From Protula sp. h YS-2021 (Eukaryota; Annelida; Polychaeta; Sabellida; Serpulidae): a stretch of 64,000 nt of DNA. The notes beneath the pieces are model-generated. The model was not told where the DNA came from. It ran no database searches and saw nothing but the letters and a program-made list of their open reading frames with translations. The stretch spans positions 47,481,601-47,545,600 of the forward strand of contig OX457025.1 in the NCBI GenBank assembly GCA_949752745.1, in the 5' to 3' direction. Shown in pieces: positions 1-64,000 of this stretch (its first letter is position 1; the number at the start of each line of letters is the position of its first letter). A program made the translations under genes and the position numbers.

Positions 1-697
1 AATTACCAAGATCATCTGGCGGAGTGCGCGTGCAGTCCGCGTGCCAGCGCCACCTGCCGTGGGTACATCGCTTCCTGTGCCAGCACCCCCTGTATTAGGC
101 ACGTCAGTCCACGTACCCTTGCCACCTACATTAGGCAGGCCAGTCCGCGTGCCTGCACCACCTGCCGTGGGTACATCAGTTCCTGTGCCAGCACCCCTTG
201 CCTTAGACACGCTAGTCCGCGTACCCTCGCTATCTACATTAGGCACCCCAGTCCATGTGCCTGCGCCACCTGCCGTGGGTACACCAGTTTCTGTGCTAGG
301 GGCACCTATCTTGGGCGAGTCAATCCACATGCCTTCGCCACCTGCCATGGGTACACCACTTCCTGCGCCTACCCCACCTGCCTTAAGGACGCTATCTCTG
401 GTTGTAGGCTCACCTGAAATGCAGGTTCTCACACCAGTGTACCCACTCCACTTCCTTAATTCCACGTCGACGCCTGTAAATTCCAGGATAATTTCGGTGG
501 TTATGAAAAGGAAGTTAGCCAGTGATGCTCAGATGAAACAAACAGAGCGAATGCTTAAGCGCAGTGGGTTGATTATGACACCTGTACCGCTTGGTGACAA
601 TGCCACGGTTCCCGTACCTCTTGTTGATAGAGGAAGAAGTGATCCTAGAAACTTGCTGGGTATTGTTACAAAGACGAAAATGAACTGTGCAAAATAG
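1..697 (+). CDS. 3' part of a proline-rich repeat protein gene (partial)
   Basis: The reading frame is open from the window edge to a TAG at 695-697, so the 5' part is missing; the first in-frame GTG near 41 is not a credible start. The first ~125 residues are a tandem array of 12-residue units of the form VPAPPAVGTSV, about ten copies (36 bp each). Every third unit is most alike, giving a 108-bp higher-order repeat. The last ~95 residues are unique and include a basic stretch around VMKRKLASDAQMKQ. A second frame stays open and coding-like just past the stop (about 672-790), which could reflect a frameshift or a missed splice. I do not recognise a domain. It could be a cellular low-complexity protein or part of a transposon gene; I am fairly sure it is translated-type sequence because the repeat is in frame throughout. 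Confidence 0.45.
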   Translation, partial: ITKIIWRSARAVRVPAPPAVGTSLPVPAPPVLGTSVHVPLPPTLGRPVRVPAPPAVGTSVPVPAPLALDTLVRVPSLSTLGTPVHVPAPPAVGTPVSVLGAPILGESIHMPSPPAMGTPLPAPTPPALRTLSLVVGSPEMQVLTPVYPLHFLNSTSTPVNSRIISVVMKRKLASDAQMKQTERMLKRSGLIMTPVPLGDNATVPVPLVDRGRSDPRNLLGIVTKTKMNCAK

Positions 698-2839
698 CTG
701 TGAAGGTTCTAAAGGGAAAATACGCTAGAAACCAGTCCGATCTTTGTAATCACAAGCTAATTTGCGTAAACGATGTAAAGCTAGAGTAAGAAATATCACT
801 TCGTCAGGCTGTTCATTTTCAATCAAATTGGGGGGGGGGGGGGGGCAGAGATTCGTGAAATGCAACTGCGTTTGGGAGTATACTATGGAATCTGTATAGG
901 AAGCTTGTTTAGTGTTATATTGCGCATGAAAGTGTACGAGTCAGCCATTTTGGTGCTTCACACACATATTTTCCAGGATTTTCGTGTTTTTGTTAGTCTA
1001 CATGTATTTACTGAACTCTTTGATTTACCGGGAACAATAAGACAATACATAATGCTATAAACCCGGGTGATGAGGGTTGGTGATGATGCACATATATGTG
1101 TGATTGGAAGTAACACATGGCCACCATGGCTATTGTCAAATATATGCTCTGTGCATTTTTTATCTTGTTTGCAATCTATTACCAGTTCTGGAAAGGAAAT
1201 GGCCCAATAAATTAAATTCACAACTCAGAAAGATATTTTTATTTATAATCGAATAATATACCAAAAATCGAAATAAAATATTTAATTGATGCCATTAGAC
1301 AGCCTCCGCATTTCATGGCTACACAGTTCTTGTATGAACATTCGTGTTACCTCCACACTCGGGACAACAACTCGGCATGGCGACATGCAATCACGTGGGA
1401 CTGACAGGGACTTGTCAGATTTAGCATTCAACAGGGCCTGGGATGAGCCAACCCGAACCAGGAACTCGCTTGGCCCTTTGCACACAGCAACCAGTTGTAC
1501 AGCCTGCGAAGCTGCTGCCCTATATCTTTCTGCAAACCACTGAAGGATACCACAAACTCATTTTAACGACCCTTTCAACGCCCACCTGAAGCATACTTCC
1601 AGAAGAGAGATAAAAGCAAATACGTACAGTATTAAAGAATTAAGTGAGCACGATTATATCACATGCTACTTTCTGCCAATTTTATTAATTGTTCTTCATT
1701 ATACACGCTTGTCTTCTCCTTAAAGTCACTTCAAATGCCATTTTTCTTATACTTGATGTGAGTTTGCAGCCTCATGACCAACACAGGAAATATTGACATA
1801 CATGTGTGTACTCCAGGTTGTTATTTTGTCATACCATTTTTATTTTGTCCGTGAAATCAATCTTTTACTAAATACTCGAGCACATCAGTATGCTCAATAC
1901 GCAAAAAAACTTAAAAAAGAAAACTTTTTAACTGAACCTAAAGGACTAGGGACTGTGGCAAATACCATATCAGTGTACTCCAGGTAGCTTCATAAAATTA
2001 AATAAAAATATTGTTCATGTGTGCTATTTTCTTAATTCCGAACAACTAACACCATTTCTGCCAGTTACAGACCACATTATACCAATGTTCTCATCCCTGC
2101 TATTATAATAAATCTCATATTCCCACAAAATTCAAGAGGTGTACTCCAACTGGTTGTCTGACCCCAAGTTGAGGTGATCGCCCCTTTCTATGAATTTTAA
2201 TCATTTTTCTCCATCATACACTCCATTATACGTCGTCATATTTTTTGGGCGAGCGATTTATTTGTTTGTTTGTTCATTGGCATTTAACGTTCCGTTCAGC
2301 AATTAGGATGGCAATATTAGGACGCACTTGTTAAAGGAACAAGTGGAAAAAGAAGGAATAATGAATTAAGGAGTAAAAGAAGAGTTAGAAAGCAAGCAAT
2401 TCCCATTACTCGCCTCTTAAGACAGGCACAAAACAGAAGGCAGTTGGCCTGTTCTTAAGATTCTTCCAACTCACAGAGCGTGGGGTGGTTCGTTCTGCCC
2501 TTACAGTTTTTCCATGGTTCTAAGTGTAACCACTCACTTTATTTGTGATGTTAACACAGAGTGAATTGTAAAATTCCAGCAAAAACACAATTGGCCTAAT
2601 GACATAAATGGGACCATATTCCTAAGGGAGATGAGCCGTTACCAGAAATGGGTATAATGTAAATAAATTAAGTGAATTCAAAAAAATCAAGAACAAATAT
2701 AATCTAGGCTTGGTTGACACTTTTGTAAATAGGTATTCTGTGCATATTCTGGTGAAATCATCTAGACCATATGGTTGATAAAGGTGATGGCTGATAAGTA
2801 AATGCAAGAAATAGGAAAGAATTAATAAAAAGGGTCATT
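698..2839. other. non-coding, AT-rich interval
   Basis: No exon or element that I can support. It contains a run of 16 G at 830-845. Short open frames here have no splice borders and no recognisable domains. Confidence 0.5.
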
Positions 2840-3260
2840 TTATGAAAATGAAGCATAAAAAACATATTTGAGCCTCTGTTGCATTTTTAGGCAAAGTTGA
2901 TATTTGTAACGTCTGAGTATCTCGCTTGGACCATATTTCTGGCATATATGGTGATGTCTAAGGACAATGAGTTGTACCCAGAAACAGGTAGTATATGGAG
3001 AAATAGAAAGTAATAAAAAATCTAGCAAAAATACTATTTGAAGTTGATAGGCTTTTCCTTCTCGAGATATTTTCATATATAAGATTTTCGCGTAATTACA
3101 TAATGTTAGACAAAGTTTCACTACATTTGTTAAAAGTTGGTAGAACTGTCTCATAGAGTTTGGGAATATGCATGTAAAATTTGAAGTCGGTACGACTTTC
3201 GTTCTCGAGATATTTTACATACAAGATGTTGTTCACAACAGACTGACAATTCTTTTATTA
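2840..3260. repeat. interspersed repeat, family A, copy 1
   Basis: Phrases such as 'cgttctcgagatattt' followed by 'caagatgttgttcacaacagactgac' occur here and, diverged, at 26850-27745 (for example 'cgtttttgagatattt' and 'ttaacaatagactgac'). Internal phrases recur about every 100-150 bp, so the family is itself tandemly built. No coding capacity. Confidence 0.5.
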
Positions 3261-6200
3261 AGTATTATCCTGGAGACTTCTCTCGATCTGAGCTGTCAGG
3301 TCTCTACCATTCAGAACCGTTCATAATAACTAAGGCGATCATTACAAGTTAGAGGTCACTCACTCCCAAGCTCAAGAACAAGGGTAAATAGAAAGATGGC
3401 TTTTTTTCAAATGGCTGCGGCCATATGAACTCAAATGAAACCCATCATTTACATAACAAACTTTTTATTAACATGCAAATATTAATAACTTGACTAATAT
3501 TTTTACAATTCACAGAAACAGTTAAAGGGTATGTTGTGCACAGCATCCTTGATTTATTAAACATACGTTAATGGTTTATACTACCGAGGTTCACTACAAC
3601 TTTAAATATACCACTTTAGTGTTCTTCAAACATTTTTTTCAAATGTCTATATCCAATGTCTCGGTGTGAAGAAAGCATTGAGATGCTTCCGTTGTTGACA
3701 TGTTTTCACTTTTTTCCATAGCGAGTAGGTTCAGCAATCATAAAGTCGGTATAGACCCATTTAAAGCATAAGCTATTATTGTAAGTCCTCATTGAGCAAC
3801 ATTTGGAGAGCAAGTGTGTGTTTCTACTTCACCTCACAGACTTTAAGTACTTCACACTTGCTGCAGAGGATTCCAGATTTCTTGAATTTGTAAAGTACAA
3901 GTTATAGTTGATGAGGCGCAGCTTCTCAAAATTGTCATTAATGATCTTTCAGAGGGAAGCAGATAATAGATTGCATTCTTCATTTCGTTTGATTCTGATT
4001 AATCGGCCAAACTTTCTATATTCAACGCTTACGGTTAATTTAGCACTCATCTTGAAGTTATTCTCCATCTCATTCTATTTTAGTTAAGGAAACAAGTATT
4101 GCTAAAAAATATGTTGAAAAGATGGTTGAAACCTACCCAGTAGTTTTGACGTTACACTCTTTTGAAGTTGCCTTATGCTCTTTTGAATGTTTCAGCCTAC
4201 CAACATTTCTTTATATACTATAAAGCCTATGGGGTGAGGGTTAGGTATCAAAAGATAAAGTCTTACTGGGTAAAACGTTGAAAATGACTTAAATCGGCCC
4301 AGCAGCTTTAAAGTTATGCTCGTTTTAACTCACACATTCGAATATCAGTGAGGCTAAAAAACTGGATAGAAGATCGAAAGACGAAGGCTTTCCGAGCAAT
4401 ATTCTGAAATATCGTTTAAATAAACCCAGTAGTTTAAAGTGATGCTCTTTTGAAATTTCCAAGACACTCTTAAATTGTACGTTTGCGTACAGTTTTGTTG
4501 ACATCGTTTCGTAAGATTAAAGCCCTCAAAAGGGCTTAAAATATGTTGGTTTCTGCCTCTAAAGGACAGACGTACACTTAGCTTTTGGACACATGGCAAA
4601 ATGTTTGTCCACTGTTGAGGCGTTTGTGTTGAGTTGATTACCACAGAGGCAGGTCACTTTTATCGACGCCATGGCTTTTCATAATCACTGTAAGATTGTT
4701 CAGTATGTACTGCTTGGCGGAAGGAACATTGTCGATATCTTCTAAAGCATCTCTTTGAAAAGCATGTTTGTCCCTTCATCAAATCCTTGAATGTCAGATT
4801 TTGTTGGCAACGGGTCGGTATAGCTTGTATGTCATGGATATTTATGGTTGCCATATCCGTCGCTTCTTCTTGTGGTACCTCCACCTGCAACTTCTCCACG
4901 TCATCTGAGGTTCATGTGACGCCTGCTCACTTAATCTGTAGCGTTTGGCTGCAGGGGCTGTAGAACCAGCAAACCGATCAATTTCAATATCTTTACTGAG
5001 TAAATAGTTAACTTCTTCCACTTCCTTCTTTGATTTAAACTGTTCATATTCCAGCAGTATGATGATAACCAATATTCTATCACATTTTGATGAACTGACA
5101 CCGTTTTAGACTCAGAAATTCCTGAATTCTTCCTTGCATCTTTACCGCGTTCAGCATCACATTCAGTAGTGCACTGCCTTCATATGTGAGAGAGCTTGAA
5201 AACGGAAATGTTCTTATTTGGTTATAACTCTTCGCTCGTACGATGATTATGCGCACATCCATTTGTGAGTTTGATGAGCCTCCAAAAAACGTACCCTTAT
5301 TGGATTATAATTCCTCGCTCGCACATACTCGTGTACACTCGAGAAGCTTTATCATAAATCTTAAGTCGTAGATATGCGTGAAAAAATCTTCACTCGTACG
5401 AATAAAAGTGAACGGACGAGCACGTATCATAATCTCCAAAAAAGACACCGTAACGTTTCACTCGAAATGGCCCACAATCGCATACAGTTTTTTAAAAACA
5501 GTAATTTTGTTCATTTTGTAGTGCTGCAGCCCTCAAAAGGGCTTAAATATTTTAGCTTATCTGTTTTTAACGGACAGATAAATCACCAGCAGCCGATGTT
5601 GAGGGACCAGCGTCTGCAGGCCACTGGAACAATTCATAATCCTCGTCCCAATCTTCTTTTTAAACTTACGATAGATTACAACATGATTCAGGTTGTACTT
5701 CATCTTTTTTTTCTCACTCCTCATTCGTCCAATATTGATGAGCATGTAAACCCATCCTGTCGTGTATACTCGTGAGCTTGAGAAGGGTAAAAAACATGCT
5801 CTTGATTTACTGACTGATTGCACCTGATCCAACGGTCCCCTTCTCAATCGGACCCGAAGTGGTCCCACCATTGGGGTGACACTGCCACAAGACAACACTC
5901 TCGCTCTTATCCCTAATGAGGACCCCCTGTGTTGTCTGTAAATAGTGAACCTGATGCGACTATACTGTTTGTGATAGCTAGTTCAGCTTGTGTGTCCAGG
6001 CCCTCCCTGCCATTAAGAATTGTGCAACTGCCCTTCAGAATAAAGTTCCTCAACATTTTTCCATTTTTGTCTGATGGTTCCCACACCCCTTGGTCTTATT
6101 CCCGTGTGCGTTGAAATTCCCATGATCATACACCTAAAACCCTTGGTTTTTAAGATCTCCAAATCAGTGTGTAACTCCTCCACAGCCGCTGCATTTATCC

Positions 6201-6302
6201 ATTTTTATTCCCCATTTGTACCCAGTATGCGACTGCTAGCGCCATCTCTGGTCTCCCACTCGGACGCCCAGCCATGTAGTGTGAGCATCATTGTGCACTC
6301 CG
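3261..6302. other. non-coding interval
   Basis: No gene or bounded element recognised. The phrase 'gccctcaaaagggcttaaa' occurs twice (about 4524 and 5529), a small palindrome-like repeat of unknown meaning. Open frames at 4354-5262 and 5374-6433 overlap on both strands and look random. Confidence 0.4.
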
Positions 6303-8163
6303 GTGTAATGAAACGTTTTGACCCCCAAACGAATCGACCCCCCGGTCAATTTGTTTTAAAACAAACAGACCCCCGGTCGATTTGTTTTGGGAAAGCCCGC
6401 CATAACAAACAGACCTCCCCTATAATAAAATGACCCCCTCCAAATAATCATGTTTAAATATAAAATGGAAGTAAAAAAGGTGCATTTGGTTTTTAAATAC
6501 TACTTTAAGCATTTCCTACCTCTTGATGTAGAAAATTATTATTTTGAGCCTTTGAAATGCCATTATTGAGCCTGGACAGATTTTTTTTGGTGACTGTATG
6601 TTAATGGTATTGGAAGTGTTTTCGTGTTTCAAAATGTAGATGTTAGTTACTAAATAAATTGTTATGTATAGGATACAGTACGAAGAGGGTCCAAGAGCTC
6701 AAATAATGGACAGTTCCGAGGCAACGCCGAGGAACTATCCATTATTTGAACTCTTGGACCCTCTGAGTTCTGTATCTGACTTAGTTTACACAATTCACAA
6801 CCAATTCCATGGACTGTCCCTAACAAAAGTCTAGTGTGAAATTATGTCGCCCACTTTGTTGTGACCCATTTTATCACCCGCTGTCTGGTTTGAAATCAAT
6901 AAATAAGGTGTGAGAAAAATAATGGACAGTTCCGAGTCTTTCATTCACTGTGTGGTGTGCGAAGTGTAAACATGGAAAAAGAGTTCTTGGATATCATTAA
7001 TGAAAATGTCCGGCTGAATTGCACATTAGATGCAAATTCTTTTGTAAAATTTAGTAAACACACACACACACACACACACTAAACGCGAGGGGGAGGGCGG
7101 GATGGGGTGGGATGGAGGAACGGGGGCGGCGAGGGGGATACGGGGGATAGTGGGACGGGCCGGGGGGGTGGATAACACATGGAACGGCGGTTGTTTTAGC
7201 TTGTTAGTCCCACGCCGCCGCGGTACTCGCGGAGCGGGGGACTTATAAAGCGCTCGTTGTCCGTCTGTCTATCTGTTCGTCCGTCCGTATGTCCCCCACA
7301 AGTGCCCCTACTTTTGTACGCTCGATTACTCACTCACGTTTCACCGCAGGCATTTGATTTTTCGTGGGAAGTAACAACATGTGTTGGAGTTGTGCGACCT
7401 GGGGTTATTTTTTGACTTTGACTTCAAACTTCAACTTCAAACTGACCAAATTTTTGTTTGTGGGGGGTACTGTGGGGGCACTTTTGTACGCGCAATTTAT
7501 CAGTTATTCTGCACGGCAGCCTTTTGAGTTTTTATGGAGCGAAGTAATATATATTGCGATTGTGCGACGTGGGATTGTTTTTGGATTTAACCAAAAATTG
7601 AAGAAAATATGAAACTTCCAACATGATCAGAATTTTTGTTTATGGAGGCATGATGCTTCCACTTTTGTTCGCTGACCAAAATTCCGTCCACCACCTTCCT
7701 GCTTTTTTACTTGCGATTTTTCAGTGAGCTTTTGACCGGAGGAGTGTACATTCAGATAATCAGATATCCTCTAGCGGTACATTCACTGATATACTTGTTT
7801 AATTTCATTTCAAACAGCAGCGAATCCATTTTTTTTTAAAATAATGGACTCGAACAGCAAAGAGTCCATTATTTAAAATAATGGACTCCCATCAGTCCAT
7901 TACATTTAAATAATGGACTGTAAGAACAAAGTGATGACGTCACAGGTGTAAACTAATCATGGATATAGTTTTTATTTCAATTAAAGAAACTAATAAGGTG
8001 GCCATAAATGGAAAGAAATAAAGAAATCAACAAAAAATAAGAGGGTTAAAACATTTCAGAGGGGGCTGTTTGTTTTAAAACAAATCGACTGGGGGATCTG
8101 TTTGTTTTAAAACAAATCGACCGGGGGTCGATTTATTTTGGGAGTCAAAACGTTTCCTTACAC
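6303..8163. mobile_element. 1.86-kb inverted-repeat element rich in palindromes
   Basis: The ends match in inverted orientation: the left side reads GTGTAATGAAACGTTTTGAC and the right side reads GTCAAAACGTTTCCTTACAC, nearly the reverse complement. The inverted repeats are about 120 bp (6303-6425 and 8040-8163). Each contains copies of the palindrome TTTGTTTTAAAACAAA beside 'CGACCCCCGGTCGA'-type palindromes. Inside are a long hairpin (6685-6763), further palindromes at 7841-7920 built on 'aataatggactc', a CA microsatellite at 7058-7078, and G-rich sequence with a repeated 'gtgcccctacttttgtacgc'-like phrase at 7290-7690. No transposase frame is present, so it is probably non-autonomous. I see no clear target-site duplication. 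Confidence 0.6.
6685..6763. repeat. long hairpin
   Basis: Arms 6685-6717 and 6731-6763 are 33 bp each with two mismatches and a 13-nt loop. Imperfect pairing extends outward to roughly 6671 and 6777. The arms carry the phrase 'aataatgga' that recurs in other palindromes of the same element (6919, 7841-7920). Confidence 0.8.
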
Positions 8164-8295
8164 ATGGGTTTGGTAGGGGACAGACTGTCTCAGTACAACT
8201 GGCATGCCGTGATACGGGGATTGAACGGGAACCTGATGATTGACAGCTCTCCTATGGCTGCATGAATGCACACACGGCTGTTTTTTTTTCTTCAG

Positions 8296-8385
8296 GCCAG
8301 CAAGCTGCCAGGGCTGCCGATGACGACCTGATGGCGTTTGTAAACCTCGCTCATGACGACTTTAATACAGATTTTCTTTACACAA
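8296..8385 (+). CDS. probable internal exon (candidate pro-region exon of the neurotrophin-like gene)
   Basis: A strong acceptor (nine T, then 'cttcag') ends at 8295 and a consensus donor 'a|gtaagt' begins at 8386. Only one frame is open across the 90 bp: after two leading bases it reads QQAARAADDDLMAFVNL and ends LYT plus one base. The exon therefore ends in phase 1, which fits the candidate exon starting at 12560 with two leading bases. Family unknown. Linking it to the downstream cystine-knot exons is inference from strand, order and phase; no signal-peptide exon was found upstream. Confidence 0.55.
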
Positions 8386-8543
8386 GTAAGTCATTTGCCA
8401 ATCCAACTCAAGCACGTCTATTAAATTCTTAGTCGTTTTTACTCGAAGACGCTCTCAATCCGAGAACGGATGCCATTGTTCCCCGAACGTAGCAAACCTC
8501 GGTAAATTGTCCACACTTTCATGCTCTATTCGTACTGCGAAGT

Positions 8544-9071
8544 TAACTAGAACCTCACTTCGCTAGCGAAATGTTAAACACTTGACGAAAATTAAAACGC
8601 AAAAATACTTCCTTCAATGGGTTATTTCTTGAATAATATATTGCAAACAACACAGCTTGAATATGTCTTATAAGCCGAGCAGTGTTTGGTTTCTGTTGAC
8701 TTAAGGTTTTATTGACTGATCTAGCATACGCCGTGTTAGCTATTTACGCAGTGAGAGCTCGCACAAAGCTCACTGTGCAACTGTGTGTAATGTGGGTTAA
8801 ATGCTACGCATTTACTTGCAAAAAATGCACTCTTTTCACATGGCGTTTTAACAAAGAAAACGAAATCAAAGACGAAAATAAAAAGTGACATGCACATGTT
8901 CAGATCAAGCTCTTCATAAGTCCCAAGTTTCATGGTCGTAGGGCCCATAGTGTCAGAGGAGAAGAAGACACAAAAAATCGGAAAAAGTGTCAAGAAGAAA
9001 AAAAAAAGGACGAATTTTGCTCGCACAAATTCATATAACTCTTGCAAGCCAAAGGCTTGTCAAGTGTTAAT
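8544..9071 (+). repeat. 0.53-kb interspersed repeat, copy 1
   Basis: Nearly identical to 48162-48687 on the same strand (only scattered differences by eye). Shared edges are 'taactagaac' on the left and 'caagtgttaat' on the right. There are no terminal inverted repeats and no coding capacity. It includes an A-rich stretch at 8998-9008. It could be a SINE-like element or a UTR fragment of a retrotransposon. Confidence 0.85.
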
Positions 9072-9179
9072 TATGGTTAGCACAACTAACGCAAGACAAA
9101 TCCGCGTCATGACAGTGCACACTGTGGATTGTCGGATCTGCCTGGCTTTCGTAATCATTTTATCCTCAGCAAAACTGCA

Positions 9180-9370
9180 GTGTTAACGCTCCCGAGGGGG
9201 GTCTCCTGTACCAACTTGTCACCACACATGCCCATGACTTTTGAAAATCACACTAAGAGCGGAGTACTAAGTTTTAAATATTACCTCTTTTTAACCAAGG
9301 AGGAGTGCACTTTTTGTGGGAAAGGGAGTACTATATTCCACTCGATTAAGCTAATACACAAAGTGTAAAT
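9180..9370. repeat. interspersed repeat, family B, diverged copy
   Basis: Order of phrases (G-run, 'catgcccatgacttttgaaa', 'gcggag', 'tgtggga') matches 10730-11190 and, inverted, 35110-35345. Diverged, no coding capacity. Confidence 0.4.
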
Positions 9371-9559
9371 AAGTATTCGATGAATTTGTCTTTAATATCG
9401 GATCTTGATCCGGGATGTCAGCATACAACAGAAACAACTAGACCGAATTCCGCTAGATAGTGGAATGAATCACTTTCATAAAGAAGAAAGGGTATATGGT
9501 TTACAAGGTGCAGATATTACGAAAATACCACGTAGTTACTCCTTACTTCACACTCTATC

Positions 9560-9930
9560 TTGTTTAGAATTCTTCTGGCCGTTTTCGAGATAGTGCTCAA
9601 CATTAGCTTCCACCGGAGTACCTCTCGTGTAAAGTCTTTTAGGTACACAGGATCAGAAAGGGGCTAGAAATTGTTCTATCTCTAACCATTTTCTAGATAA
9701 TGATCAGCTTTCGGTTTTCAGCCTTGAATTTGATTGAGAAAGTAAAGGTAATCGATGTACTTCTTATGTGATATTTTTAGTCTTACAAGATCGAATCTGT
9801 CCTCAAAATCTCTCTACGTCTGACTGTTTTCGGGACCTGGCAAACATCCGGTTTTCTACCGTAACCTTGTCAGAGAAGGTCAAAGTGATCGCTATTCTTC
9901 TTATGTAATGTCTTTTGGACACACTTCAAG
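9560..9930. repeat. diverged tandem repeat related to the 54.8-55.4 kb array
   Basis: About three ~130-bp units with the phrases 'tctctaaccattttctagataatgatcag' (split by substitutions), a 'ttaggt' phrase and 'gtacttcttatgt'. The same phrase order, better preserved, is seen at 54790-55375. Confidence 0.45.
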
Positions 9931-10099
9931 TAAAAAAAATATGTATTTCAGGAAAAATGAAAAAAAAAATCCGAATAATTACATGCTTATTCCCATTTGG
10001 AAACAAAATTTTCAAGTTAGAATAATTTTTAATTTTACAAGGCCCGAATTTTCCTATTCACCACTTCACGCCACTGTTTATATTCTTTGGTTACAAGCA

Positions 10100-10660
10100 G
10101 CATAGCACAGTTAAAAAAATTAGAAGAAAGATTCTGTATACAAGGACCAGTCATTATTTTATTCACAGATGTGTGCTTCTCATTTTTTTATAAAAAAGAT
10201 AGACTGGTATTTTTATATCAAGAAGTAATTTTTTAGATCACACACCATTTGCAGATTTCAAAATATAAATTAAAAAAGATCTCATTCTGAAATAATGACA
10301 TCTGAAATAAATTCTTGATATCAATAAAAGGAAACAAAATTATTTAGCTCATATTTGAAATTTTGCTATCAAATATTTCATTTTTGCTATCAAGAATTGA
10401 ATTTTTGATCTCTAAAAATCAATTTTAGAGATTAATAATTTTTTAATATAACTAAATATTTCTTGATATCTCTTAATATTTGTTGATATCAAGAATTATT
10501 TTTTAAGGTCAGGAATATATTTAGAGATATCAAAAATATAATTACAAAAATTAATTCTTGATCTCAATAAAAATCAATTTTTGATATAAAAAATAAGCAT
10601 TAAATGTTAAAACGGCATTCCATACGTTATTGTCGAATTTTAGATGTCAATAATCATTTG
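10100..10660. repeat. GATATC-rich AT repeat, copy 1
   Basis: Dense short units such as 'gatatcaagaattatttttt' and 'agagatatcaaaaatata'. It begins with 'gaaagattctgtatacaagg', which recurs at 40430 and inverted at 41400. It ends near 'aaaacggcattccata', also present in the 40-42 kb array. Confidence 0.7.
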
Positions 10661-10729
10661 CATATATAAATACAATAACATATCTGCACGTGTCACCTTA
10701 GAAGAAGGAAAGTGTATATTATTCTCCGG

Positions 10730-11190
10730 GAGGGGGGTTGGAAGGGGGTTACTCACGCACCGACTAGTTACTAGACATGTCCATAACTTTTTGAAATGAC
10801 CCCTAAACGCGGAAGGCTAATTGTTAAATAATGCCCCAGTGCTGAAAGATTGCTTATTGTGGGAAACATGGGGTACTGAATGAAGATTACTCCCTTTTAC
10901 CGAAATTGGCATCCCGCTCCGACCTCTTCTGGCCTCAAAATTACCCCTTTTCTCCTTTTGTGGAGGACTCGCATTGTAACACATATGATACCGAGTGCCG
11001 GGTGTTAACAAAGAGTTACAAATATGAAAGGAATTTGCTCCTCATGTGGCAAATTAAATGCTGTACTGGGATTGGTGTGGGCAGAGAACATGTCCGCGAA
11101 AGCCCACCTATTTTGGCAGCTGCGAAGAACCCCGCATTGTAAACTTCTGCCAATAGACGGGGGTAGCAAGGGAAACGTTATCATAGCAAA
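10730..11190. repeat. interspersed repeat, family B
   Basis: The phrase 'tactgaatgaagatta' followed by 'cgaaattggcatcccgc' matches the reverse complement of 35190-35260. Contains a G-run at 10729-10745. No gene seen. Confidence 0.5.
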
Positions 11191-12559
11191 GACCACTAAC
11201 TAGGCATTATTTACTTACAAGTAATGAATTAAATAAATATTTCTATTTATATCAGAGATATTTAAATAAGTTTAAATATATTTACATATTAAGATATATC
11301 TTTGTTGATATCTATAAGTATCTCGAGATGCTTCGATTTCTATAGATATAGCTTTTTTGTTTTACGTAGTTTTGACGCGAGAACGCCATTGTTAAATTGG
11401 AAACATCCTGAGTCGTTTGAGTTAAAATAGTTTAAAAACACATTAAGTTTCACCATTTAAAACGCATTAAAATTCCAGCTTGAACCCCTGCGTCATACAC
11501 TGGGGATTGCGAAATATTTAGAGTTGAATAAAAGTAAACGCGGCGGCAGTCTGGGTTTTTGAGTCGTTTCAGTTTGTGTCTCTCGTGTTAAAGAAATAAA
11601 AAGACTAGCAAATTATAAAACGAATTCAAAATTAAAAATAAACCACAAAACGATCACAAAAACTAATTAGCAATAATTAGCCGTATTACAATCTTAATAT
11701 AGTACCGTCATCTCATTTTAAACGAGATATCTTAGCGTCAAATACAAATATCTCAGTTCAATCAGAAATGCTAAAAGTTGATATCAGATATTTTAAATCA
11801 ATGATATCTACAATTACTCAGAGATCTGTTAGCATATTTAGTAAATGATAGAACAACCTTTACTGTGTCGGTAATGATATCACTGATTAAAAAAAATGTA
11901 AAAGAAAAAAATCTCCGGATCAGCTTAAGTATTTTGATATCTGGTGCGTTCTTTTTTTATCAAGGGCATACCTCCCCCTCCCCACCGCCACTTCCCTCCT
12001 CCATCCCCGTTTTTCCGAATGGCATCCATTTGATAACGAGTATTTTGTCACCTTTTGCGTGTAATCTATGCCCAAGTCCGGTCTTGTTTAACGTATCGGT
12101 GTGGCCATCTATTTTTTTATGTGATAAATAGTCGTATAAAATTAAAATAAAGTTAAAATACAGCGCATCTTCAGTAGATGCCATTGTTTTGGCAGCATCG
12201 TTTGTGACTCATCTACCAGGTGACGCCTCGGTTGACTGGATAAGCTTTAATGGCTCAGTGTCATATCTTAGTGGTCAAAGGTCGTTGATTAAGGCAGGGG
12301 GATTTTCTCCTGACATGGCAAACATTTAGAGAGAGAGTGTTTAGGAATAGAACGATGGACATTTTATCAGTTATTACCATGATGTGGTAGGAGCTGAGTG
12401 AGGTTTTTGAACAAATGTTTATCTATGCCCAGGTTATCAGTATACAGTAATAGACCGTACCTCACCATTGCCATTTTGCAAGCCAAAATTTTGCATTTTA
12501 AAGGTGATTATTATGTGATTTTACCTAACTGCAACAAAGTATTGCGTTTTTTTAATCAG
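11191..12559. other. AT-rich intronic or intergenic interval
   Basis: Scattered 'gatatc' and 'gatatctataagtatctcgag' phrases at 11210-11370 and 11700-11830 suggest decayed GATATC repeat. A C-rich stretch lies near 11970-12005. No gene recognised. Confidence 0.4.
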
Positions 12560-12780
12560 CAGATCTTTTCCTTAAGCCATGGCATTTGTTCACAGCTTTG
12601 GCTGATAAGCTGCTGAGCAAATCTGGGACGCCAGAGCTCGCCGATACCTTGACAGAAAAACACTCTGCTGTTTTGAGAGAAAAACTTCGTGGATTCTACT
12701 CGTACTTACTGCAGTATCCTTCGCTGATGGAGCGACGACTTTACGCAGGGTCACGGAAACCAGACATACACCATAACAGG
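12560..12780 (+). CDS. probable internal exon (candidate pro-region exon of the neurotrophin-like gene)
   Basis: The acceptor is 'gcgtttttttaatcag' ending at 12559 and the donor is a consensus AGG|GTAAGT at 12780/12781. After two leading bases the frame is open for 73 codons (DLFLKPWHLFTALADKLL... ending HHNR). It contains a helical, charged middle and GFYSYLLQYPSLMERRLY. The start phase accepts the one leftover base of exon 8296-8385. The end is phase 0, the phase in which exon 29221-29372 begins; joining those two would put adjacent arginines at the junction. No domain recognised. Another exon could lie between, so the connection is inferred. Confidence 0.6.
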
Positions 12781-13379
12781 GTAAGTGCTGAACGACTGTA
12801 CCCCCCCCCCCCCCCCTCCTCCACTTGTTACATGTCGCTTGAAAGGGTAAAGTCCCTTGAGGTCGAAAGACCCTTGTGTTTGACAAGCCAATATAAAATC
12901 CTTCAAAAGGGATTCCAAAAAATTAATTTCATGATCATAATTTATTAAACCCTAAGAGTGGAATGGAAAGGACTTGGGTAACTGGGCAACAGCTATCAAG
13001 GCTGAAATAATAACGCTGAATAATAGACGGAAATTTCCTCCCTCCCGGAAACTTTCTATATCATTCTAACGGTGGATTATTTTCAACAAGAAAGGAAAAA
13101 GGTTTAAACTAAGGGGCAAAAATTGCCGGTAAACAGGCCGACCACACTTATAACCTCACACGCTACAGATTGCTCTACCACCACTTGTATAATCCCAGGG
13201 AATCAAGCCTAAGTTTGAAAACATCGTAAGCGTACTACTTCCTGTTTGGCGCTACTTCCACTTGATCGAAGACAATGATGAAACGTATCCGGGAATCGTG
13301 ATACTGGTGCAAATTTAAGAAAAAGCCCAGCTGAGTGTTATAATGTTTTCTAGACTCATCGACCCACTTCTGCTGTGGA
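12781..13379. other. non-coding interval
   Basis: A run of C lies at 12800-12816, just after the splice donor. Nothing else recognised. Confidence 0.4.
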
Positions 13380-13712
13380 CTCTTCGCATCATCTCCCTTT
13401 GGACTCTTCGCCCCACCTTTAGGGACCCTTCGCCCCACCTGTATGAATTCTTCGCCCCATCACCCAGCTGTATGAACTCTTCGCCCCATCGCCCACCTGC
13501 ATGAATTCTTCGCCCCATCACCCACCTGTATGAACTCTTCGTCCCATCACCCAGCTGTATGAACTCTTCGCCCCATCACCCACCTGCATGAACTCTTCGC
13601 CCATCACCCACCTGTATGAATTCTTCGCCCCACCTGAATGAAATCTTCGCCCCATCACCTACCTGTATGAATTCTTCGTCCCATCACCCACCTGTATGAA
13701 TTCTTCACCCCA
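13380..13712. repeat. minisatellite, ~28-bp unit
   Basis: About eleven imperfect copies of a unit resembling 'ttcgccccatcacccacctg' plus 'tatgaa'. Copy length varies by loss of the 'catcaccc' part. Related single phrases ('ttggggcgaag') continue inverted at 13930. Frames through it are artefacts of the repeat. Confidence 0.9.
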
Positions 13713-14434
13713 CGATCCATACTAATAGCATTCTTCTCAGATCTTTTCTTATTAACATCACAAAGGACATAATTTCGCTGTGTTAAGCATATTTATGTAT
13801 CAACCATAAATTTCGCTGGATGCCTTTCTATAAAACAAAATAATAGGCAAAACGGAGTTAAATACTTGTTTCCCGACAGCCAGAGGCGTTGGGCGAACAG
13901 TCCAAAGCTTTGGTGCGAACCGTCGAGCGGTTTGGGGCGAAGAATCCAAGGTGGGGGGAATAGTCCAACAAATTAGTCTCGGAGAGCCGTGGAGAGAAGA
14001 CTTGAGTAATCCTTATAACTGATTCAAATGTTAGCGTGTCGAAATGTGAAAGATGCAATTACACCAGAATCCCGGAAATAAGACCAGCTGTGGGGCTGGG
14101 CCAAAGTGGTCGTATTTGCGGGGTGGTGTTATCTGCGGGGTTAGAAGCAAGTGCCCTATATTGGGACATTTTTTAATCATAATAAATTCTTGAATGTTGG
14201 CGAATAAGAAATAACAACATACATTGATTACATAACATACATTGAGCAATTGGAATATCATCTCCATTTAGCCAAGATTCTGTAATACATAAGATATCAA
14301 TATTGTTTTCAATGATAAAATCTCTTAAATATAATACATTGTTGCGAATGGACCTGGTATTAATGGAACTAATCGTACAGGCATGACCAGAAAATTGTCC
14401 GCAGTGGCCTTTAATGCAAAGTCAATTTGTGAAT
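13713..14434. other. non-coding interval
   Basis: No bounded element or gene recognised. Confidence 0.4.
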
Positions 14435-15735
14435 TTAAGGGTCATAAAAAGAAACTATTGGGGCGTGCTTAGGGTACTTAGGGTATGTAAGTGGCTCGAA
14501 ATTGACTGTGTTGTCAAATGTCTGAAGCCCAGAGCCTTCCCGAAATTCTAGTCCTTTGCCTGAAACTCTGCCTCCTTCAACCTGATAGCATCCAAAATGC
14601 CCGCTGCTGTATCCAGTGCCATCAATTCTGGGCGCTGCTCCCGCGGCATTTGAGAATCTCTGGATCACTTCTGCGACATCGTGAAACAGGATATCCAGAG
14701 GGTCGACAGTTGTGGCTGACCCCACTTCCTCACTTCCCTTGCTGGGGGGCCCTTCATCTGAGAAGCGCCTCCTTTTCCGTGCACCTCTCCATGGGGACAC
14801 ATCGCGTTTCCGCTGTGATCTTAGCAAGTCGCCAGATTACGAGTGCTTGAATGTAGGGCTCGCTCTGCACTCGGTCGTTCCCTGTGTTCCTTTTCACTGT
14901 CGGAGAGTGTGGGTGTGCGACCTCGGCTGGGCACCCAATTTCGTCTCCTCCGTCGGCGGGGAGGTGAGGAACCTGGGGACTCAGAATCGCTAGAGAATGA
15001 GGCGTCTGCGGCTTCTACCTCTAAACCCTGGGGGTTCGCGCTCCGTACTGCTATACTTCTCATCCTCCATCTGGATCATGAGTGTGGCTAGAGGTGATAG
15101 TTCCCCTTTCGTGCTGGTCGGCTTAGGCGAAGAGGTAGCCCTCTGTGGTTCTGTTGTCTGTAGTGTAGGTGTGGGTGTGAGCTCCCTCGCCTGCTCCGGT
15201 CTTGTAATTGTCGCGCTCGGTGCATGCGCCTGCAGCCCCACGAGTTGTTGTGAGATCACGGTTGCCTGCTGCTGTAGTGCGTTGCAGAGGATCTCTTCAA
15301 GATTTATCTGTATCGGGAGAGCCGGCTTCTCTGCTGGTGGCTTGTATCAATGTATGCTGGGCGTGTCAACAGCGTTCGTGGTCGCGTGACCCCACGTTCC
15401 CTACGTGTACGCGCTGTTGGCGGCCCTAACAGTGGATTCCTCAAATGATTATCGGTTTTTGCTCTAGTTCTTGCAACGACACACGGATGGTCCTTTCCGT
15501 TTTCGGGCGGCGTCTCTTGGGCGACCTCTCCGTGCGCGAGTCCGGTCCCGACAACACCTTTTCATCCCACAGTGGGGTGCCGGGATCATTGTCTGATGGC
15601 TCATGAGTTGGGGTATCCTCCGAGGACATTGTCCTCGACCACAGCTCTTTCATTTGTATATTAGTAGTTGGCGTCGACACTGGCTGATCAAGCTCCGCCA
15701 CACTTAGGGGAGATCCTGGCAGACTGCACATGTTA
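14435..15735 (-). pseudogene. degenerate retroelement-like coding region
   Basis: This GC-richer block stands out from its AT-rich flanks. On the minus strand several frames hand over to each other: 15731-15441, 15259-14990, 15063-14821 and 14827-14435. They read charged, proline/serine-rich sequence with basic patches (SPKRRRPKTER, PPRRRRRRNW, RGARKRRRF) and end with a hydrophobic-aromatic tail (NFEPLTYPKYPKHAP). The handovers suggest frameshifts in one ~430-codon gene. The composition resembles the first ORF (gag-like) of retroelements, possibly DIRS-type, but I see no diagnostic motif, so this is a guess. It could also be a decayed cellular gene. Confidence 0.35.
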
Positions 15736-15896
15736 TCTCACCGTCGCAGTCTTGTTCCCCGAAGCGAGTAGCACAATCCCTGCTATAGTCGTGGGGATCG
15801 TCATTAAGACCTGCGTGTCCAGGTCGTGTCTTCTTTACCATGCATGTTCATGACTGCAAGCAAACACAGGAAATGTTATTTAATGGCAGTATTTTT

Positions 15897-15968
15897 GCCT
15901 CGAGTGAGGATCGAACTCACGATCTTGAGAATGTGAGACTCACGCGCTGCCTACTGAGCCATCGAGGC
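15897..15968 (-). tRNA. tRNA-like sequence, elongator-Met type backbone, apparent CAC anticodon
   Basis: On the minus strand the 72 nt fold as a tRNA: a perfect 7-bp acceptor (GCCTCGA/TCGAGGC), a perfect T arm (GTGAG TTCGATC CTCAC) and a D arm with one mismatch (GCTC/GCGC). The anticodon stem-loop is TGAGT CTCACAT TCTCA. The body resembles animal elongator tRNA-Met, but the loop reads CAC instead of CAT. The anticodon stem carries a paired exchange that keeps base pairing. No intron; a 3' A follows. It may be a diverged gene, a pseudogene or a SINE head. Confidence 0.6.
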
Positions 15969-17049
15969 ACGCTTCTTTCTTCAATGCATATTATCGATGG
16001 ACGTGTAGCATCACACAGTGCTTCAGTGTGTGATTTTACGGTACTACTCCTGTAGCGGGAAAATTACTGAGACGTTTCGCACGCCTCCAAAACATTTCTC
16101 ATAGGTGGCCAGCAGCTTCCTACACTCTCATGACCAGGAGTCAGGAAGGCAACGTTGTTAGCAGACCAGCTGTGTCTCTGTCAACTTGCCGCATTGTGAG
16201 TGCCTTCCCGCCAAAGTTAAAAACTGCTTATTTCTCCGTGTGACGTGGTCAAAACCCAAAGTTGCAGGTATCTGAAAGAACTATCGAGAGCCCTTTAACA
16301 TTGATGAAGCTGGAGATCTGGCAAATGCCCTGGTTTCCCGTAAAATTGACAATCCTGGTTTGCTCAAGTGCTGAGGGCACCGCCGTGTTACTCACAACCA
16401 AAAAACAGCCAAAATTTGCCGTGGAGGGGTCCGAACATCCCGTAGAGTAACAAAGCCTATGGTTTGACTGAAAATGCGCCAGAAAGCGGTACGCTAGCGG
16501 CACAAATAACTAGGCTACCTATCACAAAGTATTAACACCGCAGTTGGCAAATCAAACTGTTGCTGCGCCGCTACCACTGGATGTAATTCTCCCACACTTC
16601 ATCCAATTGATCTTCAGGATTTGCAGCAACGGTCATTTCTTCATCGAACCTTTGGAAGGGCCCTCAAAAATAAAAAAAATTTACATATGCTACAAAATGT
16701 GTTTCTTCACAGGAGTAAGGATGAAAAGTGAACATCGAATCCCAGTACGAGTAAACATGGGGTTACCCATGAAATTCAAAGTGAAAAAATCAGACGAATT
16801 GTCGCACTATACAGTTCAGACCAGTCATCCTAGGCGTACTGTTGAAAGGCATATTGTCAGGATACCCTCTATAATTATTATTTTTTGTGCAAATTTGGAG
16901 TAACCTTGGACAGAGATTGTTAAAATGTATGAGAAATCTTTTCCATAGACCAAGAATCGAAAAGTTCAGTCTTACTGTTTATAAACAACTTTATAAAAAT
17001 TTTGATTTCGATTAAACTAAAACTGCGAAGTAACTAGAGGAGTAAATTA
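15969..17049. other. non-coding interval with one weak exon-like stretch
   Basis: At 16713-16835 an acceptor-like 'tttcttcacag' is followed by an open stretch (VRMKSEHRIPVRVNMGLPM) and a possible donor. Its start phase does not fit the exon ending at 12780, so I do not call it as an exon. Confidence 0.3.
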
Positions 17050-19300
17050 TAACTGTGGAAGAAGCTTCGTTACATCTGTTACACTTACTTACATGTGTTA
17101 CACTGACTAATGTGTCATGTCATTCTCAAACTCGATATTAAAAAAAGTTTGAAGATCTCAAACAAAATAAATTAATAAAGACAGATGACCGCTTAGAAAT
17201 CATGCTTGCTAAGCACAAGAAAGAAGAGCTCGCTGTCGTTGATGTGGTTGTGCGGTGTTTTCAACCAACACATACAAGACGATTTCTCTGTTCCATTCAA
17301 ATTGAATGTCCAAGCAGGTGAGCAGTGAATTGGCCCGTGCCACCTAGCATGGGCATTCGGTTCCACTGGTCAGAGAATCTGCAACACTTAAAGAACACGT
17401 TGGAATACGCGCTGTTAGTTTATTGGAAATGGGAAAAGCGTTTGCAAGTCTAGGTGTGGTGGTATCACTCCTTTCCTGATGAATGTCGAGTCAGTGTGAA
17501 GGTAATCTCCAGCTAAGACTGCTGGTTCAGTCGCTTTGAAATTGTAACAAGGGACACCGGAAAGGTTTTTGGCAACGCCATTTATTTATTTATTATGTGG
17601 GATTCAGCTGAAAAGGTGCGATGTAGTATTTTGTTGTTTATTAAACTAATACTTACCTGCTTTATCACTGCAAAGAGGTTTATTAGAGGCTCTGATTTAG
17701 TACGTTGAAAACTGTTGTAGTCGTAGATGCCGAGTTTACGCCACGGCGAGACATTAACCCTTGTTTGCCCTGAAACGTGTGCCTCGGATTTTCCACTGGA
17801 TTTACGACAGCAACAGGCAGCAAATGATCACACACATCATCTAGTTAGAAGTCATTTCAGTTCCATTGAACATGCCTTGGTAACTGGCCTTGGTGTTAGT
17901 GGTTCGCTTGGTGCATTCTCCGGAAATTCTTGATCTTTACCCTACCAACCACCTTTCTCGCTCCGTCCAATTGGTTCGATCAAGGATATCCCCTCAATAA
18001 ATCATGTAAATTGTCAGGAAATGGGCAGTCTTTCCATTTATTGTGTGCAATTAGCTGAGTCAAGACAATAAGTGTAGACTTGATTGTTGATATCATTTAC
18101 ACTTAACTGGAATAATCTTCAATTTGTACGCGAAGACCCTGTGCATGCATTCAATTTCGGCATTCAAGCCACGTTCACTCTGCAAATGTTGCAGGAGAAG
18201 CAAGGGTATATCACTCTGTGACGAGACACGCATATAAAGCCAAAGAGTTTTCTGAAACTGTTGCTGAGTTAGGCTTACCTACACCGAGCGATCCCTATTG
18301 GATAAGGCCTGGAAAACCCTGCAAAGTTGACAAAATCCAGGTAACACACCAAGCTTCCTTTCTCCACCCGTCTCCATCCCGATGGCGACTCCACAGATGC
18401 TGACATCACCTACTCATCCGGTGCTGGATCATCACCCCAAGCATGAAGCGGTAGTGGTGAAGGAGGAGCAGCCCATCTGGCCAGGTGTCTGTACATCACC
18501 AAGCCTTTGAAGAGGAGCTCACGCACACGTAGACCTCGCCCCTCGCTGCCGTACCTCTCAACAAGGAAAAATCGATCTACAATTCTTCAGTACATGGAGA
18601 TTCATTCTGACTACGACCATTCTCAAGGGGAGGTTAAACGACTTCTAAAATAATATTTCAAGCCAGACAGAATCGGATCCAGATTCCGGTGCATCTTGGC
18701 AGACCTAGCATCTAGGTCAGGACAAGCCATCCAGACGGAGTAGTGTTTTGCCCCGTAATCCTTCCAATGGGTAATCAAGCAGTCCCCACGATTCAAATCC
18801 TGGAGCTCAAACTCTATAAGCTGATAGTCCCTTGGTCTTCCCTCCTAAGAGCGTTGCAGCTGGTAAAAATCCGGCGACACTGGAGAATTATTTCCCAGTC
18901 TCACTAGACAAACTCCCCCTCCCTGCACTAGCTACATTTAGTGCCACAACCCATCCTTCCCAAAGAAATAAGATTTTTCAAGAGGTTCGTCAATAAATGC
19001 TGCAAAGTCACAAGCAGTCCACTCCTTAAGTCACAGAAGAAAACCTAAAATTAAGGTCAATTCGGGGCTGTATGGCTGCTATTGGTATTCGTCTCAAAGC
19101 CACATCAGGCTATGGCCGAGCGGAGGACCAAGCCTTAACCCGACTGTTCAGATATTTCAAGCTAAATATCCAGTCGAACAAAACTCAGTGGGATTTCCCT
19201 CTGGCACTGAAGCATTTGCTGAGTGCAGTGATGTTAGGAGATAGCAAAATATCTCCCGAAAATGCCACGTTAAGGTTTACCTTTTATTGACGTTAGCATC
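17050..19300 (+). pseudogene. coding debris, possibly retroelement-derived
   Basis: Short coding-like stretches follow each other on the + strand: 17180-17320 (KKEELAVVDVVVRCF), 17727-17933 (SDFPLDLRQQQAANDHTHH), 18195-18340 (ELGLPTPSDPYWIRPGKPC) and 19072-19290. The 18195-18340 piece has exon-like borders ('ttgcag|ga' and 'ccag|gtaaca') and ends in phase 0, so a host exon cannot be excluded. The last piece (ATSGYGRAEDQALTRLFRYF, then WDFPLALKHLLSA and a final SPENATLRFTF) resembles the C-terminal part of a retrotransposon integrase core, where the T-x-x-Y, ERxxxTL and WD signatures occur, but the usual residues are eroded. Identity is uncertain. Confidence 0.3.
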
Positions 19301-19633
19301 GGGCATACAGAGTCGACATTCAGAAGGAACACGGTGAGTGGAAGACAATCTTTCTGACATCAAAGCATGCATCGTGAGTTAGACGCACATCACCACCCAA
19401 GAGATGGATACAATCGCATTGTTCTCCCAGGATTTTGTATCAGGCGTGTGGTTCGTTTCTATTTACATTTGCGAGTAAGGATCCTCTCTATATCAAGACT
19501 GTTCGTTAATAAAGCATTATATAGTAATTAACTGTCACACACCAGTTTTGGGTTCAAAGCACTCAAGGTTTGGGTTCTCGTCCTCTGGAAAAGAGTTGGA
19601 AGATGTGTAGGTGTGAAGCCCACGCGAGAAGTC

Positions 19634-21909
19634 CGCACAAAAGCAAACGAAAGCATACTAAATCTTATACGATCGCACATACAATGAGTACGCTTTGGTA
19701 TGCATTAGTATGTTTTGTACGCTTTTCTTTCAATTTGTACGAGTTCGTGACTGTGGTGATTTTTGCGGCTTTTCCAAAAACATGCTTTTATATGCTTTAG
19801 TATGCTTTTATCTGCTTTGTACGAGTAAGTACGATTTTGTCTCACTGAACCAAGTGCAAGTCTGCAGTTACCATTTCAGTAAAGAATGAACCAATTAGGT
19901 CTTATCAACAAAATTCAAACTTCACAACTTATCAAGCCGCCGTTGTGACAACAAGTAAAAATCCATAAAAGTGATTAAATAAAAAATGGATAAGAATAAA
20001 ATGGGTTTGCTTGCACGAACTAGGATCGAAGTATTTACGTTACGCCATGGATGACCCCTGCACCAAAATATCATACAAAAAGTGAGATTTTAAGAAGAAA
20101 ATTTACATGTATACAGTCGTTCATGTTTGAAATCATGGAAGACGTTTTATTGTTTAGTATGATTGTATATGCTTTCATATGTTTAAATGTGCTTTCAATA
20201 TCAATTTGAGCGCTACGCGCTCCCCCAATAATTTATATTTTTTGAATTTCAAGTCAAGACCAAAATTATGAGTGAAATTAATGATGACCCGTAATGTTCC
20301 CGTTATGGCCATAAAAATAACTCAAAATTTAACACCAGAAATTCAGATCAAGGTGATGTTATGACATATTTCAGCCGTCCTTTAGAAAAAAAGCGGGTCT
20401 TGATGGGATTCGAACCGTTAATCTTATGATTTAAGTGAACTGCCTTACCACTAGGCCACGACGACTTCATGCTTCCTCTTTTTGTAATTATTACTAACAA
20501 ACTTAAAAAACGAGAGCCGTTTAGTCCGATTGGTCTGTAATAGATTCTGTGAGATGATTTTTAACTTTTGAATTCTTACTGAAATGCAATTCATTTGATT
20601 TTTAGAGGAAGGAGAGGGGGTTCGCATGAATTCTCAAAATTTTTACTTCCAATAACACCCCGGCGATTTGAAGCAATACAACCACAACATCATAATTATG
20701 ATAATAATAAAGATAATGTGTTCGGTTGTTATTAACATTGATTATGTTGAAAACTGTTATCTGGTGATATTCATTATTCGCAATCATATCTCACTGCACT
20801 CATGATTTTATTTATTTTTTGCTAAGTACCTTTAATTCATAAATAATGGGTATATATAATAGGTAAAAATAGAAATACAAACCGGATTGTGGGTTTAAAA
20901 TTATGGGCTGATAATTTTGATCGGAAAACTTGAAATTTTGACCCGGATTAGTGGTCTAATTTACGTATCTGGATCTAAATAAGCCATAAATTTTACTTTG
21001 CGGCCATAGGATGGGTAATGTATGGATGGAATATTGGTTATTTCTTCGTACTTCGTAACTCCACAATCAAGGTAGGGTGCTGCTAACTCGGTTGGATAGG
21101 GTTCCACGTGACCTGACCAGCAACGTTCCAGGAGCTGCTGGAAAGAGTGATTTGAATTCTATCGCGCGAAACGTCCATAAGAAAGTATAAGATTTTGCAT
21201 GTTTTTTTAAAGAAATTTTCGTATAAAATCGTATACAATTTTACGATCTTGTACGAAATTTGTATGCAGGTAAATTGCATTCTATTGCATACTATTGCAG
21301 GCTGCGGCGTTTGCTTTTGCATGGTTTAGTTTGTTTATGCACTTATGTGCGTGTCTGTCTGCTCAAAATGACATTGAAAGCAAACTTAAACATATAAAAC
21401 ATATCAAATATGAACGACTGTATACAGGTGGAAATCTCAAATAAAAATGTAAAATTTTCTTTGATATTTCGGTACAGATGTCGTCTGTATCGTAATACTT
21501 TGATCCCAGTTCGTGCAAGCAAATCCGTTTTAATCTTCACCATTTATCATTTAATCAGTTTTTTTATTTTCACTTGTCACAACGGCGGCTTGATAAGTTG
21601 TGAAGCATTGAATTTTGTTGATGAGACCTAATTGGTTCATTCTTAATTACTATGGTAACTGCAGACTTGCACTTGGTTCAATGAGACAAAATCGTGTTAA
21701 TTCGTGCAAAAGCAGATAAAAGCATACTAAACCATATAAAAGTATGTTTCGAAAAGCCGCAAAAACCACTACAATCACCAACTCGTACAAATTCAAGGAA
21801 AAGCACACTAAAACATACTCATGCATACCAGAGCGAAGTAACTCCAACATTTGCAAACTAACGCATGTAAGATCGTATAAGATTTTGTATGCTTTAGTTT
21901 GCTTTTGCG
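19634..21909. mobile_element. 2.3-kb foldback element with ~500-bp inverted repeats
   Basis: The left arm (about 19634-20130) and right arm (about 21410-21909) are inverted copies. Shared landmarks include 'aagcaaac', 'cttatacgatc', 'ccaagtgcaagtctgcagtt', 'acttatcaagccgccgttgtgaca', 'cgtgcaagcaaa' and 'gtatacagtcgttca', each in opposite orientation. The ~1.27-kb centre holds a tRNA-like sequence and further copies of 'cgtataa'/'ttgcatg' phrases (21180-21350). No transposase frame was found. Target duplications are not visible, so the exact ends are approximate. Confidence 0.7.
20397..20465 (-). tRNA. degenerate tRNA-like sequence
   Basis: On the minus strand it has a perfect A-box-like 'TGGCCTAGTGGTAAGGC' and a B box 'GGTTCGAATCC'. 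The acceptor stem is only partly paired and the anticodon loop lacks a normal T33. It is probably a tRNA pseudogene or SINE head carried inside the foldback element. Confidence 0.5.
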
Positions 21910-22596
21910 AGTGAATGTAATGAGCGAAGTTTTGTAGACTGTTAGATAATGCACGTTGTTGCATTTGTAAACAAAAAGCGTCTTTCTGACTGATCGAGAG
22001 GTGTGTAGCAAATCTTTAGAATGTTTGCGAATCTTTAAAAATTCCAAAGCTCTTTCTAAACTTACTTCGAATTTCCCAATAATATAACAAATTAAAACAC
22101 AAAAACTGGTTTTCAAGCGCGAAGCGTTACAACGTATGAACGGCACAGAGAGTACTTTCTGACAATGCTCCTAAGAACTCAAGACCATGACGGAAGGCTC
22201 TGACGTAGTGCGCTTCCTAGGAGTTAAGTGCTGGATGAGTGACAACATAGCCCAAATTCGTTAATTTAAGCAAATGTGTGTATGTACCAAAGACTTCGCT
22301 TTGTGCAACATTTCAGCCTCTGGTGAACAAAACTGCACGTTACCCTCCTAACTATATCTCAATTGTATAATGTGCTTATCATCATCATTTTATGCGGTAC
22401 CTTGTACCTCGTCACTGGGCGCATTTTATAATTAACCTTTGAAATCTCTTAAGCAGTGGAATAAAATATAAAAAATGCAATCTTTAAAATAATTTTAGAT
22501 AGTTAGACAATTTTGATTTAAATCTTTATTGTACCTCTTTGATGTAGCTCATCTTGAAATAGCGTAATGTGTAATAATAATAATAATAATAATAAT

Positions 22597-22631
<35 letters not shown>

Positions 22632-23469
22632 AATTATACGTAACATCACACCTTCATGTATTCTGTATTTGCTTCTTGTAACTTATTTCCTTTTATTGCA
22701 CTTGGCTTTGTTTGTAAATCATTCATCGCTAAAACAACCATGTTTCTCACTGTTTGGCTCAATGTATTTACAAGTAAACCGAAATTCTTTGGGGTCCAGG
22801 AGCGACAATCGGAGGTCAGTTATGGCAATTAAGTTATCAAATGCGTATTATTACCTCTTTTTGGAGTTTAATTTTTTAGCGCGGGCGTTTTGTAACTTAT
22901 AACGAACATTAAGATTTCCTTTTATAATTGAATTAAATAACACTTTTGTGTGCTTCGGAGCTGGAAAGGAATGCTGTGAATCACACAGGATTTACCCAGA
23001 ATTTCAGCAGTACCAAGTAATTACAAACGCCTATTGAACAGCAGCTAAGCAAAAAGGCGGGGCAATTATTTAGCTTCTTCTGGACGAGAAATCTTTCAAA
23101 ATCACCCCCTTTAGTTTGCTGAAAATTTTAAAGAAAATACAAGAATGCTTCTTTGTTGCTTTTTGACATTTTTTGTTACATTTTTGGCTTTTTTATCTGT
23201 TGACCTTTGAAGTCAAGGTAAAAAATATTTGCGACTTCACTGAGACCTTATAATTGTCTGTAAGTTTACTAAATGTGAAGCTCCATTAACTCAAATGCTA
23301 GGGGGTTTCTGGAAAACATTTTGTAGAAAAATAACTTTGACCTCAAATTGAGCTTGACCTTGGTATCCTTGGTATCCTATACACGTGTGCCAAATTTCGT
23401 CTCAAATATTGTAGGACGAATAGAAGGAAAACAGGGGCAGGTTTACTACCAACATTTGTCTAACAGATG
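21910..23469. other. non-coding interval
   Basis: Contains an AAT microsatellite (22568-22628). Otherwise no gene or bounded element recognised. Confidence 0.4.
22568..22628. repeat. (AAT)n microsatellite
   Basis: About twenty consecutive aat triplets with one interruption. Confidence 0.95.
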
Positions 23470-25350
23470 CAACGTTTGATTCGTGATCATTTATCGGTTG
23501 AGCACAGCATTCAGCCAGTCGTCCAGGTATTGAAATTACATAAATTCCCTGACTTCATTAAACGCATCGCCTTGCTGAAGACCGAGATGCCGGTGCAAGA
23601 CCAAAGACCAAAGAGTAGCGCTTAGTATCAATGCCTGTGCTCCTCCACACGAAACGCATGTATTTGTGATGTAGTGGTTACATCTGGACATCGTGCACGT
23701 CTAATAAGTGTACGTGTTAGACGGGTGTGCTTTTTCAGCAAGCCAGATGGGTGGCCCTTTACTTTCTAAAATGGTAGGGGTACCCGCATCTTAGCCATCT
23801 CACAACCTTTGTTGGTGTCTCCAGTTCTTTCCAATTTTACCAAAGGTGTGGATTCTGCCTCCTAGGGGTAAGGAGCATGCATACAGTACATTATCCTTTA
23901 TAAAAGATAATGTTACACCAGAATGTTGACTTTTTTCTACAGCGAGCCAGTTTTCATGACAAGGGATTACAGGCTGTAGCTGTCTATCATCATCGGCAGG
24001 CTGATACGGCTAATGCGGTGTTTCAGGTTTTCAGGTTGATGGTAAGATAGAACTTCTCTGTTGCTTCAGCAAGCCTGCCTGCAATGATCCGTGTGTCTTC
24101 AATGCCGTAAACAGACAAGGCAAAGTCATCGTCAAAGAGCAGCCTTATTTCCTACCACTGCTGTTTTCCAACGGGGCTGAGAAATCACTGCTTTATTTGC
24201 TCTTCCCGTTGTGGGATCATGGAATGCACGTATGTTCATGATCATCTTATCTGGGCATCCTGCTTTGTGTAGGATCTACCATGATCCTTCCCTACTCATG
24301 TATCTAAGGCTTTTGTAAGTGTTCTGCTCTGTTATTCCTACGGTCGCCTCATAGCAAAAATCGTATCAGTTACGATGCGTTCGCTGTGAAAACCGCACCG
24401 CACTGAACGTCTATATAACCATTACTTATTCTGCTTTGAGTAGCCAATTCGGTATGACGCGTGCTAGCATTTTAAGAGGTATTGATGCTGGCGAAACGCT
24501 TCGGCGGTTATCACAGATGGAAGGCACCTTTTATGTCATGTGGAACTTCTTCCGGGCACAGTGGAACAATTTTGTCAGCTTGCCACCAATACCATATGCT
24601 TTTTGCTACCATATACCAGCCTCCATTCTTGTAGATCTCGAAAGGAATGCCATCAGGTCCAGGTGGTTTCCCTGAGAACAACTGCTAAATCGCTTTCAGT
24701 ACTTCATTAAATGTAGAAAATCCATGTTCAACAGTATGGGCGGCTGCGAGGTGCTTTTAATAATGTCTTTTTTGTCGATGAGTGACTTTGTACCGTCAGC
24801 GTTAAAGACTGACGATGTGCCAGTCGCTCGAGGTCCAAACAGCTTTCAGCCTAAGAATAATGCTTGTATGCAGCTTGCTGTAGCTCTTGAGCTTTTTCAT
24901 CCCATCACGTATGTTTCATGGCTTATAGACGCTTTTGAACTTAGGCTTTTATGTGACAATATTCACTTTTCCTCGATTGAGAGTCCTTGTCATTCACGTA
25001 CTGCAGAATTACGCGGTGCATGGCATCAGCATCTTACGGCGCATGTCTTCAGGGTTGTCATCAAACCAGTCTTGGTGATTCCGTTTGACGAAACCTAGTA
25101 CTTCGGTAGCTGCTTTGAACGTATTTACGCGGAATTCCCTCCATGCTCAACATCTCTGTCATCGTCTGAGGTTTCATTAGTTAATTATAAAATATTGTTT
25201 TTCAGCTCTTAAGCTTCGTCTGTGGAACCAATACCTGTTATGTTGAACTTTTATGATTGAGGTTGGCGCTATCTTTTTTGCTGTCGAACAGAAGAGAGCT
25301 TTAGTTTGCTTCCAAGAAGGCGATGATCAGGCCAATAACTGTAACCAGGG
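23470..25350 (-). pseudogene. degenerate non-LTR retrotransposon (LINE), reverse-transcriptase debris
   Basis: The clearest stretch is 24142-24023 on the minus strand. It reads LLFDDDFALSVYGIEDTR and then AEATEKFYLTINLKT before a stop. The first part matches the reverse-transcriptase catalytic motif (usually FADD; here FDDD), and the second matches the conserved segment after it (tekFgLtINlkKT). Flanking sequence on the same strand gives more broken frames. No intact ORF remains. The outer limits are approximate. It lies between candidate neurotrophin-like exons and in the opposite orientation. Confidence 0.55.
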
Positions 25351-25624
25351 TTGGCACGAATTATCTTTATATCACTCCTGTCTTGCTCCCTTACTATCAA
25401 GAATTATATAATTATATAATTTATAAATAAAAAAAAACAATAAACAAAAGTAGAGCGACCAGTGCTCGAAAACAACAGTGTACCCAAGCACGCCAAAGTA
25501 CTCTTTTTAAACAAACGTTTCCGTTTCAGAAAAATAATACCGTTTACTTGTCATCTTTCCCCATTTTTGAGGGAAGAGGTGTACGTAACTTGAATTGTGG
25601 GTATTTCAATCCTCTTTTGCTATA

Positions 25625-26010
25625 CAAGTGCAGTTTCATGTGTTTTATCTGGGTCTGGAAGGTGACCACCACAGACAGGTTTACGGCGCCTTTGGATCCA
25701 GGTTTTATTGCACGTTTTGCCCAAATTTGAAAGGTAGATATTAAGGCATTTTTATATCGTTGTTATCCGAGTGTGGAAGGTGGTAGCTAAAACAGGCTTG
25801 TACGTCATTTTTATCTGGTTTACAAGTTGGTTAATAGAACAGTTTTTCTGTACTTACTTTTTTATCTAGGTCTTGAAGGTGGGCAGGACACTCAGATTTT
25901 ATTGTACGTCATTGCATCAGAATTCAGGAGGAGTTAGCCGCAAACACGTTTTACTTTACGTCTTTTATCTGGGTCTTGACGGTGGTCGTTACAAATATGT
26001 TTTACTACAG
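25625..26010. repeat. tandem repeat, ~115-bp unit, four diverged copies
   Basis: Each unit carries a version of 'ttttatctgggtcttgaagg' followed by 'tggt' and 'ttttattgtacgtc'. Copies begin near 25640, 25757, 25860 and 25965. No coding role apparent. Confidence 0.65.
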
Positions 26011-26849
26011 CCTTCCCGACCATCCAGTATAGGTACGACTCTAAGCACAACCCTAAACTTGTTACCCAACGTTATATTAAGGATTTGCACCCTAAATGTA
26101 GTTAAAGTTATGATGGATACATTGTCTCCTTACATTGCCATTGGTCAAAAATCACCAGAAAGGAATTCGTCATACCTGATAAGTCAAAACCTGATAAAAA
26201 GATAAGTCATTTCGGTTGGCATTTTGGTCCTCTGTAAACTTGAAAACTACTTCCAGTTACTACAAACGATGCTAACCGCTAGATAATAACTAATAGTAAA
26301 TACGACCAAAATATTCCGTGGTCAATCTTTTGCTTTTGAATTTGTTTCTGAATAAGGGTATTGTTCACCTTGTCTCCAAATCCTGACACCCGTCTGAGTA
26401 AAACGTAAGTGGGGCGCGTAAGTGCGGGTGTGCTTCCTCAAACACTTCCCTGAATTAAGTGCGTCATATTTCTTAGAATAAACATACAAATCGAATAATT
26501 ACCTGATATTGGTCCTTACCAGATACTGACCCCTAACTGAGTGACATGTTACGTAATAGCTGTAGATTAGTAGCAAACAAAAACGACCAATGACAGATGG
26601 GGAAAGAAATAGCCATTTAGTGATATTTATGCTACCATGGTTTTCTAGCCCAAAGAATACAGCAACAGTCAAGGATATTCAGGAAAACGCTTAAATCACC
26701 AGTTTAATCACTATGATTGGTTAACAAACGACCAGAGAAAACGGGGAAAGGGAGTTGTAGTGTTAGATTCAGCAACTGCAAAATATATTACAAAATAATT
26801 TTCAGCATTGACACTACACACTTAATTTAATTTTCTATACGATTCTGAT
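26011..26849. other. non-coding interval
   Basis: Nothing recognised. Confidence 0.4.
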
Positions 26850-27745
26850 GTTTACCAAAACCGTGTGACTTATCCAAAGAATAACTACACCAAATTTTAA
26901 GTCAATCCGACTATCGAGATATTTTGCTGAAAAGAACTTTTTAAAATAATAACGTCATTTGCAAATGCATTAGTTCTACTCCGGACAAAATTTTATGGAA
27001 TCTTTCGATCCTACCATGCAACAATCCAACCAAGTTTCAGCATTCTCTGATGTTCAACGGCTGAGAAAGCCTGCATACAATAGTTTGACGTAATCACGAC
27101 ATTTATTAATTTACTACACGAGTCAAGCGTTAGACCGACCCAAGGAATACATATACAAAATTTGATGTTGATGCGACTATTAATTATCAAGATATTTTTC
27201 TGTGACGACATCATGTACCGTTTTTGTTCGTTCTACTCTCAACAACTGGCACGATCATTCGGACCTACCAAGAAACAACCCCACCAGATTTGAACTTTCT
27301 TCGATGTTCAGCCACTGAGAACTCTTACATGTAAGATATTTACATAATATCGCCATACACTTTCCTTGATTTCACTAAAGGTCTAAAGATTGACACAGAC
27401 TTACCCAAAAAAATCCGTATAAAAGTCGACATTGCATGAAATTTTGCCCACAACATCTTGTTCAAAATATGCATATGTTTAAGTGCTGACGCCATATTCC
27501 CTACTTGTGCATTCGGTTCGCGTCCAAATTTTGTTCAATCTTTCTGACCTTCCAAGCATCAATCCACCCATATTTGAACCTTTTCTAACGTTCAGCGGCT
27601 GTAAAATTACGTTATGACGTTAAATTTTATAGAACTGTCCGTAATATCAAGATGTTATATGGATCGAGTTTGAAATGGTTTTGCCTTTTCGTTTTTGAGA
27701 TATTTTGCACACATTTGGTTAACAATAGACTGACACACATAAACT
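26850..27745. repeat. interspersed repeat, family A, copy 2
   Basis: At least five diverged sub-units with the phrases 'aaattttaagtcaatccgac', 'gagatattttgc' and 'accatgcaacaatccaacca', ending 'gttaacaatagactgac'. It matches the family seen at 2840-3260. Confidence 0.55.
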
Positions 27746-27803
27746 TACACACATGTACACAGACCCACGTACAAACACTAAAAACTCACAAAAGTGTCAA
27801 TGT

Positions 27804-28380
27804 TTAGACCTCGAATACATCCATACTGTCTTGTGCTTCTCTGCTTGTTTGGGTAAATATGTTGGTGATGACCCTCTCATGTTCTGCCATTTTGAAAAGG
27901 GTTAGCTGACCATTGGAATGAGCTTTGCCAATGCCTTGGTTGCCAAGCACCTTGGACCATACCACGTTGTCGGAGTCTACTCTGGCATCAAAATTTCCAA
28001 ATACTACCAACTTATCCTTGGGGGAGTGGCGTCAATCACATGCTCTAGATCATCATGGAAGGCCCCTATACTTTGATCTGTGTGGGTCATTGCTGGTGCC
28101 TACGCACTGACGAGTGTTGCATAGTGTGGTTCTCCGAGTTTGAGTCGAAGGGTCATAGGTCTATCTGATATGACCTTTGGTAGTAATTCCAGTGATTCGA
28201 TCTGATTGCAAACTCACGGGCCATATTCTTAGTTTGCCTTGGCGTTTAGCTTTCCAGAAGAACTTGCACCCTATGCCAACTTCCTCCAATTGAGCTTCTT
28301 CTGATAGAGTGACCTCAGTCAGAGCTGCAATGCTTGCGTTAGAGTCTTTCAGCCTTTCAGCCACTTAGCAATGATTACAG
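27804..28380 (-). pseudogene. LINE endonuclease-domain fragment
   Basis: On the minus strand, 28364-28161 reads ASIAALTEVTLSEEAQLEEV then GCKFFWKAKRQGKLR. After a frame change, 28010-27804 reads VFGNFDARVDSDNVVWSKVL then GIGKAHSNGQLTLF and ERVITNIFTQ. These are the conserved blocks of the APE-type endonuclease of non-LTR retrotransposons (vlGDFNARvG, GkxNxNGxxLL, ITNTxF). The first catalytic region and the reverse transcriptase are missing, so it is a short decayed piece. Confidence 0.7.
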
Positions 28381-29220
28381 TTCGTCTTTCGATCGTTGTG
28401 GATCAATGACCTTGCGTTCCAAGATTAGATAATCTTTTCTTTTTCGTATTCGTTCTACCGTGTGTTTGGTGTTTGGATCACAGAACAGATAAACTACAGG
28501 ATTTTCCATGATATATAGGAAACTACGCAAGAAGTTTTATTCAGTGAGATTAATTCTTATTGGACAATACTTTTCAAAGCATCTGTTTGATCCAACAGTA
28601 GCTACAAGTACTTCTTATAAACAAAAACACAGCAGCCGAACAAACAAACTTAGGAACTTTCAAATCAAAACAACAAGTTACGATGCAAATGACAACTTGG
28701 TTACGTAGATCTATTAAACATAAAGCTGGGGGAGGGGGAATCATGCGCGGATCCCAAATTTTTATTTGTGGGGGAATGTCACAACCACGATAAATGCTGA
28801 GTTTAATATACATTTTTACTTACCATAATCAAACAACCTGTTTTATTTTTCTTATTTTCTTTTTATGGGGAGGAGGGTGGGCAGGGGTAGGGTGGGTATC
28901 ATAACCCAACGATCTCCTGGATCCTGTATTTTAACAAATTATCTTCAGAGGTATCATTACTCGGCCAGAACCCCTTCCCCCAAAAACAATTCATCCGCCT
29001 CGACATCACGAAAGAAGAGTTATTTTGCAATGCTGGTAGTGGACGGGGCTAAAATGTCAGAGAATTTCTGTCTTGACGTTTTGCTGGTATATAACTGGCA
29101 ACAAACTTGAAATTTGTTTCAACGTATGATAATGTAAGATAATTTTTATCAAAGCAATATGTTCAAAATAGACAAAAAATGAAAGCTAATAAAATAATGA
29201 CCGACTCTGTTTACTTTCAG
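28381..29220. other. intronic interval
   Basis: No element recognised. It ends in the acceptor 'ctctgtttactttcag' of the next exon. Confidence 0.4.
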
Positions 29221-29372
29221 CGAGATTTTGATTCGCTCAGCTCGAAGTCCTTGGCAGCTATAGAAGAGAAATATGAGCCAAGCACTAACACAGATATATT
29301 TAACAACCTGTACAAAAGAGATTTTTCCTTTGAGATAGCAGAACCGGTATGCCCATCAAAGAACGAATGGCG
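29221..29372 (+). CDS. neurotrophin/Spaetzle-like gene, exon at pro/mature boundary
   Basis: The acceptor 'tttactttcag' ends at 29220 and the donor 'cg|gtaagc' follows 29372. The frame is open for 50 codons plus two bases: RDFDSLSSKSLAAIEEKYEP, then NNLYKRDFSFEIAEPVCPSK and NEW. LYKR is a dibasic, furin-like processing site, so the mature factor would begin near DFSFE. PVCPS...EW is the start of the cystine-knot domain, equivalent to the first cysteine and following tryptophan of NGF-family factors. The two leftover bases (cg) join exactly with the single leading base of exon 44637-44810. The intervening intron is 15.3 kb and carries LINE debris, the 3-kb Polinton-like element and satellite arrays. 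Confidence 0.82.
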
Positions 29373-32300
29373 GTAAGCAGAAAGTATTTTTTAGTAAATA
29401 AGAACATCGTAATAAAGGTCGCAACAATAACATTTTATGTTCCATAAACATACCTTATTGAAACCGTTAGGGCAAAACTAGAAGTTTTAATACGGCAGCA
29501 TGTCCTGGGTAATACTTCTGTAATGCATATTTCTAATAATAATAATAGCAATAATAAAAATAAGAAAAATAAAAATAATTGTAATAATAATTGATCCGAT
29601 GCTTTGGAAAGTATCATTCCACCAATTTTATACCCGTAACACTGTTGAATCTGCCTTCTAGTAGTAAACAACAGTTTGCAGTAATAAACTATGAAAATTG
29701 ATCTTGGAGAACCGATCCAAGGTATGAAGTTCGAATCGAGGTTACAGAATATTGATGGAAAGCAAGAAGATCGCTGCTGTGAAGTTTGTGCGAATTTCAT
29801 TCTTGGGGAGCTGAACAAGAACAATCTACTTTCGGCGGATTCAATAGTCTGTGTTGGCTGGCCTAGTTGTTTATGCCACTAGCATACCGCTTTTTGGCAC
29901 TTTTTTAGTCGAACCTTTATCACGACAAAGAAGTTTGCTTTTGGGCCCCATTTTTCTTCGTGTTAAAATCTGTTTTCGTTTCTGTGCGAGTTATTCTCAG
30001 TTTTTTATCTTCAGCAACGTTACAGCAGCCGCTAAGGTACTTCAAGCAGTTACATCAATAAATTTTGGTCTTTCAAAACCGAGAAACCAACATTAATAAT
30101 TTTGACGGGAATACCACTGTGTGGTGATTTGACTGTGATGATGAGAGCTTGATAGCGAAACCACCTCACTAATACATGGCTAAGAGGCACTAAATACTTA
30201 CAAGAGAAGTTTTGGTTGCGCGCGATACATTTCGGTCGGCTTTTCGCAAGTGGTAGCTTTTCCCCGCGTTGTGTTAACACGCAGAGGGATGTACCAGTTA
30301 CATACGCACTGCGAACGCGTTTCTCAGCTTTAGCACTACAGGAAATCGGTGTTATCAGAGGTAGCACGTTCGGGCTTTGGTGTTACCAACGGCAGAAACT
30401 GAGGTAACACGAGTGTAGCTTGGTAGAGTTACGCTTCTGTGTTATATCACAGAATAAATTACTACAACTGCCGCATGCCGTGGCATTTAAACCAATTGTT
30501 GCTGCCATGACTAACCTGGGTGGTAAAGACACCCAGGAATTAAGGACGACCAACATGACTATTGCAGGGACCGAGCTACGCAGATAAGATTGTGACGGTA
30601 TCATCACACCTTTCAGAGCACGTTCATCGCATTTTGAATAGGCAACACCTACACAAACTTCAAACAGACAGGGTAAAAAACTGAGATCGAGCACCATCTG
30701 TTCTGTGGGTGTTTCAGCAAACAAGGGCAGGATCACTTCGCCCCTAACAAGTCGCTCAGGAAACACCTTAAACATACAACCGAAAGGACAAGACGCGTGC
30801 GCCTAGCCCTGTGACAGAGCAACGCGTAACCTGGCAACGCCAACGGATAGCCGTCTCCCCTTGCCAAGCTTCTGAGCCGGATGGAAGGGAAGACACAGCA
30901 GTCCCGAATACACCTGAATTCCACCCAGAGCCAAAACAGACGAGCAGTGCCACATAATGCAGAGTATGACCAATAATAGATCGCAGGTTGTACAGGTCAC
31001 CACCGAAGCATCCGGAGTGTGACGATCACCACGCAAGCATAACGCATCCCCATTATTGGAAGCAGTTGAAAGCAGGCGCCTCTCTGACGAGTTTAACGAG
31101 TCTCCCAGCAGCCAAAAATTTAAATTTCAAAAAGATGCTGCATCTCAAACATGCGCTAACTTGGCTACCTGTGGTACGTCTGGAAGATAAGGTACTCATC
31201 CGCCACAAGTATTTAAGCTAAACAGAGAGCATCGCTAGGATGGGTTCAGAGTTGTGTCATTCGTGAAGCTTGTCAAACATTGGTGAACAGAACTATCAGT
31301 GGCCGCGATAGTTAGAAAACTGATCGGGTCTTTAGTGCACGGCACAAAGGACTAGACCAAGTTAAACACGGTGCTGCTGTCATCCAGCATTGAGATCAGC
31401 GAAACAATGTGCTCCAAACTTGTGACTTGTTGGCGGTGCTCAAAGGCACACACACAAGACTTATAGAAAAGCGCAGTGTACACGCGATAGACTCAGGCCA
31501 TACTGCGCATACACACGATAAATCTTCACCTGTTGTCCCAAATAAATGAAATAGCTGAAGAAGCAAGAATTTTCAGTACGCATTGCAGCACGTATACAGA
31601 AATGCATGCTAAGTTTACTCCGTTTGGTGTATAGATCAATGTGCATGGTGTTTGGAAGGTTGTGCCTCGGTCGATTCTGTAGCCGCAGCTACTCCGCTAC
31701 TCACTGAATTTCTCAAATATCTTTTGAGGTAAAGAAGGTGCGATCAGCAAGCAGTTACTGGGCAGCGCAAGGCTCTGTATTAAAGAATGCCACAGGATAC
31801 GACGCAGGCCAAGATGTGAGATTTTATAGGCAAAACGTACATCGTGACATACGGCAAGGATACATTTTGAGAGATCTCCTTGCTCGCGTTACTCCATGAC
31901 ACACTAAAGAGCGGCAGATAATACGAGTAACCTACTCTGCCCATCAAAGGCTATACGGAGCCCCGAAAAAGGCTAGCAATTTCTTTTCTCCCTCATATAA
32001 TCCGAGACGTATAAAAATCCACTATTCAAAACTCCATTGCGAGGGACGTCGTGCTAGCGAAAGAAGCCAGATATGTTCCCAAAATGCCCCTGGGAAGTGC
32101 GGCAGTAATCTGCACCACCTTACAAGAAATCCTGCGCGGACTGCTGGCAATCCTCAAAGTCATTCATTCTTTTTTATTTGCAGGACTACACCCAAGACTC
32201 TGTGTCAAGGCTGTGCCACATGCTGTTCATGATGGCCACCACCCGATTCTTGTGAGTGTACTCGAGATTAAGGCCCCCGGAAAGGTGCACTTGGATGGTA

Positions 32301-32389
32301 TCATATGTTTTACCATGCATGCCACCCCCACCCCCACCCAAAAAACACCGCACAGAAGGGAGTGGTAATTTTGAGTCCAGATGCATCAT
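29373..32389. other. intronic interval, nothing recognised
   Basis: AT-rich with an AAT/ATT-rich patch at 29535-29595. A more GC-balanced part (30200-31400) has overlapping frames on both strands but no domain, splice border or element end that I can support. Confidence 0.4.
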
Positions 32390-35160
32390 CATCATCTTCC
32401 CCGCTAGAGTATAGGCCGCCGACAAGGTCTCTCCAGCTTCCTCTGTCCTGGGTAAGACTCTCCAGCTGCACTCATGTGTGGCCCATCCTCTTGGTATCTG
32501 CGACCGGGTCAAATTGCCATGTGTTCACTGGTCGACCTCTCTTCCTTTTTCCCTGATATTTCCACCTAAGGGCTTGTCTCGTGATGTTGGTTACTGGCTT
32601 ACGCAGTGTATGGCCTATCCATCCCCGGCGGTTTTGTTGAATATCAGCTCCTGCCGGCTTATTTCTTGTCTGCTGCCATAATTCCTCATTACCGATCTTG
32701 TCAGGCCACCATTTGTACAGGATTCGTCTCAGGCAATTGTTCATGAAAGTCTGGATCCTCTTTATCGTTGTTTTGGTGGCTCTGCAGATCTCAGCTCTGT
32801 ATATCAGGACTGACTTCACGTTGGTGTTGAAGAGCCTGATTTTGGTATTGACTGACAAACCATATGTTCTTAAGCTGTCCAGTTCTTCTAGTGCTAGGCC
32901 TTCCAATGTGATGGGAGACGTGCTGGTGGTATTTTCTTTCAGAACCTTGCTCTTCCTTCAATGGATGTTCAGGCCCAGCTTGGATTAGTTCTCTGCCGCG
33001 ATACTGGTCTCTTCCTGCATGTGCTGTTGGGTCTGCGAAAGTAAGACTAGGTAATCAGCTAGGTACGTCCTGGTCATCCAAATGTAACAAGAGGATATTG
33101 CTATGATCTAGTCAATGGCGAGCAGAAACAGAAATGGAGGCAGCAAACATCCTTGCCTGACCCCTGTTCGGACTTGGAAAGCATCAGAGATCTGGCGTCC
33201 ATGAACTAATCTGAGCTTTACAGGCATTCCATAGTGTCGTAACAGTTTTCATAGAGTCTCTCTGTCTGCGTTATCAAAGGTTTTCTTGTAGTCTAGGAAT
33301 CTGACAAAGAGAGAGACATTCCACTCTAAGGATTGTTCTAGGATACACAGCGTGAAAATCTGGTCCGTACATGAGCAATCTTTTTGAAAGCCGGTCTGCT
33401 GGTCACGGCGGTGGGTATCGATTATAGTATTCTCCCTATTCAGTATGATCCTGCTAAAGACTTTTCCAGCAACTGACTGTAATATAATCCGTCTGTAGTG
33501 TGTGCAGTTACTGGGTCTTCTTTTTCTGGCAGTTTGAGTAAGTATCATTTCTTCCACTCTGCTGACATCTTTTCTTCCTTCCTAATCTTCTTGAAGACAG
33601 GGGTGGGGCATATCGACAGTGGTTTCCGCGTTTGTTTCAGTGCCTTGCCTGTCCTCAACTGCTCGAGGGCTGTCTGATCTTTTCCTTTCTGGGCAAGCTG
33701 CAGTCAATCAGCAGGTCGTTGTTAGCTTCCTGAGTTTCTGGTGGGTCCTGGGGAGCTGGTCGGTTTAGTAGTGTTCCCTCCACCTCTTCCTCCGCCCCTC
33801 ATCGCCTGGGATGGTCTTTCCACTTTCCACTGAGCTTTCTAATAGTGGTGTAGAGGTCCCTCACGTTTCAATGTCGGTCAGTTTCCTCTGCCTCTCTAGC
33901 ACGTGCCTCCACAAAGTTCCTTTTGTCTAACCATATGCTGTTCTTTGTGATTCTGGCAGTGTTGGCATAGGCTTCCTGGGCTTTGGCTGTTCCTGCTCTT
34001 GTACGGCTGTTGTTGATTGCTGCCTTCTTCTCCTTTCTGTCCACAATCTTCTTCAATGGGCCAGCAGATATTCACTCCTTGTGGCTACGTGTCTTGCAGC
34101 CCAGCACCTCCTAGCAGATTCCGGTCGCTGTCTCTTTAACTGCTTTAGATTGCCTGTCTATGGGCTCTTCTTCCAAAATCTCCTGGAGAGCTTGGAGCCT
34201 GTTGATTAGAGCCAGTCGGTACTCCTTCAGCTTGCCTGCGTCTTTCAGAAGTTCCGTGTTGAATCGTTGGCGTTGGCTTTTTCCTGTCTCTCCATTCCAG
34301 TTCTTCTTAAGTTTGAGCTTAAGTCTGGCTATAAGGAGATGATGGCCCGATCCAATGTGGGCTCCTCTTTTGACTCTCACATCCTGGAGTGGAAACTTCT
34401 TTGATATACACACACGGTAGGTTTGGTTCTCGGTAATGTGGTCTAGTGATACTCAGATCGCCTTGTGGAGTCGCTTATGGGGGAAAAGTGTTCCGCAAAT
34501 GACGAGGTTGCTTATGGCGCATAGGTCTGCAAACCTGTTCTCGTTGTCGTTCATATTGTCTAGTCCCTGCTGTCCTGTTGCGGAATTCTTCTTTGTCCAC
34601 CTCGTTGCTTTCGTTGGTTTGAGCGTAACACTGGATGATGTTCATGTTCAGTCTCCTAGTCTTGGTCCTAAAGGATGTTGTCACGATGAGTGGTCCGTGG
34701 CCTTCCCAACCTGTGAGGGCTCTCTATGCTGCTTTGGAAAGCATTTGTGTCACTCCATGAGTGTGCGGTTCATTCTCTTCCTCGTAGCCTGTAAGCAGAA
34801 AGGTTTCTCCCGAAGAGAGTCTCTTCTTTCCACCGCCCGTTCATCGTGACTTACAGATCCCTAGGATGTTGAGGTCGTAGTTCTTCATCTTCGCAGCTAC
34901 CTGAGCTGTTTCCCCCTCGTCATGCATGGTCCTCACATTCCATGTCCCGATGGTGATGGTAGACCTGGTAGAAAGAATGGTAGTCGGCTGAGTGGCTCCC
35001 ACATGATTCCGGCTTTTACCACTCCACATCATTGGCCCTCCAGCTAGAGGTCCATCTTCTGTCAGGGCTGGGTTTTCTATTGTAAATTCTCTTGTTTTCA
35101 TTTCTGTAGCATGATGGTTTTTACAGGGAGGGATGCTAACCCCTCGCAACAACCCGCTTC
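32390..35160 (-). pseudogene. degenerate non-LTR retrotransposon (LINE) with endonuclease and reverse transcriptase
   Basis: Read on the minus strand, the pieces follow the order of a LINE ORF2. 35152-34841 has ITIGTWNVRTMHDEGETAQV and LNILGICKSR (endonuclease start). 34684-34475 has NMNIIQCYAQTNES. 34413-34111 has GAHIGSGHHLLIARLKLKLK (endonuclease end, S-D/H-H-L region). 33557-33249 has RPSNCTHYRRIILQSVAGKV, TGFQKDCSCTDQIFTL and FLDYKKTFDNADRE (reverse transcriptase). 32906-32472 has VLIYRAEICRATKTTIKRIQ and GWIGHTLRK (C-terminal region). Frame changes between all pieces show that it is inactive. The layout fits an RTE/CR1-like APE-type element; the exact clade is not determined. It lies in the large intron, antisense to the neurotrophin-like gene. 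Confidence 0.82.
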
Positions 35161-35345
35161 CTTTCTCATCCGCGATTGGGACCGCACATGGTGCGGTCAG
35201 CGCGGAATGCCAGTTTCGTTAAAAGGGCTAATTTTCATTCAGTATTCCGTCTCCCACAAAAGGGGGTTCTTTTCGCAAGTGTTCTCCTTGTTGGTTTAAA
35301 AAGTGGTGTTATTTCGAACATGGTACTCCGCGTTTTAAAAAGTGG
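35161..35345. repeat. interspersed repeat, family B, inverted copy
   Basis: The reverse complement shows 'tactgaatgaaaatta' and 'cgaaactggcattccgcgc', matching 10850-10920. Confidence 0.5.
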
Positions 35346-35623
35346 TTGAGACCCTATGGCTAAATAAGATGCCTAATTGCTCAAACCGCTGCTGCATTGT
35401 AGTGCACTTTCTGGTGTCATTTACTTGGCACGTAGGAATGGTAGCATGAAAAAAGGTGAAAATAATGCTAATAATACTAGTAATAACATTGATAATAATG
35501 CTAATAATAATGATAATAATTCTCTATCGGGCAGGCCACAAGACAAAAAATGTAAAGCGAAAGCCGCTTAAGACAAAACCCAAAGTCTACCCAAAAGATG
35601 CAGTTTCATAGATTCTCAAATAC

Positions 35624-36181
35624 TTAATCACTGAAGAAGGGGATGGCGCTGCTGATTCTGCTGACGTGGGGTCCAGAATCTCCGAATGTATGACCCCTTC
35701 GGAAAGCAGAAAGACTAAGATTCCTACGACACGCAGTTGCGTAAATCGGCGAAGGGAACGTATGTGAGGCCAAAAGTCGCAAAGGGGCTATCGAGAATGA
35801 ATCCGCAAGCTGCTGATATAAGAGTCGGCTTAATGGGGTGGGAAACACACAGAATGAGAATATCGGAGTCGAGTTCTTGTAGAACCCGCGGCGAGGGTTA
35901 CAGTGTTGTCCGTAAAGGCACGAGGGGAGTGGCGTCGATCGCTTGATGACAACGAAAACGGCGGCTGAGTCATTGATATTAATGTGCTCCTGGGATAAGT
36001 GAGCAATATCTACGGACCAGTTACAGTATAGGCAGTCTATAGCTGATTTCTGGGGAATGAGCGCGGCGCCTGATGCGTATGGGCTATCATCGCTGACGGT
36101 GTGCAAAGCAGGTTCGGGCACAGCTTTCTCCATGGCAAACTCGCGTGCACCGTTGAGTGAGATGCTGAGCATGCTGATCAT
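35624..36181 (-). pseudogene. retroelement-like fragment, possible RNase H region
   Basis: An open minus-strand frame of 185 codons lies in a GC-balanced block. The stretch SAIDCLYCNWSVDIAHLSQE followed by HININDSAAVFVVIKRSTPL resembles RNase H-like domains of DIRS or other retroelements (W...I.I..D...AV..I..). Nearby NP and ADSFS phrases are compatible with later parts. I have no catalytic set to point to, so this is a weak call. A random long frame in GC-rich debris is an alternative. Confidence 0.3.
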
Positions 36182-36261
36182 ATCGAGCCTGCGGCGTGTA
36201 TCGCTGTTGGTGCGGGCGGTGCAGCGACGCCATCACCGCCAAGATGTAGTGCAGGAAGGGG

Positions 36262-36327
36262 GTGCACGACGCGGCCACCCCGTGCGACTCAGGGATGCAC
36301 GACGCGGCCACCCCGTGCGACTCAGCT
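36262..36327. repeat. 33-bp direct duplication
   Basis: 'tgcacgacgcggccaccccg' plus 'tgcgactcag' occurs twice in immediate succession, with one small difference at the joint. Confidence 0.85.
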
Positions 36328-37008
36328 GAGCTTACAAAGCAAACTCTGAAGCTGGCGTTTGCTGAGAGCGACGACCCAGCGGCTGATTATATCCCAAGTC
36401 TGCTCAAGCTTGTTCTAAGGAAATGCGAGAGTGCAGTCAAGCGGAATTATAGGAGCTCCCAGGAAGGTCTTTCACTGAGAAGACAAAATGAACAGAAGGG
36501 ACATGTCGATCATATATGTGTAGTGCAACTCTACAGCAAATTTCCACTGCGTCAGCGGATGTAAAGGTGTGCTTATCGGGAGAAGGGAAGCTGTTAAGAT
36601 CCACCACCCGGCTGCGAGCAGTGGATGAGTCGTTTGCAGTCCTCGTCCTTTAAAACTAGGAGATAGGAGACGCGATGGCTTATGCTGCACACTTCTGTAG
36701 AGAGGTAGCGAGAACGACCCTGATCGAAAATATGGAGTATGTTAGAGAACAACCTTTGCAACTCTAGCAAGTGTTGAAGTTTTCGCGTGGACTCGCTGCC
36801 AGTACTTCATCATCGGACGAGGGGGTAGAGCTGGCACATGCTCGCAAACTTCACCACATACAGGTTATACCGGTTCCTGCTTCAGTCACATCCAAGTACG
36901 CGGAGCGTGAGAGCACTTCATACATACGTGAGTGCCCGATCGTAGCTGCCATGGCCCTATCTGCTGGTGTCTGCTTCGTTTACCCATTTCGGACAACTAG
37001 GAATGAGC
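36328..37008. other. intronic interval before the Polinton-like element
   Basis: GC-balanced sequence with open frames on both strands but no recognisable domain. The open frame at 36771-37019 runs into the element end and is accidental. Confidence 0.4.
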
Positions 37009-37014
37009 CTAAGA
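37009..37014. repeat. target-site duplication, left (CTAAGA)
   Basis: Six bases directly before the element terminus AGTAGGTAGA, identical to 40036-40041. Six-base duplications are the hallmark of Polinton/Maverick integration. Confidence 0.92.
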
Positions 37015-37424
37015 AGTAGGTAGATAAGGCCGGTTCTGCTGCACTTTGTGACGTCATACTGTCTGGACCGGAAGTGACGTCATCGTGTCTTGACCGGAAG
37101 TGAGGTCATAGGCGTGGTCATGGCAACGAAGTGACGTTATATGCGTAACCATGGTGATAATGACGTCATCAGGCACGTGACCAATGAAAAGCCAATGAAA
37201 TCAATGAAGACAATAAAGCCCCGCCAACTTTCTGTCTATCACCTGTCAATCATCGTGACGTCATGAATCACATGACCAATGAAAAGCCAATGAAATCAAT
37301 GAAGACAATGAAGCCCCGCCCAATTTCGGTCTATCACCTGTCAATCATCGTGACGTCACACCCCTCATATCTATTTTTAGACTTGGGAAATTTTACAACA
37401 TTCATTTTTAGTAACTTTTTAAAA
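37015..37424. promoter_or_regulatory. left terminal inverted repeat, outer part: ETS/CRE/CCAAT-rich
   Basis: By eye there are five exact TGACGTCA octamers (37049, 37075, 37161, 37256, 37351). One is fused to an ETS-type core as ACCGGAAGTGACGTCA (37067-37082). A second ACCGGAAGTG is at 37092. Two groups of 'gaccaatgaaaagccaatg' CCAAT-like repeats, a CACGTG and a GC box in reverse ('gccccgcc') follow. The arrangement looks like a CpG-type animal promoter. Function is inferred from motifs only. Confidence 0.6.
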
Positions 37425-38200
37425 AGTAGATAACTTTCGCTATACTTGGTCGATGTGTATGAAAATTTCACTGTTTGATTCAGTTTTATGTAAAGTTTTG
37501 TTATAAAGTAATCACAGGCTATTTGCGCAGCTGGCTGTATGCATTTTTGTAACATGCCGCCATTTTAATTTTGTAAAAAGTGAAAAAGTGGGATAACTTT
37601 CGCTATAGTTGGTCGATTTGCATGAAAATTTCACTATTTGATTCAGTTTTATGTAAAGTTTTGCTATAAAGTGGTCACAGGCTATTTGCGCAGCTGGCTG
37701 TATGCAGTTTTGCAACATGCCGCCATATTAATTTTGTAAAAAGTGAAAAAGTGGGATAATTTTCGCTATAGTTGGTCGATTTGCATGAAAATTTCACTAT
37801 TTGATTCAGTTTTAAGTAAAGTTTTAACATTAAGTGGCTATAGGCTATTTACATTGGTGGCTGTATGCATAATGTGACATGCCACCATTTTAACTTTCTA
37901 AAAAGTGAAAAATTGAGATAATTTTCGCTATAGTTGGTCGATTTGCATGAAACTTTCACTGTTTGATTCAGTTTTATATCTACTTTTGTTATAATGTAGT
38001 CATGGCCTATTTGTGCAGCTGGCTGTATGCATTTTTGTAACATGTCACCATTTTAACTTTGTAAAAAGTGGAAAAGTGTAATAACTTTCGTTATGGTTGA
38101 CCGATTTGAATGAAAATTTCACCATTGGATTCGGTTTGATGTCTTAGTTTACAGTAGTTTGCATAGGTGGTTGTTGGAATGGCGCGCGCCCACCATTCAA
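37425..38200. repeat. ~162-bp subterminal tandem repeat, about 4.7 copies
   Basis: Units begin near 37429, 37592, 37756, 37917 and 38079 with 'gataactttcgctatagttg' and continue 'gtcgatttgcatgaaaattt'. They end with 'cagctggctgtatgcat' and 'ccattttaa'. Divergence rises toward the inside of the element. Two units face inward from the right arm (39460-39785), and 2.3 units occur at 56003-56365 in the large Polinton. Confidence 0.88.
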
Positions 38201-38227
38201 ACATGTGTTTGAATTATTTTTACGTCA

Positions 38228-38436
38228 AACTATTGTTCAACAAGTTGTTTAGCAATTGTACAACAATTATTCAACAAGCTGTTGTTCAACATGTTCAGCA
38301 TGTTGTTGAACATGTTCAACATGTTCAACATGTTCAACATGTTGTTACACAAGTTGAACATGTTGAACATGTTCAACTTGTTCAACACCATGCTGTTTAA
38401 CAAGTTGTTGTTCAACAAGTTGTAGTTCAAGCAAAG
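38228..38436. repeat. left cluster of GTTCAACA palindromes
   Basis: Dense alternating copies of 'gttcaacat' and 'gttgaacat' build nested palindromes such as GTTCAACATGTTGAAC, with a matching smaller cluster at 39374-39446 on the other side of the gene. The sequence could form cruciforms or serve as a multi-site binding array. The open frames across it (QHVQHV, NMLNMLN) are repeat artefacts. Confidence 0.8.
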
Positions 38437-38554
38437 AAAAAACAAGACATATGTTGAATAGGTTTATTAATACAATTAAATACACTTAAATACACTTAAA
38501 TACATACAGCTTAAATCTATAACAATATTACAATATTTGTTGATTTACAAAGTC

Positions 38555-38560
38555 TTTATT
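38555..38560 (-). terminator. poly(A) signal of the zinc-finger gene
   Basis: AATAAA on the minus strand, 8 bases past the stop codon of the gene ending at 38568. A second AATAAA lies at 38461-38466. Confidence 0.6.
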
Positions 38561-38567
38561 ATAAAGC

Positions 38568-39311
38568 TTAGTCAAATAAGCCTATTTTTCCTTCATCTGC
38601 TTCACTGTCATCCATATCACTTTCTTCGTCGCTGCTTTCATCTTCGTCCTCCTGATCTAGAAGCTCTTCAAACAATGCATCGTTTCTTCTTATAGCCGCC
38701 TTTAGTGCCTTTGAATACTCGTAATGTTTTTCATCAACAAAGTAATTAAAGTCTTCTAAAATGGTTTGATAATGTTCGTTTTGTTCTGGACGTTGGGCAT
38801 ATTTGAATAGCCTCATAAACAGTTGTTTAAGTCGACGCTTATAAATGGGTCGAAAGTCGTCACTTGCTATGTCACGCGCATCTTCAAGCCCTTGTTCTTC
38901 ATATTCTGAAACCTTTTCTTGAAATTTGGTATCATATTCATCGTAGACTTCTTGAACCATATCATACCAAACAGAGTCTGTTTCTGACTCACTTTCAGAG
39001 TCTGTTTCTGGCTCACTTTCAGAGCTGCTGTCATCATCACCCTCACCACAATGTTCCATATGTTTGTACAAAGCTTCTTGACTGTTGTATAACGCACCAC
39101 ATTCTGTACAAGCACGTGCATTCTTTTCAATCATGTTGACGCTTTGACTTTCCATAGAAGACTCATCTAAAGTTTCAGTGATAGGTGGTTTTACCGGCTT
39201 TTCCATATCTATCTCCAATTCTTCTTCTTCTGAAGTGTGAGCATTCTTTAAGTGCCTTTTAAGACTTTGTGGCCAATTGTTAGATTTCAAACAAATGTTA
39301 CATTTATACAT
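38568..39311 (-). CDS. two-C2H2-zinc-finger acidic protein of the mini-Polinton
   Basis: An intact 247-residue frame starts at ATG 39311. Finger 1 is residues 4-25 (C4-x2-C7-x12-H20-x4-H25). Finger 2 lies around residues 67-87 (ACTECGALYNSQEALYKHME with a following H and C), spaced C-x2-C-x12-H-x2-H or ending in C. A serine/aspartate/glutamate-rich segment follows (ESEPETDSESESETDS), then a predicted helical region (PIYKRRLKQLFMRLFKYAQR) and an acidic tail rich in D/E. A TATA-like TATATAAGG lies about 50 bp upstream, and an AATAAA lies just past the stop. It is the only gene of the element. A role in binding the palindrome arrays or terminal repeats, or in transcription of the element, is inference. 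The sequence shows no transposase-like catalytic motif. Confidence 0.85.
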   Translation of the reverse strand: MYKCNICLKSNNWPQSLKRHLKNAHTSEEEELEIDMEKPVKPPITETLDESSMESQSVNMIEKNARACTECGALYNSQEALYKHMEHCGEGDDDSSSESEPETDSESESETDSVWYDMVQEVYDEYDTKFQEKVSEYEEQGLEDARDIASDDFRPIYKRRLKQLFMRLFKYAQRPEQNEHYQTILEDFNYFVDEKHYEYSKALKAAIRRNDALFEELLDQEDEDESSDEESDMDDSEADEGKIGLFD

Positions 39312-39363
39312 CCTTTCGGTTCAACATACACTTTCCAAATGATGAAAAAGCCTTTAAACATAG

Positions 39364-39372
39364 CCTTATATA
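39364..39372 (-). promoter_or_regulatory. TATA box of the zinc-finger gene
   Basis: TATATAAGG on the minus strand, 53-61 bases upstream of the ATG at 39311. It sits between the gene and the right palindrome cluster. Confidence 0.65.
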
Positions 39373-39373
39373 C

Positions 39374-39446
39374 AACTTGATGAACAACATGTTGAACATG
39401 TTCAACTTGTTGAACATGTTGTTCAACATGTTCAGCATGTTGTTGA
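39374..39446. repeat. right cluster of GTTCAACA palindromes
   Basis: Copies of 'gttgaacatgttcaac' placed symmetrically to the left cluster, directly upstream of the gene's TATA box. Confidence 0.8.
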
Positions 39447-39454
39447 ATTATCTC

Positions 39455-40035
39455 AATTTTTCACTTTTTACAAAGTTAAAATGGTGGCATGTCACATTAT
39501 GCATACAGCCACCGGTGTAAATAGCCTATAGCCACTTAATGTTAAAACTTTACATAAAACTGAATCAAATAGTGAAATTTTCATGCAAATCGACCAACTA
39601 TAGCGAAAGTTATCCCACTTTTTCACTTTTTACAAAATTAAAATGGCGGCATGTTGCAAAAATGCATACAGCCAGCTGCGCAAATAGCCTGTGACCACTT
39701 TATAACAAAACTTTACATAAAACTGAATCAAACAGTGAAATTTTCATACACATCGACCAAGTATAGCGAAAGTTATCTACGATTGACAGGTGATAGGCAG
39801 AAAGTGGGCGGGGCTTTATTGTCTTCATTGATTTCATTGGCTTTTCATTGGTCACGTGCCTGATGACGTCATTATCACCATGGTTACGCCTATGACGTCA
39901 CTTCGTTGCCATGACCACGCCTATGACCTCACTTCCGGTCCAGACAGCACTTCCGGTCCAGACACGATGACGTCACGTCCGGTCCAGACAGTATGACGTC
40001 ACAAAGTGCAGCAGAACCGGCCTTTTCTACCTACT
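39455..40035. repeat. right terminal inverted repeat of the mini-Polinton
   Basis: The inverted match to the left arm runs from the terminus inward, through the promoter-like block and two ~162-bp units. It has one copy of the 95-bp block that is duplicated on the left, and four exact TGACGTCA octamers (39864, 39893, 39968, 39994). Confidence 0.88.
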
Positions 40036-40041
40036 CTAAGA
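40036..40041. repeat. target-site duplication, right (CTAAGA)
   Basis: Identical to 37009-37014, directly after the terminal CCTACT. Confidence 0.92.
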
Positions 40042-40169
40042 AGTCGTTCAGTTTTGACTGAATGTAGAGGACACTAGTGTCTAGTTGTTGGATTATTTAC
40101 AGGAATTTACAAAAACGTTTTACTTTGATTACTGGACGTAAAATACACGGGAGTTGCAGCAGTAGATTC

Positions 40170-41930
40170 CATTTCCAGCATTTAATTGATGATTAGTTAA
40201 ATTTTATTTAAATGTGTGTCTCGCTTAAGATCTTGCAAAACTGATTTTTCTTTTTTTGTAAAGTTTGAGCATTAAATCTTAAAATGGCATTCACTATACA
40301 TTTATGTAAACTTAGCGAGTCGTCAATCAAAATTTGAAGATGAAAAATTGAATTGTTGATCTTAATAATAACAACACAATTTTTGAACTCGAGAATTGCT
40401 TCTTTTTTGTGCAGTAAAAAAAATTAAAAGAAAGATTCTGTATCCAGGAGCCAGTCATCATTTCATTTACAGATTTTTGTTTCTGAATTTTACATATAAA
40501 AATAGACTGATAGTTTGATATCCAAAATTTAGATTTCGCTGTCAAATATTTCATTTTCGCACCCAAAAATTGAATTATTTATCTCTAAAAATCAATTTTG
40601 GGGATATTTAATCATTTTGGATGTCAATAAATATTTTTTGACCTCTCTAAATATTTATTGATATCAAGAATTATTTTTTGAGATAAGAATACATTTAGAG
40701 ATACCCAAAATATAATTAGAGATAGCAAAAAATAATTCTTGATATCAAAAAATAATTTTTTTGAAAATATATGGAATGCCGTTTTAACATTTAATGCTTA
40801 TTTTTGATATCAAAATATAATTAAAGATCTCAATATATCAATGTAGCACGGAATTCCATTTCAAATTTATTAGGGAATTATTGATCTCAGGGAATCAAGA
40901 ATTAATTTTTGATCTCAAAATTAATTTTTTGATATCAAGCATTTATTTATGATCTAAAAAATCATTTTTATATCAAAAATTCATTTTTGCTATATGTAAT
41001 TATATTTATGATATCTTAATTCTACTCTTGATCTAAAAAATTATTCTTGATATCAATGAATATTTAGAGATATCAATAAATAGTTATTGAAAAAAATGGT
41101 TTAATGATCTCTAAAATTGATTTTTAGAATTAAAAAAAATCAATTCGTGATAGCAAAAATGAAATATTTGATAGCAAAATTTCAATTGTGAGCTCAACAA
41201 TTTATTTTTCCTTTTACTGATATCAACAATTTATTTCAGATATCATTATTTCAGAATGAAACCTTTTAATTTATGTTTTAAAATCTGGAATTTTTTTTTA
41301 ATCTCAAAAATTAATTTTTGATATCAAAATATCGATCTATTTTTAACATAAAAAGTCAGAAGCACATATTTGTAAATGAATAATGAATGGTCCCTGTGTA
41401 CAGAATCTTTATTTTATTTTTTTTACTGTACAAAAATGAAGAAATTCTTGAGCTCAAAAATTGTGTTGCTATTATTGATATCAATAATTCAAGTTTTCAT
41501 CTCCAAAATTTAATTGACGATTCGTTAAATTTTATATAAATCTGTGTCTCCCTTAAGCTTTTTAAGTTCGTAAAATCGATTTTTTTATCTCAAAAATCAA
41601 TTTTTGCCATCTAAAATATAATTTTTGATAGCAGAATATAAATTAATGAGATCTGCATTGATTAATTAACATCTTTAATTATATTGATATCAAGAATTAT
41701 TTTTTCAGATCAAGAATACATTTAGAGATATCAAAAATATAATTACAGATAGCAAAAATTAATTCTTGATATCAAAATATGAATTTTTTGAGATCAAAAA
41801 ATAATTCTTGATATCAAAAAATAAACTTTATAGATCAAACATTAATTTTTGATATCAATAATTCCCTAATAAATGTGAAAATGGCATTCCATAGAATACA
41901 CATGTTTCTGCGGAGTTTATATATAGTGCA
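40170..41930. repeat. GATATC-rich AT repeat array, copy 2
   Basis: A 1.8-kb run of short units ('cttgatatcaaaaaataatt', 'tagagatatcaaaaatataa'). Larger blocks recur directly ('tttaattgatgattagttaa' at 40179 and 41510) and inverted ('gaaagattctgtatccagg' at 40430 against 41400; 'ggcattcca' blocks at 40285, 40770 and 41885). It looks like several nested or inverted copies of one AT-rich element also present at 10.1-10.7 kb. Confidence 0.75.
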
Positions 41931-42010
41931 TAAATCTAGTGAAGAAAGTCTAGTCCGGGAACCGAACACGTCAAAACACGCGAATAGCTAGAAAGGAAAA
42001 TTATAAATGA

Positions 42011-42025
42011 GGGGGGGGGGGGGGG
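42011..42025. repeat. poly-G run
   Basis: Fifteen consecutive G. Confidence 0.9.
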
Positions 42026-42453
42026 TATCCATTCTGGTGCTGCGTGGAATTTTGACGAGAAAAGAGTACCCGCAGCTATAGCTGACTCAGCAACAAGCGC
42101 TTTTGTGTAGCATGCGTGGCACGTTTGTAGGGAGTGAACAGAATGCAGGCTGTTTCGTAGCTGGACAGGAAGAGCTGAATAGGACAGTTTCTGTGTACTG
42201 TTGAGCATATGTTTTAATATAATTTTTAAGGATAATTATTGAAAGCTGATTGAGCTGGTTGTTTAGTTTATTCGACCGTTTTAATATTGAAACCATGTTA
42301 TAGCTCACCTGGTGTAGTAGATTTTTACACCTTCTTCCCCTTCTCTATTTACAGAAGGGTGTTTTTCAGCTAAAAAATCATCGAACGTGTTCACTAGCCA
42401 AACTGAACTTTTCTTTTTTTTCTTTTTGGTTTTGTTTTGTTTTCAATCCTGAT

Positions 42454-42558
<105 letters not shown>

Positions 42559-42769
42559 TGTGAGTTCTTCAGTTAACATCCCTATCACTGTGCTTTGTAA
42601 ACAAACACCCCACTACCTCCCTTCTCCCAGCTGGGATTATTTAGTGTATTAAAATATCAATTGTACTGATCCATTGATAGTTTTGTTAAACCAGCCCTCG
42701 GGCTAGTCTTACCACAACAGTAGAGGGGCATCCGTCCTCTGTATTGACGTATGTACGCCTGTAAACTTT

Positions 42770-44080
42770 TACTTAAAATGCTTCCTCTCCCTCAGTTTTG
42801 ATCGGATTCCTTTTGTACGAATGTGGTCTAGGTGGGCCTTTCTTGAAAAATTATTTTTTTGGTGCTCTTTTTGCTTTTGTATGATTGTTCCCTAGACGTT
42901 TCTCTCTTGGAACCTTACTTTTTTTTGGCGATCCGCCAAAAATTGGCCAAATGAGAGGCATTTATAATTTTTGGTAGCCAATTGTCAAAATGCTTCTTCC
43001 ACAATTTTGCATAAAAGTTCAACAGGCTTTCTTCTTTTGAAAAGCTGCTTTTTTTAGCAATCCAAAAAAAAAATGGCTAAATGGGAAGCATTTTAAATTT
43101 TTCTAGCCAGTTTTTATAATATACTTCTACTCCCATAATTTGGATGCATTCCGTTCAAATTTTGTACGAATGTTTACTGTCTTTAAATTTTTGGCGATCC
43201 ACCCAAAATTGGTTAAATAGGAGGCATTTAAAAGTTTTTGGACAGCCAGTTTTCCAAAGGTTTTTTTTTTTTTGCCCCACAATTTGGATTGGATGCCATA
43301 AAATTTTGCATTAATATTCAATATGCATTTGAAAGTGACTTTTTTGCCGATCCGCCAAAAATTGGCTAAATGGGAGATATTTAAAAATATTTACTAGCCA
43401 ATTTTCAAAGTGCTTCTTCTCCTAAAATTTTGATCGTATTTCTTTCCCATTTTAACGATTGTTTGCTATATGGTTCTCTCTTAAAATTTTTTTTATCGAG
43501 CCGCAAAAATTGGCTGAATGAGGGGGGGGGAGAGATTTTAAAACTTTTTTTTTTGCAACAAAATTTTCATAGATTTTTTTTTCTTTCACAGTTTTGATCG
43601 GATTAGCTTGAAATTTTGCATAAACGTTCACTATGTGGTCCTCTATTGATCTGTTACTTTTTTCGCGATCGATAAAAAATTATCCTAATAGGGGACATTT
43701 TAAAACATTTTGTAGCCAGTTTCCGAAGGTTTTTTCTTCCACTATTTTGATCGCATTGCCTTCAACTTTTGCATAAATGTTCACTACGCTTTTTTGTCGA
43801 TTCACAAAAAATGGCAAAATCGGGGGGGGGGGCATTCGTAATTATAATTTGTTGGTTGCCAGTTTTCAAAATACTTTTTCTCCCACCATTGTGAAGGGAT
43901 TGTCTTCAAATGTATAGGCAATCTCTCTTGAAAAGTTACTTTTTTGACGATCCTCAAAAAATGGGCTAAATGGGAGGGGGCACTAAAAATAGTTGTCAAG
44001 TTTCAAAAAGCCTCTTCTCCCACAATTTTGACCGGATTCCTTTAAAATTTTGTACGAATTTTCAATTTTCAATAACCGGT
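42770..44080. repeat. diverged tandem array, ~140-bp unit, about nine copies
   Basis: Each unit contains, in order, 'ttttgatcggattccttt', 'tttgtacgaatgttcac', 'tcttgaaa', 'ggcgatccgccaaaaattgg' and 'ctaaatgggaggcatt'. Several units contain short G or T runs. Non-coding. Confidence 0.8.
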
Positions 44081-44636
44081 TTTTGAAATATGACTATCAT
44101 TTTTATGAACATACAAGCCTATTGATAATAAATTCACTAGATCTCGGCTGATTACAATGTTCCTCGGACATTCTTGTTTTATGCAAGTGTTAACAATGTG
44201 GAAAATTTTATTCGTTTCCAATTCTATCAAACTTGGCTTAGAAAAAGTGAAGTGCCGCTGTAGTTTTCATTATGTAATTCATTCATGTAGCATGTCGACA
44301 GTTGTGTTGCCTGCATTTTTAATTCAATTAGCATTGCGACGTGACTTTAACAAAATGTTATGCACAACAATGTATTCTCGAAACCTGCATGATACTAATT
44401 TCTGCACCCAAGCGGAAGTTCCGTTAGTCTGATTGGTCTAATTGGCATTTTGGGGTGGGAGGTGTGGGTGGAGTAAGCAGGTGCTTTTATTATTTCTCAG
44501 GGTTAATGTTGCCCTTAACTGTCTGTCGCGTAATTCAGTCTTGTAGATGCAGCAGCAGCCAGAAAGTCGTTGTTATGTGTTAAGCGAATGTAGTTTATTA
44601 TTTGAATCTGACACTTCTTAAACATCTCATTTACAG

Positions 44637-44810
44637 GCTGCTCCGTTATGCAAATGATATCAACGACACTCTGGTAGAAATCTACCAACCAGACGCTTCA
44701 AAATCAAGCAGTCAGACTCAACAATGGTTTTACACTGTGACATGTTTTAACAATGCCTACCAAAGCAGACGCCATTGTGAAGACTGTTGTATCGGCATTG
44801 ATCCTAAAAG
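44637..44810 (+). CDS. neurotrophin/Spaetzle-like gene, cystine-knot exon
   Basis: Acceptor 'catttacag' ends at 44636; donor 'aaaag|gtacaa' follows 44810. After one leading base the frame reads LLRYANDINDTLVEIYQPDA, then QQWFYTVTC and RRHCEDCCIGIDPK, ending with two bases. FYTVTC corresponds to the YFFETKC segment of NGF, and CxGID corresponds to the CRGID signature before the cystine-knot turn, which favours a neurotrophin over an insect-type Spaetzle. Four cysteines of the mature domain lie here. Both splice phases fit the neighbouring exons exactly. If the exon were read through, a stop would follow at 44842, so the donor choice matters; the excellent continuation in exon 46739 supports it. 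Confidence 0.85.
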
Positions 44811-45281
44811 GTACAAACACATTCCCTCATGTTTTAGCCCATAACCGGTGCTCAGGCCCAAGGGGGGATACTGTTCGTTTGGGTGTTGTCCATCCGACTG
44901 TCGTCCGTTCGGCTCCGGCTTTTACTCCCACTTCCATAATCCGTTTCCTATGATATTTGGTGCACAGATGACCTATCATGGTGAATAGGTGCACGTTATT
45001 TTTATTTTGACCTTGCTCCAGTTTCAAAGACATACTGGCCGCCATCTTGGATTTTCACCCCAATTGCTTGTCAACATGGTGACACAAAAATGAACATTAT
45101 TTAACTGATGGATGAAGTTTAATGCCTAACTCCGGTTAGAGGCTGTGCCCTCTACCATGAGTTGTAAATATAATTTTAGTCATTTTCCGGATATCTAAGA
45201 AGTGGCACTTACAAAACAGACTGGAAGACTCCGTCATCAGTTGAAGTACGAGCCAAACTATTTGTAATTGTACTTACCCGG

Positions 45282-45282
45282 C

Positions 45283-45326
<44 letters not shown>

Positions 45327-45330
45327 TTCA

Positions 45331-45361
<31 letters not shown>

Positions 45362-45365
45362 TCTC

Positions 45366-45412
<47 letters not shown>
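45282..45412. repeat. (CT)n microsatellite
   Basis: About 130 bp of CT with a few TTT or CCC interruptions, in the last intron of the neurotrophin-like gene. Confidence 0.95.
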
Positions 45413-45417
<5 letters not shown>

Positions 45418-46217
45418 GTCACCAAAAATTGGAGAAAATATTGGCGAAAACATTTCTTATTTAAATCTCAACTGATACCAGGCATATAGCCTTAGTCGCT
45501 TGAAATTGTGATCAAAGATAGAGGACATTAGTACCTACCTGTTTATTAATCCTGTTTATTAGTAGTGAATCACAAAAATTTGCATGAAATAATTGCGAAA
45601 ACAAGCAATTTAAAAAATAAACTCTTAGCTCTTGCCAGGGAAAATACCCTTAGTATCTCGGCATTTTGGTTAATGGTAGCGGATATTAGAAACTGCCTAG
45701 TTATTATTTTTCAGTGAAAATACAATTTTTAGTACAATTTTAACTGCCCTAAGCAGATAGCGGTAGTTAGTACTTATAGGGCTATTACTTTTTCCCAGCT
45801 AATTTTTAAAATTTTAACTAAAATCAGGACAATAGCCGCACTGGCTTGAAATTTTTGTTAATGGTAGTGAACATTAGTGCCTGCCTCGCTATTACTTTTT
45901 TCATGATTCTTCAAAAACGTAGCGGCAGAATTTGTTGGCTAGCCTTCTTGTAATAAAATAGAAAGTTTCCTCTTCTTAAGAACTTATTGAAAACGTCTTA
46001 GAATTTTGATTGAACATAGGTGCCCACCTGGCTATGATTAATACCATCATTATGTTTTTGGTGATACCCAAACAAATTAGCAGAAATTTTAACCGAAAAC
46101 CATTTTCTTAATACACGTCTTAGGATTTTAATGGAAACGTCATAAAATTTTGCTTGAATGTATGGTGCACAAAGGTCTACCTGGCTATTATTATTATTAT
46201 TATTACTGTTATTATTA

Positions 46218-46251
<34 letters not shown>

Positions 46252-46350
46252 CGGACAGTTTATGACTTGAATTTTTGATTGAGGCTGAGAGGAATAAGCG
46301 CCACCTTGCTATTTCGTTATTACTTTTTTGGCGATTCACCGAAAATTGGG
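45413..46350. repeat. diverged tandem array, ~140-bp unit, about seven copies
   Basis: Recurrent phrases 'gattcaccaaaaattggg', 'agaaattttaac', 'cttgaaattttgattaa' and 'gcctacctggctattatt'. One unit has expanded into an (ATT)n run at 46187-46250. Distantly like the 42.8-44.1 kb array. Confidence 0.7.
46187..46250. repeat. (ATT)n microsatellite
   Basis: About twenty triplets with two 'ctg/ttg' interruptions. Confidence 0.95.
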
Positions 46351-46738
46351 AGAAACATTGGTAGAAATGTTAATCAACCATTTTTGTATATATCATGCCT
46401 TGCTTAATGCTATAGGCAATATGTAGCGTCGCAAATTTGGCGTATGGAGAATGGAATCTAACAGTCCGACATTTCTGCGTACGCACTTTAGGGATGGGCC
46501 CATAGGTTTTAAAATTGAGATAGCCGAATGCGGAAACTGGAACAAGCAAATCATCAACCCCTGCCTATAAAAAAGGCCCCATCTAAAAGTGAGAACAGTG
46601 GCCATAATTATACATGGAGAATTGTTTAAGAAGTAAACGACAAACCGGAACTTATACACTAAAATGTGTGCCAAATATGATTCGTCTTCAAGCATTAGCC
46701 CTTCTTTATAATTGAATACAGTGTCTGGTCATTTTCAG

Positions 46739-46871
46739 CTACTCGTCGTCTTGCTTACAAAAGAAGAGTTACGTCATGGCTCTGGTTCGCCGACCACCGG
46801 CCAAGGATTTCGACTGGGACTGGATCCAGGTGGACTCCAGTTGCAACTGTGCCATAGCTCCAAAACTCTGA
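46739..46871 (+). CDS. neurotrophin/Spaetzle-like gene, last coding exon
   Basis: Acceptor 'ggtcattttcag' ends at 46738. One base completes the split codon from exon 44637-44810, then 43 codons follow before TGA 46869-46871: YSSSCLQKKSYVMALVRRPP and DWDWIQVDSSCNCAIAPKL. The Y-x-S-x-C ... K-SYV-AL ... W-x-I-x-V-x-x-SC-C pattern is the C-terminal half of the NGF-family cystine knot (compare the SYC...FVKAL...WRFIRID-ACVCVL layout). With the upstream exons the mature domain has eight cysteines against six in vertebrate NGF; the extra ones lie at the HCEDCC cluster. The product is expected to be a secreted dimeric ligand. Poly(A) signals follow at 46923 and 46927. Confidence 0.88.
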
Positions 46872-46922
46872 CGGACTGCTCCATTCTGTGTCAGCAACTA
46901 GCTTCAATAATCCAAAAATATA

Positions 46923-46932
46923 AATAAATAAA
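46923..46932 (+). terminator. poly(A) signals of the neurotrophin-like gene
   Basis: Two overlapping AATAAA hexamers 52 and 56 bp after the stop codon. Confidence 0.6.
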
Positions 46933-48161
46933 CCAGTGAACCTGCTCATATTTGATTTTTAGGGATCTTATCGAAAAAGGTATCTTGTCTTTACTATATT
47001 CACTTGTTGGGGGAAAAGTTTCATTACCCTTGCGCTTTAGACTGAGATGTGTCATCATATTTTATATAGAAATTGCATGTATGTACTTATAAGCAAGAAA
47101 ATGGACTGAAATAAAGGGATAATGCACTTGTGTAATGATCAAGTAAACAGATGATGCCTGCAAAACGTGGTCGACGAGGTTGTATAAACACTGTCATGGC
47201 ATGTCCAGTGCTTTTCTTGAAATCGGATCGACGTCGTTTTCGATACGTCAAACCTTGCCGAAAGGGTTTACGAAAACGTCTGATGGCTCCTACCGAGTAC
47301 TTTTGCGTCTTTGTCTTGCGCTGTCGAAATGTATGCTTAAAAAAACCCCGAGTATTCAGGAATCTGTATAATTGAAGGGCGCTCATTTACTTGCTGGTAA
47401 ATTGAAAATATACTTAGTAATTTTGTTGTTATTTTTCAATAAAATTACATATAAACGTCTGTAGCTAATGCATTTTGCTTGACATTATCGAAATATTACC
47501 AATATGTGGCACACATCTGTTTTACATAGGTGTTTAAATTTCACAAACACACCCCCCACACACACACCCACACACACGCACACATACACACACATACCCG
47601 GCTTTCCGTTGATTCTAGCATTTCGGTCAACTCGCCGAGTGTGTATGATTTTTATTACTGGGTTTAGGCCAAAATAAAGTATGGGAAAACTTGGTCGAAT
47701 TTTTAAGCCTACTTTTGTTACTTTAAATCAACTCTGTGTTTAACAAGAAAAAAGGTTATTAGCAAAATAATTTTCATTTCTGCTCCGTCGAATTCAGCAT
47801 CTTGTGTAAGTGCTAATTTGCATATTTTCTAAGAAATACCAGCTTTTTCGAATTCTCATTTAAATAAGAAAATAAAAAAATTGTTTTTTATGTAAAGAAA
47901 CGCTATATTGACATGAAGAGTATGTATTATTAAAAGAAAAAAAAATGAAAGAAAGGGAAATTCAAGTATTTTATTTAGTTCTTCATTGAAAAAATAAAAG
48001 AAGCGTACTTTGAAATATTTATTGTTTTGATTTCGAACTGAGATCTTTTAACTGCCGAATTGAGATCCTTTAAGTTTCTAATGCTACTTTTCCTGAGTCA
48101 AAATCTGCTAAATCATGCACTCTTACAAAATACCTAGGATTTATACTGTAAACAAGTTAAA
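46933..48161. other. intergenic interval
   Basis: A GC-richer patch (47150-47380) has a basic open frame on the minus strand without any recognisable domain. A (CA)n patch is at 47550-47598. Nothing else recognised. Confidence 0.4.
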
Positions 48162-48687
48162 TAACTAGAACGTCACTTCTCTAGCGAAATGTTAAACACT
48201 TGACAAAAATTAAAACGCAAAAATACTTCCTTCAATGGGTTATTTCTTGAATAATATATTGCAAACAACACAGCTTGAATACGTCTTATAAGCCGAGTAG
48301 TGTTTGCTTTCTGTTGACTTAAGGTTTTATTGACTGATCTAGCATACGCCGTGTTATCTATTTACGCAGTGAGAGCCCGCACAAAGCTCACTGTGCATAT
48401 GTGTGTGATAAGGGTTAAATGCTACGCATTTACTTGCAAAAAATACACTCTTTTCACATGGCGTTTTAACAAAGAAAACGAAATCAAAGACGAAAATAAA
48501 AAGTGACATGCACATGTTCAGATCAAGCTCTTCATAAGTCCCAAGTTCATGGTCGTAGGGCCCATAGTGTCAGAGAAGAAGAAGACACAAAAAATCGGAA
48601 AAAGTGTCAAGAAGAAAAAAAAAGGACGAATTTTGCTCGCACAAATTCATATAACTCTTGCAAGCCAAAGGCTTGTCAAGTGTTAAT
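48162..48687 (+). repeat. 0.53-kb interspersed repeat, copy 2
   Basis: Same strand and nearly the same sequence as 8544-9071, with identical outer edges. Confidence 0.85.
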
Positions 48688-48889
48688 AAAAAAATCCGTT
48701 AAGGAATAACAGAAACAAAACACACAAGTGAATTAAGAGCTTCATCTTACCGTCAAAACCTGCAACAGGTTTGTTATTTTTACCCCTACATACAGAATGC
48801 ACGCTTTATCTATCAAAGGGTAAGGAATCATCGCATTGAAAATTAAACCCTCATTAACTTTCCTTTAAAATCACAGTGGTTTGTTCATT

Positions 48890-49246
48890 AAACGCTTCAA
48901 GTAATTTTGACCCTGCGCCTGTGTGTTATTTCAGACAATGGCGTATTTAGATCCTTGGTTTACATACAAGTATTACTCAAGAAATTTATCTTCATTATCA
49001 AAATTCTAAGACAGGATCGTAAATAGGTGTGAGCCTAAGCTGATGCATGGTTATCTTATGTAACACACGGGCGCCACGGAGTTATTCTTTCGAATCCAGA
49101 TCCTTTAAACTTTCGAATTCAGATCCTTTAACATTTCAAACTGAGATGTTTAAAACTTCTAATGTCATTTCTTATGATTTGAAATCTGTTAAATCACGCA
49201 CTGTTAGAATAATGTATCTATGATTTCTCCTTTAACCAAATTAAGC

Positions 49247-49287
<41 letters not shown>

Positions 49288-50241
49288 GAACAAACAAACA
49301 AACAAAAACAAAAAATCCTTGCTCAGAATACAAGTTAAACTCGCGAAATTAATCTTCCTTATCAAAATTTTGAGACATGATCGTAGATATGTTTGAGCTT
49401 AACTTAATACATGGTTATATCAAGTAACACACTGGCGCCTCACAAAAATTCCCCCAAAAAACAGCATACATGCTTCGAATACTATCGCATAATGAATGTT
49501 AAGCCACAAACAAAATAAAAATTCAACCTGTGCCTGAAGAGCCTAGAGTTTATTCTAATTAAATTCGAATCTGATAATATTACGGGCTTACCGTCATCTC
49601 AGGCAATGCATTCTTGTGTGAAGTAACACAATCAACTGTCTGAACTCATCCAACAAACTGAGCTGACGCATCACTCCCATCGCGTCACAAAAAATACACA
49701 CAAAAAACACGCCAGTGGAGTTACAATCGCGAATTATATCTTAGTTGTTCCGTGCGTGTCTCGGGACATTTTCACTTAATGAAATTTGCAGTTACTGACA
49801 TTGAAGATTTCCATTAAATTTTGCCCCTGCGCCTGTGTGTTATTCAAGACACCCAACGTATTTAGATTCTTGATCAAAATACAAGCTTACCTCATGAAAG
49901 TAATCTTCATTATCAAACTTTTTAGACAGGATCGTGGATATTGTGTGAACTTAAGCCAATACATGGTTAACTCATGTAACACACGGGCGCCGCACAAAAC
50001 CTCTCCAAAAGAACAGCCTCGTAGCAGACGCCACACTTCCATCGCGCCACAAAAAAAAACAACAACAAAAAAGAAAAAAAATACGCGCCGGTGGTGGAAC
50101 AACCGCGAATATATCGCAGTTTTTCCGTGCGTTTCTCGGGACACTTTCATTTAATGAAATTTGCACTTAATAAAATTGAAGTGTTCCAGTAAATTTTATC
50201 TCTGCCCCTGTGTTATTCAAGACGACCGTCATATCTAAATC
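48890..50241. repeat. tandem array, ~0.4-0.55-kb unit, left part
   Basis: The block 'atcttcattatcaaaattct' plus 'aagacaggatcgtagatat', then 'acatggtta' and 'gtaacacacgggcgcc', recurs at about 48990, 49350, 49900 and (after an insertion) 52080. A poly-A run of ~39 bp is at 49248-49286. The array is interrupted at 50242 by a LINE fragment and resumes at about 52055. Confidence 0.75.
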
Positions 50242-52050
50242 CTGCTTTATTTCATTTCATTACATTTCATTTCTTGGTTTATTTCTGAAGAGAATTACAA
50301 AACAAAGTTTGCACAATTATATCAAGTTGTAATAAAAAGAAAAGAGACAATTCTAGATTCAGAAAGGGACAAAGCATAAGCTGAGCTTGTTTACTGCTTG
50401 TCCAATAAACGTTTGTATGTATACGTAAATCACTTCTAAAAGGACAAAAAAACTTTAAATTTCAAGTTTGCCACTGTTGTTTCAGTTCATAGTTTTTTTT
50501 TTTTTTGCTTTATATGCTAAAATATAACACTCAGAAGGAACGTACTCAACCGGAAACACAAACGACATATGCAGTACAACTATCAACAACTATGAGACTC
50601 TATAAATCACAATTATATCACTAGGTTATTAGGTCGTGTATGAGGAGATTAAACTAAACTTTAACTGAGATTTAAACGATTTTAAGCAGCTGATATTCTT
50701 TAAAGCATCTGGTAACGAGTTCCAGAATTTTACCCCAACTATACTGATACAGTGTTGCTTTAACGTAGTTCTAACATAACAACTTAAGAATTTTCCGTGT
50801 TGTCTTGTTTTCCTTTCCTTTTGTACATTTATATTAAAATAACATTGTATAGTTTCGGAAGAAGGTAATATTTTGTTAAACATGATAACTAGTGTTTTAA
50901 ATTAGACGATATCGTAAAAGGTTAACAATTTCAAAGAATGAAAAAATTGTTGAGAATTCGTTAGTTTAGGTGCCTTATTAATAAATCTTATAGCTCTCTT
51001 TTGTAGAATGAAAATACACCTTCCCAGATAGCAGTCCCACATGGGGACTATGCATAATATATGTGGGTATTCCCACGTACCCACGCATAAATAATGTGTA
51101 TTTTGTTGGGGAATTCCCACGTAGTTACGTGGGATTTAGGAGAATTTGAGACTCTTTCCGATGTGTATTATGCACATGTGAACCCATGCATTTTATACGC
51201 ATATATTTCCATGCATTTTATATGTGGGAATTCCCACGCATATTAAGCATGGAATTTTAAAGGGACGACCCACCCTGGACATACACGATAACTCCATCGA
51301 ATACACAGACATGTACCTTTATAACTATAGTTCAGTTCTAAAGTACTCCTTTAAAGAATTTCAAGCATAAAAATTTTAGTGAAATTGGTATTTCCATGTC
51401 TAACTTTCTATTATACTTAGAAAAAAGGCAGCCCTCCACCAAAATATGCATAATGTAGCAAAATTTAAATATAATATCGCTCAATGGCGGCTGTTTCCGG
51501 TCTGCGATAATAAGCCCAAATTGCCAGACTGCTCATAATACACGTGTATTTTACATGGGAATGCCCATATGGGAAATCCCACGTAAAATATACGTGTAAT
51601 ATACAAATGACTTCTAATGAAATTTTACGTGGGAATTCAAAAGTATAATATACATATAATATGCGTTAATTACCCATGCATTTTAGACGTGGGCAATTCT
51701 ACGTATATTATACAGTGGAATGCCCACGGTGGGCATTACGCGGGAAAAACCATGCAGCTTATGCGTGTATCTACCCGTGCATTTTATACGTGGGAAAGCC
51801 TATGTATATTATATGTAGAGTTTACACGGAAATCACACCGTGGGATGTCCACATATATTACACATGTTTTCTATGTGGCCCTGCCAACGTCCCACATTCC
51901 CACGTAAATCTCACCTAAAAACAACGCGCTTTATACGTGGGACGAAAAATTATGCTAACTGGGTTGTGTTAGTTTTGTACGTGTTACCCCAGACCTCTAT
52001 GCAATACATCATAGATGGGAGAAACAATGTACAATATATTTTTTTATTTA
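50242..52050 (-). pseudogene. 5'-truncated LINE (CR1/L2/Jockey-like), split by a MITE
   Basis: Minus-strand coding of the C-terminal reverse-transcriptase region lies on both sides of the MITE at 51023-51963. Upstream is MMYCIEVWGNTYKTN (52012-51964). Downstream are IFILQKRAIRFINKAPKL, FFHSLKLLTFYDIV, then VGVKFWNSLPDALKNISCLK and a stop near 50629. These are the conserved blocks vWGntY, LQKRaiRxI, and WNsLPxxlK. The 3' end has the ATTTC-type simple tail ('ctttatttcatttcattaca' on the + strand). The piece lies inside the tandem array, and excising the MITE restores the frame at the junction. Confidence 0.82.
51023..51963. mobile_element. 0.94-kb palindromic MITE inserted in the LINE
   Basis: The ends are CCCAGATAGCA and, inverted, CCCAGTTAGCA, flanked by a 2-bp TT duplication (51021-51022, 51964-51965). 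The inside consists of repeated palindromic phrases such as 'tacgtgggaattcccacgta' with variants, spaced 30-60 bp apart. There is no transposase gene. The boundaries are proved by the restored reading frame of the host LINE. Confidence 0.88.
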
Positions 52051-52054
52051 TAAG

Positions 52055-52483
52055 ACAAGTATAACTTATAAAATTTATCTTCATTATCAAAATTCTAAGA
52101 CAGGATCGTAGATATGTGTGAGTTTAAGCAGATACATGGTTACCTTAAGCAAGACACGAACGCAAGATCTTGATTCACCGCAGTAGGTAAAAGACAACCC
52201 CCGATTAACTAAACTATAAACAAGTCTAAATTTACCAGTACCCAAAACACAGCCCCCTCCCCTGCTGCATATACAGCAAACAGCAAACAACAAACAACAA
52301 ATTTGCTTTTCACAACATAATAAGCTTTTCACCAAGTAATCTCGAATTCAATTTTTATCTACTTGCACAAATAAGTGACACAGAAAACCGACCATTTCAG
52401 CAATTTTTTCCACACTTAAGTACACACAGACATAAATTTTTCACTGCAAACAGAAGTCCTACGATTTGAATCTTATTTTAAAT
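52055..52483. repeat. tandem array, right part
   Basis: 'acaagtataacttataaaat' plus 'ttatcttcattatcaaaatt' resumes the unit interrupted at 50242. It is decayed after about 52200. Confidence 0.6.
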
Positions 52484-52691
52484 TTAGTTCTTAAGGAGTG
52501 GAAGGGCCTGTCGTCGTTTTGTTTTGTACATGTTCGCAATATATGATTTCAATCCAGTCCAGCCGCTATCCTTTAGGTGCTCCTCTTTGTCGATGGCTTC
52601 CTGTAATGCGTGTTTTCCCGGCAGCATTTCTTTTGAAATATAACTCGTCTAACTGTCTAACTGCATCTTTCTCGACTGATGTCCACGGCAT
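52484..52691 (-). pseudogene. fragment with W...E...AV...PGK motif, frameshifted
   Basis: From ATG 52691 on the minus strand: MPWTSVEKDAVRQLDELYF and then, after a one-base frame change, LPGKHALQEAIDKEEHLKDS, WTGLKSYIANMYKTKRRQAL and a stop at 52484. The W-T-x-E-x-x-AV ... PGK ... L ... W-x-x-x-K-x-Y-x-x-N layout matches, from memory, a widespread invertebrate C-terminal domain of unknown function. The frameshift suggests a pseudogene. Minus-strand frames at 53361-53693 and 53734-53943 may be earlier parts of the same gene. Confidence 0.4.
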
Positions 52692-53360
52692 TTTCTTTTG
52701 AAACTTTTTCCCCGTCATTCAGTGCGTGCCTTCTCCCAAGCCTCTTCTTCATCAGTTGAGTTTATTTACTAAATAATCATCGGTTTGTTCAATCTTCCTC
52801 TTCCTTTTGGCTTTTTTGTTGTGCAGGGGAGGGGAGCACATCATCAACATCTTCAACTGGTGAACGAAGTGCACACAAACACAAATGCGAATCTGAACTA
52901 TACCATACTTATTACTATCAAACCAGCATTTCGGACGAAACTACCATTCCACATATTACAACTTTCAATTTCATTTTAAAACCACTTCGAACCTTATTTT
53001 CTTGCAATATTTATTACTATTGTTAAATTCTTACCTCCAATCTCCGAGTCGGGTGGATCGTCGATGTTGATAACTTCTGCCAGCATCGGGTCATCTGACA
53101 GTTTCACGTACGACTTGGAAGCAAAGGTTCCTTAGTTTTCCGTACTTACGGACATGAGCAGTTGTGCCACCTTGCACTTCTCTGTTATTGAGGTTGGAAT
53201 GGTTTTTGCCCGGGATATGGTTTTTGCTTTCTTGTTTCCTTGGGCAACTCCAATTTTTTTCCACTTCAGGATCGTCTGAATGAACTTGCTGGAAACGTTT
53301 TGCGAGTTTTGGATGGTGTTTATGAAAAAGCCAAAAAAAAGTGGACTGGATATTTGGCTC

Positions 53361-53943
53361 TTACATTCTGTAAATCCGGAAACTCTTCGACTGTTTATTA
53401 TGAAGATGACACAGATTGCCCCCCATTTGCCAAGGACGGAGTAGCACGGGGCTGGACTGGGTCTGAGTGTGCGCCTTCGCCGACTCATCGTCTCTGTAGG
53501 CGATTTGACGAGCATTGCTTTTACGAGTTCTTGACGTCTTTGTCTTTCGTTTCCGTTTTTTTTTTTTTTTTTTTTGAAGTGGTGTGGAACACACATCATG
53601 CAGTTCAAGAGGTGCTTGGTAATCAGAGTCAAAGTCATCTGAAATAATTTTGTTGCTTGATGCTTCGACAGAATCTGATATCGCTGTTAACACATAACCT
53701 GCATCGTGTGAGTCACTGCTGAGCGCTGCTTGTTCATTTTCTTGTGTTTTCTATCAGGCTAGAGAGTGGTTTTATGTGCAAGCAGCGAACATCCTTCTTG
53801 CTCTTTGACCTTTCGGCCGGGATAATATCTTCCCCACATGAATCGCACTGTTTTGTTTGTTGTTTTAACGTTTCCCAATTAACGGTGTAGTCTGAAGATG
53901 AATTAGAATCCTCTGCAAACTCAATCAACTGAGTACTTTCCAC
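53361..53943 (-). pseudogene. possible upstream exons of the 52.5-kb minus-strand gene
   Basis: 53943-53734 reads SNSSSDYTVNWETLKQQTKQ then CDSCGEDIIPAERSKSKKD. 53693-53361 reads SNKIISDDFDSDYQAPLELH and a lysine-rich stretch encoded by a T run on the + strand. The acidic/serine-rich and basic composition and the common strand suggest one degraded gene. Splice borders are not convincing and the function is unknown. Confidence 0.3.
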
Positions 53944-53999
53944 AGACAGTCGCCAAAAGGCAGCGGTGGTAAAAACGGCAGTGTCAAGGGGAGCGCTGC

Positions 54000-54789
54000 T
54001 ACCTGCAAAAATATTTAAAACACACTAAGTAACTGGGGTAGGGGTTGTAGTGTATTAATTAAAATGGAAACACACATAAAGCATCACCGTCGTATTCGTA
54101 TTAAGATTCTCTAAAGTGCTGAACTTGAAATGGGATCGTGAGTTCACACATTTTCGATGATGTCAGACCCATTTTCTGATAAACTGCTGCTATTCTTACA
54201 AACATCGAGGTGTCTCCCTTGTGATATTGCTTGCCGAAAAGTGATACAGCTGCGACAGGGTCCACAATCGGTTCGGATCAAAGATCAAAGCGGAAGTGCT
54301 AGCCACGGTACAGGGTGCGGAGGAATTTTTTAGCTTTAACGGCTATTCTTTAATTTTCAGCGAGTCAGTTCCTAAATGTTGATGGTACCTAATGAGAAAA
54401 CAATTCACACTATTCAGTTGACCTGAATAACCAAACAATATTTAAACATAATTTATAATGTCAATTTCTTATCTGTGTTTAAAAACGATGAGAAACATAA
54501 CAAAACTGCACTCCGCTGCAGTATAATTAAAAAGGGCCAAGTTCATCTCTACGGTGATGTTAGATCCTTCGTGTAAGGAAATACTTAACTAAACCGATTT
54601 TGCAACCGAGTTGCGAAACAAACACTTGGGATACTAAAAAAATACTTATTGACTGAGCCAAAAATTTCTTATCTTATTTCAGTTTTTAAATTCGCATTTT
54701 GATTCTTGATTCTGTTCCGGTTTAGGTTTGCATGGAGAATGAAAATTTAAAATTAGATGCTAAAATTAGATATTAAATAAAACCTAGCC
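54000..54789. other. non-coding interval
   Basis: Nothing recognised. Confidence 0.4.
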
Positions 54790-55375
54790 ATTTGCAAATC
54801 ATTGAAGAACACAGCAATACTTTATAGAAGATCAACGATGTCAGAAACACATGCTAACCGTTTTCGAGATAATAGTCAACTTCTGATTTTTGACCTTGAC
54901 CGTGATCCAGAAGGTCAGGGTCACCGAGGTACCCGGTGTAACGTTTTTAGGCCCAAATGATCGAAAATGAACTCAAAATCGCTCTATCTCTAAACGTTTT
55001 GGAGATAATAGTCAACTTACGGTTTCTGACCTTGACCGTGCTCCAAAAGGTCAAGTTCACCGAGGTACCTCTTACGTAAGTTGTTTAGGTCCAAAGGCCG
55101 AAAATGAGCTCTAACCGTTTTCGAGATAATAGTCAACTTCCGGTTTTTAACCTTGACCGTGACCCGCGTGAAGTCACGTGACCTTTGACCCTCAAGGTCA
55201 AGATTAGTGAAAGTTTTCCCTCTACAGAGTACATTTTATGTATTCAAGCTGGGATTTGAGCACCTTTATGGCTACTTTTCGTGATCAATAGGCGTTTCAA
55301 GAAATATTTTGACCTCACTTTGACCTTGACCTCTGAGGTTTAAGGTCAAAAGGTTTTGCAGATTTGACGACAACT
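54790..55375. repeat. tandem repeat, ~130-bp unit, three to four copies
   Basis: The unit contains 'cgttttcgagataatagtca', 'acttccggtttttgaccttg', 'accgtgatccaaaaggtca' and 'gttcaccgaggtacctctta', with decayed copies after 55200 ('tgaccttgacctctgaggtt'). It ends just before the proposed Polinton terminus. Confidence 0.75.
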
Positions 55376-55382
55376 CATTACC

Positions 55383-55995
55383 AGTAGTAGGGAAATGGGC
55401 GTTCTGGAACACCCCCTCCCCCTCCCCCTCCCCCCTCCCCCTCCCCCCTCCCCCCTAGAGGTCGACTGTCAGCGGTGAGGACCCCCCCAGGGTTCGACTG
55501 TCAGCGGTGAGGACCCCCCCTAGGGGTCGACTGTCAGCGGTGAGGACCCCCCCTAGGGCTAAGAAAATTGTGTGATTTCAGCGTAGTTTTCCGTTTCAGA
55601 CGATTCTGAAGAAGTTTGGTTTGTATGACCTCCCCCCCCCCCCCCCAGGGCTGAGAAAATTTTGTGATTTCAGCATAGTTATCCGTTTCAGACGATTCTA
55701 AGCAACTTTGGTTTTGAGGACCCCCCCCCCCCCAGGGCTGAGAAAATTTTGTGATTTCAGCATAGTTATCCGTTTCAGACGATTCTAAGCAACTTTGGTT
55801 TTGAGGACCCCCCCTCCCCCCAGGGCTGAGAAAATTTTGTGATTTCAGCATAGTTATCCGTTTCAGACGATTCTGAACAACTTCGGTTTTGAGGACCCCC
55901 CCCCCCCCCAGGGCTGAGAAAATTTTGTGATTTCAGCATAGTTATCCGTTTCAGACGATTCTAAGCAACTTTGGTTTTCATGACCCCCCCCCCCC
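55383..55995. repeat. C-rich tandem repeats in the Polinton terminal region
   Basis: After C-rich sequence (55411-55455) come three ~36-bp units ('gtcgactgtcagcggtgagg' plus a C run). Five ~87-bp units follow, each 'cagggctgagaaaattttgt' through 'tccgtttcagacgattctaa' and a run of 9-14 C. Repeat starts are near 55553, 55648, 55733, 55822 and 55910. Confidence 0.85.
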
Positions 55996-56002
55996 TCTTA
56001 CT

Positions 56003-56365
56003 TAAAATTGCGATAACTTTCGTTATAGTTGACCGATTTGTATGAAAATTTCACCATTTGATTCAGTGTTATGTAAAGTTTTGTTATAAAATAGTCATGG
56101 GCTACTTGCGCAGCTGGCTATATACATATTTATAGCATGTAACCATTTTAACTTAAAACTGGGATAACTTTTGTTATACTTGACCGATTTCAATGAAAAT
56201 TTCACCAGTTTATTCAGGTTTATGTAAATTTTTGCTATAAAGTGATCATGGGCTAGTTGTGCAGGTTGCTGTATGCAATTTTACCACCATTTTAACTTAC
56301 TAAAAAAAGGGGGATAACTTTAGCTATAGTTGGTCGATTTCAATGAAAATTTCGCGGATGAATAC
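56003..56365. repeat. ~162-bp subterminal repeat shared with the mini-Polinton
   Basis: 2.3 units beginning 'gcgataactttcgttatagt', with 'gaccgatttgtatgaaaatt' and 'cagctggctatatacat'. Same order and orientation relative to the terminus as in the left arm at 37425-38200. Confidence 0.85.
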
Positions 56366-56521
56366 TATTTAACTTCACCGTCAGATGTCTCTGCTTTACA
56401 GCTGTACAGCAGTACAACTGTAAGTGAGACATTCATATACATAAGTAAAATTCTGCTGAGTCAACATTTTTAACAATTTTTGAACAAAGTTACACACCAT
56501 ATTTTGATTACATGGAAGTAG

Positions 56522-56529
56522 TATAAAAG
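56522..56529 (+). promoter_or_regulatory. TATA box for the first small-protein gene
   Basis: TATAAAAG, about 125 bp before ATG 56653. An initiation point ~30 bp downstream would exclude the earlier ATG at 56542, supporting the shorter protein. Confidence 0.55.
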
Positions 56530-56652
56530 CATGAGTGAAACATGCCAATTAGTCAACTAGTAATACATTCTGTCAACAAGTCAACAAGTGGAGATTGTGT
56601 GACGAGAAAAAACTTCACAATGTCTGCATTACTTTTTGACAGATGTATGACT

Positions 56653-57057
56653 ATGGACGACATCTTTAAAGTGAATTATACTAACTATGTATTTTCAAAG
56701 CTTCCTGCTTTTGAATGGGATTGGATGCAGCAAGTGAAGAATTTACATTTGCATTGGGAAGCTGTCGCAAAGGCTATTCCAAGTGATTGTTTCATCCACT
56801 CGTTTCTACGTGACTGTGAACATTTACATATACTATCAACTTATGACATTGATTCAGCATTTATCAACGTGAATACAATTTGGGCAGTGGAGCTCATGTT
56901 AGTTGTAGCTGCAAGAATCATTTTGCTTTATGATGATGATGTTCCATTGACGACGAATGTATCAGACCTTGTTCGGTTCAACCATGGACGAGTTGAAGTG
57001 AATTCAAAGCTTTGCAAGAAGTTTGAAAAGCTTAATTCAGCAGATGGTTGGGTATAA
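56653..57057 (+). CDS. Polinton small paralogous protein 1
   Basis: 134 residues from ATG 56653. An upstream ATG at 56542 would add 37 residues, but paralogue 2 starts at the equivalent position (MDDVFKVNY against MDDIFKVNY), and both starts follow a similar 'gacagatgt...gact' leader, so I choose 56653. The protein is helical and acidic in parts, with VKNLHLHWEAVAKAIP, FIHSFLRDCE, YDIDSAFIN and a basic/polar tail (VRFNHGRVEVNSKLCKKFEK). It is about 75-80% identical to paralogue 2 by eye. No known domain or transmembrane segment. The stop codon lies inside the TATA box of the next gene. Confidence 0.8.
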   Translation: MDDIFKVNYTNYVFSKLPAFEWDWMQQVKNLHLHWEAVAKAIPSDCFIHSFLRDCEHLHILSTYDIDSAFINVNTIWAVELMLVVAARIILLYDDDVPLTTNVSDLVRFNHGRVEVNSKLCKKFEKLNSADGWV

Positions 57058-57060
57058 AAG
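57053..57060 (+). promoter_or_regulatory. TATA box overlapping the stop of small protein 1
   Basis: TATAAAAG; its TAA (57055-57057) is the stop codon of the preceding gene. ATG 57109 lies 49 bp downstream. Confidence 0.6.
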
Positions 57061-57108
57061 AACGGACTTCAAAGGTATTAGTACATTGTAGACAGATGTG
57101 CAGAGACT

Positions 57109-57519
57109 ATGGATGATGTGTTCAAAGTAAACTATATTTACTGTGTGTTTTCAAAGCTTCCTGCTTTTGAATCGGAATGGATGTGGCAAGTGAAGAATTT
57201 GCATTTACATTGGGAAGCTGTTGGAAAGGCCATTCCAAGAGATCGTTTCATCCACTCATTTCTGAGGGAATGTGAAGACCTGAATTTACCAGGAAACACC
57301 TATGACATTGAATCGGCATTTATCAACGCCAATACAATTTGGGAAGCTGAACTCATGTTAGATGTAGCTTATAGAATTATTTTACATTATGATGATGACG
57401 TTCCATTGGCAACGAATGTATCAGACCTTGTTCGATTCAACCATGGACGAGTTGAAGTGAATTCAAAGCTTTGCAAGTTGTTTGAAAAGGGAGCTGACTC
57501 AGCAGATAGTTGGGTATAA
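57109..57519 (+). CDS. Polinton small paralogous protein 2
   Basis: 136 residues, the closest relative of the preceding protein. Shared blocks are FSKLPAFE, WQVKNLHLHWEAVGKAIP, FIHSFLRECE, TYDIESAFIN and DDDVPLATNVSDLVRFNHGR. Differences concentrate at residues 9-24 and around 60. It probably arose by tandem duplication that included the promoter and leader. Function unknown. Its stop is also embedded in a TATA box (57515-57523). Confidence 0.8.
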   Translation: MDDVFKVNYIYCVFSKLPAFESEWMWQVKNLHLHWEAVGKAIPRDRFIHSFLRECEDLNLPGNTYDIESAFINANTIWEAELMLDVAYRIILHYDDDVPLATNVSDLVRFNHGRVEVNSKLCKLFEKGADSADSWV

Positions 57520-57523
57520 AAGG
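57515..57523 (+). promoter_or_regulatory. TATA box overlapping the stop of small protein 2
   Basis: TATAAAAGG; its TAA (57517-57519) ends the preceding gene. The next ATG (57558) is 35 bp downstream, a normal distance for a short leader. Confidence 0.6.
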
Positions 57524-57557
57524 AGTGGAGTCAAAGTAATCATTGCATTGTGCAGCC

Positions 57558-58190
57558 ATGGAGAAGACAAGCAGTTTTAAAATTAGTGTTAACTTAACCA
57601 TTACTGTGGAGCATGGAGAATTTGGACCATTTCTTCGAATCAAACGTGGAGAGAAATGACTTGCTTTATCGTCATCTTTGTGGAATATTATATGTCAAAA
57701 CTTGAAAAATTTACGCGACATTGGCCTCAAACTGTACTTAACGCAGACGAAGTGGCTTGAAGTCATTTCATACCAAGACATGCGCTATGTGAGTTTTGTG
57801 CGCACATCGCTGTTTGAAGGGAAAGAATACAAGTATTACATCAACATGAATGACGGTGAATGGGAGACCCTGCTTCAGGAGTTGGATAACATCAACTCAG
57901 TCTTATTCGCCAAACCTGAGCCATGTACAGAATGCCATGGTGTGAAAACTGTCATCAAACTGCTAAAGGATAATCGGATGAAGGTATCAAAACTATCCAA
58001 GAAAAGACTGGCTGAAGTTGAATTGGAGAATATGAACGTGCAAAATCAGCTTGAACTTACGTGTGAATATTGCGGCGCTTGTGGATATGCCAGTGATTAT
58101 GATTGTCACTGTCACAAGTACAATTGTAATATGTGTGAACCAGACAACTTCTGCATCAAGTGCGGTTCGCTAACAGTATCACCTTTTTGA
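57558..58190 (+). pseudogene. PC4-like, zinc-ribbon protein gene with an in-frame TGA
   Basis: ATG 57558 opens a frame that meets TGA at 57657-57659 after 33 codons and then stays open in the same frame to TGA 58188-58190. There is no ATG near the start of the second part; a TTG at 57678 is not a credible start. So the gene appears to be broken by one nonsense codon, unless readthrough or splicing removes it. The middle region, YVSFVRTSLFEGKEYKYYIN then MNDGEWETLLQELDNI, has the layout of the PC4/p15 single-strand-DNA-binding fold (beta strands followed by EW-x-x-L helix). The C-terminal part is cysteine-rich: CTECHG, then CEYCGACGYASDYDCHCHKY, CNMC and CIKCG, suggesting two or more zinc sites. 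In Polintons such a protein could act in replication or transcription; that is inference. Confidence 0.6.
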
Positions 58191-58246
58191 AAATCATTTA
58201 CTCGCCAGCCGTCATAGTGTGCAGACGTGTCATATGAACATGTAGG

Positions 58247-58528
58247 ATGGATGTAGAAACATGTTTTAAGGAGAAGTATGTGGACTACATGTTAACTGAA
58301 CTGGAACGTTTTGGGTCTGTTCAACAACAACTACAACACTTTAGCATCTATTGGAAACTTGCTCATTTAGCGCTGAACTTGTCAAACTTACGCGAGGATT
58401 TCATCGAAGAGTGTGGTGACATTGACGGAGCTGAGAATTTCGATGTGGAAGCAGCATTTCACTTTGCTCGATTTGATCCAAGACTGTTTGATGAAGTGAG
58501 AGAGTGGTTAATGTATATTGCAGTATAA
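58247..58528 (+). CDS. Polinton small paralogous protein 3
   Basis: 93 residues. Diverged relative of small proteins 1 and 2: CFKEKYVDYMLTELERF aligns with VFKVNYIYCVFSKLPAF, HFSIYWKLAHLAL with HLHWEAVGKAI, and FIEECGDI...FDVEAAF with FLRECEDL...YDIESAF. It lacks the C-terminal ~45 residues of those proteins. Its TAA overlaps the next start as TAATG. Confidence 0.7.
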   Translation: MDVETCFKEKYVDYMLTELERFGSVQQQLQHFSIYWKLAHLALNLSNLREDFIEECGDIDGAENFDVEAAFHFARFDPRLFDEVREWLMYIAV

Positions 58529-58860
58529 TGGCGGACATTACATTGAAACAGTATATTGTGCAAAAAACATATTGTGAAGAAATGTTATTAGCTGTAAAAA
58601 AATTTGCATATTTATTATGTCCTGCTTGTCAAAATGAAGAGTGTCAAGAACATACTTGCCATTTCGCAAGTGTCTATACATATTGGAATGAAGCTAAATA
58701 TTATATTCATTTAGATAAAGTGTTAGACAATGCCAACAAACGTTGTGAGAAGTATGGGTTAAATGCTATAACATTTGATGAATTAAGTAGTTGGTTAGTA
58801 TGCATTGAACATGAATGGACGCCAATTATTCACACCATTGTGTCTATACTTGATTTATAA
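58528..58860 (+). CDS. Polinton small paralogous protein 4 with a zinc-knuckle-like insert
   Basis: 110 residues from ATG 58528, which shares its A with the preceding stop (TAATG). An upstream in-frame GTG at 58504 lies inside the preceding gene and is not used as the start. It keeps the family plan weakly (YCEEMLLAVKKFAYLL; FASVYTYWNEAKYYI; ITFDELSSWL). It inserts CPACQNEECQEHTCH, a possible metal-binding C-x2-C-x4-C-x4-C-H cluster. Two AATAAA signals follow (58892, 58930). Confidence 0.65.
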   Translation: MADITLKQYIVQKTYCEEMLLAVKKFAYLLCPACQNEECQEHTCHFASVYTYWNEAKYYIHLDKVLDNANKRCEKYGLNAITFDELSSWLVCIEHEWTPIIHTIVSILDL

Positions 58861-58891
58861 AAACCTGTAACATGTGTTTATTGGACAACGA

Positions 58892-58935
58892 AATAAAATG
58901 TTAGATATGTTCATTGAGGTATGAGGTGAAATAAA
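58892..58935 (+). terminator. two poly(A) signals before the integrase gene
   Basis: AATAAA at 58892-58897 and 58930-58935, each within the repeated phrase 'gaaataaaatgt'. They separate the early small-gene block from the integrase. Confidence 0.5.
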
Positions 58936-58976
58936 ATGTAGCGTATGTGTACAAGTGCTTTTCATTTAGTGTCAAC

Positions 58977-59807
58977 ATGTCAACGTGGAAGGAATACTTA
59001 ACCAATATTTACTTTAAACCTGGTCAACCCGGTGCATTTGCTGGTCCTTACAAACTTTATCACATATTAAAAAAACATGATCAACCAATTACTCATTCCA
59101 AAGTGAAGACATGGTTACAGAATCAAGATGCATTCAGTTTACTACAACCTGTAAAATATAGGTTTAAAAGGCAACATGTCATTACACGCGGTATTGATGA
59201 CATGTGGGATATTGATTTGGCTGACATGGGAAACCTAGCCTCTTATAACGATGACACCCGCTTTTTATTAGTTGTCATTGATGTGTTTTCGAAATATTTG
59301 TGGGTGCAGCCAATACCTAACAAATCACATACCAGCGTCATACAAGCTTTCCAGAATATTTTTCATGAAACACGTCGAAGACCGCGAACTCTAAGGTCAG
59401 ATAAAGGAACTGAATTTAAAAATAGATGGGTAAAAGCATTTTTGAAGAATGAGGGAATTCATGCTTACACGACAAAGAATGAAACTAAAGCCAACTTTGC
59501 TGAGAGAGTCATTCGTACTCTAAAGGGAATGATGTATCGATATTTTCTACATAATCAAACTTATCGGTATGCAGACATCCTTCAAGAATTGGTATACAAT
59601 TACAACCATAGACCACATGACTCTCTCCCTAATAAGTATGCTCCTGCAGATATTCGAAAGGAAAATGAATCTAAAGTGTGGAAGTATATGTATGTAGACA
59701 AATTGAAATTGAAACCAAAGAAGAAGAAAAAACCTTACAAATTTAAAATTGGTCAACATGTTCGCATTTCTCACTTGAAATATACGTTTAACGAGATTAT
59801 CATATAA
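58977..59807 (+). CDS. Polinton integrase (retroviral-like DDE), core intact, tail frameshifted
   Basis: 276 residues from ATG 58977 (MSTWKEYLTNIY). An in-frame GTG at 58947 is rejected as start. The N-terminal part (AFAGPYKLYHILKKH...VKTWLQNQ) and the connector before the core fit Polinton integrases. Catalytic residues: D80 in MWDIDLADM, D142 in LRSDKGTEF and E176 in ANFAERVIRTLKGMM, with 33 residues between the last two. IDVFSKYLW and YNYNHRPHDSLP are further family blocks. A lysine-rich linker and HVRISHLKYTF start the SH3-like C-terminal domain. The frame ends at 59807 because of a single-base length change near 59786-59792; the remainder lies in the next frame. It would catalyse insertion of the element with 6-bp duplications. 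Confidence 0.88.
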   Translation: MSTWKEYLTNIYFKPGQPGAFAGPYKLYHILKKHDQPITHSKVKTWLQNQDAFSLLQPVKYRFKRQHVITRGIDDMWDIDLADMGNLASYNDDTRFLLVVIDVFSKYLWVQPIPNKSHTSVIQAFQNIFHETRRRPRTLRSDKGTEFKNRWVKAFLKNEGIHAYTTKNETKANFAERVIRTLKGMMYRYFLHNQTYRYADILQELVYNYNHRPHDSLPNKYAPADIRKENESKVWKYMYVDKLKLKPKKKKKPYKFKIGQHVRISHLKYTFNEIII

Positions 59808-60079
59808 AATGGACCAAAGAAGTGTTCATTATCACACATCGTTATAAGAAGCAAGGAATACACTTGTATCGTGTGAAAGACTTTTTAGACGAAGATATTG
59901 ATGGTCATTTCTATGAAGAAGAATTGCAAGCTGTTACAAAAGATATTGAATCCATCTACAGAATTGAACAGGACTTGAAAACACGAAAAAGACGAGGTGT
60001 AAAAGAATTATTTGTCAAGTGGTTAGACTGGCCAAAGAAATTTAACAGTTGGGTAAAAGAAAGAGACATTCAGAAATGA
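59791..60079 (+). pseudogene. displaced C-terminal part of the integrase: SH3-like and chromodomain
   Basis: In the frame one base off the integrase core the sequence continues without a start: IKWTKEVFIITHRYKKQGIH, then YRVKDFLDEDIDGHFYEEEL, then the chromodomain YRIEQDLKTRKRRGVKELF / VKWLDWPKKFNSWVKERDI. Aromatic and tryptophan positions (Y-x-V/I-E, F-V-K-W, W-x-x-K-x-N-S-W) are those of chromodomains, common at Polinton integrase C-termini, where they may guide integration to chromatin. The separation indicates a frameshift mutation or an assembly error. The TGA overlaps the ATPase start (ATGA). Confidence 0.8.
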
Positions 60080-60735
60080 AGCATCCATTCACATGTTTGG
60101 TCTCTGGACCTACAGGCAGTGGTAAAACTTCTCTGGTGAAGGAAATTCTAGAACAAAATTTAATTAAACCCCCTCCAAAAACCATTTTATGGCTCTATGC
60201 AGCAGATCAACCTTTGTACAAGGGAATGAAAGGTGTAGAATTTTACCAAGGCATTCCAGACGACATTGAAGAGCGCTTTAACCCGAAAAAACAAAACTTA
60301 CTCATCATAGATGACTTAATGACTAAATGTCATAGTGATGAGCGTATGACACGCCTCTTTAGTGTAAGCAGCAGCCATCAAAATCTCAGCATTATTTTTA
60401 TTGTGCATAATTTATTTCATCATGGTAGAGAAATGCGAAATATTAGTTTGAATACACATTACATCATTCTGTTTAAAAATCCTAGAGATAGTCAACAAAT
60501 AAGTACATTAGCGCGACAAATGTATCCTGGAAAATCTCATTTTCTCATAGAAGCCTATCAAGATGCTACGAGCAAACTTCATGGCTATTTATTCATTGAC
60601 TTGAAGCCGAAGACAAATGATCAACTACGTATTCGTACAGGCATTTTACCAAAAGATACACATTACGTATATGTTGATAAAGTAGCGTATGAGCAAGAAC
60701 CAAGTCACTTAACCATTCGCAGCCAAGATGTCTAA
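60076..60735 (+). CDS. A32-like genome-packaging ATPase
   Basis: 219 residues from ATG 60076, which overlaps the preceding TGA (ATGA). A TTG at 60049 would add nine residues inside the chromodomain frame and is rejected. Walker A is GPTGSGKTS at residues 11-19 and Walker B is LLIIDD at residues 75-80. FIVHNLFHHGREMRNISLN carries the sensor asparagine and arginine typical of the FtsK/HerA-A32 branch. It is expected to pump DNA into capsids. Length matches Polinton ATPases. It overlaps the next gene by 8 bp. Confidence 0.9.
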   Translation: MKHPFTCLVSGPTGSGKTSLVKEILEQNLIKPPPKTILWLYAADQPLYKGMKGVEFYQGIPDDIEERFNPKKQNLLIIDDLMTKCHSDERMTRLFSVSSSHQNLSIIFIVHNLFHHGREMRNISLNTHYIILFKNPRDSQQISTLARQMYPGKSHFLIEAYQDATSKLHGYLFIDLKPKTNDQLRIRTGILPKDTHYVYVDKVAYEQEPSHLTIRSQDV

Positions 60736-61054
60736 ACGTATTCAAGCGAATCAACCTTTTCTTCATTTGCTCGCACGCAGTGGGCCTAAACGACGTAAAT
60801 ACTTGTTAGAGCAAGCTACTAAGGAGGAGTTAACTAGCTTGTTTGAAATTTGTTTGAATATATTGCGAGGACATTCACCCTTAAGCTCAAAAAGGTATAA
60901 GCAATTCAAGCGTGAGCGTCATACCCTTCGCACTCTAGCAGATAAGAAGATATCACTTCAAAGAAAAAAGAAGTTGGTTAATCAGAAAGGAGGATTCCTT
61001 GGAGCTATTGCTAAATTTGCATTACCTTTGTTAGCTCAGTTGCTGCTAAAATGA
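60728..61054 (+). CDS. small basic protein with C-terminal hydrophobic helix (virion-type)
   Basis: 108 residues. A basic N-terminal region (ANQPFLHLLARSGPKRRKYL, LEQATKEELTSLFEICLNIL) is followed by a lysine-rich linker. After VNQKGG comes a hydrophobic helix FLGAIAKFALPLLAQLLLK. The plan (basic body, GG, amphipathic tail) is common in Polintons and in related viruses and suggests a minor virion or membrane-active peptide released by a maturation protease. The GG at residues 88-89 sits in a Q-x-G-G context also seen in the 62613 protein. Function inferred. Confidence 0.65.
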   Translation: MSKRIQANQPFLHLLARSGPKRRKYLLEQATKEELTSLFEICLNILRGHSPLSSKRYKQFKRERHTLRTLADKKISLQRKKKLVNQKGGFLGAIAKFALPLLAQLLLK

Positions 61055-61641
61055 AACATACTTTGAAAATGGTCCTCATTCCTGAATATGAATATAAAAA
61101 GTTGTTGGAAAAGAAGGGAAAAGATGGTGAAATCAAATCGAAAGTGAATAAACTTTTACGTGGGAAACGAACTCGTGAGAAGGCAATGGAAATGTCTCAA
61201 CTTCTTGGTCGTCATTTACGAACAATTCAATCACAACAACAACGACAAAAGTCTGTCACATCATCTGGTACAGCAAAATCAGAAAAGTCGCAACAGTTTC
61301 TAAGCTATTTTCAACCTATATATCATGGAAAACTAACACAACTTTTGGTAGAACTGAAGAAACATGGTACGAGATGGACAGATAAAAATGAACTTGTATT
61401 GAAAACTGGGGATGTCATTGAGAATTCCAACAGTATTGATTTGTTGAAAGAAGCATTGGTTGCTACAAGAAGAAAAGAACGACGACAACCGCCGCAGGGG
61501 TGGAAGCAGTTTATTGAGGAAATTGTAGACGCTAATATCCCAAAAGCTGTTTTTGGAAAAAAGACAACTCGTGAAGATATTGCAAAAGAGATAAAACAGC
61601 GTCAAGAAAGGTTGTTTCCAGAAGGATGGAAAACTTTTTAA
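61051..61641 (+). CDS. Polinton conserved protein of unknown function
   Basis: 196 residues; start ATG 61051 overlaps the previous stop as ATGA. It begins KMVLIPEYEYKKLLEK, then has a basic coiled-coil-like part (GKRTREKAMEMSQLLGRHLR) and a glutamine-rich linker. The C-terminal half contains FSQ-free aromatic blocks (RWTDKNELVLKTGDVIENSN), SIDLLKEALVATRRKERRQP and GWKQFIEEIVDANIPKAVFG. Position and the 'W-x-x-K/N-x-x-L ... I-x-x-S-N' style match, from memory, a frequent Polinton gene next to the ATPase. No enzymatic motif is visible; a DNA-binding or assembly role is a guess. Confidence 0.6.
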   Translation: MKHTLKMVLIPEYEYKKLLEKKGKDGEIKSKVNKLLRGKRTREKAMEMSQLLGRHLRTIQSQQQRQKSVTSSGTAKSEKSQQFLSYFQPIYHGKLTQLLVELKKHGTRWTDKNELVLKTGDVIENSNSIDLLKEALVATRRKERRQPPQGWKQFIEEIVDANIPKAVFGKKTTREDIAKEIKQRQERLFPEGWKTF

Positions 61642-61817
61642 CATGGTTTAAACAGTTATGGTGTTGCTGTAAAGACAATGAAAATAAAAATACTATTCCT
61701 GTAAAAATTAGGTGTGTAAGCGCTTGTTGTCAAGGAGAAGTAGTAGACAGTAATATAGATCATGGAGACAGTAATATAGATCATGGAGACAGTGAAGACG
61801 ACGTGAGCCAGACATAA
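61626..61817 (+). CDS. small cysteine-rich membrane-peripheral-type peptide
   Basis: 63 residues, overlapping the preceding gene by 16 bp. MENFLTWFKQLWCCCKD suggests an amphipathic, possibly acylated N-terminus; VKIRCVSACCQGE is a second cysteine cluster. The tail holds a 21-bp direct duplication (SNIDHGD twice) and is acidic. Such short peptides with an 'IRCxSxCC' cluster recur in Polintons as far as I recall. Function unknown. Confidence 0.55.
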   Translation: MENFLTWFKQLWCCCKDNENKNTIPVKIRCVSACCQGEVVDSNIDHGDSNIDHGDSEDDVSQT

Positions 61818-61819
61818 TG

Positions 61820-61825
61820 TATATA
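61820..61825 (+). promoter_or_regulatory. TATA-like element before the penton-like gene
   Basis: TATATA directly after the preceding stop (61817) and 41-47 bp before ATG 61867. Possibly a separate late-gene promoter. Confidence 0.45.
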
Positions 61826-61866
61826 CACATTCAGTCTATCTACATCACATAAACGATTTAGTCATC

Positions 61867-62616
61867 ATGGAGTCAACAAGTTTTTACGTCACTTTGCCCA
61901 GCAATGCTAGTTTGAACTATTATTCTACTAATAAGGCGTCTAATTATCAAATTCGTTTACCTCGTACAATATATTTGAACGGAAAATATGAAGTAGCCTT
62001 AGCTGAAATTCAATACCCACACACATGGACGACAATGAGGCCAGGAATATACTATACTCTGCATTATCGATCATCATCATCAGATGTATTTTATCCAGTT
62101 TATATTCCATATGATTACTACAGAACCATACCTGAAATATGTACTGCAATAAATGCAGAATTACAAAAATCTATTAATGCAAACCCTATTAGGTTAAAGT
62201 ATGATAAAATTAGTCGAAAAGTTTCTCTTATTTTAAAAGAGGAATATGATATTGTCTTTTCTACTGGATTAGCTGAGATTTTAGGATTTAAACCAGGTAG
62301 ATGGTATAGAGAATCCGGTCCTGCTGAACATCAATCCGATGTGAAACATGGATTTTATACACTTTATGTGTATTGCAGTATTTGTGAGCCACAAGTAGTT
62401 GGAGATTATTATGTTCCTTTACTACGTTCTGTTCCCATTGAAGGGTATGATGGTGATATTATTATGAAAACCTATGAAGAACCTCATTACGTCACTGTAA
62501 ACACATCCAAATTTGACACAATAGAAATGAATATTAAGGATGACACAGGTTATAATGTGTCATTTCAAACTGGGAAAGTGATATGCAAACTTCATTTTCG
62601 ACCAAAAGCATTATGA
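61867..62616 (+). CDS. penton-like minor capsid protein (candidate)
   Basis: 249 residues. The start MESTSFYVTLPSNASLNYY followed by LPRTIYLNGKYEVALAEIQY and PHTW is a characteristic opening found in Polinton proteins of this size. The rest is beta-rich (FKPGRWYRESGPAEHQS; LYVYCSICEPQVVGDYYVPL; LLRSVP; HYVTVNTSKFDTIEMNIKDD), consistent with a single jelly-roll. It lies immediately upstream of the putative membrane-active protein and the major capsid gene, the usual position for the penton. The assignment rests on family resemblance and context, without a structure prediction. TGA overlaps the next ATG (ATGA). Confidence 0.65.
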   Translation: MESTSFYVTLPSNASLNYYSTNKASNYQIRLPRTIYLNGKYEVALAEIQYPHTWTTMRPGIYYTLHYRSSSSDVFYPVYIPYDYYRTIPEICTAINAELQKSINANPIRLKYDKISRKVSLILKEEYDIVFSTGLAEILGFKPGRWYRESGPAEHQSDVKHGFYTLYVYCSICEPQVVGDYYVPLLRSVPIEGYDGDIIMKTYEEPHYVTVNTSKFDTIEMNIKDDTGYNVSFQTGKVICKLHFRPKAL

Positions 62617-62969
62617 AAGCATATAGACACGATCCGTCAGCATATCGCAACCATTTTCTTCGTCAAGTGGGCGGAGAATTACCAGGATTTAAAGGAGCAC
62701 GAATACAATATGGAGATGGTATTGGTTCAATATTAGGATCATTGGCTCGCAAAGCTATTCCACTGCTTAAGGCAGGGGCTAAAATCGTTGCACCACATCT
62801 TATAAAGGCTGCAAAAGATGTCGCGAAAGATGTTACAGGTCGAGTAGCACAACGTGTGATTGGTGATGTCTTAGGAGTACAAAAGAGAGGACAACCTGCA
62901 AAACCTGTCAGAAGGCGAAAGGCAGCTAAACGGATAACATCAACAAAATATAAGAAATATATTGTTTAA
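62613..62969 (+). CDS. glycine/alanine-rich basic virion protein (pVI/core-like)
   Basis: 118 residues from ATG 62613, overlapping the penton stop. The order is FLRQVGGELPGFKGARIQYG, then GIGSILGSLARKAIPLLKAG, an alanine-rich amphipathic stretch and a strongly basic tail (KPVRRRKAAKR). 'QVGG' at residues 18-21 followed by 'LPGFxG' looks like a processing site. A hydrophobic amphipathic region plus basic C-terminus is reminiscent of adenovirus-type minor core or membrane-lytic proteins; this is analogy, not proof. The next ATG is two bases beyond the stop. Confidence 0.65.
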   Translation: MKAYRHDPSAYRNHFLRQVGGELPGFKGARIQYGDGIGSILGSLARKAIPLLKAGAKIVAPHLIKAAKDVAKDVTGRVAQRVIGDVLGVQKRGQPAKPVRRRKAAKRITSTKYKKYIV

Positions 62970-62971
62970 AC

Positions 62972-64000
62972 ATGTCTTTAATTCATAATAATTCTTGTGA
63001 ATGTAGCCTTTCTCCATTAGAATGGTTTCACGTACCACCAACGCAAACTGCTGTAGAAAAAAGTTATAATGTCGACTATCAACCACTCACTACCATTAGA
63101 GAGGGCGCTCCTATAGAATTCTACATTCCTGCGAGTACAGAAGAATATCTAGATTTAAAGAACAGCAGACTTCATATTGTATGCGCTATTGTAAAGGCTG
63201 ATGGAACACCATGTGATGTAGATGATAATGTATCATGTATCAATGATTTGTTTAATTGGTTATGGTCCAATATTGAATTGTTTCTAAACGATCGTTTGGT
63301 ATCACATAGTAACAATACCCATGGTTATACCAGCATCATATCTCATCTCATTCATGACTCGGAAGAAAGTCTCAATTCTGAGCGCTCTCTGCGTCTCATC
63401 TATAAAGATACTGCTGGGTCAATGAATAGTCATGAGGTGAAAAGAGCTAATCATGAAAGATATGTATCAGGTTTTCATGTAAATGTTGATGGTGGTGAGG
63501 TAGCTCTGCAGGCAAATAATGGTTTACATAATCGTTATTTGTATACACGTCAAAGCCGTGAGTTTACGATCACAGGCGGTTTAAGGGTAGATTTGTTTGA
63601 GCAAGATCGCTATCTTCCAAATGGTATTAGTATGAAATTACGTTTACATAGACAAAAAGATGAATATGTATTAATGGCTGCAAATAATGGTTATAAAGTA
63701 GAAGTGAGAGATGCGTTTTTAACCATTCGCAAAGTGAGGGTTAGTCCAGGCATTCAGTTAGGACATGCAGATGCATTGATGAAAAGTCCTGCTAAGTTTA
63801 TTATTACTAGAAAAGAGTGTAAAGTGTTAGCTATTCCAGCTGGATTTCAATCTTTTGTGAAAGATAACATCTTTTTAGGCCAATTACCCAAACGTATTGT
63901 CATTGGACTGGTTCATAATGAAGCCTTTGCTGGAACAGTATTGAGAAATCCATACAATTTTGATCATTTTTTTCTGAACTATATGCAACTTTACACGGAT
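62972..64000 (+). CDS. major capsid protein (hexon-like, double jelly-roll), 5' part
   Basis: ATG 62972 opens a frame that is uninterrupted for 343 codons to the window edge. The N-terminal part has SPLEWFHVPPTQTAVEKSYN, ...GAPIEFYIPASTEEYLDL and INDLFNWLWSNIELFLNDRL; later blocks are GYTSIISHLIHDSEE and LPNGISMKLRLHRQ. Near the edge come VLAIPAGFQSFVKDNIFLG, QLPKRIVIGLVHNEAFAGTV and NPYNF. These are the hallmarks of the Polinton major capsid family, which animal genome annotations often carry under a 'F54H12.2-like' label. Position directly after penton-like and small core genes agrees. The C-terminal part lies outside the window. Confidence 0.88.
   Translation, partial: MSLIHNNSCECSLSPLEWFHVPPTQTAVEKSYNVDYQPLTTIREGAPIEFYIPASTEEYLDLKNSRLHIVCAIVKADGTPCDVDDNVSCINDLFNWLWSNIELFLNDRLVSHSNNTHGYTSIISHLIHDSEESLNSERSLRLIYKDTAGSMNSHEVKRANHERYVSGFHVNVDGGEVALQANNGLHNRYLYTRQSREFTITGGLRVDLFEQDRYLPNGISMKLRLHRQKDEYVLMAANNGYKVEVRDAFLTIRKVRVSPGIQLGHADALMKSPAKFIITRKECKVLAIPAGFQSFVKDNIFLGQLPKRIVIGLVHNEAFAGTVLRNPYNFDHFFLNYMQLYTD

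Follow-up and report, generated by a model that had tools for sequence, protein, structure and literature searches.

A short element with Polinton-type ends

The window analysed here, a stretch of 64,000 nucleotides from Protula sp., contains an element of 3,021 bp (37015-40035) that begins with AGTAG, ends with CTACT and is flanked by direct copies of CTAAGA at 37009-37014 and 40036-40041; its junctions read CTAAGA / AGTAGGTAGATAAGG ... CCTTTTCTACCTACT / CTAAGA. The initial annotation had given 37009-40041, an interval that comprises the element and both duplications, and had described AG...CT termini, long inverted repeats and a perfect 6-bp target-site duplication, all of which are borne out by the direct sequence and by an alignment of the two arms. 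The outer part of the left arm (37015-37251, plus strand) is the terminal inverted repeat, and that of the right arm (39781-40035, minus strand) matches it at 90.6% with gaps, and at 95-97% within ungapped blocks. Both arms also contain 163-bp repeats, located at 37385-38142 (plus strand) and 39446-39777 (minus strand), the latter being 96% complementary to 37592-37923 over 332 bp.

Directly behind the terminal AGTAG lies a segment (37020-37041, plus strand) that differs among copies and is nearly identical at the two ends of one copy: over the first 30 nt, identity in 23 elements is 94.3% within copies versus 61.7% between copies. The adjoining subterminal block, CACTTTGTGACGTCA (37042-37056, plus strand), is present in some copies and includes the palindrome TGACGTCA, which occurs nine times inside the element versus once in the remainder of the window. 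Arrays of GTTGAACATGTT-type palindromic repeats lie on the 3' side (38226-38423) and the 5' side (39368-39451) of the gene.

This gene, the sole long open reading frame of the element (38568-39311 including the stop, minus strand), encodes a motor-less packaging-type protein of 247 aa. A TATA-like motif (TATATA, 39367-39372, minus strand) precedes the ATG by 55 bp, and an AATAAA polyadenylation signal lies just past the stop (38555-38560, minus strand), in line with the previous description of an intact gene with its own TATA and poly(A) signals. The protein had also been called a two-finger C2H2 protein, which is correct for finger 1 (C-X2-C-X12-H-X4-H, residues 4-25; 39237-39302, minus strand) and incorrect for finger 2, a C2HC finger (C-X2-C-X12-H-X3-C, residues 68-88; 39048-39110, minus strand). 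Residues 114-220 (38652-38972, minus strand) form a C-terminal helical domain, which has its homologue at the C-terminus of the packaging ATPases of Polintons. Five non-Polinton reading frames of the window were scanned as well; three are without a Pfam match, one matches DUF6451 and one gives a weak match to PI3K p101.

A packaging-ATPase protein without its motor

Pfam alone yields just a generic zinc finger above the cut-off for the 247-aa protein. A profile search of 5.8 billion sequences, with 8,000 candidates scored, reached P0003, which is the C-terminal half of the ATPase, at E 1.4e-6. Using hhalign, we obtained 98.6% / 1.1e-15, and 98.8% / 1.3e-16 in a repeat run whose controls (one reversed, five column-shuffled) were all negative; the match still stood at 98.2% / 3.8e-14 when the finger was removed. 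With blastp, the protein aligned to P0019 at E 1.6e-34 (43% over 185 aa), and P0032 was matched by finger 1 (57% over 28 aa). The full protein is arranged as C2H2 finger, ATPase, C2HC finger and helical domain, and in the alignment the ATPase core is missing while both fingers and the C-terminal domain are retained. Judged by these alignments, the gene of the element is a Polinton packaging-ATPase protein without the ~270 residues holding the motor. The modelled fold of the C-terminal domain (mean pLDDT 54.8) had no match in the viral library (best E 1.6), and none of 61 matches in the viral fold search reached E 0.001 or below.

In two trees, the motor-less protein nests among full ATPases, within clades supported at 100/99 (74 rows) and 100/100 (26 rows, of which 17 are ATPases and one is P0001). 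The larger tree includes P0003, L037, L050 and 63 of 120 fetched homologs, retained when they had a recognisable C2HC finger after the GK[ST] motif and at least 120 aa from there. Its labels change twice and motor-less monophyly appears in 3% of 200 bootstrap trees, which suggests that the motor was lost twice; the 26-row tree, where a branch (79/78) has all motor-less rows on the same side, does not bear this out.

Beyond this genome, two database searches, the first of which by itself gave one protein, returned P0002 as the only complete motor-less relative. All eight metal ligands of both fingers are kept in this comparison, and the motor-less form is not recent, the identity to P0002 being 46% over the whole protein. 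Its persistence in P0002 is the evidence that the protein was kept. A further protein, P0001, begins downstream of the fingers and may be part of a motor-less or of a full protein; the contigs carrying P0002 and P0001 measure 1,597 and 871 bases, respectively. Scans of viral contigs with the protein, alignment A3 and P0002 recovered no relative.

Copies, palindromes and candidate helpers

Elements like that of the window form a large family with Polinton-type ends. We delimited 23 elements, chosen by terminus, in the 863 Mb genome: 19 carry exact 6-bp duplications, all different, and two carry duplications with one mismatch. An exact flank match has a chance of 1/4096, and the tally exceeds chance, although the figure is to be read with the duplication itself having helped to set the boundaries. 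Twenty of the 23 contain the gene, whole or in part, and seven of these keep an open reading frame of at least 239 aa; the three gene-less elements are L014 (one-mismatch duplication), L020 and L021 (both with exact duplications). The many copies with different duplications and the same gene, as anticipated in the initial annotation, are thus found, and its statement that no Polinton machinery is encoded also holds: none of 12 Polinton core protein queries (E 1e-3; positive control working for 11 of them) matched in the 23 elements, including PolB, RVE integrase, MCP, penton, protease and the ATPase core. Family elements range from 1.4 to 7.5 kb. When the genome was searched with the protein, 150 near-full-length copies were scored out of 5,941 candidates, and 140 of these best-scoring matches are free of stops.

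Purifying selection on the gene, by contrast to what had been proposed, is not visible among the copies of this genome. Among copies that cover more than 60% of the gene, the N+stop:S ratio is 3.47 for singleton variants (118:34) and 2.6 for shared variants (26:10), against a neutral expectation of 3.62. Pairwise dN/dS ranges from 0.27 to 1.54 among 11 reading frames of at least 190 aa from 10 elements (two of 55 pairs undefined) and gives no evidence of selection. The copies in this genome look to be in neutral decay.

Many copies are palindromes with their halves head-to-head. Neighbouring pairs among the 150 gene matches are mostly head-to-head (37 pairs, versus two on the same strand and none tail-to-tail), and six head-to-head pairs share an equal spacing of 1,517 bp, which points to a recent burst. 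L009 and L027 are palindromic over their whole length. L049 and L050 are each a palindrome of one genome end; L050 (7,584 bp) is mirrored in the order end-integrase-ATPase / ATPase-integrase-end. The window copy, unlike such mirrored-gene palindromes, combines long arms with a single gene. Palindromes of these kinds are expected if a strand folds back during end-primed replication. In L037 and L038, the interval from PolB to ATPase was searched for a hairpin that might serve as a fold-back point, and none with arms of at least 12 bp was found.

Polintons with open genes are abundant in the same genome, and their autonomous-type members have AGTAG ends. We scored 102 family-A MCP regions of 7,533 candidates, three of them with a stop, and PolB gave 84 matches. 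One family-A copy is flanked by the 6-bp duplication GTAGAC. The short-element family has AGTAG and a nearby TGACGTCA in common with families B and C, and the remaining terminus differs. Polintons with open genes could act in trans, and mobilisation of the short elements would follow this route. Among the loci inspected, none is an autonomous Polinton bearing the subterminal sequence of the short elements. The one candidate, C3:13157739-13188489 (~30.7 kb), failed as an autonomous parent with the zinc-finger gene: the right-hand boundary of another family-A copy, together with GTAGAC as 6-bp duplication, showed it to be a Polinton inserted into an arm of one of the short elements.

A proposed satellite of Polintons and its alternatives

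We consider it somewhat probable (roughly 55%) that these elements constitute a large, long-lived family of Polinton satellites, mobilised in trans and equipped with a motor-less packaging-type protein. The integrase of a Polinton, acting in trans, would insert the element and give the 6-bp duplication, which is possible because the element has Polinton-type ends; the protein-primed Polinton polymerase would copy it from its ends, and fold-back during this copying would generate the head-to-head palindromic copies. The gene descends from one that encoded the packaging ATPase in some lineage of Polintons; it lost the ATPase motor and retained both fingers, N-terminal and C2HC, along with the C-terminal domain. 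Expressed from the satellite, the protein may act as an adaptor that binds satellite ends through its fingers and docks on helper packaging parts through its C-terminal domain, so that satellite DNA is favoured in packaging or helper packaging is disturbed. This is the most likely job for the motor-less protein, and we propose it tentatively, as a step that taken by itself is less probable than not. The earlier idea of a selected satellite-like parasite is supported in part: the family, its duplications and the packaging-ATPase gene agree with it, whereas selection among copies and a gene in every copy do not.

A stronger version, which we regard as rather doubtful, is a long-lived satellite of viral type whose sole protein, a motor-less packaging ATPase, redirects helper packaging and whose new lineages arise as fold-back palindromes of Polinton ends. 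If true, Polintons would form particles in Protula sp. often enough to feed a parasite. Animal Polintons may or may not still form particles; a satellite keeping a derivative of a packaging protein would speak, indirectly, for packaging being important to them. Satellite DNA, being short and abundant, is something to seek in particles. The palindromes also suggest a route to satellites, namely fold-back of a protein-primed genome end followed by loss of all genes but one.

The gene might instead be a decaying passenger in non-autonomous Polinton derivatives amplified for their ends. Near-neutral variant ratios within the genome, insertion of the gene-less L014, L020 and L021 and the burst indicated by the 1,517-bp spacing all fit this explanation, which is unlikely in our view given the age of the motor-less form (46% identity to P0002, eight finger ligands kept), the placing of all motor-less rows to the same side of a branch supported at 79/78 and the 140 of 150 matches without a stop, although these are the best-scoring ones. 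Less likely still, the protein could be a regulator or dominant-negative inhibitor. Through the finger and docking domains that it has in common with the packaging ATPase, it would block packaging of the helper, or control the transcription or copy number of the helper, and would not itself package the satellite. The two ends of an ATPase protein minus its motor are a layout suited to a dominant-negative, and adenovirus IVa2, a Pfam relative of the Polinton ATPases, acts both in packaging and in transcription. The evidence does not separate inhibitor from adaptor; blocking its own helper pays only if the satellite is thereby favoured. Capture of an ordinary host zinc-finger gene by a Polinton-type element is very improbable. 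While Pfam offers just the generic finger, and a repeat-free host copy could exist among the 150 matches, the flanks of a minority of which were inspected, we reject this origin on the specific homology to Polinton packaging ATPases at both protein ends; matches to solved structures are weak (best E 0.0009) and confined to the finger regions.

The proposed satellites share features with several known systems. Like non-autonomous DNA transposons and MITEs, they are small, present in many copies and in need of enzymes in trans; unlike MITEs, they carry a conserved packaging-protein gene and occur head-to-head, with whole-element palindromes in two delimited cases. In adenovirus-like viruses with protein-primed replication, defective interfering genomes are terminal fold-back palindromes keeping one parental end, as is seen in L050, L049, L009 and L027, yet the satellites are integrated with 6-bp duplications and belong to an old, many-copy family. 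They resemble Polinton/Maverick elements (polintoviruses) in their AG...CT ends, inverted repeats and 6-bp duplication, in a gene descended from the Polinton packaging ATPase, and in sharing a genome with open-gene Polintons; they differ in lacking matches to the 12 core proteins (23 elements) and in size (1.4-7.5 kb versus 15-20 kb; PMC4028283). PICIs are phage satellites redirecting helper packaging (PMC6739421, PMC9026076). The Protula elements are likewise small, putatively helper-dependent and provided with their own version of a packaging protein, and they differ in their animal genome, their putative Polinton helper and their motor-less ATPase relative. The PICI-like trait of encoding a variant of a packaging protein is seen in the homology to Polinton packaging ATPases generally.

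A family of small elements with Polinton-type ends

The satellite element of the window lies at 37015-40035 (3,021 bp) and, by direct sequence, is flanked on either side by CTAAGA. Its termini read AGTAG at the left end and CTACT at the right; each arm has an outer terminal repeat (237 bp at the left end, 255 bp at the right) and, further in, copies of a 163-bp repeat, which number about four in the left arm and two in the right and are 96% complementary over 332 bp. Palindromic arrays of the GTTGAACATGTT type stand on both sides of the single gene (38568-39311, minus strand, 247 aa), which has a TATA-like motif upstream and AATAAA 3' of its stop codon. The sequence TGACGTCA occurs nine times inside the element versus once in the remaining window.

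In the genome of the same animal (863 Mb, 218 contigs), a 192-base left-end query gave 69 matches, with the best 40 of 1,699 candidates scored. We took 25 further loci from this list, chosen by terminus and irrespective of gene presence, and delimited 22, placing a few boundaries manually; the window copy brings the set to 23 elements, between 1.4 and 7.5 kb long. Two loci with a single end each (L035, L036) and a nested locus (L029/L030) stand outside this count. The initial annotation had named many copies with differing 6-bp duplications and a common gene as support for a mobile family, and these were found. The duplication is exact in 19 of the 23 elements, each one distinct, carries one mismatch in two (L014, L026) and is absent from two (L017, L023). 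All or part of the gene is carried by 20 elements, with no copy found in L014, L020 or L021, and in seven it forms an open reading frame of at least 239 aa. Twelve Polinton core queries (two PolB, PC4, protease, MCP, penton, three integrases and three ATPases) had no match at E 1e-3 in any of the 23 elements; as a positive control, all of them except PC4 match relatives in loci L038, L048 or L049. A protein search scored the best 150 of 5,941 candidates as matches, 140 of them without a stop, a share inflated by the fact that these are the top-scoring ones. Over the terminal 30 bases, identity is 94.3% between the ends of one copy versus 61.7% from copy to copy (23 elements), so the ends of any one copy evolve in step. 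This hypervariable segment could be a helper-specific recognition site.

A packaging-ATPase relative without its motor

For the window protein, only a generic finger exceeds the Pfam cut-off. A profile of family members and P0001, a relative from outside this genome, was run against 5.8 billion proteins, with 8,000 candidates scored, and returned P0001 itself; P0002, a complete motor-less form with the layout of the window protein and 46% identity to it; and P0003, a Polinton-type ATPase represented by its C-terminal half (E 1.4e-6). Profile-profile comparison with Polinton ATPase C-termini gave 98.6% and E 1.1e-15. With one sequence added, a repeat reached E 1.3e-16 (reversed control 0.019, five column shuffles 0.32 to 0.86), and E 3.8e-14 remained once the finger was removed from the profile (reversed control 0.012). 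Compared directly with the closest ATPases, the window protein is 35% identical to P0034 over 235 columns (E 2e-44), its residues 36-220 match P0019 312-476 at 43% over 185 (E 1.6e-34), and its finger 1 shares 57% identity with P0032 across 28 aa. Alignment with the ATPases shows that the N- and C-terminal ends are retained and that the motor, including Walker A, is missing.

For the ATPase of L050, a palindromic family-C element described below, a search gave 139 homologs, of which 120 were listed; among the latter, 96 contain GK[ST], with a finger ahead of this motif in 43 and behind it in 73. Cys is the last ligand of the second finger in 71 of 73 homologs and likewise in the window protein. 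Named sources among the listed homologs are Mytilus, Mya, Solemya and one bacterial metagenome bin (Sedimenticola). In a midpoint-rooted tree of 74 rows, the motor-less proteins fall inside a 100/99 clade together with eight ATPase proteins; a tree of 26 rows groups them on the same side of a branch supported at 79/78, which makes a single loss of the motor possible.

Polintons in the same genome and a possible origin of the satellite

Polintons with open genes share this genome. PolB has 84 scored matches, many within open frames of 1,351 aa, and among the best 102 of 7,533 candidate regions scored for the family A MCP only three contain a stop. A family-A copy encodes MCP, PC4, protease, ATPase, RVE integrase with chromodomain and a NADAR gene (NADAR domain, E 1.2e-19, L039:6692-7267; PC4 coactivator domain, E 2.1e-8, L029:7239-7697); the family terminus is AGTAGTTATATAATGAGAG..., with GTAGAC as the duplication of the same copy. 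Family B, ending in AGTAGCAAGGGCG..., has the order PolB, C2H2-ATPase protein, integrase, end, and family C has an ATPase frame of 581-582 aa adjoining PolB at five loci. The window itself holds a family-A Polinton (56539-64000, truncated at the window edge, DNA 83-85% identical to L039) with integrase (58935-59804), packaging ATPase (60046-60732), penton-like (61807-62613) and MCP-like (62954-64000) genes; immediately ahead of these genes, at 56004-56353, lies an isolated, diverged run of the satellite's 163-bp repeats. AGTAG is common to the termini of the satellite, families A and B and L050, and beyond it the satellite ends differ from those of the other three. In L015 and L020, the hypervariable segment, near-identical at a copy's two ends, has AATGAGAGA in common with the family-A terminus.

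A locus of ~30.7 kb with satellite ends holds both Polinton genes and the zinc-finger gene. It was ruled out as the satellite's parent, as a family-A Polinton of ~18.3 kb (C3:13159111-13177458), with its own ends and duplication, sits in a satellite arm; the finger gene is absent from 7 kb at and past the right end of a second family-A copy. Inside the Polinton-hit satellite, a 136-bp tandem array also extends over more than 6 kb (L030:1-6270).

Among the 150 gene matches, neighbours within 3 kb form 37 head-to-head, no tail-to-tail and two same-strand pairs, and two elements, L009 and L027, are palindromic from end to end, with self-complementarity of 95.5% and 98.9% and duplications TAGTTT and CAAATT, respectively. 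ATPase genes form nine head-to-head pairs, from the best 83 of 61,755 candidates scored, with PolB beside none of them among the scored PolB matches. In one of these pairs, L050 (C5:2659967-2667550, 7,584 bp), the order is end-integrase-ATPase followed by ATPase-integrase-end, with AGTAG ends; TAGATA, which flanks both sides, lies within a TAGA repeat and is hence weak evidence of duplication. Given this layout and the family B gene order, the satellite may naturally have begun as a palindrome of a single Polinton end. Such a palindrome, centred upstream of the ATPase gene, would have lost integrase and motor while retaining the ends, the fingers and the C-terminal domain. The palindromes may be products of fold-back during end-primed copying, a replication mode that Polinton biology suggests for the satellite as well.

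Selection and proposed function of the gene

Purifying selection on the gene, which the initial annotation had looked to as support for a mobile family, left no clear sign within this genome: across 28 copies of the gene, drawn from 21 elements or loci, raw counts of nonsynonymous plus stop to synonymous variants are 118:34 for singletons and 26:10 for variants in at least two elements, where neutrality predicts a ratio of 3.62. The rival reading of the gene as a passenger is less likely than not but still carries real weight. Function is argued from the fact that the compact form has persisted in another sequence, P0002, and perhaps also in P0001. We tentatively favour a packaging adaptor (probability about 0.35). 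The satellite would be moved and copied in trans by Polinton enzymes, the fingers of its protein would bind DNA, and the shared C-terminal domain would contact packaging parts of the helper, so that satellite DNA is favoured. Published accounts of Polintons describe their capsid genes and an FtsK-like packaging ATPase (PMC4028283, PMC3671162, PMC11071308, PMC6431247, in the passages available); neither a small gene-bearing Polinton satellite nor a motor-less ATPase appears in those passages, or in the titles and abstract openings of a partially covered literature. One satellite carries an additional 257-aa proline-rich reading frame beside the finger gene (L024:3335-4108), for which Pfam gives no clear family.
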